DNA of 64,000 nucleotides. Source: Streptosporangium saharense. Its GTDB lineage: Bacteria > Actinomycetota > Actinomycetes > Streptosporangiales > Streptosporangiaceae. The stretch lies in NCBI RefSeq assembly GCF_014203715.1, contig NZ_JACHJP010000005.1, positions 434,001 to 498,000 on the forward strand, given 5' to 3'. Both the position numbers and the translations under genes were made by a program. Shown piece by piece: positions 1 to 64,000 of this stretch (position 1 is its first letter; each line of letters opens with the position of its first letter). The notes beneath the pieces were generated by a model. That model was given only the letters and a program-made list of their open reading frames with translations, searched no databases and had not been told where the DNA came from.

Positions 1-1755
1 CTTGCCCTTGGCGATCTCGCCCTCAAGGCGGTCCAGGATGCGCTGGGAGCGGTAGCCGTACGCCCAGTCCTTGGTGAGCATGTGCGGGTAGCGCCCGGGA
101 TCGACGACCGCGTTGTTCGCGGTCACGACGTAGCCCTCTGCGGGGTTGTAGACGCTGGGCAGGTCTTCGAAGGGGATGGTCGACTGCCAGGAGTACTCGC
201 CGGTCCAGCCGGGGACGGGCCAGGTGCCGTCGCCCCTGGTCCTGACCGGGATGCGCCCCGGCGCCTGGTAGCCGATGTTGCCGTCGACGTCGGCGTAGAC
301 CAGGTTCTGCGAGGGCACCTCGAACTTGCTGGCCGCCGCCCTGAACCCCTGCCAGTCACGCGCCGTGTTGAGGTCGAAGATCGCGTCCGCGGTCCTGCCG
401 GGTTCGAGCGCGGTCCACTTGAGGGCGACCGCGTCCGCCTGCTCCCTGAAGACCGTGGCCGCCCCGGGCAGCGTGTCCTTCGCGTCGCGCATGACGTCGG
501 AGATGACCGGCCCGTGCAGGGTCTCGCGGACCGTGAGCGTGACCGGGTCGCCGCCCGCGACCTCGATCTTCTCGGTCCTCGTGGTGAGCGGGCGCCACTC
601 GCCCATGAACAGGTAGGAGTCGTCCTTCACGCGTTCGAGGTAGAGGTCGGCGACGTCGGGACCGAGGTTGGTGAACCCCCAGGCGATCCGGTCGTTGTGC
701 CCGATGACCACGCCGGGCAGCCCGGAGAAGGTGAACCCCGTGACGTCGAAGGGACACCGCTCGCTTCGGGTACGGCAGTGCAGCCCGGCCTGGTACCAGA
801 TGGAGGGCATCCCGGCCGACAGGTGGGGGTCGTTGGCCAGCAGCGGCTTGCCCGAGGCGGTGTGCGCGCCGCCGACGACCCAGGAGTTCGAGCCGATGCC
901 GTTGCCGCCCTTGGGGTCGCCCATCAGGCTCGGCACCGCGGCGATGGCCGAGGCGGCCCCCGCCAGCGCCGCCTCGGGATGCGGGGTGGCGCCGCGTGGC
1001 TCCTGCCCCTGGTCGAAGCCGTGGTCGGTGACCGAGCCCTTGGTGACGATCGGCCGGTGCGTGCCGAAGGGGTAGCCGGGCCAGAGCTGCTCGACCCGGT
1101 CGAGCGGCAGCTTGCTGGCCGCCAGCGCCCTGCCGATCTCGTCGGAGAGGTTGGAACGCAGGTCCCAGGCCATGGCCTTGAGCCAGGCGACGGAGTCGAC
1201 GGGGGTCCACGGCTCTGGCCGGTAGCCGGAGTTGGTGAGCCTGAGCAGGCCGTACTCCAGGCTCCTGCCGAGGGCGCCCTCGTGCTGCTCCATCCAGGAG
1301 TTGACGCCCCTGGCGTAGGCGTCGAGGTAGCGGCGGGTCTGCTCGGAGAGCATCGGCAGCTCGCGCTCGGCGATCCTGCGCCAGCCCATGGTCCTGATGG
1401 CCTTGTCCTCGGGAAGCGTCGAGGCGCCGAACATCTCGGACAGGCGTCCGGCCGTCACGTGCCTGCGGAAGTCCATCTCGAAGAAGCGGTCCTGGGCGTG
1501 CACGTAGCCCTGGGCGAGGAACAGGTCCTCGGAGGAGTCCGCGTAGAGGTGCGGCACCCCTGTTTTATCGCGATAAATCGTGACTTTTCCGGTCAAGCCC
1601 TTCACCTTGAGGTCGCCCGACACCTGCGGGAACGACGCCCGTACGGCCAGCACCCCCGCTCCGGCCAGTGCCAGGGAGAGCACCACGAGGGCGGTCACCA
1701 CCCGCGCGAGCCACTTGAGCGGTCGGGGCATCCGGGCATATGGCCGGAACTTCAC
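1..1755 (-). CDS. Penicillin acylase family N-terminal-nucleophile amidohydrolase (C-terminus outside window)
   Basis: This enzyme family hydrolyses amide bonds in beta-lactams, acyl-homoserine lactones or related N-acyl compounds outside the cytoplasm; the substrate here cannot be read from sequence. An N-terminal hydrophobic segment (about residues 18-38) is an anchor or signal. It is followed by the alpha-subunit region with the family motif GYVHAQDRFFEMDFRR near residue 85. The motif GIGSNSW places the probable self-cleavage site and nucleophile at Ser289, as in other Ntn acylases. I chose the GTG at 1755 because AGGAGG lies five bases upstream; an in-frame ATG at 1731 has no such site. 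585 codons are visible and the frame is open at the window edge. The family is secure, the specificity is not. Confidence 0.92.
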   Translation of the reverse strand, partial: MKFRPYARMPRPLKWLARVVTALVVLSLALAGAGVLAVRASFPQVSGDLKVKGLTGKVTIYRDKTGVPHLYADSSEDLFLAQGYVHAQDRFFEMDFRRHVTAGRLSEMFGASTLPEDKAIRTMGWRRIAERELPMLSEQTRRYLDAYARGVNSWMEQHEGALGRSLEYGLLRLTNSGYRPEPWTPVDSVAWLKAMAWDLRSNLSDEIGRALAASKLPLDRVEQLWPGYPFGTHRPIVTKGSVTDHGFDQGQEPRGATPHPEAALAGAASAIAAVPSLMGDPKGGNGIGSNSWVVGGAHTASGKPLLANDPHLSAGMPSIWYQAGLHCRTRSERCPFDVTGFTFSGLPGVVIGHNDRIAWGFTNLGPDVADLYLERVKDDSYLFMGEWRPLTTRTEKIEVAGGDPVTLTVRETLHGPVISDVMRDAKDTLPGAATVFREQADAVALKWTALEPGRTADAIFDLNTARDWQGFRAAASKFEVPSQNLVYADVDGNIGYQAPGRIPVRTRGDGTWPVPGWTGEYSWQSTIPFEDLPSVYNPAEGYVVTANNAVVDPGRYPHMLTKDWAYGYRSQRILDRLEGEIAKGK

Positions 1756-1760
1756 AAACA

Positions 1761-1766
1761 CCTCCT
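1761..1766 (-). promoter_or_regulatory. Perfect AGGAGG ribosome binding site
   Basis: The minus-strand AGGAGG is five bases before the GTG at 1755. It decides the start of the penicillin-acylase gene, adding eight residues compared with the downstream ATG. Confidence 0.75.
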
Positions 1767-1877
1767 AGGCGGCGTGCTCGAACAAGTTTGGCAGCTCTCC
1801 GCACGTCAGGACGCCGCTTCGGCTCTCCCGAAGCGCCAGGAGGACGGTAACAGCCGGTTACCGGTGATCGCAGGGGG

Positions 1878-2354
1878 TCAGAGGGCGGTCTCCAGGACGA
1901 CCGAGCGGGTGGCGAAGCCGTTGCGCTGGTAGAAGCGGATCGCCGCCTCGTTGCCCGCGTAGGCCGTCACCCCGGCGTACTGCGCGCCACCGCCGCCCGC
2001 CCACGTCCTGAACTCGGCGACCAGCCTGCTGCCGATCTTCTGACCCCGGTAGGCGGGCTGCACGTAGATGCTGCCCAGCGTCGCGACCGGGACCGGCCGC
2101 ATCGAGGTCGGGCCGGAGATCGAACCGGTCATGTGGCCGACGATCCTGCCCCCGTCGTCGGCGACCATCACCAGCCGCGCCGGGTCGCCGAGCGCCGCGG
2201 TGAAGTGGGCCGGGCCGTGCTCCCTCGGCCAGTTCACGTCGAGGGAGGGGTCACGCCTTCCGGCGTCCTCGGCGAAGAGGGCCGAGCTGCACGCCACGAC
2301 CCCGTCGAGGTCGGCGGCCGTCGCGGGCCGTACGACAACGCCATTGTCACTCAT
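1878..2354 (-). CDS. GNAT family N-acetyltransferase
   Basis: A 158-residue protein with the single-domain GNAT layout that transfers an acetyl group from acetyl-CoA to an amine. The acetyl-CoA pyrophosphate-binding motif is visible as RGQKIGSRLV near residue 107, after the beta-4 strand IYVQP. The C-terminal NEAAIRFYQRNGF is the usual motif B. The ATG at 2354 is preferred over an upstream TTG at 2384 because family members begin about ten residues before the VVVRPATAAD strand; no clear ribosome site supports either. It lies downstream of the cysteinyl-tRNA-synthetase-like gene with a 136-base gap. The substrate is unknown. Confidence 0.88.
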   Translation of the reverse strand: MSDNGVVVRPATAADLDGVVACSSALFAEDAGRRDPSLDVNWPREHGPAHFTAALGDPARLVMVADDGGRIVGHMTGSISGPTSMRPVPVATLGSIYVQPAYRGQKIGSRLVAEFRTWAGGGGAQYAGVTAYAGNEAAIRFYQRNGFATRSVVLETAL

Positions 2355-2490
2355 GATCGGGACGCTACCGTTCCGCACCGACAAACCGCTTCAGGCGGGC
2401 CGTACCGACCGGTCCTGCCCCTCGGGGGTGTCGCGGACGAGCACCCCGAGACCGGCCGGCTCCGCACGCGGGCGGTCGGCGGCGGCCCGG

Positions 2491-3681
2491 TCACCGGCCT
2501 TCCGCGTCCTCGGCCGCCCCCGGCGGCAGGCTCGGCGAGCGGCCGATCCCGGACGCCAGGTCGAGCCCGAGGAAACGGTCGAGGTGCAGGAACGTCTCGA
2601 ACCTGGCGCCCGGCGCCACGGCCTCGTCGCGTTCGAGTGCCCGAAGCAAGCGCAGCGCCGTGGGCGTGTCGAGGTCGTCGTCGAGGGCGTCCTCGATCGC
2701 GGAGACCGGCCCCTCGGGCATCGCGCGGCTGGGCGACTCCGCCCACCCGGCCACCCGCGAACGCCAGCGCCGCAGCGTGGCGTCGGCGACGCGCAGGGTC
2801 TCCCAGGTGAGGTCGAGCCGCCCCCGGTACCGGTGGCCGAGCAGCGCCAGCCGTACGGCCAGCGGATCGAGACCGGCCCCGGTCACCTCCCCGAGCGTGG
2901 GAATCCCCCCCGGGTTCTCGTACGGCTCGCGCCCCTCGAACAGCAGGTGACCGGAGTGCGCCCAGTGGGCGACCACCTCGTGCCCGGTGGCCGCGTCGGA
3001 CTGGGCGCGCTCGTTCTCGTGGTGCGGAAAGCACAGGTCGATCCCGCCCACGTGCAGGTCGATCCGCTCACCGAGGGAGTGGATCGCCATGGCCGAGCAC
3101 CCGATGTGACGGCCGGGAACCCCCCTGCCCCAGGGCGCCCGCCAGGCGGGTTCGTCACGTGCGGGCCGCCACAGCACCCAGTCGGCGGGGTGCCGCTTGG
3201 GCGGATCGGCCTCCCCGGCCGTGGGCCGTAGCTCCTCGGGCCGGTTGCCCGACAGCTCGCCGTAGGAGGGGAAGGAGGCGGCGTCGAAGAGGACGAACCC
3301 CTCGGGGGTCGGATAGGCGTGCCCCCGCTCGATCAGCCTGGCGATCATCTCGACCATCGGGCCGACGGTCTCCGAGACCTCGGGGGAGTGCTCGGGCGGG
3401 TGGATGTTCAGCGCCAGCGTCTCGGCCTTGAAAGCCTCGAACCGACCGGAGCCGTCAGGGGGAAGGTGCCCCAGGTCGGAGAAGCCCAGGCAGACGACGA
3501 CCCGGACGCCCCGCCGCCCCGCGACCCGCCTGACCAGGTCGGTCAGCAGGGCGGTGCGCAGGTCGCCCAGGTGCACGGTGTGCCCGGTGACCGGGCCGCA
3601 GCCGTAGACGCGCATCGACCGGGCGCCCGGGGGGACGATCGGCTCGACGCGGCGGTGTCGCGTGTCATACAGCCGTAGCAT
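2491..3681 (-). CDS. Divergent cysteinyl-tRNA synthetase/MshC-like protein lacking KMSKS
   Basis: A 396-residue class I synthetase-fold protein related to CysRS and to the mycothiol ligase MshC, both of which activate cysteine with ATP. The four CysRS-type zinc ligands appear present: Cys28 in YGCGP, Cys in HIGCSAM, and His and Glu in CFPHHENE. The adenylation motifs are damaged: HIGH is replaced by HLGD, and the KMSKS loop is replaced by the stretch around EPYENPGG just before IPTLGEV. The C-terminus is short, without a full anticodon-binding domain. The gene follows the sigma-4-like gene by 48 bases and is probably co-transcribed with it. It may be a non-canonical aminoacyl-adenylate enzyme, a regulatory paralogue or an inactive copy. 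Fold assignment is firm, function open. Confidence 0.8.
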   Translation of the reverse strand: MLRLYDTRHRRVEPIVPPGARSMRVYGCGPVTGHTVHLGDLRTALLTDLVRRVAGRRGVRVVVCLGFSDLGHLPPDGSGRFEAFKAETLALNIHPPEHSPEVSETVGPMVEMIARLIERGHAYPTPEGFVLFDAASFPSYGELSGNRPEELRPTAGEADPPKRHPADWVLWRPARDEPAWRAPWGRGVPGRHIGCSAMAIHSLGERIDLHVGGIDLCFPHHENERAQSDAATGHEVVAHWAHSGHLLFEGREPYENPGGIPTLGEVTGAGLDPLAVRLALLGHRYRGRLDLTWETLRVADATLRRWRSRVAGWAESPSRAMPEGPVSAIEDALDDDLDTPTALRLLRALERDEAVAPGARFETFLHLDRFLGLDLASGIGRSPSLPPGAAEDAEGR

Positions 3682-3729
3682 CCTTCGAGCCTACGGGAAG
3701 CCTCCCGGACGAACTCCTTGGACGGCCCC

Positions 3730-5577
3730 TCAGACGGCCCCCTCAAGGAGGACGAGGATGTCACGGTCACCCCGGTCGCGCAGGCGGGCGCCGACCTCCT
3801 CCTTCGGGGCGCCGTCGGCCAGGCCGATACGGGCGCCGATGAGGCGGATGCCCTCGGCCTCCGAGGCGACGGGCGCGGTGTAGCCGATCAGGTGCAGGGC
3901 CCGGTTCATCGAGGGCAGGGTCGGCGCCGCCGCGGGCAGGTAGCGGGTCAGCAGCTCACCCCCGTCGGAGACCGTCAGGAAGACGTGGTCGCCCTCGGCG
4001 GCGTTCGCGGCCACCAGGATGGGGCGGATGGAGCCCATGGTCGGCTGGTTGTGCCAGCTCACCACCACGTCGCCGGACGGGGTCGAGGCGGTCAGCTGCC
4101 CACCGGGGGCCATGCCCAGGTAGGCGGCGAAACCGGTCGGCAGCGGGGAGCCCGAGCCGCGCAGGTGCTCGGCGTTGACGTCTACCCGGTGCCACCAGCG
4201 TCCGTCACGGCTGCGGAAGCACCGCCTGGTCGCCGAGACGTCCCTGCGGGGCTGGTAGTCGGCCTGCTCGGAGCCCGCGACCCTGATCCAGCCGCGCTGG
4301 GTGCGCTCGAACCCGGGGCCGCCCGCGTAGGCGCGCACCGAGCTCTCGCTCACGTCGTAGCGCGAGGTCAGGTTCGTCACGATGGTGTTGACCGAGGCCT
4401 CGCCGTTGGCCCGCTCGATCTCCCTGGCGATCATCTCCCTGATGCCGAGATACTCCTCGCCGCCCCACCTGGACAGGCCGTACTTGTTGCGGTCGAGGCG
4501 CAGGAAGCGGTCGTCGGCGGTGAGCTGGTTGCGGATGCCGACGAGGCTGTAGTCCTCGCCGATGCGCTCCTGGATCTCCTCCGGCGTCAGTGCGGTGCCC
4601 GAGACCGCGAGCACCGCCTCGGCCTTGTCGTTGACGCTGCGCGGCCAGGGCACCACGTGCCCGTCGAGCACCCGAAGCTGGGGTACGGCGATGAGCCAGC
4701 GCTCGGCCACGTCCTCGCGGATGCCGAGCTGGCTGACCAGCGAGACCGCCTCCTCAAGGGGGCGCGGCCCGTCGGTGAAAAGCTGCCTGGTCTTCTCCCG
4801 CAGCTCGTCGGCCCCGCCCGCCACGAGCCAGCCGTCCACCTGGTCGTAGCCGGTCAGCAGGGTCCGCACGAACCGCCAGGCCGGGATGCCCAGCGTGGCC
4901 AGGTCACTGCGGTGCCACGGCACCGCGGCCGCCAGGTCGTCGGCGGGTACGGCGGAGCCGAGCCTGCCGCGCAGCCAGGAGACGTGCCCGACCAGCGGGG
5001 CCGCGTCCTCGCTCGTGAGCCAGGCCTCGACGTGGTCGCGCAGGTCACGCTCGATCTGCCTGATGCGCTCCCTGGTCACGGAGAAACGCTGGGCCAGGTC
5101 GTCCAGCGTCGCCCGCTGCGAGGCGTACAGGCGGTCCCTGGCGATGGCCCGCTGCCGCTCGTCCAGGGTCGCGAAGACCTCGTCGATCAGCTCGGGCAGC
5201 GGCCGGTCGGGACGGGCGGGACGCGTCTGGCCGACGCTCTCCTCGGTGACGGGTTCCAGGAGCCGTTCGAGGACCCCGGTGAACATCCGGTGCACCACCT
5301 CGCGTCCCAGGCCCTCCGGCGTCCTGACGCTCGAAGCCGGGTCGGCGAACCTGAGCAGTGGCAGGACGTCGCCGAGCATCAGGTGGCCCCAGCACGTCAG
5401 GGCGAGGTCGGCCAGGCGTCCGGCGACCTCGGACGTCCCGATGGTCGAGCAGGCTCGGTCGAGCGGAAGTGCCTGCCACCACGCCTCGGGAAGACGGGGG
5501 TCGGTTGCGATCGGCGCTACCTGGCCGGGAGAGGTCCAGCGCAGGGGGGGCGCGATGTCGCTCAGGCTGAGGTTCAT
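3730..5577 (-). CDS. Sigma-70 region-4-like HTH protein with winged-helix and shared C-terminal domains
   Basis: A 615-residue protein. Residues 137-187 match region 4.2 of a primary sigma factor, including LDDLAQRFSVTRERIRQIER, the part that reads the -35 element. No region 2 or 3 is visible, so this is not a complete sigma factor. Residues 318-372 look like a HARE-HTH-type winged helix (LTPEEIQERIGEDYSLVGIRNQL), followed by a second possible winged helix at about 380-432. The last 165 residues (CFRSRDGRWWHRVDVNAEHLRG onward) and the first 80 are shared with the protein encoded at 7688-9745. The gene starts 49 bases after the helicase stop. It probably binds DNA or RNA polymerase together with the helicase; that role is inferred from context. 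Confidence 0.85.
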   Translation of the reverse strand: MNLSLSDIAPPLRWTSPGQVAPIATDPRLPEAWWQALPLDRACSTIGTSEVAGRLADLALTCWGHLMLGDVLPLLRFADPASSVRTPEGLGREVVHRMFTGVLERLLEPVTEESVGQTRPARPDRPLPELIDEVFATLDERQRAIARDRLYASQRATLDDLAQRFSVTRERIRQIERDLRDHVEAWLTSEDAAPLVGHVSWLRGRLGSAVPADDLAAAVPWHRSDLATLGIPAWRFVRTLLTGYDQVDGWLVAGGADELREKTRQLFTDGPRPLEEAVSLVSQLGIREDVAERWLIAVPQLRVLDGHVVPWPRSVNDKAEAVLAVSGTALTPEEIQERIGEDYSLVGIRNQLTADDRFLRLDRNKYGLSRWGGEEYLGIREMIAREIERANGEASVNTIVTNLTSRYDVSESSVRAYAGGPGFERTQRGWIRVAGSEQADYQPRRDVSATRRCFRSRDGRWWHRVDVNAEHLRGSGSPLPTGFAAYLGMAPGGQLTASTPSGDVVVSWHNQPTMGSIRPILVAANAAEGDHVFLTVSDGGELLTRYLPAAAPTLPSMNRALHLIGYTAPVASEAEGIRLIGARIGLADGAPKEEVGARLRDRGDRDILVLLEGAV

Positions 5578-5626
5578 TGAGGTCCAACCGGCAAAGGGGA
5601 ATATATCCGCAGTTCAGAGTATGTCG

Positions 5627-7684
5627 TTAGGTCGGGAGAAAGGGGCTCGCTCGTCCGGAGTGGGACACGTAAAGAAGCTCCCTGGCCCGGGTACAGGCGA
5701 CATAGAGCAGGCCACGCTCCCGTTGGAGGTCGTGCGCCCGCGCGGTCGGGTCCTCCTCGGCGGGGGTGAGGGAGTCGGGGGCGGGCACGACACCGTCGGC
5801 CACCCCGATCACGGCGACCCGGCGGAACTCCAGGCCCTTCATGCCGTGCAACGTCGTCACCTTCACCCCCAGCTCGCGCAGGGCGTCGCGGGCGTCGCGC
5901 ACGAGACCCGCCGTCCTGGCGGCCACCCCGATCTCCTGGGGCGGCACGCCCTCCTGAACCCACTGTCCCACCTGTGTGGCCAGACCGGTCAGCTCTTCCT
6001 CCGGTGAATCGTAGGCGCGGACCACCGGGCGTGCCCCGTTGCGCGTCGCGCGGAAGCCGTACAGCTCCTGCACTCCGTCGACCAGACCGTCCGCGGGGCC
6101 GCCGCCGCGCAGCCGTACGCCCCAGGTGAGGATCTCCTGTGGGAGGCGGTACGACACCTGCAGACGCCGTCTGGTCGCGTCGATCCCGACCGAGCCGAGC
6201 GTCACCCGCGTGTCGAAGATCCGCTGGTGCGGATCGCCCACGATGAACAGATCGTCCCGTCCGTACGGCACCGCCGCCCGCAGCAGCCGCCACTGCGCCG
6301 GGTGCAGGTCCTGCGCCTCGTCCACCACGATGTGCCGGTACGGCTCCCGCCTCGGCGCGCTGTCGGCCAGCAGGTCCCCGGTCGTACGGCCGAGCAACTG
6401 GCAGGCCTCGCCCGCGAGCTGGAGAAGGGTGCGCTTGCCGCGCTCCCGCAGCCGCCGGGTGACGTGCTCGACGGCCTTCCACACGTCGGTCCGCTCCTCG
6501 GCGGAGAGCTGGACGCCACGGCCCGTCCTGGGGGCTTCGAGATACTCCTGGAGGGTCCTGAGATTCTGGGCCAGCACGACCTGCTCCCACTCGCGCAGCA
6601 GGAAGGCGGGGCTGTGGGCGCTGTCCGTCTCGCGCCAGAGCGCGTCCACCTCGGCGGCTCCGGCCAGCGCGGGCGCCCTGCCCTCGGCTTCGGCGACGAT
6701 GCGGTGGGCCAGCCGGTCCACGTTGCCGACCTCGACGCGCTTGCGGGTCACCTCGTCCTCGACCAACAGGTCCAGCCGGGAGGCGAGCTCCGCGCTCAGC
6801 CGCTGGGAGAAGGTGACCAGCAGGATCTGCCCCGCGCCGCGCCTGGCCAGGAAGGCGGAGCGGTGCAGGGCCAGCAGGGTCTTGCCCGTCCCGGCGCCTC
6901 CGGTGACCAGGATCGGCTGCTCGTAGAACTCCCAGCGGGCCAGGCGGTGCAGCGCGGGCTGCAGGAACACGCACCAGGCGGGCGCGTCGAGGACGTGGTT
7001 CAGCTCGCGCGGGCTGCCCACGAAGATCGCGCGGTCGGGACTGCGCAGCAGCGCCGCGGTCAGGTCGTCGGGGTCGATGGGACCCGGGGGAGGGGCGGTC
7101 GCCCGGCAGGTCTCCAGCTCCCGCCAGGCCCCGGCCATCGACTCACCCCTGGCGAGCGCGGCCAGCGGGGCGTACTGCGTCGCGGGAAGCAGGGGTTCGA
7201 GGGCGTCGAGGGTCAGCTCGTCGGTGATCTGCCTGACGAGTCCGAGCAGCCCGCGTTCGACCCCCAGCTCGGCCATGTCGGTGTCGCAGGTGTCGGCGAA
7301 CAGCCTGGTTTCGGTCGCCCCGGCCGCCCTGAGCACCGCGGGCTCGATCCGTTCGAGAGCCTCGGCGTCCCACATCTCGACCACGCCGAGCGCCGTGTTG
7401 ACGCCGAAGCGGTGGCGCCGCGCGTAGGCCCACGCCTCCGCCTCCGGCAGGACGGTCAGCAGCCAGTGGACGTCCCGGTGCCTGACCATGACGCCGCGGT
7501 AGCCCTCGGCCAGCCTGAGCGTGACGACCCTGGGGTCCCTGGCCCCCCTGACCCGTTCCGGGTGCGGCGCCCCCGCCACGTTCTGCATGAAGCGGCGTAC
7601 CGCGACGACGGCGTCCCGGCGCGCGGGCTGGGCCAGCGCGCCGAGTTCGGCGGGGAAGTCCGGGGAGATCGCGAGTCGGGGCAT
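5627..7684 (-). CDS. SF1 UvrD/Rep-like DNA helicase with RelE-like N-terminal domain
   Basis: A 685-residue helicase. Residues 1-105 resemble the RelE/ParE toxin fold found at the front of some UvrD-like helicases (PDFPAELGALAQPAR, then LRLAEGYRGVMVRHRD and the AEAWAYARRHRFGVN strand). The ATPase motifs are intact: Walker A GGAGTGKT at 262-269, Walker B VVDEAQDL at 453-460, GDPHQRIF, LHGMKGLEF and LLYVACTRARE near the C-terminus. It should therefore translocate on DNA using ATP. The ATG is three bases after the stop of the gene at 7688-9745, so translation is probably coupled, and its stop is 49 bases before the next gene. Repair, transcription-conflict resolution and phage defence are all possible. 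Confidence 0.9.
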   Translation of the reverse strand: MPRLAISPDFPAELGALAQPARRDAVVAVRRFMQNVAGAPHPERVRGARDPRVVTLRLAEGYRGVMVRHRDVHWLLTVLPEAEAWAYARRHRFGVNTALGVVEMWDAEALERIEPAVLRAAGATETRLFADTCDTDMAELGVERGLLGLVRQITDELTLDALEPLLPATQYAPLAALARGESMAGAWRELETCRATAPPPGPIDPDDLTAALLRSPDRAIFVGSPRELNHVLDAPAWCVFLQPALHRLARWEFYEQPILVTGGAGTGKTLLALHRSAFLARRGAGQILLVTFSQRLSAELASRLDLLVEDEVTRKRVEVGNVDRLAHRIVAEAEGRAPALAGAAEVDALWRETDSAHSPAFLLREWEQVVLAQNLRTLQEYLEAPRTGRGVQLSAEERTDVWKAVEHVTRRLRERGKRTLLQLAGEACQLLGRTTGDLLADSAPRREPYRHIVVDEAQDLHPAQWRLLRAAVPYGRDDLFIVGDPHQRIFDTRVTLGSVGIDATRRRLQVSYRLPQEILTWGVRLRGGGPADGLVDGVQELYGFRATRNGARPVVRAYDSPEEELTGLATQVGQWVQEGVPPQEIGVAARTAGLVRDARDALRELGVKVTTLHGMKGLEFRRVAVIGVADGVVPAPDSLTPAEEDPTARAHDLQRERGLLYVACTRARELLYVSHSGRASPFLPT

Positions 7685-7687
7685 GGG

Positions 7688-9745
7688 CTAGGCCAGCAGG
7701 GACAGCAGGTCGCGGTCCCCGCGTTCTCGCAGCCGGGCGAGCAGGTCGGGAAGGCCGACCTGCCCGGTCATGCCGACCCGGGTGGCGATGACCCTGGCCG
7801 CCTGCTCCGCCGTACCTCCCGGGGCCGTGTAGCCGACCAGCCGCAGCGCCCGCGCGACCGGCTCGGTGTCACCACCGGCCGCGGGCAGGTGCCTGGCCCG
7901 CAGGACCCCCTCGTCGGACAGCGTCACGAACAGGTGGGCGCCCGCCTTCGCCCCCGCGTCCTCAAGCAGGGTCCTGAGCGATTCGAGGACGGGACGCTCC
8001 TGCCAGCTCAGGCCGAGCTCACCGACCGCGCTCTGCACCCTGCGGGCCGCCCCCGGCGACAGGCCGAGATAGGCGGCGAACCCGCTGGGCAACGGACATT
8101 CGCCGCCCCGGAGGTGCTCGGCGGTGACGTCGATCCTGAGCCACCAGCGGCCGTCGGGCTGCCGGAAACAACGCCAGGTCAGCGAGACGTCCTTCAGCGG
8201 GCGGAACGGCCCCTCCTTGCGCTCCTCGTCCTCGGGAGCCGAGGGCGGCGCCTGCTGGGGAGGGCGTTGCCCGGCGCCGAGGATGCGCAGCTGCGGCACG
8301 CCCGCGAGCCACTCCTTGGCCATGTCGTGGTGGATGCCCAGGGAGGCGACCAGGTCGAGGGCCTTGGACATGGTCAGCGGGGGCTTGGCGCCGCTGATCA
8401 CGTCGCGGGTGCGGTGGCGCAACTCGGTGATGTCGCCCTCGACGATCCAGTCCTCGGCCAGCCGGTGGTCGGGGAGGGTCGCCAGCACGAACTGCCAGGC
8501 GGGCACGTCGAGGGAGCGCAGCTCACGGGCGTGCCAGGGCACGACCGTCGCCAGCCGTGCCTTGGGCGCGGCCTTACCGAGCGCCTTGCCGACCTCGACC
8601 AGATGGTCCCGGTACGGCGCCGCCTCCTCGGAGGCGAGCCACTCGCCGAGCCTGTGCCGCAGGGCGGTCTCGGCCTCGTCGATGACCTCGGGCTGCACCG
8701 CGAAGAGCTTGGACAGGGCCTCGACGGTCGCGGGCGCGTCGGTGAACACCCGGTTCTGCGCGACGGCCCAGCTCCTGTCGTCGAGGTTGGCGAAGGCGCC
8801 GTCGAGCAGCGTGTAGAGATCGTCCTGCCGGGGAGGCGGCTGCTCCTCCGCGACGGGCTCGGGGGTCTCCTCGGCCTTCTCCGGCTCGTTCTCGGGTTCC
8901 GGTTCCGGCTCTGCTTCGGGCTCGGGCTCTGGCTTTATGGCGGTCATCGGCTCGAAGAGGCCGCGCTCGGGGAGGGAGCCCTCCTGCTTCTCCTGGGGCG
9001 GAGGCTCGGGGGCCCTGACCGGAGGGGACGGCTTACGCCGCGGCAGCGGGATCGGCTCGGGCTCCGGCGGAGCGGGGGGAGCCGCGGCCTGCACGGCCGC
9101 CACGGGTTCCACGGCCTTCGCGGGTTCCTCAGCGGCCTCCTCGGCCTCGGGGCTCTCGGAGGCGGCCTCCGGAGTCTCGGGGGCCTCGGGCGCGGTCTCG
9201 GGAGCCTCAGGCTCATCCTCGGGTACGGCCCCAGCCTCGGCCTCGGGAGCCTCCTCGGCCTGGGCGGGTTCCTCCGGGGCGTTCTCGGTGGCCGGGGCGT
9301 CCTTGGCGGTGCTTCCGGAGGTGCGGACCGGGGTGACGTCCGGGTTGGCCAGGCGGGTGAGGACCGCGCCGAACAGCGCGTTCAGCACGGGAAGCGGCTG
9401 GATGAAGGGCTGCTCGCGCAGCTCGTGGCCGGTCAGGGCCAGCAGCCCCGCCCACGAACCCGCCCGGTCGAGGGCGATTGCCGTACACGGCTCGTCGGCG
9501 TCCTCAGGGTCCAGCACGTACAGGGCGGGCAGGACGTCGCCGACGGCGGCGGCCGGCCAGTGGTCGAGGGTGATCCCGGCGAGGATCCCGGCGAGCCGCT
9601 CCGGGCCGAGCACGGCCAGCACGCGGGAGACGGGCAGGCTGCGCCACCACGCGCCGGGCAGCTCAGGCTGGTCACGCAGGAGTGGGATCGTCGCCGCGTC
9701 GCTCCAGCGGAGCGGCGGCACGAGGTCACTCAGACAGAAGTTCAT
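7688..9745 (-). CDS. Second sigma-4-like HTH protein with acidic Pro/Glu linker
   Basis: A 685-residue paralogue of the protein at 3730-5577. Both start with the MN-x-x-LSD-x-x-PPLRW motif and end with the CFRQPDGRWWLRIDVTAEHLRG domain, finishing on RERGDRDLL. Between them is a low-complexity linker of roughly 180 residues rich in Pro, Glu and Ala (about residues 145-325). After it, VEALSKLFAVQPEVIDEAETAL aligns with the sigma region-4 helix-turn-helix of the paralogue but has lost the RERIRQIE recognition helix. The HARE-like winged helix is missing. AAGGGAA precedes the ATG by four bases. It is the first gene of the helicase operon. The product may have kept the interaction domains and lost direct promoter recognition. 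Confidence 0.82.
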   Translation of the reverse strand: MNFCLSDLVPPLRWSDAATIPLLRDQPELPGAWWRSLPVSRVLAVLGPERLAGILAGITLDHWPAAAVGDVLPALYVLDPEDADEPCTAIALDRAGSWAGLLALTGHELREQPFIQPLPVLNALFGAVLTRLANPDVTPVRTSGSTAKDAPATENAPEEPAQAEEAPEAEAGAVPEDEPEAPETAPEAPETPEAASESPEAEEAAEEPAKAVEPVAAVQAAAPPAPPEPEPIPLPRRKPSPPVRAPEPPPQEKQEGSLPERGLFEPMTAIKPEPEPEAEPEPEPENEPEKAEETPEPVAEEQPPPRQDDLYTLLDGAFANLDDRSWAVAQNRVFTDAPATVEALSKLFAVQPEVIDEAETALRHRLGEWLASEEAAPYRDHLVEVGKALGKAAPKARLATVVPWHARELRSLDVPAWQFVLATLPDHRLAEDWIVEGDITELRHRTRDVISGAKPPLTMSKALDLVASLGIHHDMAKEWLAGVPQLRILGAGQRPPQQAPPSAPEDEERKEGPFRPLKDVSLTWRCFRQPDGRWWLRIDVTAEHLRGGECPLPSGFAAYLGLSPGAARRVQSAVGELGLSWQERPVLESLRTLLEDAGAKAGAHLFVTLSDEGVLRARHLPAAGGDTEPVARALRLVGYTAPGGTAEQAARVIATRVGMTGQVGLPDLLARLRERGDRDLLSLLA

Positions 9746-9814
9746 CCGTTCCCTTCACCAGCCCCTCAAGCCGCCCGAGTCACTCCTCGTCGCCGGGGAA
9801 CGAGACTCATGGAA

Positions 9815-9828
9815 CAGACCATAGTCTG
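9815..9828. promoter_or_regulatory. Perfect 14-bp inverted repeat upstream of the helicase operon
   Basis: CAGAC-CATA-GTCTG lies 70 bases upstream of the ATG at 9745, in the 111-base divergent-free gap before the methyltransferase gene. Position and symmetry fit an operator, but no known consensus was recognised. Confidence 0.35.
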
Positions 9829-9856
9829 GCAAATCACCCCAGCGCATCGGGTCCGG

Positions 9857-10609
9857 TCAGCGTCGTACCGCGGCGAAGCGAAGCCGCACGTAGTCGGCCA
9901 TCCAGCCGCTCTCCCGCCGCAGGGCGGGAGCGGCCAGTTCGTTCACCCGGCGCAGCAGGGATTCGACAAGTTCCACGGGCTTTCCCTGGATCAGCGAACC
10001 GGCGAACATGCGCACCCAGTCGGCGGCCCCACCTGGGCACTCGTCGAGCGGGGTCGGCCGGTCGAAGTACTCAAGGAGGCGGACCGTGAAGCCCCCCTTC
10101 TCCAGCCGCGTGGCGTACTCGGCCGGACTGGGGAAGTACCAAGGAAGATCGGGTTCCGGGAGCCCGTGGTCCCGCCAGGCGGTGGACAGCGCCGCCGTCA
10201 GCGCGGCGCAGTTGCCCGCGCCGCCCATCTCGGCGACGAACCGCCCGCCCGGCGTCAGCGCCTGCCGTACGCTGGCGATCACCGCGTCAGGCTCCCGCCC
10301 CATCCAGTGCAGGGCCGCGTTGGAGAAGACCGCGTCGTACGGCTCGGCGACCGTGAAGTCGCTTCCGTCCCCCACGATGAACTCAAGCCCCGGGTGCAGG
10401 GAGAGCGCCTTCTCGATCATCGCGGAGGAGCCGTCGATGCCCAGCACCCGAGCGCCCCGTGAACCGATCTCGGCGGTGAGCGTCCCGGTGCCGCAGCCGA
10501 GGTCGACGACACGCTCCCCCGGCTGGGGATCGAGCAGGTCAACCAGGGGAGCCCCGTGGGCGGAGACGTATCCGAAGCTGCTGTCGTAGGCGCGAGCGTT
10601 CCACCTCAT
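9857..10609 (-). CDS. Class I SAM-dependent methyltransferase (trans-aconitate methyltransferase-like)
   Basis: A 250-residue protein with the Rossmann-type methyltransferase core: motif I VVDLGCGTGTLTAEIG near residue 34, the acidic residue after strand 2 in VLGIDGS, and YDAVFSNAALHWM as motif IV. The HWM after the fourth strand and the GGRFVAEMGG motif are typical of the Tam-like branch, which methylates small carboxylic acids, but the substrate is not readable. The ATG at 10609 was preferred to a TTG eight codons upstream; neither has a strong ribosome site. It lies between the helicase operon and a solute-binding lipoprotein on the same strand, with gaps of 111 and 129 bases, so it is probably a separate unit. 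Confidence 0.87.
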   Translation of the reverse strand: MRWNARAYDSSFGYVSAHGAPLVDLLDPQPGERVVDLGCGTGTLTAEIGSRGARVLGIDGSSAMIEKALSLHPGLEFIVGDGSDFTVAEPYDAVFSNAALHWMGREPDAVIASVRQALTPGGRFVAEMGGAGNCAALTAALSTAWRDHGLPEPDLPWYFPSPAEYATRLEKGGFTVRLLEYFDRPTPLDECPGGAADWVRMFAGSLIQGKPVELVESLLRRVNELAAPALRRESGWMADYVRLRFAAVRR

Positions 10610-10738
10610 CTGGCCCGGGGTGTCGTATCGCAAGACGATCAGCTCACATTCCGAGACGCCACGGCCTCTTATCGGTCCTCTCCAGACACTTTAGAGCCTC
10701 AAAGATGTCCCGACATATCAGTCGCATCAGCCTCCGGC

Positions 10739-11806
10739 TTAACCGACCTTCTCCGCCCACTCCTTCTTGAGGTAGGTCTTGGCCGTGTCGGTCTCCGGAA
10801 TCGTCAGGATCACCGGCTTCGCGCTGGTCACGGGCAGTCTTGAGGCGGCCTCGGTGTCCAGGCCGCCGTGCATCTGTAGGGCCTCCATCCTGACCGGCCT
10901 GGCGTAGCCCTTGAGGAAGAGGTTCTGGCCCCGGTCGGAGAAGAGGAACTCCTGCCACAGGCGGGCGGCGGCCGGGTGCGGGGCGTCCTTGTTGATGGCC
11001 TGGACGTAGTAGGCGCTGAGCACGCTGTCGCCGGGGATGGCGACCTTCCAGCCGTTGGCCTCGTGGGCGGCCCGCTCGGCGTTGTGGTAGTCCCAGTCGA
11101 CCACCACGGTCGCCGCCCGCTCGTTCGCGGCGAGGTTGCCCGCCTTCTTCAGGCGGCCGAAGAAGGCCACGCCCCTGGCGGCCTCCGCCTTGCCCGCGCT
11201 GAGCGAGGCGGCCATCACCCCGTTGAAGGCCGCGGCCGTCTGGCGGGGGTCGCCGGGCAGCGAGACGCTGTAGCCGGGCTTGAGCAGGTCCTGGTAGGAG
11301 GCCGGGGCCGCGACCTTGCGCGGGTCGTAGCCGATGGACATGTAGCCGCCGTACCCGGCGTACCACCGCCCGCCGTAGTCCTTCAGGTGGTCGGGCACGT
11401 CCAGCCACCGCTGCACCCGGTAGGGGGCGAACATGGGGGCGTTGGCGACCGCGACCTCAAGGCTCAGGTCGAACACGTCCGGCCTGAGCTGGGCGGCGGC
11501 CTCGATCTCCCTGCGGCTGCTGGCCGCGGGCTCCACCTGGTTGACCTTGATTCCGTACTCGTCGGAGAAGGTGTCGATGATCTCGCCGTAGTTCACCCAG
11601 TCACGCGGCAGCCCGATGACGGTGAGTGAACCCTCCTTCTTCGCGGCCTCGACGAGGCGGTCCATCGTCGAGAAGCCGTCCTTCAGGGAAGCGGCCTGGG
11701 GCTTGACGGGCGGGAGCTTCCCGTCGTCCTGTGCCGGCGTGCTTCCGCATCCGGCGGTCGTGGCGATGAGGATCATGGTGGCGGCGGCGCCGATGCGTAC
11801 GGTCAC
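10739..11806 (-). CDS. ABC transporter extracellular solute-binding lipoprotein (orphan)
   Basis: A 355-residue periplasmic-binding-protein-type lipoprotein. The N-terminus is a lipoprotein signal with lipobox ATTAGC, giving an acylated cysteine near residue 20. The mature part begins like iron/spermidine/putrescine-type binding proteins (LVEAAKKEGSLTVIGLPRDWVNYGEIIDTF). Later features of that fold are YGGYMSIGYDP, PASYQDLLKPGY and AARLWQEFLFSDRGQNLF. It starts with GTG at 11806 behind a GGAGAG. No permease or ATPase gene is adjacent: the next gene on the strand is a methyltransferase, so it must work with a transporter encoded elsewhere. The ligand is unknown. Confidence 0.88.
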   Translation of the reverse strand: MTVRIGAAATMILIATTAGCGSTPAQDDGKLPPVKPQAASLKDGFSTMDRLVEAAKKEGSLTVIGLPRDWVNYGEIIDTFSDEYGIKVNQVEPAASSRREIEAAAQLRPDVFDLSLEVAVANAPMFAPYRVQRWLDVPDHLKDYGGRWYAGYGGYMSIGYDPRKVAAPASYQDLLKPGYSVSLPGDPRQTAAAFNGVMAASLSAGKAEAARGVAFFGRLKKAGNLAANERAATVVVDWDYHNAERAAHEANGWKVAIPGDSVLSAYYVQAINKDAPHPAAARLWQEFLFSDRGQNLFLKGYARPVRMEALQMHGGLDTEAASRLPVTSAKPVILTIPETDTAKTYLKKEWAEKVG

Positions 11807-11881
11807 TTACCGAATACTCTCCGCGATGGCGGAGCGGGTCGAGGAGGCGCGGCCTTTTTTGGGAAACGACTGGGGAACGGC

Positions 11882-12118
11882 TTACGCCCCGCCGGGCCGC
11901 CCGCCCTGGACGACCTTTGCCGCCACAAGGTCGGAACGGGCGATCTCGACCAGGGTTCCGTCACGTTTTCGCACTCCGAGAACGTCGTCGCGCCAGAACT
12001 CCAGTTCGCCGACGGCGTCGCGGAAACCCTCCGGCACACGTCGTCGGGTGGTTACCCTTTTCCCCACGTCGGAAGGGGTTAGGGTGATTTTGAGGGCAGC
12101 GCCGACACCGAGGATCAT
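11882..12118 (-). CDS. Small SH3-like-domain protein, free-standing version of an acetyltransferase N-domain
   Basis: A 78-residue protein with the motif ITLTPSDVGKRVTTRRRVP, then LGVRKRDGTLVEIARSDLVAAKVV. From memory, actinobacteria carry this as the N-terminal domain of a GNAT acetyltransferase encoded divergently from fdxA. Here the frame stops after VVQGGRPGGA and no acetyltransferase follows, so the domain is separate or a remnant. GGGAGGGGG precedes the ATG with about eight bases spacing, which supports a real gene. It is divergent from fdxA, with about 110 bases between starts. Function unknown. Confidence 0.72.
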   Translation of the reverse strand: MILGVGAALKITLTPSDVGKRVTTRRRVPEGFRDAVGELEFWRDDVLGVRKRDGTLVEIARSDLVAAKVVQGGRPGGA

Positions 12119-12227
12119 CGTCTTTTGCCCCCTCCCGTTTCAGACATCTGGTGGGCACGGCAATACTAGGGCGTAGCAACCCGCGGTCGAAGTCGTGCCT
12201 AGGTGCGGAAAAAAGAAGGAGCCCGAG

Positions 12228-12554
12228 GTGACCTACGTCATCGCGCAGCCTTGCGTGGACGTCCTGGACAAGGCGTGCATCGAGGAGTGCCCCGTCGATT
12301 GCATCTACGAGGGCGAGCGCATGCTTTACATCCACCCCGACGAGTGCGTGGACTGCGGCGCGTGCGAACCCGTCTGTCCCGTTGAGGCGATCTTCTACGA
12401 GGACGACCTTCCCGACCAGTGGAAGGACTTCTACAAGGCCAACGTCGAGTTCTTCGACGACCTGGGCTCCCCGGGTGGCGCCTCCAAGGTCGGCAAGATC
12501 GCCAAGGACCACTCCCTCGTCGCGGCGCTGCCGCCGCAGGCCGAGGAGCACTAG
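12228..12554 (+). CDS. fdxA: FdxA-type ferredoxin (7Fe family)
   Basis: A 108-residue ferredoxin, the usual length for FdxA. The first cluster region is [17 protein letters not shown] (C-x7-C-x3-C-x3-C). The second is [12 protein letters not shown] (C-x2-C-x2-C-x3-CP), so one 3Fe-4S and one 4Fe-4S cluster are expected. It carries electrons in the cytoplasm. I chose the GTG at 12228 because AAGGAG is just upstream and family members begin TYVIAQPC; a longer frame exists. It is followed by an aminotransferase gene, the order also known for M. tuberculosis Rv1177-Rv1178, with a strong hairpin between the two. Confidence 0.95.
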
Positions 12555-12563
12555 CCCAACCCC

Positions 12564-12596
12564 CGCGGGCGGGGGGTCGGCGCCGCCCCGCCCGCG
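12564..12596 (+). terminator. GC-rich hairpin after fdxA
   Basis: An 11-bp perfect stem (CGCGGGCGGGG at 12564-12574 pairing with 12586-12596) with an 11-base loop, ten bases after the fdxA stop. There is no T tract, as is common in actinomycetes. It may terminate fdxA transcripts or reduce read-through into dapC. Confidence 0.6.
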
Positions 12597-12681
12597 AGTG
12601 TCAGTCGCCCGGACATCCCGGGCGAAGAGGTCCCTCCTCCCGGCCGGTGTGGTGGGAGGACAGTCACCAGCGGGGAGAGCT

Positions 12682-13761
12682 GTGATCGGCCTGCCAGATT
12701 TTCCGTGGGATCGGCTCACGCCGCTCAAGACCCTGGCGCAGGAGCATCCCGACGGGATCGTCGACCTGTCCGTCGGCACCCCCGTCGACCCGGTGCCCCC
12801 TCTCGTACGGCAGGCGCTGGCCGACGCCTCCGACAGCCCCGGCTACCCGCTGACCTACGGCACGGAACGGCTGCGCTCCGCGGCCGCGGGCTGGCTCTCG
12901 CGCCGTCACGGCGTGGTTCTCGACCAGGCGAACGTCCTGCCGCTGATCGGCTCGAAGGAGTTCGTCGCCTGGCTGCCGACCCTCCTGGGCGTCGGACCCG
13001 GGCAGCGGGTCGTCTTCCCCGAGCTGGCCTACCCCACCTACGACGTCGGGGCGCGCCTGGCGGGGGCGGAGCCGTACGCGACGGACGGGCTCTTCTCGCT
13101 CGGCCCCGAGCGGGTGCCGCTGGTCTGGGTGAACTCGCCGTCGAACCCGAGCGGCAGGGTCCTGCCCGCCGAGCACCTGCGCAAGGTGGTCGCCTGGGCG
13201 CGTGAGCGCGGTGCGATCGTCGCCTCCGACGAGTGCTACATCGAACTCGGGTGGGAGGAACGGCCGGTCTCGATCCTGCGTCCCGACGTCTGCGGCGGCT
13301 CCCACGAGGGCCTGCTCGCGGTGCACTCGCTGTCGAAGCGCTCCAACATGGCCGGGTACCGCGCGGGCTTCGTCGCCGGTGACCCCGAGCTGGTAAAGAG
13401 GCTGCTCGAAGTCCGTAAGCACGCCGGGATGATCATGCCGGGGCCGGTGCAGGCGGCGATGGCCGTGGCGCTCGACGACGACGCGCACGCCGACGAGCAG
13501 CGCGAGCGCTACGCGGCCCGCCGCGCGGTCCTGCGCCCCGCCCTTGAGGCCGCCGGTTGGCGGATCGAGCACTCGGAGGCGGGCCTGTACCTGTGGGCGA
13601 CCAACGGCACCGACTGCTGGAAGCAGGTGCGCGCGCTGGCCGACAGGGGCATCCTGGTCGCGCCCGGCGACTTCTACGGCAAGGCGGGCGCGGAACATGT
13701 CCGGATTGCTGTAACTGCGAGTGACGAGCGGATAAGTGCGGCGGTGCGGCGCCTCCAGTAG
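12682..13761 (+). CDS. dapC: Succinyldiaminopimelate transaminase DapC
   Basis: A 359-residue class I/II PLP-dependent aminotransferase. The PLP-binding lysine is in HSLSKRSNMAGYR. The phosphate and cofactor contacts NSPSNPSGRVLP, SDECYIELGW and the YPLTYG segment are all present. With dapE at 15436 it supports the succinylase branch of diaminopimelate and lysine synthesis in the cytoplasm; the exact substrate rests on family and neighbourhood. The GTG at 12682 follows GGGGAGAG; the open frame continues far upstream but overlaps fdxA in another frame. It is 128 bases after fdxA. Confidence 0.9.
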   Translation: MIGLPDFPWDRLTPLKTLAQEHPDGIVDLSVGTPVDPVPPLVRQALADASDSPGYPLTYGTERLRSAAAGWLSRRHGVVLDQANVLPLIGSKEFVAWLPTLLGVGPGQRVVFPELAYPTYDVGARLAGAEPYATDGLFSLGPERVPLVWVNSPSNPSGRVLPAEHLRKVVAWARERGAIVASDECYIELGWEERPVSILRPDVCGGSHEGLLAVHSLSKRSNMAGYRAGFVAGDPELVKRLLEVRKHAGMIMPGPVQAAMAVALDDDAHADEQRERYAARRAVLRPALEAAGWRIEHSEAGLYLWATNGTDCWKQVRALADRGILVAPGDFYGKAGAEHVRIAVTASDERISAAVRRLQ

Positions 13762-13772
13762 GATCGCGCGCC

Positions 13773-14438
13773 ATGACCCCTGAGGTCGCCGCGATACTGG
13801 GACTGAGCGCGGTCACGCTCGTCCTGCTGCTGGGCGCGCTGTTCGCGACCACGCGTCAGGACAGGAAGCCACGCGGGTCCGGGGCCCCCGGCGAGTCCCC
13901 CGTACAACCGGCGCAGGCCGCCGAACCGCCGAAGCCGAGTGCGGGCCACGTCGGCATCGACTACCCCGACCCCCGCACGATCAAGGTCGGCGACACGATC
14001 GACTGCCAGGCCGTACGGACCCGCGTCCTGGGTGCCCTGTACCTGTCGTGGCAGGGCGTCGAGTGGACCGAGTACCTCCTCGACGACGGCAGCCGCCGCT
14101 ACCGGTGGCTGTCGATCGAGACGCTCACCGGGCCCGACGCCGACGCGCCGCACCTGGAGGTGCTGCTGTGGACGCCGGTGCCGACGCAGGGCATGATCCC
14201 GGCCAAGACCACGCTGAGCGTCGAGGGCGTGGAGTTCTTCCCCGTAGACCGAGGCACCGCGGCCTTCCGCTCGGAGGGCGTCACCTACATGCCGGAGCGC
14301 GGCCTGCTCGACTTCGCCGACTACCGGGCCTCCGACGGGCGGTTGCTCTCCTTCGACCGTCTCCAGGGTGGGCCCTGGACCTCCTCCTACGCCCAGCCGT
14401 TGCCCCCGGGCTCGATCACCATCCAGAAGAGGTCCTAG
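13773..14438 (+). CDS. DUF4178 domain membrane-anchored protein
   Basis: A 221-residue protein. Residues 5-25 form one membrane helix (VAAILGLSAVTLVLLLGALFA), followed by a Pro-rich linker and a globular DUF4178-like domain from about residue 65 (IKVGDTIDCQAVRTRVLGALYLSWQG and EWTEYLLDDGSRRYRWLSIE). Members are often found near phage-shock or lipid-remodelling genes, but no function can be claimed here. It starts 11 bases after dapC and may be co-transcribed. Its last four bases overlap the convergent gene at 14435. Confidence 0.8.
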   Translation: MTPEVAAILGLSAVTLVLLLGALFATTRQDRKPRGSGAPGESPVQPAQAAEPPKPSAGHVGIDYPDPRTIKVGDTIDCQAVRTRVLGALYLSWQGVEWTEYLLDDGSRRYRWLSIETLTGPDADAPHLEVLLWTPVPTQGMIPAKTTLSVEGVEFFPVDRGTAAFRSEGVTYMPERGLLDFADYRASDGRLLSFDRLQGGPWTSSYAQPLPPGSITIQKRS

Positions 14439-15280
14439 GAGATCTCGACCCTGCCCGCGGGGGCGGTCGTGTCAGGCTTCCAGCCCGCCTCGCCGTCGGC
14501 CGAGGTCCACGTCTGGCCGCTGTAGCGGATCCGCCGCAGCCCGAACTTCTGCGCGTGCGCGACCGACCAGCTCGCCCTCAGCCAGCCCTCGCGCGAGGAG
14601 GCCGCAGCGAACGTGGCGCTCGCGCCCATCGCGTGGACGAGCCCCCGCATGGCCCTGTCCGCGGGGGGCTTCGGCGTGGCCGTACCCGACGCGCGGGGGG
14701 TTGAGGTCGGCTCGGGGAACCAGCAGTGCACGGCCCTGGGCACCCGCCCGGTGAAGGCCGCGGCCAGGATCTTGCCCTCGTCCTCGTGCTGGGCGTAGGC
14801 CGAGCCGTCGGCGGAGCGCTGCACCCGCTGGGCCGCCTCGTGCAGCGGCAGCTTGAGATAGCCCTTCACCTTGACCAGCGCGGAGAAGAACTTCCCCGTC
14901 GCGTAGACCGGGTCGATCAGTTGCTTGGGGGTTCCCCAGCCCTGCGAGGGCCGCTGCTGGAAGACGCCGACGGAGTCACGGTCGCCGAAGGGCAGGCTCA
15001 GCAGCTTGGACTCCTGGATGCCGGTGGCGTAGGCGATCACCACCGCCCGCTCGGGGAGCTTCCTGCGGGCGGCGACCGCCGCGATGACCGCGGCGACCTG
15101 GGCCTGGTCGATCTCCAGGTCGAGCGTGCCGCCGGGGGTGGTGATCCTGCACCCCTCCCCGGTCTCCCTGAACGGCGTCACCCGGTTGATCAGGGTGAAG
15201 ACCCCCACGGTTATGGCCACCGCGAGCATGGTCACGATCACGAGGATCGCGATGACCCCTTTGGAGAAGCGCCGACGCAC
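14435..15280 (-). CDS. Membrane-anchored lysozyme/transglycosylase-like protein, actinobacterial family
   Basis: A 281-residue protein with an N-terminal membrane helix (about residues 9-31) and an extracellular domain. ATGIQESKLLSLPFGDRDSVGVFQQRPSQGWGT resembles the active region of lysozyme-like folds, with a conserved Glu in QESK and the GVFQQR loop. The motif LHEAAQRVQRSADGSAYAQHED follows. A Ser/Thr/Pro linker then separates a C-terminal domain of about 70 residues. It probably acts on or binds peptidoglycan, but this is inferred from fold. It starts with GTG at 15280, divergent from dapE. Confidence 0.78.
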   Translation of the reverse strand: MRRRFSKGVIAILVIVTMLAVAITVGVFTLINRVTPFRETGEGCRITTPGGTLDLEIDQAQVAAVIAAVAARRKLPERAVVIAYATGIQESKLLSLPFGDRDSVGVFQQRPSQGWGTPKQLIDPVYATGKFFSALVKVKGYLKLPLHEAAQRVQRSADGSAYAQHEDEGKILAAAFTGRVPRAVHCWFPEPTSTPRASGTATPKPPADRAMRGLVHAMGASATFAAASSREGWLRASWSVAHAQKFGLRRIRYSGQTWTSADGEAGWKPDTTAPAGRVEIS

Positions 15281-15435
15281 GCTGAAGAACCTACCGATCT
15301 CGGACAGCCGGGAGGCGAGAGACCCCGAAGAGGGTCGTCGCGCTCTGTTATCGTTTCACAGGTTTTGCGAGCGGCACCGCCCTTCGCGACGGCGGACGAC
15401 CGGGCTCCCGAGCGGCTGAGGATAGGGTCGCGGAC

Positions 15436-16509
15436 ATGAGTACGCGTCTGGACCTCACACAGGACGTCGGTGCGCTCACGGCGCGGATCGTGGACATCGA
15501 GTCGGTCAGCGGCGACGAGAAGGTCCTGGCGGATGCGGTCGAGGAGGCTCTCCGGGCGCTGCCGTACCTCCGGGTGGACCGTGACGGCGCGTCGGTCGTG
15601 GCCAGGACCGGGCTCGGCCGCGGTGAGCGGGTGGTGGTCGCGGGCCACCTCGACACAGTCCCGGTCGCGGACAACCTGCCGAGCCACGTCGAGGACGGCC
15701 TGCTGTACGGCTGCGGCACCTCGGACATGAAGGCGGGCGTCGCCGTCGCGCTGAAGCTGGCCGCCACGCTCGCCGAGCCCGTGCGGGACGTCACCTACGT
15801 CTTCTACGACTGCGAGGAGATCGAGGCCGAGCGCAACGGGCTGCGCAGGCTCAGCCTCGACCACCCCGACTGGCTCACCGGCGACTTCGCCGTGCTCATG
15901 GAGCCGACGGACGGCGAGATCGAGGGCGGCTGCCAGGGCACGCTCAGGGCCGAGATCACCGTGCGGGGCAGGCGGGCGCACAGCGCCAGGTCGTGGCTCG
16001 GCGTCAACGCCGTGCACCGCGCCCTGCCGGTGCTGGGGATCCTCGACGCCTACCAGGCGAGGCGGCCGGTCGTCGACGGGCTCGAATACCACGAGGGGCT
16101 CAACGCGGTCGCGATCCGCGGCGGCGTCGCGGGCAACGTGATTCCCGACGAGTGCGTGGTGACCGTCAACTACCGCTTCGCCCCCGACCTGTCGCTCGAC
16201 GCCGCCCAGGAGCACGTGCGCGAGGTCTTCGACGGGTTCGAGGTCCATTTCACCGATCTCGCCCCCGCCGCGCGTCCCGGGCTGACCGACCCGGTCGCCG
16301 GGGCCTTCGTCGCCGCGATCGGCGGCACGCCCAGGGCCAAACTCGGCTGGACCGACGTCTCGCTGTTCTCCGGACTGGGCATTCCCGCGGTGAACTACGG
16401 TCCCGGTGATCCGAATCTGGCGCACCAGCGCGGGGAGTACGTCTCGCTGGAGAAGATCGCCGACTGCGAGCGCAGGATGCTCACCTGGCTGGGCGCCCGG
16501 CACAAATGA
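15436..16509 (+). CDS. dapE: Succinyl-diaminopimelate desuccinylase DapE
   Basis: A 357-residue M20 family di-zinc hydrolase removing succinate from N-succinyl-diaminopimelate. Metal and catalytic residues are visible: GHLDTVP (first His and catalytic Asp), GTSDMK (bridging Asp), [11 protein letters not shown] (catalytic and metal Glu), MEPTDG, and the final His in [12 protein letters not shown] dimerisation domain lies between ([15 protein letters not shown]). With dapC it belongs to diaminopimelate and lysine synthesis. The start ATG at 15436 has little upstream ribosome signal. Its stop codon lies within a long terminator hairpin. Confidence 0.94.
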
Positions 16510-16554
16510 AAGTGGCTTTCCTCGCCGGCCATTTGGCGGGGAAAGCCACTTTCA
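16507..16554 (+). terminator. Long terminator hairpin containing the dapE stop codon
   Basis: A 20-bp stem (16507-16526 pairing with 16535-16554) with one G-U wobble and an eight-base loop. The left arm begins at the dapE TGA itself. The arms are less GC-rich than the surroundings and contain AAAGCCACTTTCA. Confidence 0.8.
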
Positions 16555-16663
16555 GTCCCGAGCAGCACCCTCGGCAGTTAGACGTGGCTCCCGAGAAATC
16601 CGGTTCCCGGTTTTCCCGTAGAATTTTCAAGATTTTTCCGGTAGCGGCGCTAGCGTGTTCGGC

Positions 16664-17470
16664 ATGAAGAAGACACGCCCCGAACGCCGACAGGGACCCG
16701 CGGTCGTCCGCGGTGACCTGGTCTCCGAGTCCACCCACGACCAGCGCCTTCTCGACCGCAGGGGCCCCGCCGACTGGCTGCACATGGACCCGTGGCGGGT
16801 TCTGCGCATCCAGGCCGAGTTCGTCGAGGGGTTCGGACAACTCGCCGAACTGCCCGAGGCGGTGACCGTCTTCGGGTCCGCGCGCACCCCGCAGGACTCG
16901 CCGGACTACAAACTGGGCATCGACATCGGCCGCAGGCTCTCCGAGGCGGGATACGCCGTGATCACCGGGGGCGGCCCCGGCTGCATGGAGGCCGCCAACC
17001 GCGGTGCCAGGGAGGCGGGCGGGGTCTCCGTCGGCCTGGGCATCGAGCTCCCCTTCGAACAGCACATGAACGAGTACGTGGACCTCGGCATCGAGTTCCG
17101 CTACTTCTTCGTCCGCAAGACCATGTTCGTGAAGTACTCCCGGGGCTTCGTCGCGCTGCCCGGCGGCTTCGGCACGCTGGACGAGCTGTTCGAGGCGCTG
17201 ACGCTGGTCCAGACGCGCAAGGTCACCTCCTTCCCCGTCGTGCTGCTGGGCACCGAGTTCTGGGGCGGCCTGTACGAGTGGATCAGGACGACCCTCGTGG
17301 ACACCGGGAAGATCGCTCCGACCGACCTCGACCTCATCCAGGTGACCGACGACGTGGACGAGGCCGTACGGATCATCGTCGAGGCCGACAGGAACCGGGC
17401 GAGCAACTCGGGGAACGGGCAGCGGGCCGCCCAGAGCGTCCCGCAGAGCACGGTCGCCGACGCCGAGTAA
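16664..17470 (+). CDS. TIGR00730/LOG family protein (nucleoside monophosphate phosphoribohydrolase type)
   Basis: A 268-residue Rossmann-fold protein of the LOG family, which cleaves the glycosidic bond of nucleoside monophosphates such as cytokinin precursors. The hallmark motifs are visible: GGGPGCMEAANRGA and PGGFGTLDELFEALTLVQT. Upstream of these are VTVFGSART and the Arg in RKTMFVKYS. The ATG at 16664 was taken rather than a GTG three codons earlier. From memory, M. tuberculosis Rv1205 is the corresponding gene in a similar neighbourhood. A second LOG-type gene follows after 23 bases. Confidence 0.9.
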   Translation: MKKTRPERRQGPAVVRGDLVSESTHDQRLLDRRGPADWLHMDPWRVLRIQAEFVEGFGQLAELPEAVTVFGSARTPQDSPDYKLGIDIGRRLSEAGYAVITGGGPGCMEAANRGAREAGGVSVGLGIELPFEQHMNEYVDLGIEFRYFFVRKTMFVKYSRGFVALPGGFGTLDELFEALTLVQTRKVTSFPVVLLGTEFWGGLYEWIRTTLVDTGKIAPTDLDLIQVTDDVDEAVRIIVEADRNRASNSGNGQRAAQSVPQSTVADAE

Positions 17471-17493
17471 GGGTTTCCCCTTATGGTTCCGGT

Positions 17494-18081
17494 GTGTTCA
17501 TATGTGTGTTCCTGGCATCGCACCAGAAGATCGACAGAAAGTATCTGACGCTGGCGGAGGAGGTTGGGACCGAACTGGCCCGGCGCGGGCACAGCCTGGT
17601 CAGCGGGGGCGCGACGGTCTCGTGCATGGGGGCGGTCGCCAGAGCGGTCAGGGCAGGCGGCGGCCGTACGGTCGGGGTGATCCCGCAGGCCCTGAGGGAC
17701 GTCGAGATCGCCGACACCGACTCGGACGAACTGGTCGTCACCGCCGACATGCGCGAGCGCAAGGGGGTCATGGACGCCCGCTCCGACGCCTTCCTGGTGC
17801 TGCCGGGCGGCATCGGGACGCTTGAGGAGCTGTTCGAGATCTGGACCACCAGAACCCTCGGCCACCACGACAGACCGCTGGTGATCCTCGATCCGTGGGG
17901 GGTCTACGCGCCGCTGCTGACCCTGGTCGAGGGCCTGCACGCGGAGGGCTTCACCCGGCCCAACGTCTTCGACGCGATCTCCTGGACCACCACGGTCGAG
18001 GAGGCGTTCGACCTCCTGGAGAAGCGCACCAGGCACCTGGAGCCGAGCGCCGAGGAGCTAGGCGAGGCCACGGCGGGTTAG
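17494..18081 (+). CDS. Second LOG family protein
   Basis: A 195-residue LOG protein of the short type. The N-terminus FICVFLASHQKIDRKYLTLAEEVGTELARRGHSLVSGGA matches the usual first strand and helix. PGGIGTLEELFEIWTTRTLGHHDRP carries the PGGxGTxxE catalytic and nucleotide motif. It starts with GTG at 17494, 23 bases after the preceding LOG gene, and may be co-transcribed. Two LOG enzymes of different length side by side may differ in substrate. The 3' end overlaps a convergent gene by 24 bases. Confidence 0.88.
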   Translation: MFICVFLASHQKIDRKYLTLAEEVGTELARRGHSLVSGGATVSCMGAVARAVRAGGGRTVGVIPQALRDVEIADTDSDELVVTADMRERKGVMDARSDAFLVLPGGIGTLEELFEIWTTRTLGHHDRPLVILDPWGVYAPLLTLVEGLHAEGFTRPNVFDAISWTTTVEEAFDLLEKRTRHLEPSAEELGEATAG

Positions 18082-18357
18082 CGTCGGGGGACGCCGCCCG
18101 GCCAGGGACTCGGTCATCTCGACCGCGAGCCGTACCTGCTCGGGGCGGGTGGTGCGGAACACCCTGGCCCCGGCCCACGCGCAGACGGAGGCGGCCGCCA
18201 GCTCGGCGGCCTCCCCGTCGTGCCCCGCGAGATCGGCGGGCGTGACGACGACGGTGCGCCCTGCCCGGACGAACTCCTCGATCTCGGAGACGGATCTCGC
18301 CTCGACCCAGGAAGGATCTTCCTGGTCACCGGGGGTGAGCACCCTGAGAGCGGTCAT
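18058..18357 (-). CDS. Small dihydropteroate-synthase-like protein (C-terminal part only)
   Basis: A 99-residue protein. AAASVCAWAGARVFRTTRPEQVRLAVEMTESLAG resembles the last strand and helix of dihydropteroate synthase, where an ARVxRxH strand leads to the final helix. The catalytic N-terminal barrel strands are missing, so it cannot make dihydropteroate by itself. In M. tuberculosis a FolP2 gene occupies the similar position between LOG and DivIVA-like genes, from memory, so this may be a reduced relative. It is convergent with the LOG gene and divergent from the DivIVA-like gene. Confidence 0.65.
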   Translation of the reverse strand: MTALRVLTPGDQEDPSWVEARSVSEIEEFVRAGRTVVVTPADLAGHDGEAAELAAASVCAWAGARVFRTTRPEQVRLAVEMTESLAGRRPPTLTRRGLA

Positions 18358-18399
18358 CAGGCAATCCTAGATCAGTGGGAGTTGTGGCACGATTCGTAT

Positions 18400-19080
18400 G
18401 TGCTGGTCGTACTCGCCCTCGCCGCCTTAGCCGTCATCGCCGCAGTCGTGGTGGTCGCCATGGGACGGGGTGGCGAACTCGCCAGATTCGCCCCCGACGT
18501 CCCGCCACTCGAACTACCGGAGCCGAGACGGCTCGGCGCCGCCGACTTCCTGGCCCTGCAGCTTCCGGTGAGCGTGGTCGGCTACAACACGCAGAGCGTG
18601 GACGAGACCCTCAACCGCGTGGTGAAGGCGCTGAGCGAGCGCGACACCAGGATCGCGGTCCTCGAACAGCAGGTCGCCGAACTGCTCGCGGGCAGGCTCC
18701 AGACCCGCCACGACGCCGGTACGGCCCCGCCCGTCATGCGCGACTCTCTCGCGGAGGACGCCGCTGAGAGGCCCCAGGAGGATGCGGAGTCCGGGGGTCC
18801 CGTGGAAGCCGAGGCCCAGGAGGTGGCGGAGCCCCTGCGGGCCGTACAGCCCCCGGAAGCCGCAGAGCAGGAGGTCGAGGCCAAAGAGCCAGAGACCACC
18901 ACAGAGGTCAACGAACCAGACAAGCCCACCGATCCTGACCAGCGCGACGAGTCTGATAAATCCGAAGAGTCGGACAAGTCGGAAGAGGCTGTCGAGAGCG
19001 CGGACAAGGCCCCAGAGGTCTCAGAGGGTTCGGCGGAGGGTGACCGTACCGAGGTGCGGGGGGTGAAGGAGGTCCGGTGA
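18400..19080 (+). CDS. DivIVA-domain-like membrane protein with acidic tail
   Basis: A 226-residue protein with an N-terminal membrane helix (residues 1-22), a short coiled-coil DivIVA-like segment (GYNTQSVDETLNRVVKALSERDTRIAVLEQQVAEL), and a long acidic tail rich in Glu, Asp, Ser and Lys. The GTG at 18400 is used; TTG at 18382 is also possible. Its stop overlaps the tag start by four bases. From memory, M. tuberculosis Rv1209 occupies the same place before tagA. A cell-pole or septum role is likely from the domain but not shown. Confidence 0.8.
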   Translation: MLVVLALAALAVIAAVVVVAMGRGGELARFAPDVPPLELPEPRRLGAADFLALQLPVSVVGYNTQSVDETLNRVVKALSERDTRIAVLEQQVAELLAGRLQTRHDAGTAPPVMRDSLAEDAAERPQEDAESGGPVEAEAQEVAEPLRAVQPPEAAEQEVEAKEPETTTEVNEPDKPTDPDQRDESDKSEESDKSEEAVESADKAPEVSEGSAEGDRTEVRGVKEVR

Positions 19081-19622
19081 CGGAGCTGACGCGCTGTGGC
19101 TGGGTGAGTTCCGCGCCCGAGTACATCGCCTACCACGACGAGGAGTGGGGCCGTCCGCTCACCGGGGACGACCTGGTGTTCGAGCGCCTGGCCCTTGAGG
19201 CCTTCCAGTCGGGCCTGTCGTGGATCACGATCCTGCGCAAGCGGGAGAACTTCCGGGCGGCCTTCGACGGTTTCTCCATCCCCACCGTCGCCGCGTACGG
19301 CGAGGCCGACGTCGAGCGGCTGCTCGCCGACGCCGGGATCGTCCGCAACCGGGCCAAGATCGAGGCGGTCGTCGCGAACGCGCGGGCCGCGCTCGACGTG
19401 AGCCTGTCCGACCTGATCTGGAAGCACGCCGACCCCGGCGCACCCGTGCCGAGGACCCTGGCGGACGTGCCCGCCCAGACGCCCGGGTCGAAGGCCCTGG
19501 CCAAGGACCTCAAGGCGAACGGCTTCCGCTTCGTCGGCCCGACCACCGCCTACGCGCTGATGCAGGCCATCGGGCTGGTCAACGACCACCTTGAGGACTG
19601 CTGGGTGCGGGGCACCTACTGA
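19077..19622 (+). CDS. tag: DNA-3-methyladenine glycosylase I
   Basis: A 181-residue base-excision repair glycosylase that removes 3-methyladenine from DNA. Family landmarks are RCGWV near the N-terminus, YHDEEWGRP, the catalytic-site LEAFQSGLSWITILRKRENFR, and a C-terminal HLEDCW; Cys and His residues at the two ends form the zinc snap of Tag. Length and order match the family. The GTG start overlaps the preceding stop in GTGA, indicating translational coupling. Confidence 0.95.
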   Translation: MTELTRCGWVSSAPEYIAYHDEEWGRPLTGDDLVFERLALEAFQSGLSWITILRKRENFRAAFDGFSIPTVAAYGEADVERLLADAGIVRNRAKIEAVVANARAALDVSLSDLIWKHADPGAPVPRTLADVPAQTPGSKALAKDLKANGFRFVGPTTAYALMQAIGLVNDHLEDCWVRGTY

Positions 19623-19991
19623 AACCCCACCCCCGATGGGTACGGCCCGGCGACCCTTCGATCCCTTCAGGTGATCGTCTCGGTCCGGTAAATTCTCCGC
19701 GCCGCCACGCGAGCCCGTCCCGCCCGTTTCCGGCCCGGTTCGTAGCCTGCCACCTCGTCGGCCTGGTCAGGGAAGTGAGGGGCTTTCACGGGCTCGGACG
19801 GCCCGGACGTCCGCGAGGCCGTCCCCCAGCCGGGAAGACGGTCTTGATTGCCCGATGAGTCGATGCTGGGACTGATCGTTCCCATTCCGAGCGCGGAGAC
19901 GGGATAATAGGACATCACAGAAGACGTGAATGCGTCGGCCACCCTCGGGTCAGTCGGAGATCCGGAGCCCGAAGCAGGAAGGGATACACGC
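19623..19991. other. Intergenic region between tag and the DUF3117 gene, no gene seen
   Basis: Frames here lack coding character and consistent ribosome sites. A GATAAT at 19903-19908 could be a -10 element for the DUF3117 gene, but no good -35 element is found 16-18 bases upstream. Confidence 0.4.
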
Positions 19992-20159
19992 ATGGCGGCT
20001 ATGAAGCCGAGGACCGGTGATGGTCCGCTGGAGGTCGTCAAGGAAGGCAGGGGCATCGTCATGCGGGTTCCCCTTGAGGGTGGCGGCCGGCTCGTCGTCG
20101 AGCTCTCTGCGGACGAGGCCAGCGCCCTTGGCGAGGAGTTGAAGAAGGTCGTCGTCTGA
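19992..20159 (+). CDS. DUF3117 family small protein
   Basis: A 55-residue protein, MAAMKPRTGDGPLEV onward, the standard length and sequence of a highly conserved actinobacterial family (Rv1211 in M. tuberculosis, from memory). It ends with ELSADEASALGEELKKVVV. AGGAAGG lies upstream of the ATG at 19992, which is preferred to an upstream in-frame ATG at 19926. Function is unknown; conservation and its fixed place beside tag argue for a housekeeping role. Confidence 0.92.
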   Translation: MAAMKPRTGDGPLEVVKEGRGIVMRVPLEGGGRLVVELSADEASALGEELKKVVV

Positions 20160-20262
20160 TCCCGGCCTGAGACCAGCGGTGACGCCGGGCCCCGACTCGA
20201 TCTCGAACTCGTTCGCGGAGCACGACAGCCACTGCGGCCCGCGCACCCCCGATCGACGAACA

Positions 20263-20308
20263 CGGCCCTGGCCACCGGACCGCCGGAGCGCGGCTCGTGC
20301 CAGGGCCG
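20263..20308 (+). terminator. Hairpin upstream of pepA
   Basis: A 10-bp stem (CGGCCCTGGC at 20263-20272 with 20299-20308) around a 26-base GC-rich loop, between the DUF3117 gene and pepA. It probably ends the DUF3117 transcript, although the large loop makes this uncertain. Confidence 0.4.
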
Positions 20309-20340
20309 CGGTGTCCCCCGGCTGATGACTGGAGTTCCAC

Positions 20341-21807
20341 ATGCCCATCTCTCCGTACACCCTGCTCACCGGCACCCCCTCGGCTTCCGGGGCCGCCGTC
20401 CCGGCGGGGGAGTCGCCGCTCGGGGAGGCGGGGCTGCTCGCCGTACCCTTCTCCGCCGACCACGCGCCGGACGTCGAGCTGCCGCTGCCCGCCGAGGCCC
20501 TGCTGGCGCACTACGAGGCCAAGGGCGAGGCGGGTGAGGTCGTCGAGGTCCCGGTGGCCAACGGCGACGGGGTCGGCAGGGTGCTGCTCTACGGCGTCGG
20601 CGACGGCTCGGCGGGCGCGCTGCGCAAGGCCGGTGCCGCGGCGGTACGGCGGGGCAGGGGCAGGTCCTCCGTCAGGGTCGTGCTTCCCGAGGGGCCGGTG
20701 GCCGCGTTCGTCGAGGGCGCGCTGCTGGCCACCTACACCTTCAGGATCGGCGAGCCCAGGGCCACTCCCGCGGCCCTTGTCGAGTTCGTCGGAGGCGGAG
20801 AGGGCGTCGAGGCGGAGGTCACCAGGGGAGCGGTGGTCGCAGAGGCCGTGTCCTTCGCCAGGGACCTGGCCAACACCCCCGCCTCCGTCAAGACGCCGCA
20901 GTGGCTCGCCGAGCGCGCCGCCGAGCGGGCGGAGGCGGCGGGAGGCGCCGTCGGCGTGAAGGTGTGGGACGAGCACGCCCTGCGCGAGGAGGGCTTCGGC
21001 GGCATCCTGGCGGTCGGCCAGGGCTCGGTGAGCCCGCCGCGCCTGGTCCAGCTCTCCTACGCCCCGGAAGGCGCGACCAGGCACGTGGTCCTGGTCGGCA
21101 AGGGCATCACCTTCGACACCGGCGGCCTGTCCCTCAAGCCGACCGACAACATGAAGTTCATGAAGACCGACATGGCGGGCGCGGCCACCGTCATCGCGGC
21201 CGTCGGCGCGCTCGCCACGCTGGGCGCCCAGGTGCGGGTCACCGCCCTGGTCGCCGCCGCGGAGAACGCCTTCTCCGGTACGGCACAGCGCCCCTCCGAC
21301 GTGATCACCCAGTACGGCGGGCGGACCGTCGAGGTGCTCAACACCGACGCGGAGGGCCGTCTGGTGATGGCCGACGCGCTGGCCTACGCCGACGCCGAGC
21401 TCGACCCGGACGCCATGGTCGACGTCGCCACGCTCACCGGCGCGATCAGCGTCGCCCTGGGCAAGGACGTGGGGGCCGTGTTCGCCTCGGACGACGCCCT
21501 GGCGGCCGAGCTGACCGAGGCGGGCACCCAGGCGGGGGAGCGGCTGTGGCGGATGCCGCTCATCGAGGACTACCTTCCCGCGCTCGACTCGGGCGTGGCA
21601 GACCTGGCCAACATCGAGGCCGGATCGACCTACGGCGCCGGTTCCATCACGGCGGCGCTGTTCCTGCGCGAGTTCACCGGCAAGCGGCCGTGGGCGCATC
21701 TGGACATCGCGGGTGTCGGCAGGAGCACCGCGGACGAGGGCTATCTCAGCAAGGGCGCGACCGGCTACGGCGTGCGCCTGCTGCTCGACTGGCTGACCGG
21801 TAACTAG
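20341..21807 (+). CDS. pepA: Leucyl aminopeptidase (M17, PepA type)
   Basis: A 488-residue cytosolic di-metal aminopeptidase of typical length. The signature NTDAEGRLVMADAL contains metal-binding Asp and Glu and the catalytic Arg. The other site residues are in VGKGITFDTGGLSLKP (Lys and Asp) and MKTDMAGAATV (Asp). The N-terminal domain is more variable. GGAG precedes the ATG. The stop overlaps the convergent O-methyltransferase gene by four bases. Confidence 0.94.
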   Translation: MPISPYTLLTGTPSASGAAVPAGESPLGEAGLLAVPFSADHAPDVELPLPAEALLAHYEAKGEAGEVVEVPVANGDGVGRVLLYGVGDGSAGALRKAGAAAVRRGRGRSSVRVVLPEGPVAAFVEGALLATYTFRIGEPRATPAALVEFVGGGEGVEAEVTRGAVVAEAVSFARDLANTPASVKTPQWLAERAAERAEAAGGAVGVKVWDEHALREEGFGGILAVGQGSVSPPRLVQLSYAPEGATRHVVLVGKGITFDTGGLSLKPTDNMKFMKTDMAGAATVIAAVGALATLGAQVRVTALVAAAENAFSGTAQRPSDVITQYGGRTVEVLNTDAEGRLVMADALAYADAELDPDAMVDVATLTGAISVALGKDVGAVFASDDALAAELTEAGTQAGERLWRMPLIEDYLPALDSGVADLANIEAGSTYGAGSITAALFLREFTGKRPWAHLDIAGVGRSTADEGYLSKGATGYGVRLLLDWLTGN

Positions 21808-22454
21808 GGGTTGAGCTTGACGGCGGCCAGGACGCCGTCGCCGAGCGGGATCATCAGGGGCCGCAGCCGTTCGTCACCGCGGACCAGCTTGCCCAACTCC
21901 CGCAGGGCGACGGTGTCCGGGTCACGCCGGGTGGGGTCGGTGGCCCTGTGCTGCCACAGCGCGCTGTCGAAGACCACGATGCCGCCGACGCGCAGCAGAC
22001 GGACCGCCTCGGACAGATAGTCGGCGTACTCGTGCTTGGCGCCGTCACAGAAGACCAGGTCGTAACCGCCGTCGGAAAGACGCGGCAGCACGTCCAGGGC
22101 CCGTCCCGTGATGAGGCGGGTCCTGCCACCGGGGAAGCCCGCCTGGGCGAAGCTCTGCCGGGCGAGACGCTGGTGCTCGGGTTCGACGTCCACGCTGGTC
22201 AGGGTGCCGTCCTGGCGCATGCCACGCAGCAGCCACAGCCCGGAGACCCCGCATCCCGTGCCGACCTCCACGACGGCCTTGGCGTTGATGGCCGTGGCGA
22301 GGAAACAGAGCGCGGCGCCGGTGCCGGGCGGGATCGGGGCGACCCCCACCTCCGCGGCGCGCCGTCGCGCGTCCCAGAGGATCTCGTCCTCCGTGTGGAA
22401 TTCCTCGGCATAGGCCAGAGCGGCCTCCAACGGACTTGTCGGCGTCTCTGCCAT
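21804..22454 (-). CDS. O-methyltransferase, SAM-dependent (family 3)
   Basis: A 216-residue methyltransferase of the catechol/caffeoyl-CoA type. Motif I is VVEVGTGCGVSGLWLL, the acidic residue after strand 2 is in TSVDVEPEHQ, and YDLVFCDGAKHEYADYL carries the metal-binding Asp. It is divergent from sigE, the arrangement found for Rv1220c-sigE in M. tuberculosis (from memory). The shared 171-base gap holds the sigE promoter. The substrate is unknown. Confidence 0.9.
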   Translation of the reverse strand: MAETPTSPLEAALAYAEEFHTEDEILWDARRRAAEVGVAPIPPGTGAALCFLATAINAKAVVEVGTGCGVSGLWLLRGMRQDGTLTSVDVEPEHQRLARQSFAQAGFPGGRTRLITGRALDVLPRLSDGGYDLVFCDGAKHEYADYLSEAVRLLRVGGIVVFDSALWQHRATDPTRRDPDTVALRELGKLVRGDERLRPLMIPLGDGVLAAVKLNP

Positions 22455-22529
22455 CGGCCTCTCCTCCCGCTTTCTCCGTACAGAGTCATATAGGAACTGG
22501 GTCGCAGCCTAGGGGAGCCAGGCCCGATC

Positions 22530-22556
22530 GGGAACTCATGTCACGCCCGGTGCGTT
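22530..22556 (+). promoter_or_regulatory. ECF-type (SigE) autoregulatory promoter of sigE
   Basis: GGGAAC at 22530-22535 and CGTT at 22553-22556 are separated by 17 bases. This matches the GGAAC-N17-CGTT form known for actinobacterial ECF factors of the SigE group. It lies about 70 bases before the sigE start, as expected for autoregulation. The motif is seen; activity is inferred. Confidence 0.65.
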
Positions 22557-22625
22557 GCACGGTTTAAGCGGCCTTTGCCGGTCCTGAGGGTAGTCAGTGC
22601 GCACGAAGGGACGAAACCAGGCACT

Positions 22626-23258
22626 ATGGCGATAGCGGTGGTCCCGGAGAGAGGAGTGCTGGTGGACGAGTTCGACCACCAGACGGATGCTCCCGTGTCT
22701 GAATGGACACCTCCCACCTGGGAGGAGGTGGTCCGGACTCATTCGGCGCGTGTCTACAGGCTGGCCTATCGGCTGACCGGTAACGTTCACGACGCCGAGG
22801 ACCTCACACAGGAGGTCTTCGTCCGGGTCTTCCGGTCCCTGTCGAACTACACTCCGGGCACTTTCGAGGGCTGGCTGCACCGCATCACCACCAACCTGTT
22901 TCTCGACATGGCGCGGCGCAAGCAGCGCATCAGGTTCGAAGGTCTTGCGGACGACGCCGCGGAGCGGCTGCGTGGCCGTGAGCCGTCCCCCGCCCAGGTG
23001 TACGACGACACCCATCTCGAACCCGACATCCAGGCGGCACTCGACGCGCTCGCGCCCGAGTTCCGCGCGGCCGTCGTTCTGTGTGACATCGAGGGGCTGT
23101 CCTACGAGGAGATCGCCGCGACGCTCGGCGTGAAGCTCGGCACGGTCCGCAGCCGTATCCACCGTGGCCGGGCTCAACTGCGTGACGCGCTGGAACACCG
23201 CGCGCCCCGCGGAGATCAACTCCCCCCGACCATCACCCGCGGGGAGGAACTCGCATGA
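22626..23258 (+). CDS. sigE: ECF RNA polymerase sigma factor SigE
   Basis: A group 4 sigma factor of about 210 residues. Region 2 is [28 protein letters not shown] with the DAEDLTQ core-binding motif. Region 4 is [25 protein letters not shown], which reads the GGAAC -35 element. The start is uncertain: ATG at 22626 is listed, but GTG at 22656 and 22662 have better ribosome sites (GGAGAG and AGGAG). Downstream are a zinc anti-sigma factor, a RseB-like protein and HtrA, so it directs an envelope stress response. Confidence 0.93.
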
Positions 23259-23310
23259 GAAGCCGCAGACATGACGAATGTCACGACGCGCCGCTTGGCA
23301 AGGAGTGGTC

Positions 23311-23841
23311 ATGAGTCATCTTGGAGAACGCGTTTCCGCGCTGGTCGACGGTGAGCTGAACCACCACGAACGCGACCGCGCGCTGTCCCACCTCGCCTTC
23401 TGCGCCTCCTGCAGGGCCGAGGTCGAGGCCATGCGGGCGCTGAAGAGCCGCCTGCGGTCACTCGACGGACCCGCCATGCCCGCCGACCTGACCATGTCGC
23501 TGCTGCGGATGGCCGACCCCGGCGACCCGCTGCCGCCGCGTGAGCGGCCCTTCCCGAGCGGTTCGCGGACCTTCGGCGGGGCGCCGATCCCGGGCATGCA
23601 CAGCGTCGCGCCGCCGGACAACCGGCCGCGCGGGCGGGCCGCTACGACGCGCCGCAGCCGCAGGGTCGGCTATGTCGCGGTCGGCGTCGCCTCGGCCGCG
23701 GTCGCCATCGGCACGCTGTTCGTCGTCGGCGGTCCCGACCCCGGCCCGCGGGTGCCGCCGGTCGACATGTTCGCCAACCAGCACAGGAACACCGTTCCCT
23801 ACGGCGGTACGGCGACGCCGACCTTCTCGCCCACTCCGTGA
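23311..23841 (+). CDS. rseA: Zinc-binding anti-sigma factor (RseA type)
   Basis: A 176-residue single-span membrane protein. The N-terminal ZAS domain contains HLAFCASC (H-x3-C-x2-C), which binds zinc and holds the sigma factor. A membrane helix follows at about residues 117-138 (VGYVAVGVASAAVAIGTLFVV), leaving a short outer tail. AGGAG stands five bases before the ATG at 23311. It is 52 bases after sigE and its stop overlaps the next start in GTGA. It should sequester SigE until released by stress-induced proteolysis or redox change. Confidence 0.9.
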   Translation: MSHLGERVSALVDGELNHHERDRALSHLAFCASCRAEVEAMRALKSRLRSLDGPAMPADLTMSLLRMADPGDPLPPRERPFPSGSRTFGGAPIPGMHSVAPPDNRPRGRAATTRRSRRVGYVAVGVASAAVAIGTLFVVGGPDPGPRVPPVDMFANQHRNTVPYGGTATPTFSPTP

Positions 23842-24863
23842 TCCGGCTGCCCGCCTTCCTGGCCGTGGTGATCGCCATGGTGCTGGGTCTGGTGGCGGGC
23901 AGCCCGGCGCGAGCCGTACAGCAGGGTGTGCAGCAGGGGGAGCAGGACAACGAGGACACGGGTCTGCGGCTGCTGCGTGAGGCGGCGGCCGCGGCCAGGG
24001 GACGCGGATACGCGGGCACCCAGTACGTCACGACCTGGGGCCGTTCCGGCTCCTTCTCCTCGGTGGTCGAGGTCCACAACGTCCCGGGCCGGGGCCTTTC
24101 CGTGCGCTCACGGCCTTCGGGTACGGCGGGCTGGGTCGATCCCGGGGCTCCCGCGGGGAGCATGACCGCCCCCTCGGAGACGATGCTTGAGGTGCTGGCC
24201 CGCAACTACCGGGTGGTCGAGGCGGGCAGGACCAGCACCGGGGGCCGTGCCGCCCGCCTGGTGAACGTCCTGCGCGCCGACGGCACCCTCGCGGCGCGTT
24301 ACTGGCTGGACGAGGCGGGGGGCCTGGCGCTGCGCCGTGAGCTGTTCGACGGCCACGGCAGGACCGTCCACGTGGGCGGTTTCCTCGACCTGACCCTCGA
24401 CCCGGCGCGCGGGGGCGCCGTCGCCGTGCCGACGCCGGGTGGCGTCGATCTGGGCGAGGTGCCCGCCCTCATGGACCTGGGATGGCGTTTCCCCACCGAG
24501 CTTCCCGGCCGTCTTGAGCTGTTCGCCGCGCACACGGAGCCTGCCGGATACTTGTATCTGGGGTATTCGGATGGCTTGTCGGTCGTGTCAGTTTTTGTGG
24601 ACTCTGGTGTGCTTGACGGGGAAAAGCTCCGGGGATGGCATGCTCAGCGACGTGACGGGCATACGATCTGGATGCGGAACTCAGCCGAGCAGGGGACGAT
24701 CTGGGCAAGTGGGGACCATGTCTACACCGTCTTCGCGGACGCTCCGGCCGACACGGTCGACGCCGCTGTGGCGGCGCTGCCCCACGAACCCGCCCCGAAC
24801 CTGTGGAACCGGCTGGGCAGAGGAGCCCACCGCCTGCTTTCCTGGGTCAATCCCTTCGGATAG
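23838..24863 (+). CDS. RseB/MucB-like secreted sigma-factor regulator
   Basis: A 341-residue protein with a signal peptide (about residues 1-26, ending SPARA). The fold appears as in the LolA/RseB family: LLREAAAAARGRGYAGTQYVTTW, then repeated strands including TMLEVLARNYRVVEAGRTSTGGRAARLVNVLR and ARYWLDEAGGLALRRELFD. In proteobacteria RseB guards RseA from proteolysis; the gene order suggests the same here. Its GTG start overlaps the anti-sigma stop. A stretch at 24541-24715 uses many codons ending in T or A, unlike the rest. Confidence 0.82.
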   Translation: MIRLPAFLAVVIAMVLGLVAGSPARAVQQGVQQGEQDNEDTGLRLLREAAAAARGRGYAGTQYVTTWGRSGSFSSVVEVHNVPGRGLSVRSRPSGTAGWVDPGAPAGSMTAPSETMLEVLARNYRVVEAGRTSTGGRAARLVNVLRADGTLAARYWLDEAGGLALRRELFDGHGRTVHVGGFLDLTLDPARGGAVAVPTPGGVDLGEVPALMDLGWRFPTELPGRLELFAAHTEPAGYLYLGYSDGLSVVSVFVDSGVLDGEKLRGWHAQRRDGHTIWMRNSAEQGTIWASGDHVYTVFADAPADTVDAAVAALPHEPAPNLWNRLGRGAHRLLSWVNPFG

Positions 24864-24959
24864 GGCGCGTTTTACGTCTCTCGTATGCCGTTCAGGGGAA
24901 GATTGCCGGGTACCCCCCGGTGAGTGGCCTCATGCGAGGCGAGGAGTGGTGAACATTCG

Positions 24960-26582
24960 ATGACCGACGAGAACCGTGGCCACGAGGCGGACGACGCCGA
25001 GGGGCGTACGCCGTCGGGGCAGCCCGACGGCAGAGGCGGTGCCGGCGCGACCTCGGAGTTCTCCAGGCCGGAGTTCCTGCCCGCCGGACAGCCGCCTCCT
25101 CCGCCCGTGGACCGATCCCACGCTCCTTCCCACGGCCCCCAGGGGTACGGCGAGGGCTGGAGCCAGCTCGGTGAGCCTCCCGGCCGTGCCCGCTGGGGCG
25201 GCCAGGAGCAGGAGGGGCCCGGATACGAGGACTGGACCGGGCGTCAGGCCCCGCCGCCCGCGAGCGGCTGGGGAGACCCTTCGGGCAGGACCCACCGCGA
25301 CACGGCGATCTTCGCCACCCCGGGAGGCCTTCCCGGCAACCAGCCGCCCCCGCCCTCGCGGGCACAGGGCCTCGGCCCCGGCTGGGCGCCGCCGCCCGTC
25401 CCCGGTGGGCCGGGGCCGTACGACGGGACCTTCGGGGGCCGGGCCGTCACCGAGCGGCGTGGGCCGCGCACCGGCACGCTGGCCGTACTGGCCGTGCTGA
25501 TCGCGCTGCTGGCCTCCGCGGCGGGCAGCTTCGGCACCTACCTGCTCACCCGTCCCGGCAACTCCGACCTCGACCCGTCCTACCGGCTGGGGACGGCGCC
25601 GAGCGGCTCCAACTCCAGGGCTCCCGAGTCGATCGCGGGGGTGGCCTCCAAGGTGCTGCCGAGCGTGGTCTCGCTCTCGGTCAACGCGGGCACGAGTTCG
25701 AGCACCGGCTCCGGCTTCCTGATCAAGGGCGGCTACATCGTGACCAACAACCACGTGGTCGCCGGGGCCGAGCCGAACAACAGCCAGATCCAGATCCAGT
25801 TCAGCAACCGCAAGTCGACCTCCGCCCACGTCGTGGGCCGCGACCCGGAGTCCGACCTCGCCGTGGTCAAGCCCGACGAGACCTTCGGCGCCCCGGAGAT
25901 CGCCCTCGGCAACTCCGACAACGTGGTCGTCGGTGACCCGGTCGTCGCCATCGGCTCCCCGCTCGGCCTGACCGGAACCGTCACCTCGGGCATCGTCAGC
26001 GCCCTCAACCGTCCCGTCCAGGCCGGTGAGGAGAACAGCACCGACACGACCTGGCTGAGCGCCATCCAGACCGACGCCGCCATCAACCCCGGCAACTCGG
26101 GCGGCCCGCTGGTCAACGCGGCGGGCGAGGTGATCGGCGTCAACTCGGCCATCGCCACCCTCGGCAGGTCGCTCGGCGGTCAGAGCGGCAGCATCGGCCT
26201 CGGCTTCGCCATCCCGGTCAACCACGCCCGCAGGGTCGCCGAGGAGCTGATCACCACCGGCAGCGCGAAGAAGTCGCGGATCGGCATCACCATCGACCAG
26301 TCCTACCAGGGCACGGGCGTCCGCATCGACACCGAGGTCAGGAGCGGCACCCAGCCCATCGAGCCCAAGGGCCCCGCCGACAACGCCGGTCTCAAGCCCG
26401 GGGACATCATCGTCGAGATCAACGGCACCGTCCTGCAGGACGGCTACGAACTGATCGCGCTGATCCGCAACAAGGCGCCGGGAGAGAAGCTGACTGTGAA
26501 GTTCCAGCGTGGCGGCCAGGAGAAGACGACAGTTGTGACCATCGGTGCCGCGTCCCCGCAGCCCACGCCCAGTCCCTCATGA
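24960..26582 (+). CDS. htrA: HtrA/DegP-type membrane serine protease with PDZ domain
   Basis: A 540-residue protein: a disordered Pro/Gly-rich cytoplasmic N-terminus of about 170 residues, a membrane helix (GTLAVLAVLIALLASAAGSFGTYLL), a trypsin-like protease domain and a PDZ domain at the end (GPADNAGLKPGDIIVEINGTVL). The catalytic triad is His in TNNHVVAG, Asp in ESDLAVVK and Ser in PGNSGGPLVN. It degrades or refolds damaged exported proteins. The place after sigE-rseA matches the known actinobacterial sigE regulon. GAGGAG precedes the ATG by about 13 bases. Confidence 0.94.
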   Translation: MTDENRGHEADDAEGRTPSGQPDGRGGAGATSEFSRPEFLPAGQPPPPPVDRSHAPSHGPQGYGEGWSQLGEPPGRARWGGQEQEGPGYEDWTGRQAPPPASGWGDPSGRTHRDTAIFATPGGLPGNQPPPPSRAQGLGPGWAPPPVPGGPGPYDGTFGGRAVTERRGPRTGTLAVLAVLIALLASAAGSFGTYLLTRPGNSDLDPSYRLGTAPSGSNSRAPESIAGVASKVLPSVVSLSVNAGTSSSTGSGFLIKGGYIVTNNHVVAGAEPNNSQIQIQFSNRKSTSAHVVGRDPESDLAVVKPDETFGAPEIALGNSDNVVVGDPVVAIGSPLGLTGTVTSGIVSALNRPVQAGEENSTDTTWLSAIQTDAAINPGNSGGPLVNAAGEVIGVNSAIATLGRSLGGQSGSIGLGFAIPVNHARRVAEELITTGSAKKSRIGITIDQSYQGTGVRIDTEVRSGTQPIEPKGPADNAGLKPGDIIVEINGTVLQDGYELIALIRNKAPGEKLTVKFQRGGQEKTTVVTIGAASPQPTPSPS

Positions 26583-26633
26583 TCGGTGGAGGGGCTGGTG
26601 CGGTCACGAGTCGGGGGCATTAGTCTGGAAAAG

Positions 26634-26655
26634 GCTCCGGGCGTGTGCCCGGAGC
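26634..26655 (+). terminator. Hairpin between htrA and tatB
   Basis: A perfect 9-bp stem, GCTCCGGGC and GCCCGGAGC, with loop GTGT. It lies 52 bases after the htrA stop and 33 before the tatB start. It is either the htrA terminator or a tatB leader structure. Confidence 0.6.
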
Positions 26656-26688
26656 GCCGCCTCGGTGTCATCCCGCTAGGAGATCACG

Positions 26689-27066
26689 GTGTTCGGACTC
26701 GGCTGGCCTGAGATCGTGGCGCTTGTGGTCATCGCGCTCCTCGTCTTCGGGCCGGAGAAACTGCCCCAGGCGGCCGCGCAGGCGGGCAAGACGCTGCGTT
26801 CCCTGCGGCAGATGGCCAACAACGCCAAACAGGACCTGCAGGCCGGTCTCGGGCCGGAGTTCGCCAACTTCGACCCGACCGACCTGAACCCGAAGAACTT
26901 CGTCCGCAAGCACCTCACGGGTGACCTGGAGGACGAGTGGCGCAGCGTCACGGCGAGCGTCGCCGGAGGGGCCGCCGTCTCAAGCCGCGCGGGCACCGAC
27001 CTGCTCGACGACTTCGACGAGCTGGGGTACGGCGAGCTCCCGCCCTACGACTCCGAGGCCACCTGA
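26689..27066 (+). CDS. tatB: Sec-independent protein translocase subunit TatB
   Basis: A 125-residue protein with the TatA/B layout: an N-terminal membrane helix MFGLGWPEIVALVVIALLVFGPEKLP with the conserved FGP hinge, an amphipathic helix (QAAAQAGKTLRSLRQMANNAKQDL), and an acidic C-terminus. The E in GWPEI and the GPEFANFDPTDLNPKNFVRKHL region favour TatB over TatA. It starts with GTG at 26689 after AGGAG with six-base spacing. It follows htrA as in the Rv1223-Rv1224 arrangement, from memory. TatA and TatC must be elsewhere. Confidence 0.9.
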   Translation: MFGLGWPEIVALVVIALLVFGPEKLPQAAAQAGKTLRSLRQMANNAKQDLQAGLGPEFANFDPTDLNPKNFVRKHLTGDLEDEWRSVTASVAGGAAVSSRAGTDLLDDFDELGYGELPPYDSEAT

Positions 27067-27094
27067 CCTTCGGGACGCCCGCCGTACACTCCGC

Positions 27095-28237
27095 TCAGCG
27101 GCCCCTGGTCGGGGAGATGCCGAGCTGCATGCCCTTGAGGCTGTTGGACCTCCTGCTCAGGCCCGAGGCGATCCGGATCAGCTCCGCGGCGGCCGGGGCG
27201 TCGGGATCGGTGAGCACGAGGGGCTTGCCCTCGTCGCCGCCCTCACGCAGCCGCATGTCGATCGGCACCTGGCCGAGCAGCGGAACCCGGGCGCCGAGGG
27301 TGCGGGTGAGCGCGTCGGCGACCGTCTGGCCACCGCCCTCGCCGAAGACGGCGATCCGCTCGTCACAGTGCGGGCAGGGCAGCCAGGCCATGTTCTCGAT
27401 GACGCCCGCGATCTGCTGGTGGGTCTGCACGGCGATCGAACCCGCGCGCTCGGCCACCTCGGCGGCTGCCTGCTGCGGCGTCGTCACCACGAGGATCTCG
27501 GCCGTCGGCATCCGCTGCGCCACCGAGATCGCGATGTCACCGGTGCCGGGGGGCAGGTCCATCAGCAGCACGTCGAGGTCGCCCCAGAAGACGTCGGCGA
27601 GGAACTGGTGCAGCGCCCTGTCCAGCATCGGGCCACGCCACACCACCGGGGTGTTGCCGTCCGGCTTGAACATGCCGACCGAGATGACCTTGATGTCATG
27701 CGCGACCGGCGGCATGATCATGTCTTCGACCTTGGTCGGACGCTCGGAGACACCGAGCATCCGGGGCACGCTGTGGCCGTAGATGTCGGCGTCCACGACG
27801 CCGACCTTCAGCCCGCTCGCGGCCATCGCGGCGGCGAGGTTGACGGTCACCGACGACTTGCCGACGCCGCCCTTGCCCGAGGCCACCGCGAACACCCGGG
27901 TCAGCGAACCGGCCTGGGCGAAGGGAATCTCCTTCTCCGGCCCCTTGTTGCCGCGCAGTTTCGTCTGGAGCGCCTTGCGTTGCTCGGTGCTCATGACGTC
28001 CATCTCGACCTGGACGCCCGTCACCCCTTCGACCTTGGAGACGGCGGTGGTGACATCGCGCGTGATGGTGTCACGCATGGGACAGCCGGACACGGTGAGG
28101 TAGATCCCGACGCGCACCACCCCCTCGGGGGAGATGTCGACGCTCTTGACCATGTCCAGATCGGTGATCGGCCGACGGATCTCAGGGTCGTTGACGGTCG
28201 CCAGCGCGGCCGTGACCAGTTCCGGGGTAGGTGCCAT
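27095..28237 (-). CDS. mrp: Mrp/ApbC family P-loop ATPase, iron-sulfur cluster carrier
   Basis: A 380-residue protein. Residues 1-95 form a DUF59/MIP18-like domain (ALATVNDPEIRRPITDLDMV and VSGCPMRDTITRDV). The ATPase has the deviant Walker A SGKGGVGKSS and DADIYGHS, MPPVAHDIKVISVGM and LPPGTGD. PCPHCDERIAVFGEGGG holds the Cys-x-x-Cys pair that bridges clusters. It loads Fe-S clusters onto apoproteins in the cytoplasm. It converges on tatB with a 28-base gap. Confidence 0.93.
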   Translation of the reverse strand: MAPTPELVTAALATVNDPEIRRPITDLDMVKSVDISPEGVVRVGIYLTVSGCPMRDTITRDVTTAVSKVEGVTGVQVEMDVMSTEQRKALQTKLRGNKGPEKEIPFAQAGSLTRVFAVASGKGGVGKSSVTVNLAAAMAASGLKVGVVDADIYGHSVPRMLGVSERPTKVEDMIMPPVAHDIKVISVGMFKPDGNTPVVWRGPMLDRALHQFLADVFWGDLDVLLMDLPPGTGDIAISVAQRMPTAEILVVTTPQQAAAEVAERAGSIAVQTHQQIAGVIENMAWLPCPHCDERIAVFGEGGGQTVADALTRTLGARVPLLGQVPIDMRLREGGDEGKPLVLTDPDAPAAAELIRIASGLSRRSNSLKGMQLGISPTRGR

Positions 28238-28459
28238 CGAAGTGTCGGCAACGGGCGTCGCGATGAGGCGGCGGGGCTGCCGTCCCTCCTTGTCTATTGT
28301 CGTCCAGGCGTTTCACGGACAGTTCGTGCCGCTCCCGGCTGGGAGCGGAAGGAGTCACGGACCCATGGTATGAACCCGGGGTCGACGCGGAGAATTCCGG
28401 GCTCCCGCACCCGGGTGATCCCCTATGTAGGTGCGCGTGCAACAGTCTAAGGTTACTCC

Positions 28460-28939
28460 GTGACCGTTACGGCGGACGAGTCGGAAGAGTCCGTCAGCTC
28501 GGAGGAGCTGGCGGTCTGGAGGGCGTTGCAACGCGTCCAGGCCCGTGTCACCCGGGCTCTTGAGGCCGATCTGCTCGTCGGTCACGACCTCGCCCTGGCC
28601 TCCTACGACGTGCTTTCTCATCTGGCGGAGACGCCGGAGGGCCGGCTGCGCATGAACGACCTGGCCGAACGGGTCCTGCTCTCCCGCAGCGGCCTGACCC
28701 GCCTGATCGACCGCCTCCAGCGTGACGGCCTGGTCGAGCGCGAGGCCTGCCCCAGCGACGCCCGCGGCCTGTTCGCGGTCCTCACCGAGGCCGGTGCCGT
28801 ACGGCTCACGCAGGCCCGTCCCACCTACCTGCGCGGCATCCGCACCCAGCTCCTCGACACCCTGGGCCCCGAGGAGCTCCGCCGCTGCGCCTCGACCCTG
28901 AACAGGCTCTTCCCCGGGGACGACTCAGGGGGCGTCTGA
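28460..28939 (+). CDS. MarR family transcriptional regulator
   Basis: A 159-residue winged-helix regulator. The DNA-binding region is LRMNDLAERVLLSRSGLTRLIDRLQRDGLVEREACPSDARGLFAVLTEAG, with the DxR wing motif of MarR proteins. N- and C-terminal helices should form the dimer. It starts with GTG at 28460 and is divergent from mrp with 222 bases between. No divergent efflux or degradation gene identifies a target; autoregulation is likely. Its end overlaps the DUF1003 gene by 15 bases. Confidence 0.9.
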   Translation: MTVTADESEESVSSEELAVWRALQRVQARVTRALEADLLVGHDLALASYDVLSHLAETPEGRLRMNDLAERVLLSRSGLTRLIDRLQRDGLVEREACPSDARGLFAVLTEAGAVRLTQARPTYLRGIRTQLLDTLGPEELRRCASTLNRLFPGDDSGGV

Positions 28940-29413
28940 GGGTTCCGGGGACTGGGGCTGCTGGAGGTCTTCCAGGAGGCGTTGCAGTTCGGAGCGGACG
29001 TAGTCTCGGGTGGCCACGTCGCCCAGGGCTATCCGCAGGGCCGCGATCTCCCGGGTCAGGTATTCCAGGTCGGCCTGGGTGCGTTCCGCGGCGGCGCGGT
29101 CGATGTCGGTCTGGATGCGGTCCCGGTCGTCCTGGCGGTTCTGGGCGAGCAGGATCAGCGGCGCCGCGTAGGACGCCTGGAGCGACAGCATCAGCGTGAG
29201 GAAGATGAACGGGTAGGGGTCGAACTTCCCCTCGCCGGGGAAGAGGGCGTTCCACACCACCCAGACCGCGACGAAGACGGTCATGTAGACGAGGAACCTG
29301 GCGGTGCCGAGGAAGCGCGCGATGCGCTCGGACAGCTGCCCGAAGGCCTCGGGGTCGTAGTGCGGGCGCAGGCGAAGGCCCCGCTGTCTCGGCTGGTCGA
29401 GACGGTCAACCAT
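28925..29413 (-). CDS. DUF1003 family membrane protein
   Basis: A 162-residue protein with two membrane helices: FLVYMTVFVAVWVVWNALF and the DUF1003 signature PYPFIFLTLMLSLQASYAAPLILLAQNRQDDRDR. A charged coiled-coil tail follows. The start ATG overlaps the last eight bases of the MgtE-like gene, so the two are one operon. The pairing with an MgtE-domain protein is common in actinobacteria. The molecular function is not known. Confidence 0.9.
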   Translation of the reverse strand: MVDRLDQPRQRGLRLRPHYDPEAFGQLSERIARFLGTARFLVYMTVFVAVWVVWNALFPGEGKFDPYPFIFLTLMLSLQASYAAPLILLAQNRQDDRDRIQTDIDRAAAERTQADLEYLTREIAALRIALGDVATRDYVRSELQRLLEDLQQPQSPEPSDAP

Positions 29414-30647
29414 GTTCGGCTCCTGGTTCGTGGTCCCGCTCCCGCCAGTCCTCGGGCAGCAGGTGGTCGAGAACGTCGTCCACGGTGACGGCGCCGACCA
29501 GGCGGCCGAGCTCGTCCACCACGGGTACCGCCATCAGGTTGTAGGTGGCCATGTAGGAGGCCACCTGGTTGAGGGTGAACTCGGGTCTGATCGGGTCGAG
29601 CGAGCTGTCCACGACCCCGCCGAGCAGCGTCGAGGGGGGCTCGCGCAGCAGCCGTTGGAAGTGGGCCAGCCCGAGGAAGCGGCCGGTCGGGGTCTCGATG
29701 GGCGGCCTGGCCACGTAGACCTGCGCGGCCACGGAGGGCGTGACCTCCCGCTGGCGGATGTGGGCGAGCGCCTCGGCGACGGTAGCGCTCGGCGGCAGGA
29801 CCACGGGCTCGCTGGTCATCATGCCGCCCGCGGTGTCCTCCGGGTAGACCAGCAGCCGCCGGATGGGCGCGACCTCCTCGGGCTCCATCAGCGCCATCAG
29901 CGCCTCGGCCTGTTCCGGGGGGAGGTCCTGGAGCAGGTCGGCCGCGTCGTCGGGGTCCATCTCCTCAAGGACGTCCGCGGCGCGGCGGGGGGTGAGCCTG
30001 CCCAGGATGCCGATCTGGTCGCGTTCCGGGAGCTCTTCGAGCACGTCGGCGAGCCGTACGTCGTCGAGGGCGGCGGCGACCTCGGTGCGGCGTTTGGCGG
30101 GCAGCTCGTGCAGGGCGCTGGCCAGGTCAGCGGCGCGCATCGTCTCGAAGGCGACAAGCAGACCGGCCGCGCCCTGGTCCTTCTGCACGGCGTTGAAGCC
30201 GCTGACCTCGGACCAGTCGACGATCCTGGCCGGGCCGCGCCGCCGCAGGCCGAGTCCCTGGCTCATTTTGACGACCGCGACCTTGGTGACGAGCCACTCG
30301 GCGCGTCTGGTCTGCTCCATGGCCAGGTCCAGGACGGTCACGCGCTCGCCCTCGACCTGCACCTCCAGGTCGAGCATCTGGCCGATGACCAGGGTCTCGG
30401 TTGCCCGCTGTTCGAAGCGCCGCATGTTGATCTGGCCGCTGAAGACGACGGAGCCCGCCTCGATGCCGCGAACCCTGGTGATGGGCAGGAAGACCCGCCG
30501 TCTCGGCTGCACCTCGACGACCAGGCCGTGCACGCGTGGGGGAGTGGAGCCCGCGAACGCCACCACGACGTCCCTCACTCGCCCGATCTGGTCCCCCGCC
30601 GGGTCGAAGACCGGGGTTCCCGCGAGTCGCGCGATGAAGATCTTCAC
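29406..30647 (-). CDS. Soluble MgtE N-domain and CBS-pair protein with PRC-barrel-like front
   Basis: A 413-residue protein. Residues 1-75 look like a PRC-barrel (LAGTPVFDPAGDQIGRVRDVVV). The MgtE N-superhelix follows around 180-280 with repeated EELPERDQIGILGRLTPRRAADVLEEMDPDDAADLLQDLPPEQAEALM. Two CBS motifs come next (MMTSEPVVLPPSATVAEALAHI and ASYMATYNLMAVPVVDELGRLVGAVTVDDVLDHLL). The transmembrane channel of true MgtE is missing, so it is a sensor rather than a transporter. GTG at 30647 gives the start MKIFIARL; an upstream extension is possible. Confidence 0.88.
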   Translation of the reverse strand: MKIFIARLAGTPVFDPAGDQIGRVRDVVVAFAGSTPPRVHGLVVEVQPRRRVFLPITRVRGIEAGSVVFSGQINMRRFEQRATETLVIGQMLDLEVQVEGERVTVLDLAMEQTRRAEWLVTKVAVVKMSQGLGLRRRGPARIVDWSEVSGFNAVQKDQGAAGLLVAFETMRAADLASALHELPAKRRTEVAAALDDVRLADVLEELPERDQIGILGRLTPRRAADVLEEMDPDDAADLLQDLPPEQAEALMALMEPEEVAPIRRLLVYPEDTAGGMMTSEPVVLPPSATVAEALAHIRQREVTPSVAAQVYVARPPIETPTGRFLGLAHFQRLLREPPSTLLGGVVDSSLDPIRPEFTLNQVASYMATYNLMAVPVVDELGRLVGAVTVDDVLDHLLPEDWRERDHEPGAEHG

Positions 30648-30768
30648 ATCTGCAGGGTAGGTCGCCTTCCCGCCGCGGGGGTTCAAGGCTCGCTCACATT
30701 TCGGGCGTCCCCTTGCTGTTCGGACTCTCGACGTGTCAGCATCAAACTATGCGAACGGTAGTTACATC

Positions 30769-31707
30769 ATGAGGCGCGGCGGCCTGCTGATCGCTTTCGC
30801 GTCGTCCTGGTGCTTCGCGTTCTCCGGACCGATGGCCAAATATCTCGGCGCGGCCGGACTGACCCCGCTTGAGGCCGTCTGGGTGCGGATGGCCGGGGCG
30901 GGGCTGCTGCTCATGGGCATCCTGGCGCTCGTACGGCCCGCCGCGCTGCGCATCCCGCGCTCCCGGCTCCCGCTCTTCGTGGCCTACGCGATCGTCGCGG
31001 TCGCCGGGGTGCAGGCGCTGTACTTCGCGGCGATCACCAGGCTGCCGGTCGGCGTCACCCTGCTCATCGAGTACACCGCGCCGGTGCTGGTCGTGCTCTG
31101 GGTGCGTTTCGTCCGTCGTGTACGGCTGCCGCGCGCGGCCTTCGTCGGTGCCGTGGTCGCGGTCGTCGGCCTCGGCATCGTGGTCGAGGTGTGGTCGGGC
31201 CTCGCCCTCGACCCGGTCGGGCTGCTGCTCGCCTTCGGCGCCGCGGCCTGCTGCACGGGCTACTTCCTGCTCAGCGACGGCTTCGGCGGGGACATCGACC
31301 CGCTCGGCCTGATCGCCTGGGGCCTGGTCGGCGCCACGATCGTGCTCGTGCCGGTCTCCCAGCCGTGGAATATCCGGTGGCAGGCCTTCGGCCAGGTCGT
31401 CGCCCCCGCAGGAAGCCACCCGCTGCCCGTGCTGGCCGCGGCGCTGTGGATGATCCTCGTCGCGACCGTCGCCGCCTACATCCTCGGCGTCACCGCGGTG
31501 CGCCGCCTGTCGGCCGCCGTCGGCTCGACGGTCGCCTCGCTTGAGGTCATCGTGGGGGCGATCATCGCCTGGGTGCTCGTCGGCGAGGCGCTCGGCCCCT
31601 TCCAGATCGTCGGCGGCCTCATCGTCCTGGTCGGCGCCTACCTGGCCCAGCGCGCCACCTCCGCCCTGCCCGCCCCCGTCGAGGCGGAACCGGTCGGGGT
31701 CGGCTAG
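30769..31707 (+). CDS. EamA/DMT family transporter (RhtA-like)
   Basis: A 312-residue integral membrane protein with ten predicted helices in two EamA repeats, typical of drug/metabolite exporters of amino acids or similar solutes. Landmarks are SWCFAFSGPMAKYL at the start, LPVGVTLLIEYTAPVLVVLW at the end of the first repeat and STVASLEVIVGAIIAWVLVGEALGPFQIVGGLIVLVGAY in the second. ATG at 30769 is preferred to GTG at 30733. A seven-codon ORF overlaps this start. The substrate is unknown. Confidence 0.9.
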   Translation: MRRGGLLIAFASSWCFAFSGPMAKYLGAAGLTPLEAVWVRMAGAGLLLMGILALVRPAALRIPRSRLPLFVAYAIVAVAGVQALYFAAITRLPVGVTLLIEYTAPVLVVLWVRFVRRVRLPRAAFVGAVVAVVGLGIVVEVWSGLALDPVGLLLAFGAAACCTGYFLLSDGFGGDIDPLGLIAWGLVGATIVLVPVSQPWNIRWQAFGQVVAPAGSHPLPVLAAALWMILVATVAAYILGVTAVRRLSAAVGSTVASLEVIVGAIIAWVLVGEALGPFQIVGGLIVLVGAYLAQRATSALPAPVEAEPVGVG

Positions 31708-31716
31708 CCGTACGGC

Positions 31717-32079
31717 TCAGGCGGGCTCCTGGGGCGTCAGCCGTACGACCGTGGAGTCGGTGGCCCAGCGGGCGGTCAGGTTGGCCGCGTCGGGGGCATT
31801 GAGCCGCTCCTTGGCGAGCGCGGCGACCGCCTCGGGGGAGGCGGCCTGGTCCACCACCTCGACGGCGGCCTCGAAGACGACAAGCCGCGCCCCGTTGTCC
31901 TTGCTCCTGAGCGTCACCCGGACCCGCTCCGCCTCGGTCAGGTGGGGTAGGTCCTGCTCGCCGCCGCCGGTGACGAGATAGATCGCGCCGTCGTGCCACA
32001 CGTGCCAGGCGAGCCGCTGCCGGTCCAGGGACAGCCACAGGATCCCGGACTTCCTGGCGCCCTCCTCGATCACTCCCAT
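31717..32079 (-). CDS. Hypothetical protein, possibly a flavin-reductase/PNPOx-like split-barrel
   Basis: A 120-residue protein: MGVIEEGARKSGILWLSLD, then WHVWHDGAIYLVTGGGEQDLPHLTEAERVRVTLRSKDNGARLVVFEAAVEVV. The alternating strand pattern resembles pyridoxamine-oxidase-like split barrels, but no cofactor motif is clear. It is divergent from the citrate-lyase-like gene with only 42 bases between starts, suggesting a shared promoter region, and converges on the transporter gene with nine bases between stops. Confidence 0.72.
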   Translation of the reverse strand: MGVIEEGARKSGILWLSLDRQRLAWHVWHDGAIYLVTGGGEQDLPHLTEAERVRVTLRSKDNGARLVVFEAAVEVVDQAASPEAVAALAKERLNAPDAANLTARWATDSTVVRLTPQEPA

Positions 32080-32121
32080 GGCACGAATGTACGGCCTGGC
32101 GGCTGCCGCTACCGTTGGGCC

Positions 32122-33063
32122 ATGCGTTCGCGACGTTCGTGCCTGGCGGTGCCCGGCAGCAATCCTCGCTTCCTGGAGAAGGCCCAGGGACTGCCCGCCG
32201 ACGAGGTCTTCCTCGACCTTGAGGACTCCGTGGCGCCGTCGGCGAAGGAGGGCGCGCGCAAGAACGTCGTGGCGGCCCTGCGCGAGGGCGACTGGTCGGG
32301 CAGGACCCGGGTGGTGCGGGTCAACGACCTGGGCACGCAGTGGACCTACCGGGACGTCATCGAGGTCGTCGAGGGCGCCGGGGAGTTCCTCGACTGCCTG
32401 ATGCTGCCCAAGGTCGAGGACCCGGCCCAGGTGGTCTGGCTGGACACGCTGCTGACCCAGATCGAGAAGGCCAACGGCCTGCCGGTCGGCGGGATCGGCG
32501 TCGAGGCCCAGATCGAGAGCGCCAGGGGCCTGGTCAACGTGGACGCCATCGGCGGCGCGTCCGGACGGCTGGAGACGCTGGTCTTCGGGCCCGCCGACTT
32601 CATGGCCTCGATCAACATGCGGACGCTGGTGGTGGGGGAGCAGCCTCCCGGCTACACCGAGGGCGACGCCTACCACTACATCCTGATGCGCATCCTGATG
32701 GCCGCCCGCACGCACGGCCTGCAGGCCATCGACGGGCCCTATCTGGCGATCAGGGACCTGGACGGCTTCCGCAGGGTCGCGGGGCGCTCCGCGGCCCTCG
32801 GGTTCGACGGCAAGTGGGTGCTGCACCCCACGCAGATCGAGGCGGCCAACGAGGTGTTCTCGCCGTCCCAGGAGGACTACGAGCGGGCCGAGCTGATCCT
32901 CGACGCCTACGAGTACCACACGACGGTCGAGGGACGCGGCGCGGTCATGCTCGGTGACGAGATGATCGACGAGGCGTCCCGCAAGATGGCGTTGGTCGTG
33001 ACGGCCAAGGGGAGGGCGGCGGGGATGTCCCGCACCACGGCCTTCACCCCACCGGCTTCCTGA
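32122..33063 (+). CDS. HpcH/HpaI aldolase/citrate lyase family protein (CitE-like CoA ester lyase)
   Basis: A 313-residue TIM-barrel protein of the CitE group, which cleaves or forms CoA thioesters such as malyl- or citramalyl-CoA with Mg2+. Motifs are SCLAVPGSNPRFLEKAQ, FLDLEDSVAP (metal-binding Glu and Asp), VVRVNDL, LMLPKVE, EAQIESARGL (metal-binding Glu) and KWVLHPTQIEAANEVF. ATG at 32122 matches the family N-terminus. No citrate lyase alpha or gamma subunit is nearby, so it is a stand-alone enzyme. The substrate is not determined. Confidence 0.9.
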   Translation: MRSRRSCLAVPGSNPRFLEKAQGLPADEVFLDLEDSVAPSAKEGARKNVVAALREGDWSGRTRVVRVNDLGTQWTYRDVIEVVEGAGEFLDCLMLPKVEDPAQVVWLDTLLTQIEKANGLPVGGIGVEAQIESARGLVNVDAIGGASGRLETLVFGPADFMASINMRTLVVGEQPPGYTEGDAYHYILMRILMAARTHGLQAIDGPYLAIRDLDGFRRVAGRSAALGFDGKWVLHPTQIEAANEVFSPSQEDYERAELILDAYEYHTTVEGRGAVMLGDEMIDEASRKMALVVTAKGRAAGMSRTTAFTPPAS

Positions 33064-33377
33064 TTCGTACAGCGCCGGTTTTTCCCGTCAGGAAATATCG
33101 GAATTAAAGCCGCACGCGGTGATAATTCCGGCGCCGCACCGATAAATCTGACTAGAGAGGTCTCGTCATTGGGGCTTCGGCGTGTTGCTCTTGATGTGCA
33201 CGGCTGGAGTCCCCGCCGCCCCACGGAGGTGATCGTTTCCGCGGAACGGGGTAGTAGTAAGGTCTCGTGCGCTTCGCCTCGCCGTACGGCGGTGCGACGG
33301 AGCGTCACGGAGACGAATGGAACGGTCCGGAGTGCCGACCCCGGACTGGACGGGCTTCCTGCGAGGAGGTGCTGAGC
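33064..33377. other. Intergenic region upstream of the Asp-box gene
   Basis: The first 100 bases are AT-rich compared with the rest and include an interrupted palindrome at 33099-33130. The remainder shows no supported gene; the large frame continuing from downstream lacks codon bias here. It presumably carries the promoter for the gene at 33378. Confidence 0.5.
33099..33130. promoter_or_regulatory. 32-bp interrupted palindrome (terminator or operator)
   Basis: Outer arms CGGAATTA and TAATTCCG enclose an inner stem CCGC-AC-GCGG. The outer arms are 8 bp and perfect. It starts 36 bases after the citrate-lyase-like gene, so a terminator is possible. The symmetry would also suit a dimeric repressor. 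Confidence 0.5.
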
Positions 33378-36300
33378 GTGGCCCCGGGCCCCCACGAACC
33401 GCGCTCACGAGAGTGGCCGGCGGACGACGAAGGGACGCACGGAGGCGGACGCCGGCGGCATCCGGACGCGCCGCCGACGATCCAGCACTCCCCTCCCGGC
33501 CCCTCCGACGACGATCCCCGAGGGCTTCCACTCGCCTCGCCGTGGAGGCTGCCGCCGTTCGCCGCGCCGATCCCCGAGGACGAGCCCCCCACGGCCCGCC
33601 CCGAGGGACTGGGCGGTGAGCGCCGCCGCGCCCACACCCAGCCGTACGCCTCCCCGACGGGCGCCCAGCCGGACCCCGAGGCCCGTCCCGACCCGTGGTC
33701 CGACCAGCCGCCCGAGCGCAGGCACGGCAGGCGCGGCGCCGACCGGCCCGACCTGCTGGTGGCCTCGGGACCCTCCCGCGAGCGGGACGACGCGGCTCCC
33801 GGCGACGGTGACTACGGGGACCTGCTCAGCCCCTCCTGGTTCGACGACTCCGACCCGCTGAGGCCGTCGGCGGAGCCTCCCAGGAGGACGGGGGAGGGCG
33901 ACTACGGGGACCTGCTCGGCCCCGCGGAGCACGACGACGCCCACGCGGTCTTCTCCGCCCCGAGCCCCGAGGCGCAGGCCGTACCATCCCTTGAGGAGGC
34001 CGAGGACCTGGACATCCCGCGCGAGCCCAGGCGCCGTCGTGGTGACCGGCCCGACCTGCTGGTGGCCTCGGGGCCGCCGCGCAGGCCTCCGGAGCCCGCC
34101 CCCGAGGAGCGGACCGGCCCGTACGACGTGTGGCACGGCCTCCAGGAGGAGGAACCGGCCCAGACGTGGGAACCGGACGACGAAGAGCCCGCCGTACCGG
34201 ACGAGGACGCCGAACCGGTGCACCGGCTCGGCCGTCCGCCGGGGGGCAGGCCCGCGAGACCGGACCTGCTGGTGGCCGAGGGACCGGCGGGCAGGCGGGG
34301 ACCCGGGGGGCGGCACCACCGCTCCGCGACCGCCCCCTCCGCGCTGCGCCGTTCGAGCCCGGCAGGACGCGGACGCAGAGGCCTGGTCGTGCCCGTCGTG
34401 GTCGCCGCCGTGCTGGCCGCCGCGGTCGGCGGGGGAGCGGTGCTGTGGAACTGGAACGGCGGCCCGTTCACCACCGGCCTGCAGCTCGCCGGGGCCGAGG
34501 TGAGCTCGGGCGACACCGACTTCGCGCCACCGGCCGACGCGGGCGGCACCGGATCGAGCCAGGTGCTCAACGCCGTGGCCTCCGCGGGCTCCATCATGGT
34601 CGCCGTCGGCAGCGACACGACCAGCCCCGTCCCCAGGCCGCTGTTCCTCGTCTCCCCGGACGGCGGCACGACCTGGCGGCTGGGCAAGGTGACCGGGCCG
34701 GTCGGCTACGAGAACGGCCCGACGACCGTGGGCAGGGTCGCGGGCGGCGACGGCCTCTGGCTGGCCGCGGGCAACGACCTCCTGGGTGCCGGTCGAGGGC
34801 TGTGGACCAGCGAGGACGGCACCACCTGGACCGCCGTCGCCCCGGCGAAGCTGGGCGCGTTCGTTACCGGCGACAAGATCATGGACCTGGCCAGGACGTC
34901 CTCCGGGTTCGTCGCGGTCGGCACGCGTGTCCTCCAGGACGGCTCCCCGGGAGCCGTGGCCTGGACCTCCCCCGACGGGCAGGACTGGACCAGGGTCGAA
35001 TCCGGCGAACTCGGCACCCCCGACCAGGTCAGGGGACTCAAGGCGGTCGTCGCCAGGGGCGACGCGGTGGTCGCGCTCGGCGACCCCGGGCGGGGCGGCT
35101 CCCCGGCCGTCCTGCGCTCCGCGGACGGCGGCAAGACCTGGATGCGGGCCGGATCGGCGCCGGAGGGCGTCACCCCCGAGGCGGGCGCGCTCGCGGCCTC
35201 CTCGTCGGGGTTCGTGCTCGTCCCGACCCAGCGGCACGACGAGAAGGGCGACGTCGCCGTCTACTGCTCGGCCCGGGGCGACTCCTGGGAGCGCTGCGGC
35301 GGCATCACCGGCCTGGCCCGCGAGGGCTCCGGGGTCAGGCGCCTTGCCTCCTCGGACGCCGGGATCGCCGCGGTCGCCGAGTCCGGCTTCGAACGCTACG
35401 CCGTCTACACCAGCAGGGACGGCCGTGACTGGCGCAAGTCCACCGACCTCGGCGACGTGCCAGGCTCGCTACGGGCCCTGGCCATCTCCGACGAGGGCAC
35501 GCTCGTCGTCGGAGGAGACGAGCGCGCCGCCGACGTGGACAACCGCCTGGTCCTCATCACCGCCCCGGAGGGAGGCCAGGCACGGCCCGTCGCGCTCGAC
35601 CGGATCGACGGCCTGGCCAGGGCCTCCCGCGACACCGCCAGGATCGCCGCGGGGGGCGGCACGTTCGTCGCAGTCGGCGCGGTCGCCGGGGACGCGGGCA
35701 TCTGGACCAGCAAGGACGGCCACACCTGGAAGGGCGCGGGCCCGGAACAGGCACTCGGCGGCTCCTGGCGGCAGGCCCTCAGCGACGTCACCCGGGGCAG
35801 GCAGGGCTGGCTCGCCGTCGGCGGCACCATGACCGACGCCTCCTCGACGGGGCCGCTCCTGGTCACCTCGGCCGACGGCGCGACCTGGCGCAGGATCCCC
35901 GCCTCCGGTCCCCTCGTCCCCGCCGCCGAGCACGACCTCCTCGCCCCGCACGCGGTGGCCTCGGGGCCCTCGGGCTACGTGCTGGCGGGAGAGGACCGGG
36001 GGCCGTCCGCGACAGTCCCGGTGCTGTGGTTCACCGCCGACCTCAAACGCTTCACGCGGGCGGCGAAGCTCCCGGCCGGCGGTGTGGGCGTACGGCTCTA
36101 CGACGTCTCCGTCACCTCCTCCGGGTACGTCACCGTCGGCGGCACGGGTACGGACGACCACGAGACCGGGGTGGTCTGGGTGTCGGCCGACGGGATCAAC
36201 TGGGTCGCGCGCAAACCCGTGCTGCCCGAGGGGGCGACGGCCGCGGGCCTGAGACACGTGGTCCAGCACGGCACGACCATCGTCGCCTCGGGAACCGCCG

Positions 36301-36665
36301 TCACCGGCGACGGGCAGCGGGCCTTCGGGGCGGTTTCGGAGGACAACGGCATCTCGTGGGAGTTCGCCTGGCTGCCCGCCGAGGGGGCGGCAGCCGTACT
36401 GGACATGGCGGCGACGGCGGACGGCGTGGTCGCGGTCGGCTGGCAGGGGACGCCCGGCGAGGGCGACAGCGTCGCGTGGACCTCGGAGGACGGGCTGAAG
36501 TGGCAGCCACACGCCCAGACGGAGGACGGCCTGGCCGGGGAGGGCGCGCAGCGGCTCGGCGCGGTCACCGTCTCCGGTGGCCAGGTCGTCGCCCTGGGAC
36601 GTTCGACCACCTACGACAGCGACCACCTCACCCTGTGGCGCTCGACCCTGACGGCCTCCCGATGA
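33378..36665 (+). CDS. Large membrane-anchored Asp-box (BNR) propeller protein
   Basis: A 1095-residue protein. The first 330 residues are Pro/Arg/Asp-rich and disordered, with three copies of RPDLLVASGP or RPDLLVAEGP (DNA at 33744, 34047 and 34258) and two of GDYGDLL (33806 and 33898). A single membrane helix follows (LVVPVVVAAVLAAAVGGGAVLW). The outer part is a repeat protein with about ten Asp-box motifs such as SPDGGTTW, SEDGTTW, SPDGQDW, SADGGKTW, SKDGHTW, SADGATW and SEDGLKW, typical of sialidase-like beta-propellers. No sialidase catalytic residues were recognised. GTG at 33378 follows GAGGAGGT. Orientation suggests the repeats in the cytoplasm and the propeller outside. Confidence 0.82.
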   Translation: MAPGPHEPRSREWPADDEGTHGGGRRRHPDAPPTIQHSPPGPSDDDPRGLPLASPWRLPPFAAPIPEDEPPTARPEGLGGERRRAHTQPYASPTGAQPDPEARPDPWSDQPPERRHGRRGADRPDLLVASGPSRERDDAAPGDGDYGDLLSPSWFDDSDPLRPSAEPPRRTGEGDYGDLLGPAEHDDAHAVFSAPSPEAQAVPSLEEAEDLDIPREPRRRRGDRPDLLVASGPPRRPPEPAPEERTGPYDVWHGLQEEEPAQTWEPDDEEPAVPDEDAEPVHRLGRPPGGRPARPDLLVAEGPAGRRGPGGRHHRSATAPSALRRSSPAGRGRRGLVVPVVVAAVLAAAVGGGAVLWNWNGGPFTTGLQLAGAEVSSGDTDFAPPADAGGTGSSQVLNAVASAGSIMVAVGSDTTSPVPRPLFLVSPDGGTTWRLGKVTGPVGYENGPTTVGRVAGGDGLWLAAGNDLLGAGRGLWTSEDGTTWTAVAPAKLGAFVTGDKIMDLARTSSGFVAVGTRVLQDGSPGAVAWTSPDGQDWTRVESGELGTPDQVRGLKAVVARGDAVVALGDPGRGGSPAVLRSADGGKTWMRAGSAPEGVTPEAGALAASSSGFVLVPTQRHDEKGDVAVYCSARGDSWERCGGITGLAREGSGVRRLASSDAGIAAVAESGFERYAVYTSRDGRDWRKSTDLGDVPGSLRALAISDEGTLVVGGDERAADVDNRLVLITAPEGGQARPVALDRIDGLARASRDTARIAAGGGTFVAVGAVAGDAGIWTSKDGHTWKGAGPEQALGGSWRQALSDVTRGRQGWLAVGGTMTDASSTGPLLVTSADGATWRRIPASGPLVPAAEHDLLAPHAVASGPSGYVLAGEDRGPSATVPVLWFTADLKRFTRAAKLPAGGVGVRLYDVSVTSSGYVTVGGTGTDDHETGVVWVSADGINWVARKPVLPEGATAAGLRHVVQHGTTIVASGTAVTGDGQRAFGAVSEDNGISWEFAWLPAEGAAAVLDMAATADGVVAVGWQGTPGEGDSVAWTSEDGLKWQPHAQTEDGLAGEGAQRLGAVTVSGGQVVALGRSTTYDSDHLTLWRSTLTASR

Positions 36666-37047
36666 CCCCCCACCCGGTGAGGGCGTCGAGCAGGCCCGGC
36701 GAGAGCGGCAGCCGGGCGAGGTCGTCCTCGGTGAACCAGCGGGCATCCTCCGCGTCGTCCCCGGCGCGGAGCGTGCCACCGCAGGACTCGGCGAGATAGT
36801 CGCGGATCTCGTAGACGACACCGCCGGGGCCAGGCCGGTCAACCGTGCCCGCCAGGCCGACGACCCTGACCGTCAGGCCCGTCTCCTCACGCATCTCACG
36901 GGCCAGCGCCTCGGTGTCCGACTCGCCCGGCTCGACCCGCCCTCCCGGGACGGACCACAGCCCCTTTCCCGGGGGACGGCCCCGCCGTACGAGGAGCAGC
37001 CGGCCCTGCTCGTCACGGACGATCGCCCCCACACAATTTACGCGCAC
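36628..37047 (-). CDS. NUDIX hydrolase
   Basis: A protein of about 139 residues with the Nudix box GGRVEPGESDTEALAREMREETGL, which binds Mg2+ and hydrolyses nucleoside diphosphates linked to another moiety. N-terminal strands VRVNCVGAIVRDEQGRLLLVRRGRPPGKGLW are typical of MutT-like members. GTG at 37047 is the likely start; an open frame extends to 37110. It overlaps the 3' end of the Asp-box gene by 38 bases, convergently. The substrate is unknown. Confidence 0.88.
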   Translation of the reverse strand: MRVNCVGAIVRDEQGRLLLVRRGRPPGKGLWSVPGGRVEPGESDTEALAREMREETGLTVRVVGLAGTVDRPGPGGVVYEIRDYLAESCGGTLRAGDDAEDARWFTEDDLARLPLSPGLLDALTGWGVIGRPSGSSATG

Positions 37048-37097
37048 ATGGACAAGATTACGGCTGCATAACGAGAAGCACCCTTGACGAACCGGGC

Positions 37098-37751
37098 ATG
37101 GACGAAGCACCGTGGGTAGGCGTGAGAGCCGAGCCCATCTGCCCGCGTTGTTTCGGCCCCCTCCGCCCGCCCAGCGCGTGGTCGAGTGCCTGGCGGTGCG
37201 GGCCGCACGGCGACGTCCTGCCGCTGCAGACGCCGAAACGCCCCTCCCAGGCCGCGATCGAGGCCCTCGTGGACTCCCGGGTCCCGGCCTGGTTGCCGTG
37301 GCCGCTGCCGCAGGGATGGCTGGTGACGGGCTTCGCCGAGGCGGGCGACGAGCGCAGCGGCATCAGGGGAACCGTGGTCGCGGTCTCCGGCCCTTCACTG
37401 ACCCACGGTCCCGCGGACATGCTGATCATCGCGGAGGAGCCGGGGGTGGGGCTCGGCGCCGGGTTCGCCGGGATCTCGGGAACCGACCCGGGAGAGGGCT
37501 TCGGCGACGGACCGCCGCACGCCAAGGTCGAGATCATGGGGCATCCCACACCGATGTGGTGCGTCGCGGCGGCCCCGGACAGGGCGGTCTACGCGGGCGA
37601 GGCGCTGGGAAACTGGCTGTGGACGGTCGTCTGGCCCGCCGAGGCGGGCTACCTGGTGACCCTGGCCGAACTTTCTCTGAGAGACCTCAGGGACAACAAC
37701 CAAACTTTGGACCTTCCTCTGGGGGCTTTCTCGCCTCGGTTGGAGGGGTAG
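37098..37751 (+). CDS. DUF6758 family protein with zinc-ribbon-like N-terminus
   Basis: A 217-residue protein conserved in actinobacteria. CPRCFGPL and WRCGPHG near residues 15-37 could form a zinc site. The rest, with VPAWLPWPLPQGWLVTGFAEAGDE, MLIIAEEPGVGLGAGFAGI and ALGNWLWTVVWPAEAGYLVTLAELSLRDLRD, fits DUF6758. The ATG is divergent from the NUDIX gene with 50 bases between starts. No function is known. Confidence 0.85.
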   Translation: MDEAPWVGVRAEPICPRCFGPLRPPSAWSSAWRCGPHGDVLPLQTPKRPSQAAIEALVDSRVPAWLPWPLPQGWLVTGFAEAGDERSGIRGTVVAVSGPSLTHGPADMLIIAEEPGVGLGAGFAGISGTDPGEGFGDGPPHAKVEIMGHPTPMWCVAAAPDRAVYAGEALGNWLWTVVWPAEAGYLVTLAELSLRDLRDNNQTLDLPLGAFSPRLEG

Positions 37752-37781
37752 TTGGGCTGTGCTTGCTTTTGCGGTTGTGCC

Positions 37782-37926
37782 TCTTTGCGCCGCCTGCGGC
37801 GGCGCGGGCTTGGGCGCCTAAGTCGGTGACTTCCCTCGTCACTCCTCCGCTTCGCTCCCCCGCTCCTCAGTCCAGCTCACCGACGCGCCCAAGCCGGACA
37901 CTCCTCACGCACGGCACCGGTACCCC
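37782..37926 (+). repeat. Left arm of a long inverted repeat flanking marC
   Basis: About 145 bases, nearly identical to the reverse complement of 38757-38902, with a few substitutions and one single-base indel. The arm is itself hairpin-like: GCTTGGGCGC ... GTCGGTGA pairs with TCACCGACGCGCCCAAGC. At the outer end is a perfect 8-bp stem (37787-37805, loop TGC). A further partial copy of the CTCCTCACGC-CGG-GGTA unit follows at 37931. It fills most of the 363 bases between the DUF6758 and marC genes, where no gene is seen. Confidence 0.85.
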
Positions 37927-38114
37927 CAACTCCTCACGCGCGGCGCCGGTAACCCCAAAAGCCTCACTCCTGCGGGGGGTAGGGGAGGGCCGAATTCTGG
38001 GGAGGGTTGCTTTGGGTGAGGGGTGGGAGGGGCTCGGGGGGTGCTTGCTACCCTGCGGTGCGGGAACGTCTGGTCTGTTGTGGCGCGTTCCCTACCGAGG
38101 GTCAGGGGAAACGG

Positions 38115-38732
38115 GTGTTCGACGTCCAGTTCTTCGTCGAGGCGTTCGTCACGATGTTCGTGATCATGGACCCGCCCGGGATCATCCCGCTCTTCCTCGC
38201 CTACACCGGTGGCCGGACGACCCGTGAGCGCCGCAGGATCGCCTGGCAGGCCCCCATCGTCGCGTTCTGCCTCATCGTGATCTTCGCCGTCTTCGGTCAG
38301 GCCATCCTGGGATACCTGCACGTCGAGGTGGCGGCCATGCAGATCGCCGGTGGCCTGCTGCTCCTGCTTGTCGCCCTGCAACTGCTCACCGGCGACACCG
38401 AGCCCCCCGCCAACGCCGTACGGTCCAACGTCAACGTGGCGCTCGTCCCGCTCGGCACACCCCTGCTCGCGGGACCGGGAGCGATCGTCGCCACGATCGT
38501 CTTCGCCCAGCAGGCCGAACGCAAGGACGGCGGCATCCTGGCCCTGGCCCTGGCCATCGCCGCCGTACACCTCCTGCTCTGGGTCTTCATGCGCTTCTCG
38601 GTCACCGTCATGCGAGTGATCAAAGAAAACGGCGTAGAACTCGTAACCCGAGTCTCCGGCCTCCTCCTGTCCGCCCTGGCCGTACAACTCATCATCACCG
38701 CCATCAGAACCCTCCTGACCACCCCCACATAG
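38115..38732 (+). CDS. MarC family integral membrane protein
   Basis: A 205-residue protein with six predicted membrane helices. VEAFVTMFVIMDPPGIIPLFLAYT is the MarC N-terminal signature, and VPLGTPLLAGPGAIVATIV is the second conserved motif with the paired Gly/Pro loop. The GTG at 38115 is preceded by AGGGGAA. The family was named from the E. coli mar locus but its transport function is not established. It sits alone between two arms of a long inverted repeat. Confidence 0.9.
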   Translation: MFDVQFFVEAFVTMFVIMDPPGIIPLFLAYTGGRTTRERRRIAWQAPIVAFCLIVIFAVFGQAILGYLHVEVAAMQIAGGLLLLLVALQLLTGDTEPPANAVRSNVNVALVPLGTPLLAGPGAIVATIVFAQQAERKDGGILALALAIAAVHLLLWVFMRFSVTVMRVIKENGVELVTRVSGLLLSALAVQLIITAIRTLLTTPT

Positions 38733-38756
38733 GTCCCAGAGCCTCCTGCCGGTGAT

Positions 38757-38902
38757 GGGGTACCGGTGCCGTGCGTGAGGAGTGTCCGGCTTGGGCGCGT
38801 CGGTGAACTGGACTGAGGAGCGACGGAGCGAAGCGGAGGAGCGACGAGGGAAGTCACCGACTTCAGGCGCCCAAGCCCGCGACGCCGAAGGCGTCGCAAA
38901 GA
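38757..38902 (-). repeat. Right arm of the long inverted repeat flanking marC
   Basis: The reverse complement of 37782-37926, beginning 24 bases after the marC stop. The outer hairpin (38879-38897: GCGACGCC, loop GAA, GGCGTCGC) differs from the left copy by a compensated base pair. It ends 21 bases before the next gene. The arm contains the motif GGAGCGAAGCGGAG-like clusters (38825-38845). Confidence 0.85.
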
Positions 38903-38923
38903 AAGCGGGTAAAGTGCGGAAGC

Positions 38924-39637
38924 GTGACAGCGCGTATCGAGCGAGTGGTGACCGAGGGCGTCGTCGATGTCGACGGCGTCGAGCACAAGGTCGAGAACAA
39001 CACCTGGATCGTGGGTGACGATGAGGAGGTCATCGTCATCGACCCCGCGCGTGACGCGGAGGCGATCCTGGAGAAGGTCGGCGAGCGGGAGGTGCTGGCG
39101 GTCGTCTGCACCCACGGTCTGCCCGACCACGTGGGCGCGGCCATCGAGGTGGCGGCCCGTGACGAGGCCGTGGTCGCGCTCCACCCGAAGGATCGGCCGC
39201 TGTGGCGGCTGACCTGGTCGGAGACGTGGCCGGACATCGAGATGGAGGACGAGGGCCTGTTCGGCGTCGCGGACATCCAGCTTGAGGTCCTGTCGACGCC
39301 CGGTGTGTCGCAGGGCGGGGTCTCGCTGTACAGCGAGGCACTCGACGCGGTCTTCACCGGCAAGACCCTGCAGGCCGACGGCCCCGGCAGGATCGGCGGT
39401 GAGTATCCCGCGCTGGCCGACCAGCTGACCGCGATCGGCGGCAGGCTGTTCACGCTGCCGCACCGCACCCGGGTGCTGCCCGCGCACGGTGAGGAGTCCA
39501 CGATCGGCGACCTGGAGCCGCAGTTCGACGCCTGGCTCTCCGGTTCGCTGACCCGTGGCACGGTCGAGGAGAAGGAGGGTCCGCTGACCGACGGCACGAG
39601 GGCCGCGGGCATCCGGATCAACCTCAACGACGAGTAA
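38924..39637 (+). CDS. Metallo-beta-lactamase-fold protein with degraded metal site
   Basis: A 237-residue MBL-fold protein. The fold is clear: NNTWIVGDDEEVIVIDPARDAEAIL, CTHGLPDHVGAAIEVA, VLSTPGVSQGGVSLY, AVFTGKTLQADGPG and VLPAHGEESTIG. Compared with the usual THxHxDH, TPGH and GDTLF motifs, the second His of HxH is Leu, the TPGH His is Val and the bridging Asp of GDTL is Lys. The first His, the DH pair and the last His remain. It may be inactive, bind one metal or act as a binding protein. GTG start; the stop overlaps the next ATG by one base. Confidence 0.85.
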   Translation: MTARIERVVTEGVVDVDGVEHKVENNTWIVGDDEEVIVIDPARDAEAILEKVGEREVLAVVCTHGLPDHVGAAIEVAARDEAVVALHPKDRPLWRLTWSETWPDIEMEDEGLFGVADIQLEVLSTPGVSQGGVSLYSEALDAVFTGKTLQADGPGRIGGEYPALADQLTAIGGRLFTLPHRTRVLPAHGEESTIGDLEPQFDAWLSGSLTRGTVEEKEGPLTDGTRAAGIRINLNDE

Positions 39638-40533
39638 TGGACCAACTGCCCCTGGAGGGCATGCCGCGACGGCTGTACTCGTGCACGCCGTCGCGGTTGA
39701 ACACCTGGCTGGACTGCCCGAGGCGTTACCGGTTCACCTACCTGGACCGGCCCGCGCCGCAGAAGGGGCCGCCGTGGGCGCACAACAGCGTCGGCGTCAG
39801 CGTGCACAACGCGCTGGCCGGGTGGTGGCGGGAGCCGTACGAGCGGCGCACGCCCGCGATGGCGGGGGTCCTGCTGAACAACGGCTGGATCGGTGAGGGG
39901 TTCCGCGACGCCGCCCAGGCGGCGTCCTGGCGTGCGCGCGCCCGCGAGATGGTCGTGGGCTACACCGCCTCGCTGGATCCTTCCGACGAGCCGGTCGGCG
40001 TCGAGCGTACGGTGGCCACGAGGACGTCCGTGATCGCCGTCTCGGGGCGGGTGGACCGTCTCGACCGGCGTGGCGAGGAACTGGTCGTGGTCGACTACAA
40101 GACGGGCCGCCGCCCGCTGACGGAGGACGACGCGCGCTCCTCGCTCGCGCTGGCCGTCTACGCCGTCGCCTCCTCCCGGATGATGCGTCGCCCCTGCCAC
40201 CGGGTCGAGCTGCACCACCTGCCGACGGGCTCGATCGTGGAGTGGGAGCACACCGAGGAGTCCCTGGCCCGGCACATCGGGCGTGCCGAGGAGATCGCGA
40301 CCGAGGCGTCCGAGGCCGACGAGGCCTACCGCGCCTGGGCGGGCGAGGCTCCACGAGGTTCTCGTACGGCTACCGCAGGCCGCACGCCGCCCGCCGTACC
40401 CCCGCAGATCGACAAGGTCTTCCCGCCCAGGACGGGTCCGCTCTGCTCCTGGTGCGATTTCCGCGCGCACTGCCCGGAGGGCCAGGAGGCCGCCGGTGGG
40501 CGCCAGCCGTGGGACGGCCTAGGCGACGACTGA
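39637..40533 (+). CDS. PD-(D/E)XK nuclease (RecB/Cas4-like) with Fe-S type cysteines
   Basis: A 298-residue protein. The nuclease core shows SRLNTWLDCPRRYRFTYL at the start, GRVDRLDRRGEELVVVDYKTGRRP with the catalytic Asp, Asp and Lys, and a C-terminal CSWCDFRAHCPEG. The last three Cys with Cys in LDCPRRY would form the 4Fe-4S site seen in AddB- and Cas4-type nucleases. An HNxxxxW helix (VHNALAGWW) follows the first Cys. The start overlaps the stop of the MBL-fold gene in TAATG, so they are co-translated. It probably cuts single-stranded DNA ends in repair. Confidence 0.88.
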   Translation: MDQLPLEGMPRRLYSCTPSRLNTWLDCPRRYRFTYLDRPAPQKGPPWAHNSVGVSVHNALAGWWREPYERRTPAMAGVLLNNGWIGEGFRDAAQAASWRARAREMVVGYTASLDPSDEPVGVERTVATRTSVIAVSGRVDRLDRRGEELVVVDYKTGRRPLTEDDARSSLALAVYAVASSRMMRRPCHRVELHHLPTGSIVEWEHTEESLARHIGRAEEIATEASEADEAYRAWAGEAPRGSRTATAGRTPPAVPPQIDKVFPPRTGPLCSWCDFRAHCPEGQEAAGGRQPWDGLGDD

Positions 40534-40705
40534 GGGGTCACCCGGGGCACGCGTGTCCGGAATTTGGCGTTCTCTGCATGAGTATCTGAGGTCTTCTGTT
40601 GGGTTGCGCCCAGAATTGATCCGATGAAATATGTATCAAAAGTGGTAGATTATTATATTTGAGGCCAATAATAGAAAATAGGTCCGACGTAATTGCCGCC
40701 AACCA

Positions 40706-40734
40706 TTGACGAAAGCATTGATAACGGGTCATAA
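40706..40734 (+). promoter_or_regulatory. Candidate promoter for the pqq operon
   Basis: A -35 box TTGACG at 40706-40711 and a -10 box TCATAA at 40729-40734 (or CATAAC, one base further) with 17-base spacing. The pqqA start is about 49 bases downstream of the -10 box. Confidence 0.5.
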
Positions 40735-40746
40735 CGGTTGTGACCC
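40726..40746. promoter_or_regulatory. Inverted repeat over the pqq -10 element
   Basis: GGGTCA and TGACCC are perfect 6-bp arms with a nine-base spacer. The repeat covers the -10 box, where a bound repressor would block transcription. Confidence 0.45.
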
Positions 40747-40782
40747 AAAACCCATGCGTCACATGGAAGGCGGTACACGCCC

Positions 40783-40893
40783 ATGGCTGAGACCACGGAG
40801 CGCCGGGACGAGAAGAGCACCTGGCAGAAGCCCGGCTACCAGGTCGTCGAGGCGTCGATGGAGATGACGGCGTACTTCCTGGCCACCAGGTAA
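40783..40893 (+). CDS. pqqA: PQQ precursor peptide PqqA
   Basis: A 36-residue peptide ending EMTAYFLATR. It contains the invariant Glu-x3-Tyr (E-M-T-A-Y), the two residues that are cross-linked and become pyrroloquinoline quinone. The N-terminal half is charged and serves as leader for PqqD. It is somewhat longer than the classical 23-24-residue PqqA of proteobacteria. GGAAGG lies 12 bases upstream. pqqB follows after 19 bases. Confidence 0.93.
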   Translation: MAETTERRDEKSTWQKPGYQVVEASMEMTAYFLATR

Positions 40894-40912
40894 GCGGACG
40901 GGGGTTCACGCC

Positions 40913-41773
40913 ATGCGACTGCGAATTCTGGGAACCGCCGCAGGCGGTGGCGTCCCCCAGTGGAACTGTGCGTGCCCCGGGTGTTCCGGGGCACGCACCA
41001 ATCCGGCCTGGCGGCGCACCCATGCGTCGCTGGCCGTCGGGAACCACATCGTCAACGCCACCCCGGACATCGCCGAGCACGTCGAGACGCTGCGTCCCGC
41101 CGACGCGCCCCCGGAGCGGACACGCGTCATGCGCGTGGTCCTCACCGACGCCGAGCTCGACCACACGCTGGGGCTGTTCCGGCTGCGCGAGGCCGACGAA
41201 CTGGAGATCGTCGCCACCCCCACGGTCCGCCAGGCGCTCACCCGGGGGCTCAGGCTCCACGAGGTGCTCTCGCCGTACGCCGACGTGCGCTGGCGTGACC
41301 TGATGACGGACGGCGAGGTCGCGCTCACCGCGGGCGTCGAGGTCCGGGCGGTCCCGGTCTCCGGGAAGCGACCCCGCTACGCCTCGGACGAGGCTTCGGC
41401 TCCCGACTGGGTGGTCGCGCTGCGCTTCACCGACCGGGCGAGCGGTGCGACGTGCCTGTACGCCCCCGCCTTCGGCGTCTGGTCGCCCGCGCTTGGGGAC
41501 GCGATGGCCGAGGCCGGCTGTGTGATCGTCGACGGCACCTTCTGGGACGACGAGGAGCCCCGCCGTACCGGAATCTCCTCGCGCACCGCGACCGAGATGG
41601 GGCACCTGCCCGTCGAGGCGACGGCGGAGCGGCTGTCCCGGCTGCCCGGCCGGTGCCTGTACACGCATCTGAACAACACCAACCCCCTCGTCGATCCGGA
41701 CGCGCCCCAGCACAGGAGGCTGGCCGAACTGGGCGTCGAGGTGGCCGCCGACGGAATGGTGATCGAGCTGTGA
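40913..41773 (+). CDS. pqqB: PQQ biosynthesis protein PqqB
   Basis: A 286-residue metallo-hydrolase-fold oxygenase that hydroxylates the Tyr-derived part of the cross-linked intermediate. It begins MRLRILGTAAGGGVPQWNCACPGC, the PqqB signature with the structural CxCxxC zinc cysteines. LTDAELDHTLGLF replaces the standard MBL HxHxDH, as in other PqqB. YTHLNNTNP is the third typical motif. Its stop overlaps pqqC in GTGA. Confidence 0.96.
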   Translation: MRLRILGTAAGGGVPQWNCACPGCSGARTNPAWRRTHASLAVGNHIVNATPDIAEHVETLRPADAPPERTRVMRVVLTDAELDHTLGLFRLREADELEIVATPTVRQALTRGLRLHEVLSPYADVRWRDLMTDGEVALTAGVEVRAVPVSGKRPRYASDEASAPDWVVALRFTDRASGATCLYAPAFGVWSPALGDAMAEAGCVIVDGTFWDDEEPRRTGISSRTATEMGHLPVEATAERLSRLPGRCLYTHLNNTNPLVDPDAPQHRRLAELGVEVAADGMVIEL

Positions 41774-42456
41774 ACGCCGAACCCTGGACCCCCACCGAGT
41801 TCGAGGCCCGTCTGCGGGCCGTACCCGAGGCGCGGTACCACGACCGCCACCCCTTCAACGTGCGCATGCACGCCGGGGAGCTGTCGCAGGAGGAGATCCG
41901 CAGGTGGATCCTCAACCGGTTCCACTACCAGCGGCATATCCCGATCAAGGACGCGCTCATCCTCGCCAAGCTGGAGACGCCCGAGCTGCGCAGGATGTGG
42001 ATCCGCCGCATCCAGGACCACGACGGCAGGCGCGCGGGCGAGGGCGGCATCGAGCGCTGGCTGCGCCTGGGAGAGGCCGCGGGCCTGGACCGCAAGGACC
42101 TGCTGTCCGGGGAGGGCGTCCTGCCCGGGGTGCGCTTCGCCGTCGAGGCGTACGTGAACCTGTGCAGGCTGGGGACGCCCCTTGAGGCCGTCGCCGCGTC
42201 GCTGACCGAGCTGTTCGCCCCCGACATCATGCGGACCAGGATCGAGGCCTTCGAGAAGCACTACACCTGGATCGACGCCGAGGGGCTGCAGTACTTCAGG
42301 GGCCGGATCAGCCAGGGACGGCAGGACAGCGGCGAGGCCCTCGAACTGGTCCTGGAGTGGGCCGGGAGCCAGGCCGAGCAGGAGAGGGCCGTGGCCGCGC
42401 TCTCCCGCAAGTGCGACGTGCTGTGGGCGCTGCTCGACGCGGTGGACCAGGCGTGA
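41770..42456 (+). CDS. pqqC: Pyrroloquinoline-quinone synthase PqqC
   Basis: A 228-residue all-helical oxidase that performs the last eight-electron oxidation and ring closure to PQQ. Motifs are YHDRHPFNVRMHAGELSQEEIRRWILNRFHYQ, IPIKDALIL, RRIQDHDG, EGGIERWLRL and FEKHYTWIDAEGLQYFRGR. The GTG start overlaps pqqB and the stop overlaps pqqD, each by four bases. It uses O2 and needs no metal. Confidence 0.96.
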   Translation: MNAEPWTPTEFEARLRAVPEARYHDRHPFNVRMHAGELSQEEIRRWILNRFHYQRHIPIKDALILAKLETPELRRMWIRRIQDHDGRRAGEGGIERWLRLGEAAGLDRKDLLSGEGVLPGVRFAVEAYVNLCRLGTPLEAVAASLTELFAPDIMRTRIEAFEKHYTWIDAEGLQYFRGRISQGRQDSGEALELVLEWAGSQAEQERAVAALSRKCDVLWALLDAVDQA

Positions 42457-42746
42457 CGGCCCCCGAGGAGCTGGGCGCGACCGCCCAGGCCACGGACTGG
42501 CGCCCCCGGCTCGGCTCCGGGATCATCCTGCGCCACGATGCCGTACGGCACGCGGACCTGCTGGTCATGCCGGAGAGGATCGTGCTGCTCGAAGGCGGGG
42601 CGGTCGCCGTACTGCGACTGTGCGACGGCGAAAGGACCGTGGCGGAGATCGTCGAGAGGCTGCGGGCGGACTTCCCCGGGGCGCCGGTGGCCGACGACGT
42701 CACCGAGTTCCTCGACCGGGTGCGTACCGAGGGGTGGGTGCGATGA
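42453..42746 (+). CDS. pqqD: PQQ biosynthesis peptide chaperone PqqD
   Basis: A 97-residue RiPP recognition element that binds PqqA and presents it to PqqE. Landmarks are RPRLGSGIILRHDAVRHADLLVMPERIVLL and LCDGERTVAEIVERLRADFP, the usual strand-helix pattern. Both ends overlap neighbours (GTGA at the start, ATGA at the end), giving tight stoichiometry in the operon. Confidence 0.95.
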   Translation: MTAPEELGATAQATDWRPRLGSGIILRHDAVRHADLLVMPERIVLLEGGAVAVLRLCDGERTVAEIVERLRADFPGAPVADDVTEFLDRVRTEGWVR

Positions 42747-43876
42747 GCGAACCGAACAACGAACCCGTGGTGAGCCAGACAGGTGACGGGCCCGCGCCGC
42801 CGTGGGCCATGTTGGCCGAGCTGACCCACGGCTGCCCGCTGCACTGTCCCTACTGCTCCAACCCGGTCGGGCTCATCCCGCGCTCCCGGGAACTGGAGAC
42901 CGCAGACTGGGTGCGGGTCTTCGAGGAGGCCGCGGCACTCGGGGTGATCCACGCGCACCTGTCCGGCGGCGAGCCGCTGCTGCGTCCCGACCTGAGGGAG
43001 ATCACCGAGGCCGCCGCGCGCAACGGCGTCTACACCCAGCTCGTGACCAGCGGTGTCGGGCTCGACGCCGACCGGCTCGCCGAGCTGGTCGGGGCGGGGC
43101 TGCACAGCGTCCAGCTCTCGGTGCAGGACTCGACGGCCGCGGCCTCCGACCTCATCGCGGGAACCCGTTCGTTCGCCGCCAAGGAGCGCGCCGCGGCCCT
43201 GGTGCGTGAGGCGGGACTTCCGCTCGGGCTCAACGTCGTCCTCCACCGGCGCAACCTCGACTCCATCGAGGGCATCGTCGAGCTGGCCGCCACCTGGGGC
43301 GCCGAGCGGGTCGAGCTGGCCAACACCCAGTTCTACGGCTGGGCGCTGCGCAACCGGCGCGCCCTGCTGCCCACGCGCGAGCAGCTCGCCCGGGCCAAGG
43401 AGAGCGTGGAACGGCTGCGCGAGCGGGTCGAGGGCGTCGAGCTGATCTGGGTCGTCCCCGACTACTTCGACGGGGTGCCCAAGCCCTGCATGGGCGGCTG
43501 GGGGGCGATCTCGCTGACCGTCGGCCCCGATGGCTCGGTGCTGCCCTGCCCCGCCGCCTACGACCTGCCGCTTGAGTTCCCCAACGTCAGGGACCACTCG
43601 CTGGAGTGGATCTGGCGGCGGTCCACGGCTTTCGAGGCCTACCGGGGCACGGAGTGGATGAGCGGGCCGTGTTCCGGCTGCCCGCGCAGGGAGGTGGACT
43701 TCGGCGGCTGCCGGTGCCAGGCCTTCGCGCTCACCGGGGACGCGAGCCGTACGGACCCGGCGTGTGGGCTCTCGCCCGACCACCACCTGATCACCGAGCT
43801 GGTCGAGTCGGCGGGGGACGGGGAGCTGGTCTACCGGAGGCCGGAACGGCGCGGCGGTCTTCAGCTACGCAGGTAG
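42743..43876 (+). CDS. pqqE: PqqA peptide cyclase PqqE (radical SAM/SPASM)
   Basis: A 377-residue radical SAM enzyme that joins Glu and Tyr side chains of PqqA. The SAM-cluster motif is CPLHCPYC (C-x3-C-x2-C) near residue 31, then LSGGEPLL. The C-terminal SPASM region carries further cluster cysteines: CMGGWG, VLPCPAAY and CSGCPRREVDFGGCRCQAF. The end overlaps a convergent hydrolase gene by 16 bases. A separate protease such as PqqF/G is not next to it. Confidence 0.96.
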   Translation: MSEPNNEPVVSQTGDGPAPPWAMLAELTHGCPLHCPYCSNPVGLIPRSRELETADWVRVFEEAAALGVIHAHLSGGEPLLRPDLREITEAAARNGVYTQLVTSGVGLDADRLAELVGAGLHSVQLSVQDSTAAASDLIAGTRSFAAKERAAALVREAGLPLGLNVVLHRRNLDSIEGIVELAATWGAERVELANTQFYGWALRNRRALLPTREQLARAKESVERLRERVEGVELIWVVPDYFDGVPKPCMGGWGAISLTVGPDGSVLPCPAAYDLPLEFPNVRDHSLEWIWRRSTAFEAYRGTEWMSGPCSGCPRREVDFGGCRCQAFALTGDASRTDPACGLSPDHHLITELVESAGDGELVYRRPERRGGLQLRR

Positions 43877-44733
43877 GCCTCGGCGGCGTTCCAGAAGCGG
43901 ACGAGCGCCGCCGCCGTCGTCTCCGGGGCCTCGACCGCGGGGGAGTGGGCGGCGCCGGGCACGACGACGCACTCGGCGCTCAGCCGGTCGGCCATCTCCG
44001 ACTGCGTCCTCGGCGGCCAGCCGTCGTCGTGCTCGCCGAACAGCACCAGGGTCGCCACGTCCACCTGGTCGAGCTCGTCGCAGCGGTCGCGGGCGGAGAG
44101 GATCTCCCTGGTCATCGCGGCCATCCCGGTCGAGGAGTTGGCGAAGAACCGCTTGCGCATGAACGCCACGATCTCGTCGGGCACCCCGGAGGACAGGGCC
44201 TCGGGTTCGAGGCGGGTGTCCCACATCCGTTCGAGCCCGGCCTCGGGCGCCTCGGCGAGCATCTCCCTGCCCACCCGCTCCCTGAGGCCGACGATCGCGC
44301 CGGGGCCGGTGCTCATCATCGTGTAGGAGGCGAACTTGGTGCGGCCGTCGATGACCGCCTCCCTGGCGACCAGGCCGCCGAAGGAGTGCCCGACCAGGTG
44401 GATGGGCTCACCCCTGCCGATCAGCTGCGCCAGCGCGTCGACGTCGTTGCCGAGCGCCGCGCACGTGTAGGCCGAAGGATCGTCGGGGCCGCCGGTCTCG
44501 AACTGCCCCCGCATGTCGATCGCGACGACCTGACGGCCCGACTGGGCGAGCGTCTGCATGACCGCGAGGAAGTCCTCCTTGCTGCCGGTGAGACCCGGGA
44601 CCAGCAGGGCGGGCATGCGTTCGGCGATGCCGCTGCCCGGCAGCGCCTCCAGCGCGGCGAACGTGCCGACCGCCGTCTCCAGCCGACGGGCACGGACGCC
44701 CGGAGGCAGGGTCAGAAAACGCGGCGTACTCAC
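43861..44733 (-). CDS. Alpha/beta hydrolase
   Basis: A 290-residue alpha/beta-hydrolase-fold protein. The nucleophile elbow is GHSFGG (Ser about residue 117), the acid is probably Asp in GEHDDGW, and the catalytic His is in GAAHSPAVEAP. The oxyanion region is LLVPGLTGSKEDF. GTG at 44733 is likely; an ATG ten codons upstream is possible. It converges on pqqE. Substrate and any link to PQQ are unknown. Confidence 0.87.
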   Translation of the reverse strand: MSTPRFLTLPPGVRARRLETAVGTFAALEALPGSGIAERMPALLVPGLTGSKEDFLAVMQTLAQSGRQVVAIDMRGQFETGGPDDPSAYTCAALGNDVDALAQLIGRGEPIHLVGHSFGGLVAREAVIDGRTKFASYTMMSTGPGAIVGLRERVGREMLAEAPEAGLERMWDTRLEPEALSSGVPDEIVAFMRKRFFANSSTGMAAMTREILSARDRCDELDQVDVATLVLFGEHDDGWPPRTQSEMADRLSAECVVVPGAAHSPAVEAPETTAAALVRFWNAAEAYLRS

Positions 44734-44843
44734 GTGGCCCCACGATACCTCTCTTGGTGACATGACTCCGCGCCCCGAGACGACGTGCCCGGATGCGGCA
44801 AGGGGCGCCACCTCGCGGTCGCGCCCCTTGTCACACCGTACGG

Positions 44844-46790
<1,947 letters not shown>

Positions 46791-47020
46791 GGGCGCAAAT
46801 CTTCCCCGTGCCGTGTCCTCGCGGAAGGGCTAGCCCTCTCAATGTCATCAGCGACCGCTGCGGCGTCATGCCGACTTCGGGGGCGTCCAGGAGCAGGTCT
46901 CCTGGATTAACACAGGGCGGTCGCACTTTCACACAGTAGTGTACTCGATACCACAACGTGCAGCCGATTTCTTCGTATTCCAGCTGAAAGGGCAGGCGCC
47001 GCAACTCATAGGCTTCCTGC

Positions 47021-47671
47021 ATGAGTGATTCCCCTCTCGGCGTCGCCGACCTGCTCGGAGTGCTCGCCTACGCCGAGCTGACCGCGTTCCTCAGACTCGC
47101 GGAAGACGCCGCGCGGCACGCCCCGACACTGACCGACAGGGCCGCCCTCAGCGACCTGGCCGCGACCGAGTACGCCCACTTCCGTCTCCTGCGGGACCGG
47201 ATCGCCTCGCTCGGGGTCGATCCCGAGGAGGCGATGGCGCCCTTCGTGCGGCCCCTGGACGACTGGCACGCCCAGACCGCGCCCTCGGACTGGCTTGAGG
47301 CGCTGGTCAAGGCCTACGTCGGCACGGGAATCGCGCTCGACTTCTACCGGGAGGCCGCGGCCCACGTCGACGACAAGACCAGGGAACTGGTCGAGGAGGT
47401 GCTCGTGGACGAGGGACGTTCCCAGTTCGCTGTCGATCGCGTCGGCGCGGCGATCAGGCAGGACCGCAGACAGGCGGGGCGGCTCGCCCTGTGGGCAAGG
47501 CGGCTGGTCGGCGAGGCCCTGAGCCAGGGACAGCACGTGGTCGCGGCGCGCCCTGAGCTCGCGGCGCTGCTGGTCGAGGCGGCGGGGGAGGACATCACCC
47601 GGATGTTCGGCAGGCTGACCGAGGCGCACGGCGGGCGGATGGCGGCGCTCGGCCTGACCCCCGGTCCGTGA
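47021..47671 (+). CDS. Ferritin-like fold protein (MiaE-like)
   Basis: A 216-residue four-helix-bundle protein: LLGVLAYAELTAFLRLAEDAARHA, then AATEYAHFRLLRDRIASLG (E-x2-H), YREAAAHVDDKTRELVEEVLVDEGRSQFAVDRV and a last long helix. Paired Glu and His positions suit a di-iron site. Homologues are annotated ferritin-like or as tRNA hydroxylase relatives; the substrate is unknown. It is divergent from the RNA helicase, as around Rv3210c in M. tuberculosis (from memory). Confidence 0.85.
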   Translation: MSDSPLGVADLLGVLAYAELTAFLRLAEDAARHAPTLTDRAALSDLAATEYAHFRLLRDRIASLGVDPEEAMAPFVRPLDDWHAQTAPSDWLEALVKAYVGTGIALDFYREAAAHVDDKTRELVEEVLVDEGRSQFAVDRVGAAIRQDRRQAGRLALWARRLVGEALSQGQHVVAARPELAALLVEAAGEDITRMFGRLTEAHGGRMAALGLTPGP

Positions 47672-47674
47672 GCG

Positions 47675-47693
47675 CTCTCCGGGTGCCGGAGAG
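47675..47693 (+). terminator. Hairpin after the ferritin-like gene
   Basis: CTCTCCGG-GTG-CCGGAGAG, an 8-bp perfect stem with a three-base loop, four bases after the stop codon. Confidence 0.6.
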
Positions 47694-48119
47694 GTGTCGG
47701 GGAGGCGCTGGGGAGGGGCGGAGTACGAAAAGGCGGCCGGTTAGGGCACGCGTCGGGACGCCAAACGGTTGTACCGTGCGAGACATGAGGGCCTCGCGCC
47801 GCTATGGCAGTTTCCTAACGAGATGTGGACCGAACCCCTGGACGTCACGTCCGGTGCTGCGAAGGGGAGGGGCCGACTGTCCGGCGGCCCCTTCGGAGGG
47901 TCATTCCGCCAGAAAGGCCCGCCGTCCGCGCGGGTGCGGACTCGGAGAGAGGGGAGAGTGCCCCGGGGAGTGCTGAGACCGCGCTGAGGCGTCCTCCGGT
48001 GCCGACGCGGGGTTGGTCCCCTTTCGGTGCCGGGGCGCCCAGGACCCGGTGACGGATCGCGCCATGCCGTGTGCGGCCGATGATCGGCTCATGGCCTGGC
48101 GCGAGCCGTACCGGACCTG
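47694..48119. other. 426-base intergenic region, unexplained
   Basis: No frame has the expected third-position GC bias plus a ribosome site. The stretch 47750-47830 is less GC-rich and may hold a promoter. The stop of the DUF3107 gene borders the right side, so a promoter reading right would face a convergent gene; a small RNA is possible but not shown. Confidence 0.4.
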
Positions 48120-48350
48120 TCAGAGAGTGCCGCCGAAGCCGACGGGGCGTGCCTCCTCCTCACCGATCTCGACGAAGCCGAGCGAGGTGATGGGGACGAG
48201 AACCCTGCGGCCTTTGCTGTCGGTGAGGGAGAAGATCCCGCGGTCGGCGGCCAGTGCCTTGCCGAGCTCCTCCTCGACCTGCTCGGCCGTCAGGTCCGTC
48301 TCGACAACGAGCTCACGGTGCACCGAGCGCACGCCGATCTTGATTTCCAT
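48120..48350 (-). CDS. DUF3107 family small protein
   Basis: A 76-residue protein, MEIKIGVRSVHRELVVETDLTAEQVEEEL, the standard DUF3107 (TB9.4-like) sequence. The C-terminal part KGRRVLVPITSLGFVEIGEEEARPVGFG is conserved. AGGGAG lies five bases before the ATG at 48350, which fixes the start. It lies downstream of the TetR gene on the same strand, 87 bases away. Function unknown; conserved in actinobacteria. Confidence 0.92.
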   Translation of the reverse strand: MEIKIGVRSVHRELVVETDLTAEQVEEELGKALAADRGIFSLTDSKGRRVLVPITSLGFVEIGEEEARPVGFGGTL

Positions 48351-48437
48351 GTTGCTCCCTTTCGACGAGGGTTGCTCGTCCCATGGTCGCCCCATCGGGG
48401 GCGCGACATGCGGGTTGATCGCGTCAAGCGAACAGGG

Positions 48438-49088
48438 TCAGTGGTCGGCGGTCCTGGGGAAGCCGGAGATGCCGCGCCAGGCGAGGCGGGCGATGAGCTG
48501 GGTCGCGGCGTCCTTCGGGATGGAGCCGGTGCTGCTCATCCAGTAGCGCGCGCTGACCTCGGCCATGCCGACCAGGCCGACGCCGAGCAGCCGTGCCTCG
48601 TCGCTGGAGCAGCCGGTGTCCTCCTGGATGACCTGGCTGATCATCTCGGCGCTCTCGCGGAGGTTGCGCTCGATGCGCTGGCGGACGGGGGCGACGTTGC
48701 GCAGGTCGGACTCGAAGACCAGGCGGAAGGCCTCGCCCTGGCCGGAGACGAAGTCGAAGAAGGCGCCGATCGCGGCCTGGACGCGCTGCTTGTTGTCCGT
48801 GGTCGAGGCCAGGGCGTCGCGGCAGCGGGTGATCATGTCGTCCACGTGCAGGTCGAGCAGGGCCAGGTAGAGCTCCTGCTTGCCGGGGAAGTGCTGGTAG
48901 AGGACCGGCTTGCTCACCCCGGCGCGTTCGGCGATCTCGTCCATCGCCGCCGCGTGGTAGCCGTTCTCGACGAAGACCTCCTGGGCCGCGTTCAGCAACT
49001 GGCGGCGGCGGGCCAGTCGGGGCAGCCGGGTGCCCCGGGGCTTGGCGTCCGGGGTAGTCGTCACGGCGATCTCCTCGCGGGTTCTCAT
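48438..49088 (-). CDS. TetR family transcriptional regulator
   Basis: A 216-residue regulator. The N-terminal helix-turn-helix is RRRQLLNAAQEVFVENGYHAAAMDEIAERAGVSKPVLYQHFPGKQELYLALLD, a typical TetR DNA-binding domain. The C-terminal ligand domain is variable. Placed beside DUF3107 as Rv3208 is in M. tuberculosis (from memory). No operator could be assigned. Target and inducer are unknown. Confidence 0.92.
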   Translation of the reverse strand: MRTREEIAVTTTPDAKPRGTRLPRLARRRQLLNAAQEVFVENGYHAAAMDEIAERAGVSKPVLYQHFPGKQELYLALLDLHVDDMITRCRDALASTTDNKQRVQAAIGAFFDFVSGQGEAFRLVFESDLRNVAPVRQRIERNLRESAEMISQVIQEDTGCSSDEARLLGVGLVGMAEVSARYWMSSTGSIPKDAATQLIARLAWRGISGFPRTADH

Positions 49089-49123
49089 GCTGTCTCGCTC
49101 ATCCTACGCGCGGGTAATCCGGC

Positions 49124-49354
49124 TCAGCGATAATCGTCCTCGTCAAGATCGACAGGGCGGCTCTGCTCGGTCGCGTCCCCGGTGTCGGCGTCCTGGGGGA
49201 TGTGGTCGGGGAAGCCGGGGTCGTTCTCCTCGCGCACCGGGCGGTGCTGCTCCGCGGCGTCCGCCTCCGGCGCCTCGATGTCGATCTCCTCGTCGAGGAG
49301 CCGCTCCTGCGGTTCGTCCTCCGTGCCCTCGCCACGGACGTCTCTCTCTGACAT
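49124..49354 (-). CDS. Small acidic hypothetical protein
   Basis: A 76-residue, very acidic protein (MSERDVRGEGTEDEPQERLLDEE onward, ending DLDEDDYR) without hydrophobic segments; probably disordered. GGGAGGG seven bases upstream of the ATG at 49354 supports translation. It lies upstream of the TetR gene on the same strand with 35 bases between. No family recognised. Confidence 0.65.
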   Translation of the reverse strand: MSERDVRGEGTEDEPQERLLDEEIDIEAPEADAAEQHRPVREENDPGFPDHIPQDADTGDATEQSRPVDLDEDDYR

Positions 49355-49620
49355 GTGCCCTCCCGTTTCTCCCCGGTTCTCCGGCTCTTCGGTGGACACC
49401 TTCCCCGTTCTCGGGGAAACGTTCTTCCGGGAACGCCGGACATCACCGGACATCGTCAGCGTACGGCCTCGGGCTTCCCCGGCTGAGAAAGGCAGGGCAT
49501 CGGATCTCCCATGGCGGGTACCTGCCTCGGGAGCGGGTGTTCGCCTTTATCTGACGATATTTCCGATATTTCCGAACACGTGTGCGAGACTTGGGGAAAG
49601 CCAACGGCCTGGGAGATGTC

Positions 49621-50484
49621 ATGCGGAGCATCTGGAACGGCGCGGTCTCGTTCGGTCTGGTGACGATCCCGGTCAGGATGTACGCCGCGACCGAGCAGCG
49701 CAGTGTCACCTTCAACCTGGTGCACCGGGAGGACGCGGGCCGGATCAGGCTCCGCAGGTTCTGCTCGGCCTGCGAGCAGGAGGTCCCCTACGCCGAGGTG
49801 GCCAGGGGCTACGAGCTGCCGACCGGCGAGGTGGTCGTGCTCGAAGGCGAGGACTTCGAGGACCTGCCGCTCTCCACGGCGCACCGGATCGAGGTCCTGC
49901 AGTTCACCCCGGCCGAGCAGATCGACCCGGTCCTGCTCGGCAGGGCCTACTACCTGGAACCCGACGAGGGGGCCGCCGGGCCGTACGCGCTGTTGAGGGA
50001 GGCGCTGGGGCGCTCGGGGCGGGTGGGGATCGCCAAGGTCGCGCTGCGCCAGCGTGAGTCGCTCGCGACGCTGCGGGTCAGGGAGGGGGTCCTGGTGCTG
50101 GAGACCATGCTCTGGCCCGACGAGGTGCGCCCCGCCGACTTCGCCTTCCTGGAGGAGGAGGCCGAGGTCAGGCCGCAGGAGCTGAGGATGGCCGAGTCGC
50201 TGGTCGAGAGCATGACGGCCGACTTCGACCCCTCGCGCCATCACGACGCCTACCGCAGGGCCCTGGAGGAGGTCATCGAGGCGAAGGTCGCGGGCAGGGA
50301 GGTCGTCTCCACAGGTCCGCCGCCGGAGCCGGGGCCGACGGCCGACCTGATGGCCGCGCTGCGGGCCAGCGTCGAGGCCGCCAAGCGGGAGCGTCCCGCC
50401 TCCGGGGAAGGCAGGCGGAGGCGTCCCGCGGCCTCCGGGGACGCCCGGGAGGAGACACGCGGAAGGCCGCCGCGCACGGCGTGA
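49621..50484 (+). CDS. ku: Ku protein for non-homologous end joining
   Basis: A 287-residue bacterial Ku. MRSIWNGAVSFGLVTIPVRMYAATEQRSVTFNLVHREDAGRIRLRRFCSACEQEVPYAEVARGYEL is the standard N-terminus. The beta-barrel that threads DNA ends continues through ILGRAYYLEPD-like and LREALGRSGRVGIAKVALRQRESLATLR segments. The C-terminal 60 residues are basic and Arg-rich. GGGAGA precedes the ATG at 49621. Ku recruits the ligase LigD, which is not in the window. Confidence 0.95.
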   Translation: MRSIWNGAVSFGLVTIPVRMYAATEQRSVTFNLVHREDAGRIRLRRFCSACEQEVPYAEVARGYELPTGEVVVLEGEDFEDLPLSTAHRIEVLQFTPAEQIDPVLLGRAYYLEPDEGAAGPYALLREALGRSGRVGIAKVALRQRESLATLRVREGVLVLETMLWPDEVRPADFAFLEEEAEVRPQELRMAESLVESMTADFDPSRHHDAYRRALEEVIEAKVAGREVVSTGPPPEPGPTADLMAALRASVEAAKRERPASGEGRRRRPAASGDAREETRGRPPRTA

Positions 50485-50744
50485 GCCCGCGAGAAAGCGC
50501 GGCGTCGGCCTGTGAGGGCGTACGGCGTGGGCCCGCGAGAAAGGGCGCGGAAAGGTGCCCGGAAAAAGCCAGAAAAAGTGCGAAAAATCGGAGCGCGATG
50601 AGGACCCCGGGGAAACAGAGCAATCCCCGGGGTCCTCGCCGGTCTCCACGAAGAACCAGCCTTCGCGTCTATCTGAAAAGCGAAGTTTGTACTAACTCCC
50701 GGGTGCCCGCGTCCCGTTTTTCCGCATCCTCAGGAGAGGACGTG

Positions 50745-50885
50745 ATGGTGGAAACGCGGACACCGTACCCCTTCGCCATGGGCGGGAGCTCACGGCTGCC
50801 GGTGCCGGTCGCGCCCGGTCACGTGACTCGGCCTCGTGTCACGTTCATGCCGGGCGCGCCGGTGTGTCGGCCTGCCGTTCAGTGA
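50745..50885 (+). CDS. Possible 46-residue small protein
   Basis: An ORF MVETRTPYPFAMGGSSRLPV onward, ending CRPAVQ, behind AGGAGAGG at 50732 with good spacing. It could also begin at the GTG one codon earlier. Most third positions are G or C (about 37 of 46), as in genes. It ends directly against the stop of the convergent Gly/Trp-rich gene. The Pro-rich, Cys-containing sequence has no recognised family. The 260 bases between Ku and this ORF hold no other gene. Confidence 0.42.
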   Translation: MVETRTPYPFAMGGSSRLPVPVAPGHVTRPRVTFMPGAPVCRPAVQ

Positions 50886-51242
50886 CTAGCGCGCGGCGGG
50901 AGTCGTGTCCAGGTCGCGACGCCTGTCGTTGTCGTTGTCGTTGAAGTTGCGGGCGGCGCCGCCGCCACCGCCACCGCCACCGCCGGCACCGACGTTGTTG
51001 GTGTTGATGATGACGAGCCTACGGTGGTGGTGACGCCGCCAGCCGCAGCCCCAGCCGCCGCCCCAGCCGCGCCATCCACGGCCCCAGCCCCAGCCGCAGC
51101 CGTGGGTGGTGAAGCCCACGCTGGTCTGGAAGGCCGGAACGACGGACGCCTCGGCGGTCGTGGCCGCACCCAGAGCGACGACTCCGCCCGACAGCGCGGT
51201 GCTGAGCGCGAGACCCGTGAGAATGCTCTTGAACTTGGGCAT
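50886..51242 (-). CDS. Secreted Gly/Trp/His-rich small protein
   Basis: A 118-residue protein with a Sec signal (residues 1-33, cleaved about TAEA-S). The mature part has a Gly/Trp cluster GCGWGWGRGWRGWGGGWGCGW followed by HHHRR, then VIINTNN, nine Gly, and NFNDNDNDRRR. Two Cys at the ends of the Trp cluster could form a disulfide, and the His run could bind metal. AAGGGGG precedes the ATG. No family recognised. Confidence 0.75.
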   Translation of the reverse strand: MPKFKSILTGLALSTALSGGVVALGAATTAEASVVPAFQTSVGFTTHGCGWGWGRGWRGWGGGWGCGWRRHHHRRLVIINTNNVGAGGGGGGGGGAARNFNDNDNDRRRDLDTTPAAR

Positions 51243-51531
51243 TGCGTTTCCCCCTTGAAAGGATCGGTTGCCCGCTCTTCAGACATTTCCCTGACTAGCC
51301 GGAAAATGCCCCGGATGACTGTTAATCGGTCATCCTTCGCAGTCTTGTATTTCCGTGCACCTCGCCTACCAAACGGCGATCCGTGGCTTTTACCGTCTTC
51401 TTATCTCTCTATTGGCGGCGTTGGACTCTTATTAATTGTTTTGATGCGATAAGTCTTTAATGTCGCTTTTGTGCACGCGGTGTACGGCGGGGAGCTATCG
51501 TCGAAACGGAAGGCGAACGAGGGAGGAAGGC
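51243..51531. other. Divergent promoter region, AT-richer than its surroundings
   Basis: 289 bases between the Gly/Trp-rich gene and the hydrolase gene. The part 51320-51470 has many T-rich runs and no gene. Promoters for both directions are expected here. Confidence 0.45.
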
Positions 51532-52455
51532 GTGGGGAGCGAGCCGATTCCGAGCTGGCCTGGAGAGCTGGTCGACCTGACGGAGGACGGGCGGGGACAA
51601 CGTGTCCACGTGCGCTCGACCCCGCGGGGACCGAAGGAGAGCGCCGTCTACGTGCACGGCCTCGCCGGCTCGGCCACCAACTGGACCGATCTGATGGGTG
51701 AGTTGTCCGACGTGGTCAGAGGACACGCGCTCGACCTGCCGGGCTCCGGGCACTCACCCGAGCCACCCGACGGCGACTACTCCGTCGCCGCCCACGCCAG
51801 GACCGTCACCGCGCTGATCGAGCGCGTCTCCGAGGGGCCGGTGCACCTGTTCGGCAACTCCCTCGGGGGAGCCGTCTCGGTGCGCGTCGCCGCGACCAGG
51901 CCCGACCTGGTCCGCTCGCTCACCCTCGTCTCCCCGGCCCTGCCCGACCTGTTCCCCCGGTACGGCCCGGCGCGCGTGGCCCTGTCGGGCGTGCCCAGGG
52001 TCGGCGAGTGGGCCGTGGGCCGGATGCGGATGCTGCCCGCGGAGCGCAGGATCACGATGACGCTGTCCATGTGTTACGCCGACTTCGGCCGGGTCCACCC
52101 CGAGCGGCTCAGGGAGGCGGCGGAGGAACTGCGCCGCAGGGACGGCCTGCCGTACTCGGCGGGGGTGCTGGCGGGTTACACCAGGGGGATCATCGCCGAG
52201 TACTTCAGGCGCGGGGAGGAGAACCTGTGGCGGCAGGCGGCCCTGGTGACCGCGCCGACGCTGGTCATCCACGGCCGCCACGACCGGCTGGTGCACCCGC
52301 GCATGGCCGCCCGCGCGGGCCGGGTGTTCCAGCACGTCAGGCTGGTGCTGCTGCCCGACGCCGGGCACGTGGCGCAGATGGAGGTGCCCGGCAGGGTCGC
52401 GCGTGAGGCCCGCAGGCTCATCTCGGAGACCGTGCCTGTCCCGATTGGGGAATGA
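51532..52455 (+). CDS. Alpha/beta hydrolase
   Basis: A 307-residue alpha/beta-hydrolase. VYVHGLAGSATNWTDL is the oxyanion region, FGNSLGGA the nucleophile elbow (Ser), IHGRHDRLVHP the acid, and LPDAGHVAQMEVP the catalytic His. GTG at 51532 follows GGGAGGAAGG. The LIP3/BchO-like type is probable. Substrate unknown. Confidence 0.88.
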   Translation: MGSEPIPSWPGELVDLTEDGRGQRVHVRSTPRGPKESAVYVHGLAGSATNWTDLMGELSDVVRGHALDLPGSGHSPEPPDGDYSVAAHARTVTALIERVSEGPVHLFGNSLGGAVSVRVAATRPDLVRSLTLVSPALPDLFPRYGPARVALSGVPRVGEWAVGRMRMLPAERRITMTLSMCYADFGRVHPERLREAAEELRRRDGLPYSAGVLAGYTRGIIAEYFRRGEENLWRQAALVTAPTLVIHGRHDRLVHPRMAARAGRVFQHVRLVLLPDAGHVAQMEVPGRVAREARRLISETVPVPIGE

Positions 52456-52535
52456 CCGGGGCATCCGGTTAGGTTGTGAATGGAGCGTGCTGTGCCAGCC
52501 GTGTCGTCAAGACCCCCTGAAACGGGAGTAGAACT

Positions 52536-53717
52536 GTGTCGTTGCCACCCTTGGTAGAGCCGGCAGCCGAGCTGACCGTCGACGAGGTGCGTCGCTACTC
52601 GCGCCATCTGATCATCCCCGACGTGGGTATGGCAGGGCAGAAGCGCCTGAAGAACGCCAAGGTGCTCTGTGTGGGCGCGGGCGGCCTGGGATCTCCCACC
52701 CTTCTGTACCTCGCCGCGGCGGGCGTCGGCACGCTCGGCGTCGTCGACTTCGACGTCGTGGACGAGTCCAACCTCCAGCGCCAGGTCATCCACGGTCAGT
52801 CCGACGTGGGCCGCCTGAAGGCCGAGAGCGCCGCGGCCAGCGTCAGGGAGATCAACCCCCTGATCGACGTCATCGTCCACAACGTGGCGCTGACCACCGA
52901 CAACGTCATGGAGATCTTCTCCGGCTACGACCTGATCGTGGACGGCACCGACAACTTCGCCACCCGCTACATGGTGAACGACGCGGCCGTCCTGCTCGGC
53001 AAGCCGTACGTCTGGGGCTCGATCTACCGCTTCGACGGGCAGGCCAGCGTGTTCTGGGCCGAGCACGGTCCCTGCTACCGCTGCCTCTACCCGGAGCCCC
53101 CGCCCCCCGGCATGGTTCCCTCCTGCGCCGAGGGCGGCGTGCTCGGCGTGCTGTGCGCCTCGATCGGCTCCATCCAGGTCAACGAGGCCATCAAGCTCCT
53201 CGCGGGCATCGGCGAGCCGCTGGTCGGCCGTCTGATGATCTACGACGCCCTGGAGATGACCTACCGTTCGGTCAAGGTCCGCAAGGACCCCGAGTGCGTG
53301 CTCTGCGGCAAGAACCCCACGGTCACCCAGCTCCTGGACGACTACGAGGCGTTCTGCGGCGCGGTCTCGGCCGAGGCCCAGGAGGCGGTCTCCGGCTCCA
53401 CGATCAGCGCGCTCGACCTCAAGGCCCTGCAGGACGCGAACGAGAACATCTACGTGATCGACGTCCGCGAGCCGAACGAGTACGAGATCGTCTCCATCCC
53501 CGGCGCCGTGCTCATCCCCAAGGGTGAGTTCATCAACGGCTCCGCGCTGGAGAAGCTGCCGCAGGACAAGCGCATCGTGCTGCACTGCAAGTCCGGCGCG
53601 CGCTCGGCCGAGGTGCTGGCGATCGTCAAGAACGCCGGTTTCTCCGACGCCGTCCACGTCGGTGGTGGCGTGCTGAGCTGGGTCAAGTCCGTTGACTCGA
53701 GCCTGCCGAGCTACTAG
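52536..53717 (+). CDS. moeZ: Adenylyltransferase/sulfurtransferase MoeZ
   Basis: A 393-residue ThiF/MoeB domain fused to rhodanese. The adenylating part has GAGGLGSPTLLYLAAAGVGTLGVVDFD, VDGTDNFATRY and zinc pairs CYRC and CVLC. The rhodanese part (residues about 285-393) carries YVIDVREPNEYEIVSIPGA and the active Cys in LHCKSGARS. It activates ubiquitin-like sulfur carriers for molybdopterin, thiamine or cysteine synthesis. GGGAG precedes the GTG. A strong terminator follows. Confidence 0.95.
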   Translation: MSLPPLVEPAAELTVDEVRRYSRHLIIPDVGMAGQKRLKNAKVLCVGAGGLGSPTLLYLAAAGVGTLGVVDFDVVDESNLQRQVIHGQSDVGRLKAESAAASVREINPLIDVIVHNVALTTDNVMEIFSGYDLIVDGTDNFATRYMVNDAAVLLGKPYVWGSIYRFDGQASVFWAEHGPCYRCLYPEPPPPGMVPSCAEGGVLGVLCASIGSIQVNEAIKLLAGIGEPLVGRLMIYDALEMTYRSVKVRKDPECVLCGKNPTVTQLLDDYEAFCGAVSAEAQEAVSGSTISALDLKALQDANENIYVIDVREPNEYEIVSIPGAVLIPKGEFINGSALEKLPQDKRIVLHCKSGARSAEVLAIVKNAGFSDAVHVGGGVLSWVKSVDSSLPSY

Positions 53718-53730
53718 ACACGGCCTCACC

Positions 53731-53765
53731 TCACGCCCCGTGGAGCACCGCTCCGCGGGGCGTGA
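53731..53765 (+). terminator. Terminator after moeZ
   Basis: TCACGCCCCG pairs with CGGGGCGTGA (53731-53740 with 53756-53765), and the loop contains a second stem GGAGC-ACC-GCTCC. The hairpin starts 14 bases after the stop codon. Confidence 0.8.
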
Positions 53766-53854
53766 TGCTGTCGCGGACCTCCGTTGTCATGAGGTGTCTG
53801 TTATTTGGGGATAGAGCAGGTGAGATCCCCAGTGGCCGGTTTAAGGTCGAGAAC

Positions 53855-54589
53855 GTGAACGAAGTCCCAGGTCAGCGCAGGCTCGCGTGGATGACGCTGA
53901 TCATGGCGTCCACGCTGGCGCTGGCCTGCGCGGCCGTGGCCGCGGTCACGGCGGGCGCCGCAGTGACCGAGCTGACGAGAGGCCCCACCAGGACGGAGCT
54001 CGACCGGGCCGCGGCGGCCGAGACCGCGGGCCGCTGGCGCTCCTGGCCCGCGGGACGGATCTTCCCCGAGACCGTGGGCTACGCCGCAGAACAGGGCGGC
54101 AGGGAACGGGCGCACCGGGTGGGCATCTCCCCGGAGACCCGCTGCGAACGGGCCGTCGATCCCGGCCTTCGCGAGACGCTGCGCCGTACCGGATGCCGGG
54201 GGGTGCTGCGCGCCACCTACATCGACGCGCTCCAGGGGGTCGTCGTCACCGTCGGGGTCGTGGCGTTCGCGGGGGAGCGGGAGGCGGTCAGGGCCAAGGC
54301 CGCGCTGCCCAGGACAGGCCGCCCCTCCCCGGGCCTGCTGGCGCTGGGCTTCCCCGGTACGGTCACCGACCGCTTCACCGCCGTCGGCAGACAGGGCGGT
54401 CTGGTACGGCAGGCGGGGCCGTACGTCGTGATGACCACGGTCGGGCAGGTGGACGGCAGGCCGGGCAAGGCCGTGGGGGAGCAGCGGCCGACGATCTTCG
54501 CCTTCACCGGGGACATCGCCGACCGCATCCTCGCCGGGCTCTCGACACCGGAACGGCCTTCCTGCGAGTCGGGAGAGTGGCGGTGCTGA
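53855..54589 (+). CDS. Membrane-anchored Cys-containing partner of a mycosin-like protease (copy 1)
   Basis: A 244-residue protein with one N-terminal helix (MTLIMASTLALACAAVAAVTAG) and an outer domain. Four Cys are conserved with copy 2: ETRCERAVDPGLRETLRRTGCRGVLRATY and a C-terminal PSCESGEWRC. GRIFPETVGYAAEQGG corresponds to DLIFPTELQYVALGRA in copy 2. No family recognised. The stop overlaps the protease start by seven bases, so a joint function, such as an anchor, propeptide or substrate, is likely. Confidence 0.8.
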   Translation: MNEVPGQRRLAWMTLIMASTLALACAAVAAVTAGAAVTELTRGPTRTELDRAAAAETAGRWRSWPAGRIFPETVGYAAEQGGRERAHRVGISPETRCERAVDPGLRETLRRTGCRGVLRATYIDALQGVVVTVGVVAFAGEREAVRAKAALPRTGRPSPGLLALGFPGTVTDRFTAVGRQGGLVRQAGPYVVMTTVGQVDGRPGKAVGEQRPTIFAFTGDIADRILAGLSTPERPSCESGEWRC

Positions 54590-55803
54590 GGGCGGGACGG
54601 GCCGTTCTGGCGCTCGCGCTGACCGGGCTGTGGCTGGTGCCCGCCGTACCGGACGCGTGGGCGGATGAGGTGCGGGGCAGTCAGCGGCAGGTGCTGCGGA
54701 CCCTGGACCTGGCCGACGCCTGGCGCGTCTCCAAGGGGGCGGGGGTGCTGGTCGCGGTGCTGGATTCGGGGGTCGATCCCGTCCACCGCGACCTGGCGGG
54801 CTCCGTCACCGAGGGCAGGGACTTCACCGCGGGCGCCAACCCGGCCGGGGTCGCGCCCTCGCGGCTGCACGGCACCTACATGGCCTCGTTGATCGCCGGG
54901 CACGGGCACGGTCCCGGCGGAGGCAGCGGGGTGATCGGCGTCGCGCCGGAGGCGAGAATCCTGTCCGTGCGGGTGATCCTGGAGGACGAGGAACCGGGTT
55001 TCCGCACCTTCAACACGGCCGAGCGGTTCGAGAACGTGGTCGCCAGGGGCATCAGGTACGCCGTCGACCACGGCGCCGACGTGATCAACATGTCGATCTC
55101 CAAGGAACTGGCGACGAGGGAGGAGCGGGCGGCGGTCCGCTACGCGATCTCCAAGGGGGTCGTGCTGGTCGCGGCGGCGGGCAACGAGGGGGCGGGCAGG
55201 CCGGAGGCGACCGGCTACGCGCCCTACTCCTATCCGGCGGCCTTCCCGGGGGTCGTCTCGGTCGCGGCGGCCGACCGCAGGCTGCGCAGGGCCTCCTTCT
55301 CCAACTGGAACCCCTCGGTCCTGGTGGCGGCGCCGGGGGTGGACATCCTTGGGGCGGGACCCGGTGACGAGTACTGGATCGGGCGGGGAACCTCCCAGGC
55401 GACCGCGCTGGTCTCCGGCGTCGCTGCCTTGATAAAAGCGAAATATCCGAAAATGTCGCCCGCGTTGGTCGCGCAGGCGCTGACCAAGGGGGCGACCAGG
55501 CGGCCGAGCGGCGGCTACGACACGGGCATGGGCTTCGGCGTGGTCAACGCCCCCCGAGCGCTGGCTGAGGCCGCCAGGATCTCCCGCCACACCCTGACCG
55601 CGACCGGGAAGGGCGCGCACGACCCCGATCGGCCGATGGGCGCCGCGGTCGAGCCGATCCAGGTGGTCAGGCGCGACCGGCACGTGATCGTCCTCAACGG
55701 CGGGGTCGCCGTCGCCGCCGCGCTCTGCGTCATCGCCTCCCTGGTGACGGTGGGCCTCACCGTCCGCCGGGCCCGTACGGCTCCCGCGACGACGGAAGAG
55801 TGA
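54583..55803 (+). CDS. Mycosin-like S8 family serine protease (copy 1)
   Basis: A 406-residue subtilase with a signal peptide (residues 1-26), catalytic Asp in AVLDSGVD, His in LHGTYMASLIAG, oxyanion Asn in AAAGNEG, and Ser in GTSQATALVSG. A C-terminal membrane helix (VIVLNGGVAVAAALCVIASLVTVGLTV) anchors it outside. This is the layout of type VII secretion mycosins. GGGAGA is six bases before the GTG. No EccB-E or WXG100 genes are in the window. An unusual run of AT-rich codons (55430-55452) lies just after the catalytic Ser. Confidence 0.92.
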   Translation: MLRAGRAVLALALTGLWLVPAVPDAWADEVRGSQRQVLRTLDLADAWRVSKGAGVLVAVLDSGVDPVHRDLAGSVTEGRDFTAGANPAGVAPSRLHGTYMASLIAGHGHGPGGGSGVIGVAPEARILSVRVILEDEEPGFRTFNTAERFENVVARGIRYAVDHGADVINMSISKELATREERAAVRYAISKGVVLVAAAGNEGAGRPEATGYAPYSYPAAFPGVVSVAAADRRLRRASFSNWNPSVLVAAPGVDILGAGPGDEYWIGRGTSQATALVSGVAALIKAKYPKMSPALVAQALTKGATRRPSGGYDTGMGFGVVNAPRALAEAARISRHTLTATGKGAHDPDRPMGAAVEPIQVVRRDRHVIVLNGGVAVAAALCVIASLVTVGLTVRRARTAPATTEE

Positions 55804-55870
55804 CACGGCGCGACGTGTTAAACACACTCCGGCGATAGGGCGGCGGGATCGCGGGACGTAGCATCGAACT

Positions 55871-56896
55871 ATGTCGAAGCCCGGGCGGTCCCAGGAGCCT
55901 GAACGGCACCTGGAGGCCTCGGGACCGCGCACGGGCGGCTCCCAGGCCCCGCTCGCCGGTGGACAGGCCGGTGGGCGCGCCGGGGGCCGTGCGACGGGCT
56001 GGCCTCCGGGTGGCTCCCGCGTGCCCCGGGGCTCCCGCCCCCGCAGGGCCGCCGAGGGCGGCGAACCCGGCACCCCCCGTCGTGGCAGGGTCCGCGCGTG
56101 GCCCGCCGCGGGGCGTCAGGGGCGTGGCCGTACCGCCATGGAGCGTGTCGAGGCCGCGACCCTCGAAGAGGGGATGCGCCTGCGGGTGATCTTCCTGATC
56201 CTGATGGGCGTCATCCTGGCCGTCGCCGCGAGCGACGTGCTCACGGGCGCGGTCGGCGTCCTGCGCGAGACCAGGGCCCGTCCGCTCACCCCCGCCGAGC
56301 AGGCCCGTTACATCCAGGAGGAGATCGCGGCCCGCTGGCACACCTGGTCCGCCGACCTGATCTTCCCCACCGAACTGCAGTACGTCGCCCTCGGCCGCGC
56401 GCAGCAGTACGCCAGACGCGTCGGGCTCGCCCCGGAGACCTCCTGCAAGGCGGGCCTGGACGCCCCGGTCGGCTCGGTGCTCGCCGAGCACGGCTGCCTG
56501 ACCCTGCTGCGGGCGACCTACGTGGACCAGACCTCGACCTTCGTCGTCACGGTCGGCGTCGCCGTACTCGGCAGTGAGGAGCGCAGGAGCGCCGCGACCG
56601 GGCAGCTTCCTGTGGACGACCGGGTCGGGGTGCGGCCCGTCGCCTTCCCCGGCACGGCGGGCGAGCTGTTCGGCGCCGCCCAGCGTCAGCGCAACTCCTG
56701 GATCGCGGCCGGGCCCTACGTCGTCTTCTCCACCGCCGGATACGCCGACGGCCGGACGAGAGAGGCCATCCCTCCCGAGGAGATCCTGCACAGCGAGCTG
56801 TGGCCGACCGCCCAGTCCATCGCGGGACGCATCGCCCGCGCCCTGGGCGACGAGCCGAGCGCCGTGCCCCAGTGCACCCAGGGAAACGTGTGCTGA
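55871..56896 (+). CDS. Membrane-anchored Cys-containing partner of a mycosin-like protease (copy 2)
   Basis: A 341-residue paralogue of the gene at 53855. It has an extra N-terminus of about 95 residues rich in Gly, Arg and Pro, then a helix (LRVIFLILMGVILAVAASDVLTG) and the outer domain with ETSCKAGLDAPVGSVLAEHGCLTLLRATY and a C-terminal PQCTQGNVC. An in-frame ATG at residue 90 (MERVEAATLEEGMRLR) is a possible alternative start. Its end overlaps the protease gene by seven bases, exactly as in copy 1. Confidence 0.78.
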   Translation: MSKPGRSQEPERHLEASGPRTGGSQAPLAGGQAGGRAGGRATGWPPGGSRVPRGSRPRRAAEGGEPGTPRRGRVRAWPAAGRQGRGRTAMERVEAATLEEGMRLRVIFLILMGVILAVAASDVLTGAVGVLRETRARPLTPAEQARYIQEEIAARWHTWSADLIFPTELQYVALGRAQQYARRVGLAPETSCKAGLDAPVGSVLAEHGCLTLLRATYVDQTSTFVVTVGVAVLGSEERRSAATGQLPVDDRVGVRPVAFPGTAGELFGAAQRQRNSWIAAGPYVVFSTAGYADGRTREAIPPEEILHSELWPTAQSIAGRIARALGDEPSAVPQCTQGNVC

Positions 56897-58068
56897 GGCG
56901 GCTGGGGGCCGCGGGAGCCCTGATCACGCTCTGCCTGGGGGTCTGCGCCCCCGCCGTCGCCGCCGACGTGCGCCAGGACCAGCGCTGGGTGCTGGAGAAG
57001 ATGAACGTCGAACCGGCGTGGAAGGTCACCAGGGGGGCCGGGGTGACCGTCGCGCTGATCGACAGCGACGTGGACGTCCAGGTCCCCGAGCTGCGCGGCA
57101 AGGTGACGGTCGGGCCCGACATGGGGTCCGCGGGTCCCGTCGGCGACGACGACAAGGCGGTCTGGCACGGCACCGCGATGGCCTCGCTCATCGCGGGGGC
57201 GGGCAGGGGGAAGAGCGGCCTGCTGGGCATCGCGCCGGAGGCCAGGATCCTGTCCCTGCCGCTGATCCTGCGTGACGAGGAGGAGGGCACCCCGCTGCCC
57301 GGCGAGCAGGACCAGCGCACCGGCACGAGCAGCCCGGTCGCCCGCGCGATCCGCTACGCGACCGACCACGGCGCCAAGGTCATCAGCATGTCTCTCGGGG
57401 CGTACGGCCCGCAGAGGACCGAGCGCGAGGCCGTCTCCTACGCCCTGGCCAAGGGGGTCGTGCTGGTCGCGGCGGTCGGCAACGACGGGGAGACCCCCTA
57501 CGCGCTCAAGAAGGACACCTCCTTCTGGAGCTTCCCCGCCGGATACTCCGGGGTCATCGGCGTCGGCGCGGTGAACGAGCGGGGGGAACCGGCGGGCTTC
57601 AGCAGCGACAACCTGTCGGTCCTGGTCTCCGCGCCGGGCGTCGGGGTGCCGGTGGTCGTGCCGGGTGGGGGCTACAGCTCCTCGGACGGGACCAGCTCGG
57701 CGACCGCGCTGGTCGCCGGGGTTGCCGCACTGATAAAAGCGAAATATCCGGAAATCCCGCCTTATCTGGTGTCGAGGGCGCTGACCTCGACCGCCACCTC
57801 AGCCCCGATCGCCGGATACGACGACCACGTCGGCTTCGGCGTCGTGGACGCGGGCGCCGCCCTGACCAGGGCGGGGGAGCTGCTGCGCGCCTCGAAGGGG
57901 ACGCCGCCCGACGAGGCCGAGCGCCACTTCGGCGTGGGCGTCCCGGCCAAGGAGCCCGCGCGGCCCGGCCCCGACACCCTCAGACTCTGGGTGTACGGCA
58001 CGGGCCTGACCGTCGGGCTGCTCGCGTTCTGCTGGACCGTGGTGACGCTAACCCGACGTTCCGGATAA
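56890..58068 (+). CDS. Mycosin-like S8 family serine protease (copy 2)
   Basis: A 392-residue subtilase. Signal peptide residues 1-24, Asp in ALIDSDVD, His in VWHGTAMASLIAG, Asn in AAVGNDGE, Ser in GTSSATALVAG, and a C-terminal membrane helix (LWVYGTGLTVGLLAFCWTVVTL). It shares with copy 1 a 20-base identical AT-rich stretch (57731-57750) directly after the catalytic Ser. Its sequence differs enough for an old duplication with separate substrates. Confidence 0.92.
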   Translation: MLRRLGAAGALITLCLGVCAPAVAADVRQDQRWVLEKMNVEPAWKVTRGAGVTVALIDSDVDVQVPELRGKVTVGPDMGSAGPVGDDDKAVWHGTAMASLIAGAGRGKSGLLGIAPEARILSLPLILRDEEEGTPLPGEQDQRTGTSSPVARAIRYATDHGAKVISMSLGAYGPQRTEREAVSYALAKGVVLVAAVGNDGETPYALKKDTSFWSFPAGYSGVIGVGAVNERGEPAGFSSDNLSVLVSAPGVGVPVVVPGGGYSSSDGTSSATALVAGVAALIKAKYPEIPPYLVSRALTSTATSAPIAGYDDHVGFGVVDAGAALTRAGELLRASKGTPPDEAERHFGVGVPAKEPARPGPDTLRLWVYGTGLTVGLLAFCWTVVTLTRRSG

Positions 58069-58202
58069 ATGCCTTATATGGGTGTATAGGGGGCAGGGTT
58101 TGATTCGGTTCGAAGTCTTTTTGGACACCGTTCGGACGCGGACGGCCCCAGGCGGCTCCCCATGGTCCGGTGACCGTCGAACATTCGCTAAGGTCGCGCA
58201 TC

Positions 58203-58571
58203 ATGGGGTACGAGTTGCGCGTGGAGCGCCCGGCGCCTCTCGCCTTCGCGGAACTCGCGAACGTGCTGGGGCGGGCGGGGTTCGAGTTCCGCGGTTCACA
58301 GGAGAAGGGTGAGGTCCTGGCCCGCCATGGTGACGGGGTGTACGCGGTCGCCATCTGGGACGGCAGCCTCTCGGGCGCGCCGGGCTCCGACTGGCAGGTG
58401 GCGCAGCTCGCCAGGGTCTCCGCGCTGCTCGGCGCCCGCCTGGTCGGCGAGGACGGCGAGCAGTACGCGATCCGTGACGGCCTCGTCGAGCAGCTGAACG
58501 GCTCGGCGGCCTACGAGTTCGGGAAGATCGACGAGATCCTCGCGGCCGGGCCGACCGTATGGAGTCAGTAG
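58203..58571 (+). CDS. Hypothetical protein upstream of the ATL gene
   Basis: A 122-residue protein with no signal or membrane helix: MGYELRVERPAPLAFAELANVLGRAGFEFRG, then DGVYAVAIWDG and ALLGARLVGEDGEQYAIRDGLVEQL. The pattern suggests a small alpha/beta domain. ATG at 58203 is preferred over an upstream GTG at 58170. It overlaps the ATL gene by 13 bases. No family recognised. Confidence 0.75.
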   Translation: MGYELRVERPAPLAFAELANVLGRAGFEFRGSQEKGEVLARHGDGVYAVAIWDGSLSGAPGSDWQVAQLARVSALLGARLVGEDGEQYAIRDGLVEQLNGSAAYEFGKIDEILAAGPTVWSQ

Positions 58572-58879
58572 GCCACCCGACCCCCTACGCCGAGCGCGTG
58601 CTCGACGTGGTCGAGCGCATCCCCGTGGGCAGGGTGATGTCCTACGGCGACATCGCCGAATACCTCGGTGAGGGAGGCCCTCGCCAGGTCGGCAGGGTCA
58701 TGTCCACCTGGGGTGGTGGCGTTCCGTGGTGGCGCGTCGTGCACGCCGACGGGACCCCGGCCCCCGGGCACGAGGCGCGCTGCGTGGCCAGGTGGCGCGA
58801 GGAGGGCACACCGCTGCGGGGCGAGCGCGCCGACATGCGTTTCGCGCGCTGGGACGGTCTGCCAGAAATCATGACGTAA
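58559..58879 (+). CDS. Alkyltransferase-like protein (ATL, MGMT family)
   Basis: A 106-residue protein of the O6-alkylguanine-DNA alkyltransferase fold without the catalytic Cys. The PCHRV active site is PWWRV, and the start VLDVVERIPVGRVMSYGDIAEYLG carries the helix-turn-helix that binds DNA. The ATL family recognises O6-alkylguanine and flags it for nucleotide excision repair. From memory, Rv3204 lies in a matching position near moeB genes. ATG at 58559. Confidence 0.92.
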   Translation: MESVGHPTPYAERVLDVVERIPVGRVMSYGDIAEYLGEGGPRQVGRVMSTWGGGVPWWRVVHADGTPAPGHEARCVARWREEGTPLRGERADMRFARWDGLPEIMT

Positions 58880-58946
58880 CCGGCTTCTTCGTGGCCCACT
58901 AACATTGCCTAGGACAGCGCTCTGTCCGAAAGGCGGTGCCCTCTTC

Positions 58947-61853
58947 ATGGCCACAGGCATCACGCCCGCCCGAACAGGTGGCGACCTCGTCGCCGACCGT
59001 CTTCGGGTTGTCCAAGATCTCTGTGACCGGGGAGAGCCACTCGAATCGATCCTCTCGGCCGTGACGGCCGAGGGACTGACCCCCGCGCAACGCCGCCGCT
59101 TCGACGCCGGGGTCCTCTCCGGCCCTCTCGGCACCCGCCTGGACCTCGCGGTCAAACGCGGCGCCGCCCGCCGCCGTGAGTTCGTCACGCTCTTCAAGCC
59201 CTACGTCACGGGGGTCGATCCCAAGGTCAAGCGTGATCTCCCGGTCGCCAGGAGGCTCGCCTTCCACCTGGTCGAGCACCGTACGATCGACGACCTCGCC
59301 GAGGGCGACGCCCTGCAGAGCCTCACCACCGCCGCCGCGGAACCGTCAAGGCGGGTCCGCAGACGCCTGCGCTGGTACGCCAACCTGCCGCTCCAGGACG
59401 AGCTGCCCGAGGCCATGTACCGGCTGCGCGCCGCGGACCTGATCCCGATGACGCACATCGAGGACGTCTCCTGGACCGGTGGGCGGCTGCGCGTCACCGG
59501 ACACGCCTACCTCGCCGGGCTCTCCGTCCGCAGCCCCCGCTTCAACCGCGCCTTCGTCGTGCTGCGCGGCCCCCGCTGGCTTCCTCCCGTACGGCTGCGC
59601 ACCCGCAGGGTCCTGCGTCCCGAGGCCACCCAGGGGGCCCGCGAACCCGGCTGCAACTACGACTGGTCCGGCTTCGTCGCCGACATGCACCCCTGGCCGC
59701 TGCGCTGGCGCGGCGCCCTGCGCTCCCTGGTGAACGGCGTCAGGCGGACCCTGCGCCGCAGGGAGACCGTGCCCGACACCACGACCTGGCGCGCCGAGAT
59801 CGTCATCTGGAGCCGGGGCGCCCGCGCCACCGGTCTGCTCCGCGGCCCCTCGAACGGCAGGACCGAGCGCCCCGCAGGGCTCGCGCTGCCCGGCGGCTGG
59901 TGGATCCGCCCCGTCTGGACCTCCGACCGTGCCCTGCAGATCGCGCTGCAGCCCACCAGGGCCGAACTGACCGGGATCCACCTCGACGGCGACCGCCTCG
60001 AACTGACGGTCTTCCTGCCCGGCAGGGAGCACGCCAAGGGACAGGCCCGTCTCGACGGCCACCGCGTGTCCGCCGAGTTCACCCCCGTCGAGGGCGGGAC
60101 CCGGGTCGTCGTGCCGCTGGCCGTACCCTCACTGCTGCAAGAACGCGACGGCGGCAGGCTGTGGATCGAGCCGAAGGGCGACCCCGCCGCGCCCGTCATG
60201 ATCGGCCAGGCGGAGGAGAGCCGCATGGTCGTCGGCGACCGGGAGATCACCGTGCTGCGCGACCGGCGCGACCGCGTCAGCGTCGCCGCGCACCGCATCC
60301 GCCCCATCATCTTCTCCGTGACCTGGGACGACGACGGCACGCTCACCCTCGAAGGCTCCTATCCCGGCTCGGGACCCGCCGAGCTGACGCTCAGGCACCG
60401 TGGCGGGACGGTCCACACCGTGCCGCTGGAGCGTGCCGAAGGACGCTTCGCCGTACGGCTGACGCCCTCGGCCATGCCCAGGTTCGGCGAGACCGTGGCG
60501 ATGGGCGGCGGAAGCTGGAGCATGACCACCCGCGACCCCTCGGGCGAGGTCGTGCCGTTCCGCGTGGACCACGCCGCGCTGGACACCCTCGACGAGGAGC
60601 CGAGGACCCGCGACGGCAGGACCTACCGGCTGCTGTCCACCAGGTTCGACGTGCCCGTGCTCACCGTCGCCGAGGCCATTCCCGACGACGAGAAGGGCGC
60701 CGGTGGCCTCTACGCCCTGCAGCGCTCCTTCTATCCCGACCAGCGGCGCCGCGAGCTGGACGAGGCCACGGTCTACGTCGCCTACGACGGCCGCCAGTAC
60801 GAGGGCAACGTCCGCGCCATCTACGAGGAGCGCGTACGGCGCGGCGACGACCGCGAGCACGTCTGGATCGTCAAGGACGGCGCCTTCACCCCGCCGGGCT
60901 CGGCGGAGCTGGGGTTCGGCTCGGGCATCCGGCCCACGGTGGTCAGGGCGGGCAGCCGCGAGCACTACGCCGTGCTGGCACGCTCCCGGCACGTCGTCAC
61001 CAACGGCTTCCTGCCGCCCTGGTTCCGGGCCCGCGACGACCAGATGGTCGTGCAGACCTGGCACGGCAGCCCGCTCAAGCGGCTGGGCAACGACCTGCCC
61101 TACATGTCACGCGACCCGAAGCCCGCCGCCTGGCACCGGCAGGCCGCCGAGGTGCGCGGCTGGGACCTGCTGGTCTCGCAGAGCCCGTGGGCGACCCCGA
61201 TCCTGCGCAGGGCCTTCGGCTATCACGGCGAGGTCCTGGAGAGCGGCTACCCACGCAACGACGTGCTCTCCTCACCCGACTCTCCCGAGCAGGACGAGCT
61301 GGTCGCCAGGGTGCGCCGCAGGCTCGGCGTCGCCGACGGGGCCAGGGTGGTGCTGTACGCGCCGACCTTCCGCGACTACGACCGCAAGAACTCCTCGCTC
61401 AAGCTGGACCTGGCGCGGGCGCACAGGGCACTCGGCCCGGGGCACGAGTTCCTGATCAGGGCGCACTCGATGCAGGCGGCGCCGAACATCCCCGAGGGGC
61501 TTGGCCGGGACGTCACGGCTTATCCAGATATAACGGATTTATTGTTGGTGGCGGATGTGTTGATCACCGACTACTCGTCCGTCATGTTCGACTTCGCGGC
61601 CACCGGCAGGCCCATGCTCTTCTTCACCTACGACCTGCAGCGCTACTCGACCAAGCGCGGGCTCTATCTCGACCTCGCCGCCGAGGCCCCGGGGCCGCTG
61701 CTGACCAACGGCGCCGACGTCATCGAGGCGCTCAGGACGATCGACGCCGTCGCCGCCGCCCACGCCGAGCGCTACGACCACTTCCGCCACACCTACACCC
61801 CCCGCGACGACGGCAAGGCCACCCCGCGCCTCGTGGACCGCGTCTTCACCTGA
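58947..61853 (+). CDS. TagF-like CDP-glycerol glycerophosphotransferase family protein
   Basis: A 968-residue protein. The C-terminal third (from about residue 600) is the Glyphos_transf domain: VVQTWHGSPLKRLGND, LVSQSPWATPILRRAFGYHG, GYPRNDVL, VVLYAPTFRDYD, LIRAHS and LITDYSSVMFDFAATGRPMLFFTYD. These motifs are characteristic of enzymes polymerising glycerol- or ribitol-phosphate teichoic acids. The N-terminal 550 residues are non-catalytic, with repeated beta-rich segments. ATG at 58947 is likely. A rare TTA codon at 61539 stands in an AT-rich codon run. Confidence 0.88.
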   Translation: MATGITPARTGGDLVADRLRVVQDLCDRGEPLESILSAVTAEGLTPAQRRRFDAGVLSGPLGTRLDLAVKRGAARRREFVTLFKPYVTGVDPKVKRDLPVARRLAFHLVEHRTIDDLAEGDALQSLTTAAAEPSRRVRRRLRWYANLPLQDELPEAMYRLRAADLIPMTHIEDVSWTGGRLRVTGHAYLAGLSVRSPRFNRAFVVLRGPRWLPPVRLRTRRVLRPEATQGAREPGCNYDWSGFVADMHPWPLRWRGALRSLVNGVRRTLRRRETVPDTTTWRAEIVIWSRGARATGLLRGPSNGRTERPAGLALPGGWWIRPVWTSDRALQIALQPTRAELTGIHLDGDRLELTVFLPGREHAKGQARLDGHRVSAEFTPVEGGTRVVVPLAVPSLLQERDGGRLWIEPKGDPAAPVMIGQAEESRMVVGDREITVLRDRRDRVSVAAHRIRPIIFSVTWDDDGTLTLEGSYPGSGPAELTLRHRGGTVHTVPLERAEGRFAVRLTPSAMPRFGETVAMGGGSWSMTTRDPSGEVVPFRVDHAALDTLDEEPRTRDGRTYRLLSTRFDVPVLTVAEAIPDDEKGAGGLYALQRSFYPDQRRRELDEATVYVAYDGRQYEGNVRAIYEERVRRGDDREHVWIVKDGAFTPPGSAELGFGSGIRPTVVRAGSREHYAVLARSRHVVTNGFLPPWFRARDDQMVVQTWHGSPLKRLGNDLPYMSRDPKPAAWHRQAAEVRGWDLLVSQSPWATPILRRAFGYHGEVLESGYPRNDVLSSPDSPEQDELVARVRRRLGVADGARVVLYAPTFRDYDRKNSSLKLDLARAHRALGPGHEFLIRAHSMQAAPNIPEGLGRDVTAYPDITDLLLVADVLITDYSSVMFDFAATGRPMLFFTYDLQRYSTKRGLYLDLAAEAPGPLLTNGADVIEALRTIDAVAAAHAERYDHFRHTYTPRDDGKATPRLVDRVFT

Positions 61854-61954
61854 CCTTCGTTCCGGGGTCGAGTCGGGGGATCGCAGGCCGGGTCCTGATG
61901 TAGCACGGCGTCCGTCCGGGGCGTCTCGTCATGGCGGCCTCGTGGACGCGGCGA

Positions 61955-61982
61955 TTGCTGATGTCGTGATTTGTGGTAGCTT
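61955..61982 (+). promoter_or_regulatory. Possible promoter upstream of the MFS gene
   Basis: TTGCTG and TAGCTT with 16-base spacing, 108 bases upstream of the MFS start. The 236-base gap holds no other gene. Confidence 0.35.
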
Positions 61983-62089
61983 CTCGCCCGTAAGGTGCAG
62001 CGCTCCTCGGTGAGCGTGTCGGGACATCCGGCCAGCACGGCAGCCTCAGCAAGGCTGTCTAGGTCTCTCAGCGGAGAGCGTGCTCAGCC

Positions 62090-63475
62090 ATGTCCACAAC
62101 CTTCTCCCCGCGTGCCTGGGCGGTCTTCCTGCTCGTGGTCGCGGCCGACGTGCTCGACCTGCTCAGCACCACGGTCACCAACGTGGCCGCCCCCACCATC
62201 GTGGAAGACCTCGGCGCCTCGTCGTCCCTGGTCCCCTGGCTCGGCGCGAGCTACACGCTCGCGATGGGCTCTCTGATGATCGTCGGCGGCAGGCTGGGTG
62301 ACCGGTACGGCTGCCGCCGGCTGTTCCTCATCGGACTGGCCGGGTTCACCCTGTTCTCGCTCGCGACCGCCGTGGCCACCACGTCGTTCGCGCTGGTGGC
62401 CTGCCGTACAGGACAGGGCGTCTTCGGCGGACTGCTCATCCCCCAGGGGTTCGTCCTGCTCATGCGGGTCATTCCCCGCGAGTCGATGGGCAGGGTGTTC
62501 GGCCTGTTCGGACCCCTGCTCGCGGTCTCCTCGATCAGCGGGCCCGTCGTCGCCGGACTGCTGATCGAAGCCAACCCGTTCGGCCTGTCCTGGCGCTCGG
62601 TGTTCCTCGTCAACGTCCTGTTCGGCGCCCTGATGCTCGCGGCGGCCCTGAAGGTCATCCCGCCCTTCGGCGGCGACGCCTCGGTCCGTATCCGCCCCGG
62701 CGCGGCCCTGACCCTGATGGCGGGTCTCGGCCTGTTCCTCGCCGGACTGGTCGACGGCGGCGCGAGCACGTGGACCAACCGCGCCGTCATCGCCACCGCG
62801 GTCGGCGTCGCCGTACTGGCCGCGTTCGGATGGCAGCAGGCACGCACCGGGCAGCCCCTGCTGGAACGGTCACTGTTCGCCAACCGTGGCTTCGTGGCCG
62901 GTCTGGTCTTCGGCGCGCTGTTCTTCGGCACCGTCACGGGCGTCATGTACGTGACGACGCTCTACCTGCAGCAACGCCTGGGCCTGAACCCCTTCCACGC
63001 CGCCCTGGTCACCGCGCCGGTGTCCGTCGGCATCATCGCCACCTCCCTCACGGTCAGGGGCCGCGTCGTCACCCACGGCCGTAGCGTGGTCTCCATCGGC
63101 GTGCTGCTGTTCGCCCTGGGCACCGTCGGCATGACCGTCGTGATCGGCGCCGACTATCACCCGGTACCGCTGATCACCGTTCCCCTGCTGGTGGCCGGGC
63201 TCGGCATGGGCTGCTGCTTCGGCGCCGTGTTCACGGTCGCCCTCGGCGACGTGAACCCCGCCCAGGCCGGCAGCACCAGCGGAGTCCTCAACGCGGTGCA
63301 GCAGATCGTCAACGCGGCGGGCTCGGCCATCGTGTCGACCGTCTACCTCTCCACCGCCACCCCGGACGTCCTCTCCAGCGGCGTCCTGCCCTGCCTGATC
63401 CTCACCCTGGTCATCACCGTGGCCTGCGCGACGAGCATCCCGCTGCTTCCTCGCCGTGGAGCCGACCTCCACTGA
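62090..63475 (+). CDS. MFS transporter, DHA2 (14-helix) drug exporter type
   Basis: A 461-residue integral membrane protein with about 14 helices. It has the motif-A-like GGRLGDRYGCRRLFLIG, D1-type VLDLLSTTVTNVAAPTIVEDLG, and the motif C region GPLLAVSSISGPVVAGLL. This is the EmrB/QacA group that exports drugs by proton antiport. Start ATG at 62090 without a strong ribosome site. It is followed by an NmrA-like reductase 86 bases later. The substrate is unknown. Confidence 0.92.
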   Translation: MSTTFSPRAWAVFLLVVAADVLDLLSTTVTNVAAPTIVEDLGASSSLVPWLGASYTLAMGSLMIVGGRLGDRYGCRRLFLIGLAGFTLFSLATAVATTSFALVACRTGQGVFGGLLIPQGFVLLMRVIPRESMGRVFGLFGPLLAVSSISGPVVAGLLIEANPFGLSWRSVFLVNVLFGALMLAAALKVIPPFGGDASVRIRPGAALTLMAGLGLFLAGLVDGGASTWTNRAVIATAVGVAVLAAFGWQQARTGQPLLERSLFANRGFVAGLVFGALFFGTVTGVMYVTTLYLQQRLGLNPFHAALVTAPVSVGIIATSLTVRGRVVTHGRSVVSIGVLLFALGTVGMTVVIGADYHPVPLITVPLLVAGLGMGCCFGAVFTVALGDVNPAQAGSTSGVLNAVQQIVNAAGSAIVSTVYLSTATPDVLSSGVLPCLILTLVITVACATSIPLLPRRGADLH

Positions 63476-63561
63476 GCCTTCCAGGCCCCTTCAACTCCGG
63501 GCCGGGAGCTGTCTCTTCACGGTCCGGGACCTGTACACACACCAATCGAAGGAACACTTCC

Positions 63562-64000
63562 ATGATCCTCATCACCGGAGGCCGCGGTGCGGTCGCCACC
63601 GAACTGCTCGCCCTGCTGCACCGGGCCGCCCACCCCGTGCGCGTCGCCTCCAGCACCCCCGCCGAACTCCGCGTCCCCGACGGCGTCGAAACCGTCACCT
63701 GCAACCTCGGCGACCCGGCCACCTTCCCGGCCGCCCTGTACGGTGCCAGCGCGGTCTTCCTGTACGCGGAGGCGTCCCACATCGACGAGTTCGTCGGCGC
63801 CGCCACCGCCGCGGGTGTCGAGCACGTGGTCCTGCTGTCCTCCTCCAGCGTCCTGAACCCCGGCGCCGCCGACGACCCGCTGGCCAAGTCCCACCTCGAC
63901 GTCGAGACCGCCCTGCTGAACTCGTCCCTCACCGCCACGCTCCTGCGCCCCGGCTCCTTCGCCGGCAACGCGGGCGCCTGGGCCTGGCCGGTCAAGGCCG
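63562..64000 (+). CDS. NAD(P)-binding NmrA-like/SDR family reductase (3' end outside window)
   Basis: 146 complete codons are visible. MILITGGRGAVATELLALLHRAAHPVRVASSTP is the Rossmann dinucleotide motif; CNLGDPATFPAALYGASAVFLYA and VEHVVLLSSSSV follow as in NmrA-like quinone reductases or redox sensors. AAGGAA lies eight bases upstream of the ATG. It is probably in one unit with the MFS exporter and may act on the same compound. Confidence 0.88.
   Translation, partial: MILITGGRGAVATELLALLHRAAHPVRVASSTPAELRVPDGVETVTCNLGDPATFPAALYGASAVFLYAEASHIDEFVGAATAAGVEHVVLLSSSSVLNPGAADDPLAKSHLDVETALLNSSLTATLLRPGSFAGNAGAWAWPVKA

Follow-up and report, generated by a model that had tools for sequence, protein, structure and literature searches.

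A conserved three-gene operon of Streptosporangiaceae combining an ArmD-like helicase with two paralogous proteins of predicted reader type

We studied a three-gene operon in a 64,000-nucleotide window (the whole stretch of DNA analysed) of the Streptosporangium saharense genome, in which a helicase of the ArmD type, P0002, lies between two paralogous multi-domain proteins, P0001 and P0003. The genes follow the order P0001, P0002, P0003 on the minus strand (9745-3730) with gaps of 3 and 49 bases, exactly as in the preliminary description. The trio is one vertically inherited unit, defined computationally by its domain composition, the close linkage of its genes and their correlated divergence and synteny, together with an invariant reading helix, an operon-specific cis element and defence-locus relatives of both protein types. 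We judge it evenly balanced whether this unit serves DNA surveillance with components derived from defence, in which case P0003 would be the reader, P0002 the motor and P0001 a tether or restraint.

Table 1 Features of the operon and its upstream flank
Feature	Position	Strand	Description
P0001	7688..9745	-	685 aa; degenerate P0003 paralogue: N-domain, linker, degenerate sigma-4 HTH, middle region, B3-like C-domain
P0001 low-complexity linker	8825..9349	-	residues 133-307
P0001 degenerate recognition-helix position	8669..8698	-	VQPEVIDEAE; aligned to sigma-4 recognition helix
P0001 B3-like C-domain	7886..8200	-	47% identity to P0003 C-terminus; fold assigned through P0003
P0002	5627..7684	-	685 aa; ArmD-like helicase: RelE-like N-domain and UvrD-type motor
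P0002 RelE-like N-domain	7385..7684	-	residues 1-100; alignment with N-domains of related helicases
P0002 UvrD-type motor	5654..6931	-	residues 252-677; Walker A K268, Walker B D455
P0003	3730..5577	-	615 aa; predicted multi-domain DNA reader
P0003 sigma-70 region 4 domain	5044..5175	-	residues 135-178; Pfam 3e-7
P0003 recognition helix	5050..5079	-	VTRERIRQIE; residues 167-176
P0003 two winged-helix domains	4276..4647	-	residues 311-434; helix and strand pattern
P0003 B3-like barrel	3937..4245	-	residues 445-547; Foldseek
19-bp conserved cis element	9815..9833	-	TTTGCCAGACTATGGTCTG; 70-88 bases before P0001 start codon
Flanking methyltransferase	9857..10633	-	syntenic upstream neighbour; Pfam Methyltransf_25

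The trio was colinear in 77 of 77 complete Streptosporangiaceae loci among the best 80 of 163 relatives, the other three (L129, L132 and L151) being omitted because contig ends truncated them; with all complete loci carrying the trio, the arrangement is not due to chance. The preliminary description had asked whether the three genes always occur together or are scattered in relatives: besides the colinear loci, the helicase gene adjoined the P0003 orthologue in 26 of the 27 genomes having that orthologue, and one genome, G048, is missing the greater part of the trio. This genome kept P0003 along with a helicase match restricted to the last 98 residues, so that P0003 may act alone. At E 1e-175 the helicase was present in 90 of 297 family genomes, a count that omits genus g4, where the match in G018 was split by a gap. 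Three of the 90 (G521, G545 and G565), about 50% identical and with one reader copy each, were not counted as trios. A gap resembling that of G018 was seen in all five Nonomuraea sequences compared. Pairwise distances of the trio proteins were correlated (r 0.83-0.88), and the divergence of P0003 was no greater than that of the neighbouring methyltransferase (median identity to the window 80%, n = 80, vs 81%, n = 71).

The trio occupies a syntenic chromosomal site and not a defence island. The flanking methyltransferase, found in 71 of the best 80 loci, is probably not part of the system. Apart from P0001 and P0003, the neighbours called code for a small methyltransferase and a solute-binding protein, and one gene resembles CysRS. 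The phage records searched gave no match and the viral contigs no relative. Defence genes are usually patchier and faster-evolving; a mobile or patchy defence cassette was ruled out by the colinearity of all complete loci and the synteny of their neighbours.

The UvrD-like character of P0002 was borne out by Pfam (UvrD-helicase 3e-23, UvrD_C 5e-13) and by a fold search that gave the UvrD-family fold with HelD among the matches, and the motor motif residues were conserved across orthologues. Its proposed RelE-like front end had no Pfam match, but the assignment as RelE-like agrees with the alignment of related helicases, with the order of strands and helices in the model (E3-6 H9-15 H21-34 E53-59 E62-69 E72-80 H81-90 E91-95) and with the published description of ArmD. 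Arginines R49, R52, R57 and R63 were conserved and would be candidates for the catalytic residues of a RelE RNase. According to the ARMADA report (PMC12458937), ArmD of ARMADA type II joins a RelE-like domain to a GajB-like UvrD helicase with Walker residues K266/D454, an architecture shared by P0002 (K268/D455). The trio differs from ARMADA II in its two reader proteins and its syntenic chromosomal locus; ArmA, ArmB and ArmC, which precede ArmD in fixed order, were not recognised among the neighbours called there, and neither were DrmA or DrmB of DISARM. DUF1998 gave one match each in the own genome and in G004, within an ORF of about 860 aa located away from the trio in the own genome, and hence a second partner of YprA type (ArmC or DrmAB) was not seen in these two genomes. 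GajB was the best PADLOC match of P0002 (1.9e-29); there was no GajA nuclease gene next to P0002, its neighbours being the paralogous readers. Genes for DrmA/DrmB adjoin paralogous helicases in other loci. A Haematobacter plasmid carries a P0002 relative after four genes annotated, in order, as DEAD helicase, N6-methylase, hypothetical and 2133-aa DEAD helicase; judged by annotation, this is the gene order of ARMADA II with one gene added.

The two flanking proteins share their N- and C-terminal domains, as claimed earlier: P0001 was 43% identical to P0003 over 80 aa at the N-terminus, 36% in the middle and 47% over 175 aa at the C-terminus (E 5e-47). One intact and one degenerate sigma region-4 HTH were likewise recovered. 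The Sigma70_r4 match in P0003 reached 30.3 bits against a Pfam cut-off of 24.1, and Foldseek aligned the domain with region 4 of SigA (e.g., 6onu_H) at probability 1.00 and E 0.25. Its recognition helix was identical in 78 of 78 P0003 sequences, and the same string occurs in mycobacterial SigA. Region 4 with an identical recognition helix is thus what P0003 shares with sigma-70 factors; Pfam detected neither region 2 nor any other sigma region in either protein at E values up to 1, so neither is a complete sigma factor, and P0003 as a sigma factor was ruled out. A region-4 stretch also matched the MzaA model of MZA (36 bits vs a cut-off of 800, about 50 residues aligned), and no other MZA gene was recognised at the trio locus; a literature search for MZA brought up irrelevant papers.

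One rival reading is a housekeeping role in conflict resolution or transcription-coupled repair, where P0003 would engage promoters or RNA polymerase through sigma-4 and P0002 would remove stalled polymerase or open damaged transcribed DNA. Syntenic inheritance with modest divergence, the identity of the P0003 helix to that of SigA and the UvrD-family fold with its HelD match would all suit such a role, but 10 of 17 loci of paralogous helicases hold cluster genes of DISARM/McrBC/DUF262/methylase type, and we consider it unlikely.

The best-conserved stretch of P0003 was residues 311-545 (88-90% identity to the query). The putative winged helices gave a HARE-HTH match below cut-off (E 0.01), and the model had low confidence at 343-350 and 355-377. 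The C-domain has a B3 pseudobarrel fold as modelled and is predicted to bind DNA sequence-specifically: Foldseek related it to VAL1 B3, other B3 domains and the LlaJI.R1 N-domain (probability 1.00, E 0.02-0.06, TM by target 0.48-0.58). The Foldseek E-values for the B3 and sigma-4 domains were 0.02-0.3, and values below 0.001 were obtained only for two UFL1-DDRGK1 chimera chains. A published function for the shared C-terminal domain, which the preliminary description had named as evidence against it, was not found in the open-access literature searched, and PDB sequence-profile searches with the N- and C-domains returned nothing useful. The N-domain was rejected as an alpha-CTD (profile comparison probability 9%). 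By eye, it matches the region preceding the alpha-CTD in other family members, so the trio may once have had an alpha-CTD that is now lost.

P0003 belongs to a family, without a name so far, that comprises the N-domain, sometimes an alpha-CTD, sigma region 4, winged helices and the B3-like barrel. In three phosphorothioation-island loci (L015, L088 and L102), a pbeA-type gene is immediately preceded by a homologue having an alpha-CTD as well as sigma-4, winged helices and the C-domain; these loci were located via the reader protein and do not represent an unbiased count of Pbe islands. The pbeA-type call was made by PADLOC PbeA in L102 and by resemblance in L088, the genes of L102 and L015 scored just under the cut-off of dnd_restrict_1, and in L102 PADLOC assigned both PbeA and PbeC beside the P0003 homologue. 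Of the genes called beside the trio, none was recognised as a Pbe or Dnd gene, PbeA and PbeC included. The accessible sections of the Pbe and CxC-ATPase-DndE descriptions (PMC6459918, PMC10853773) make no mention of a P0003-like reader and report that some gammaproteobacterial DndH proteins contain an inserted HTH related to sigma factors. In BREX, the three winged helices of PglW come after a domain resembling the alpha-CTD, and BrxL has a SIGMA-HTH-like domain (PMC12839542), which are precedents for such modules in defence proteins; both differ from P0003 in their other domains (kinase, AAA+, OB fold) and genes, and a B3-like domain is not mentioned in the portion available. No open-access papers were found under the Pfam names of sigma-4 and alpha-CTD. 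We rejected assigning the trio to ARMADA, DISARM, Pbe, Gabija or MZA in the strict sense, partner genes being unrecognised nearby or scores below cut-off. No named system with this layout appeared in the open-access literature searched, although the helicase type had already been published as ArmD (PMC12458937). The proposal of anti-phage defence fits where the parts have relatives (ArmD, Pbe-type islands) and does not fit the locus of the trio itself.

P0001 had no Pfam match up to E 1 and a weak match to the RpoH model of NCBIfam (E 0.006, residues 306-360). Its recognition-helix position was hypervariable, 78 rows yielding 39 or more distinct strings, and the two winged helices of P0003 were absent. 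In 76 sequences, the window included and two contig-end rows (L131 and L178) left out, the linker measured 30 to 682 aa and was mostly acidic (medians of 23% D/E and 4% K/R, and a net charge between -98 and +3 with a median of -26). Delta combines a HARE-like winged helix with an acidic tail, and a HelD/delta-like RNA polymerase recycling unit would add a UvrD-like ATPase, as HelD has, to these. The weak HARE-HTH match, the acidic linker and the matches of P0002 to the HelR and HelD models, with which it has the UvrD-like motor fold in common, point that way. Nevertheless, the model scores were far under cut-off (HelR 59 vs 750 bits, HelD 54.7 vs 419) with their best stretches in the motor, P0002 differs in starting with a RelE-like domain, and the linker is not acidic in all orthologues, which makes this explanation very unlikely.

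Upstream of the operon, TTTGCCAGACTATGGTCTG includes the inverted repeat CAGAC-N4-GTCTG. Of 74 upstream regions, 72 carried this element with no more than 4 mismatches and 67 with at most one, whereas the best of 73 control stretches had 6 mismatches. Three of the 77 loci (L131, L141 and L178) had too little upstream DNA to be counted, and the two failures, L123 and L140, have uncertain start codons. The element was also present (0-4 mismatches) in 11 further trio loci checked and was not found in L057 and L059, both without the full trio. The own genome (8.5 Mb) held a single site when 3 mismatches were allowed, which ruled out a wide regulon; most likely, the operon is self-regulated through this element. 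Ordinary transcription regulators controlling distant genes beside an unrelated helicase, as the DNA-binding-type domains of P0003 might suggest, are quite unlikely given this single site, the strict three-gene linkage and the correlated distances. A reader gene preceding a RelE gene, the RelE-like strand and helix order of the P0002 N-domain and an operon-specific inverted repeat recall a toxin-antitoxin-like module, with the RelE domain as an RNase checked by P0001 and P0003 and the operon repressed at the repeat; this is highly improbable, since RelE is joined in one chain to a large motor whose motifs are conserved and G048 retains the reader with a helicase remnant only.

In a DNA-surveillance unit, P0003 would bind promoter-like DNA via its sigma-region-4 head, winged helices and B3-like barrel, its predicted target combining a -35-type element with an adjacent B3 site. 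P0002, as a RelE-UvrD helicase of ArmD type, would be loaded by P0003 at such sites and then translocate, on invader DNA or against promoter-bound RNA polymerase, stripping or unwinding whatever it met. P0001, with no reading head, two winged helices fewer and a long, variable linker, may tether or restrain the P0002-P0003 pair in what we infer to be a physical complex, and expression would be adjusted at the inverted repeat. A more specific form of this surveillance, in which the SigA-like head and B3 site direct the ArmD-type translocase to unlicensed phage or plasmid promoters or to promoter-trapped RNA polymerase, is tentative and unlikely.

The operon joins two defence-related parts described only recently, the ArmD helicase type and a reader otherwise placed upstream of pbeA-type genes, and is conserved in many genera of a single bacterial family. 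As both are joined in a conserved operon, they can be tested apart from their complex parent systems, and with the trio one can ask directly if a reading head of sigma-region-4 type is able to guide a helicase to promoters. If promoter sensing were true, bacterial Pbe systems would include this reader family as a component so far overlooked, and in the Streptosporangiaceae a defence-type system would have become a fixed core operon.

The three-gene arrangement given in the preliminary description, two related long proteins flanking a UvrD-type helicase, was recovered on the minus strand, the genes being 3 and 49 bases apart, and its re-derived coordinates were exact. Sequence comparison likewise identified P0001 and P0003 as paralogues, and the UvrD-type identity of P0002 held in both sequence (Pfam) and fold. 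The host genome (G000) had a size of 8.5 Mb, and the best-matching named records came from Streptosporangium and Planomonospora. Downstream of the trio, a gene at 2491-3681 encodes a protein of 396 aa that resembles a short cysteinyl-tRNA synthetase (Pfam tRNA-synt_1e); the relative of this gene in locus L049 was reversed in orientation.

Coordinates of the trio, its upstream element and a second reader locus of the same genome
Feature	Position	Strand	Description
P0001	9745-7688	minus	first gene of the trio
P0002	7684-5627	minus	helicase, second gene
P0003	5577-3730	minus	third gene
19-bp element TTTGCCAGACTATGGTCTG	9815-9833	minus	70-88 bases ahead of the P0001 start codon
L015	G000:C4:555000-572000		own genome; reader homologue in Dnd/Pbe-type island

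In the set of 80 relatives' genomes, 27 had a P0003 orthologue (>1000 bits), adjoined in 26 of them by a helicase orthologue (a split match in G018); in G048 the helicase match was confined to the last 98 residues. The G048 locus, L057, is a natural decay of the trio: it retained P0003 and a C-terminal helicase remnant, and neither P0001 nor the 19-bp element was found there. Co-occurrence of the three genes was upheld in the named loci, the best 80 of 163 relatives, which are top P0003 C-domain matches and not a random sample: leaving out three cut by contig ends, all 77 complete loci presented the order P0001, P0002, P0003. They covered Streptosporangium, Planomonospora, Planobispora, Acrocarpospora, Microtetraspora, Herbidospora, Nonomuraea, Microbispora, Sphaerisporangium, Sinosporangium, Planotetraspora, Spongiactinospora and Thermocatellispora. 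The reader C-domain occurred in 199 of 297 Streptosporangiaceae genomes and in at least 6 of 396 across the phylum sample, own genome counted, a lower bound because only eight candidates were scored per genome. Phage records gave no match to P0003 (E 1e-5) or P0002 (E 1e-10). A flanking methyltransferase was present in 71/80 named loci, and the pairwise distances of the three proteins were correlated (r 0.83-0.88). This modest, correlated and syntenic divergence is the strongest argument against a defence role; a housekeeping role of the trio, which we regard as rather improbable, would fit it just as well. In favour of defence, it counts most that proteins akin to both types are encoded in defence loci.

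The trio also shares a cis element. Of 74 named upstream regions, 72 carried the 19-bp sequence ahead of P0001 with up to four mismatches, against six for the closest control stretch, and it was also present in 11/11 further trio loci; the own genome had a single copy even with three mismatches tolerated, and none was found in L059, where the trio is incomplete. In the window it contains the inverted repeat CAGAC-N4-GTCTG; AGAC-N4-GTCT was intact in 45 of the 74 regions, and many Nonomuraea elements had one half-site base changed. The likeliest binder would be an operon-specific regulator, P0003 or P0001 itself being the simplest candidate.

Pfam recognized sigma region 4 in P0003 (30.3 bits, cut-off 24.1) and no other sigma region; P0001 had no Pfam match, and a weak RpoH-model match (E 0.006) lay at the corresponding position. 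An alignment of complete-architecture members and an AlphaFold2 model (mean pLDDT 82.8; pTM 0.38, too low to fix how the domains are arranged) gave the P0003 series N-domain, sigma region 4, a stretch at 190-310 read from its helix/strand pattern as two winged helices, two more predicted at 311-434 with low confidence in places, and a C-terminal barrel. The top Foldseek matches by E-value (4e-4) were two chains of a UFL1-DDRGK1 chimera, which we take to be tandem winged helices. The barrel resembled the N-domain of LlaJI.R1 as well as B3 domains, and the sigma part resembled SigA region 4, with probabilities near 1.00 but E-values of 0.02-0.3. Selection on the reading helix is evident: VTRERIRQIE, identical in mycobacterial SigA, was invariant in 78/78 sequences, window included, and P0001 had at least 39 differing strings at that place. 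P0001 lacked a counterpart of the winged helices at 311-434; its linker was 30-682 residues long, with medians of 23% acidic and 4% basic residues and a net charge from -98 to +3, some sequences not being acidic.

Among nine reader homologues scanned with Pfam, RNA_pol_A_CTD and Sigma70_r4 both exceeded their cut-offs in three (L102, L088, L015), sigma-4 only in two (L089, with a sub-threshold alpha-CTD match, and L104) and neither in four (L105, L106, L091, L061). Those three reader genes were directly followed by PLD-SF2 helicase and SMC-like ATPase genes and adjoined by dnd genes, an association reached via the reader and so not an unbiased count. PADLOC called the L102 proteins PbeA and PbeC; the helicases of L102 and L015 scored 541 and 543 bits with dnd_restrict_1 (cut-off 600); in L015 NCBIfam gave dnd_rel_methyl and DndA, and in L102 it gave DndA, DndB, DndC and dnd_assoc_4; the assignment of L088 was made on resemblance. 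The unnamed alpha-CTD, sigma-4, winged-helix and B3-like protein, encoded immediately ahead of a pbeA-type gene in these three Dnd/Pbe-type islands, is a candidate overlooked component. PADLOC offered no reader model other than weak MzaA matches (4/4 scanned) and one weak PglW match. A UvrD-domain gene annotated near L089 was not matched by P0002 at E 1e-4. Further homologues lay on Microbacterium and Mycolicibacterium plasmids; in the latter (L090, L092) adjoining DUF2637, ParB and ParA genes suggest a role in plasmid maintenance.

The reader tree (shared domains, 32 sequences, arbitrary root) separated the family's chromosomal copies from all others, L015 included, with support 100. The chromosomal side comprised P0003; P0001 with an orphan; and solitary and suf-linked copies, in a branching order supported by just 58. 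Solitary paralogues adjoined a suf operon (by eye) in seven other family genera (L061-L067), the sigma-4 reading helix not being retained in 3/3 aligned; another, of 553-568 aa with a truncated C-domain (L016, L085, L086), lay next to two genes that by eye would encode a PfkB-type kinase and a protein like pseudouridine-5'-phosphate glycosidase.

P0002-related helicases (37-52% identity) occurred elsewhere in the relatives searched, and no reader gene was called in the 17 loci fetched. Ten had at least one gene clustering with DrmA, DrmB, DrmMI, McrB-like, DUF262, N6-methylase or giant DEAD-helicase; none was recognized in the other seven, including L073, whose helicase itself was uncalled. 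PADLOC, on one representative each, gave DrmA, DrmB, DrmMI, HEC-05 for the DUF262 protein, and a match to REase_II; the remaining identities were assigned by eye. DUF1998 matched once each in the own genome and G004 (ORF ~860 aa). A Haematobacter plasmid presented DEAD helicase, N6-methylase, hypothetical gene, 2133-aa DEAD helicase and P0002 relative, which judged by annotation is the order of ARMADA II with one extra gene. ArmD is described in the preprint PMC12458937 as joining a RelE-like domain to a GajB-like UvrD helicase; its Walker residues K266 and D454 correspond to K268 and D455 of P0002. In Nonomuraea, ~72 residues (343-414 of the window protein) were absent from 5/5 P0002 sequences inspected (L144, L154, L163, L173, L179).

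In line with the preliminary description, which knew of none, the records listed in the open-access literature searches showed no named system with this layout. The accessible text of PMC10853773 describes Pbe/CxC systems without a P0003-type reader and some DndH with a sigma-related HTH; PMC6459918 is a further source on the Pbe/CxC-ATPase-DndE system. PMC12839542 describes PglW as carrying three winged helices after an alpha-CTD-like domain, and BrxL as carrying a SIGMA-HTH-like domain. The make-up and linkage of the trio, selection on the reading helix, the cis element and the relatives in defence loci are established by these analyses. The physical complex that the three proteins would form, its putative targets and the presumed outcome of its action are parts of our proposal, to which we give even chances: that the trio is a defence-derived surveillance unit, in which P0003 would be the reader, P0001 a degenerate tether and P0002 an ArmD-type motor.
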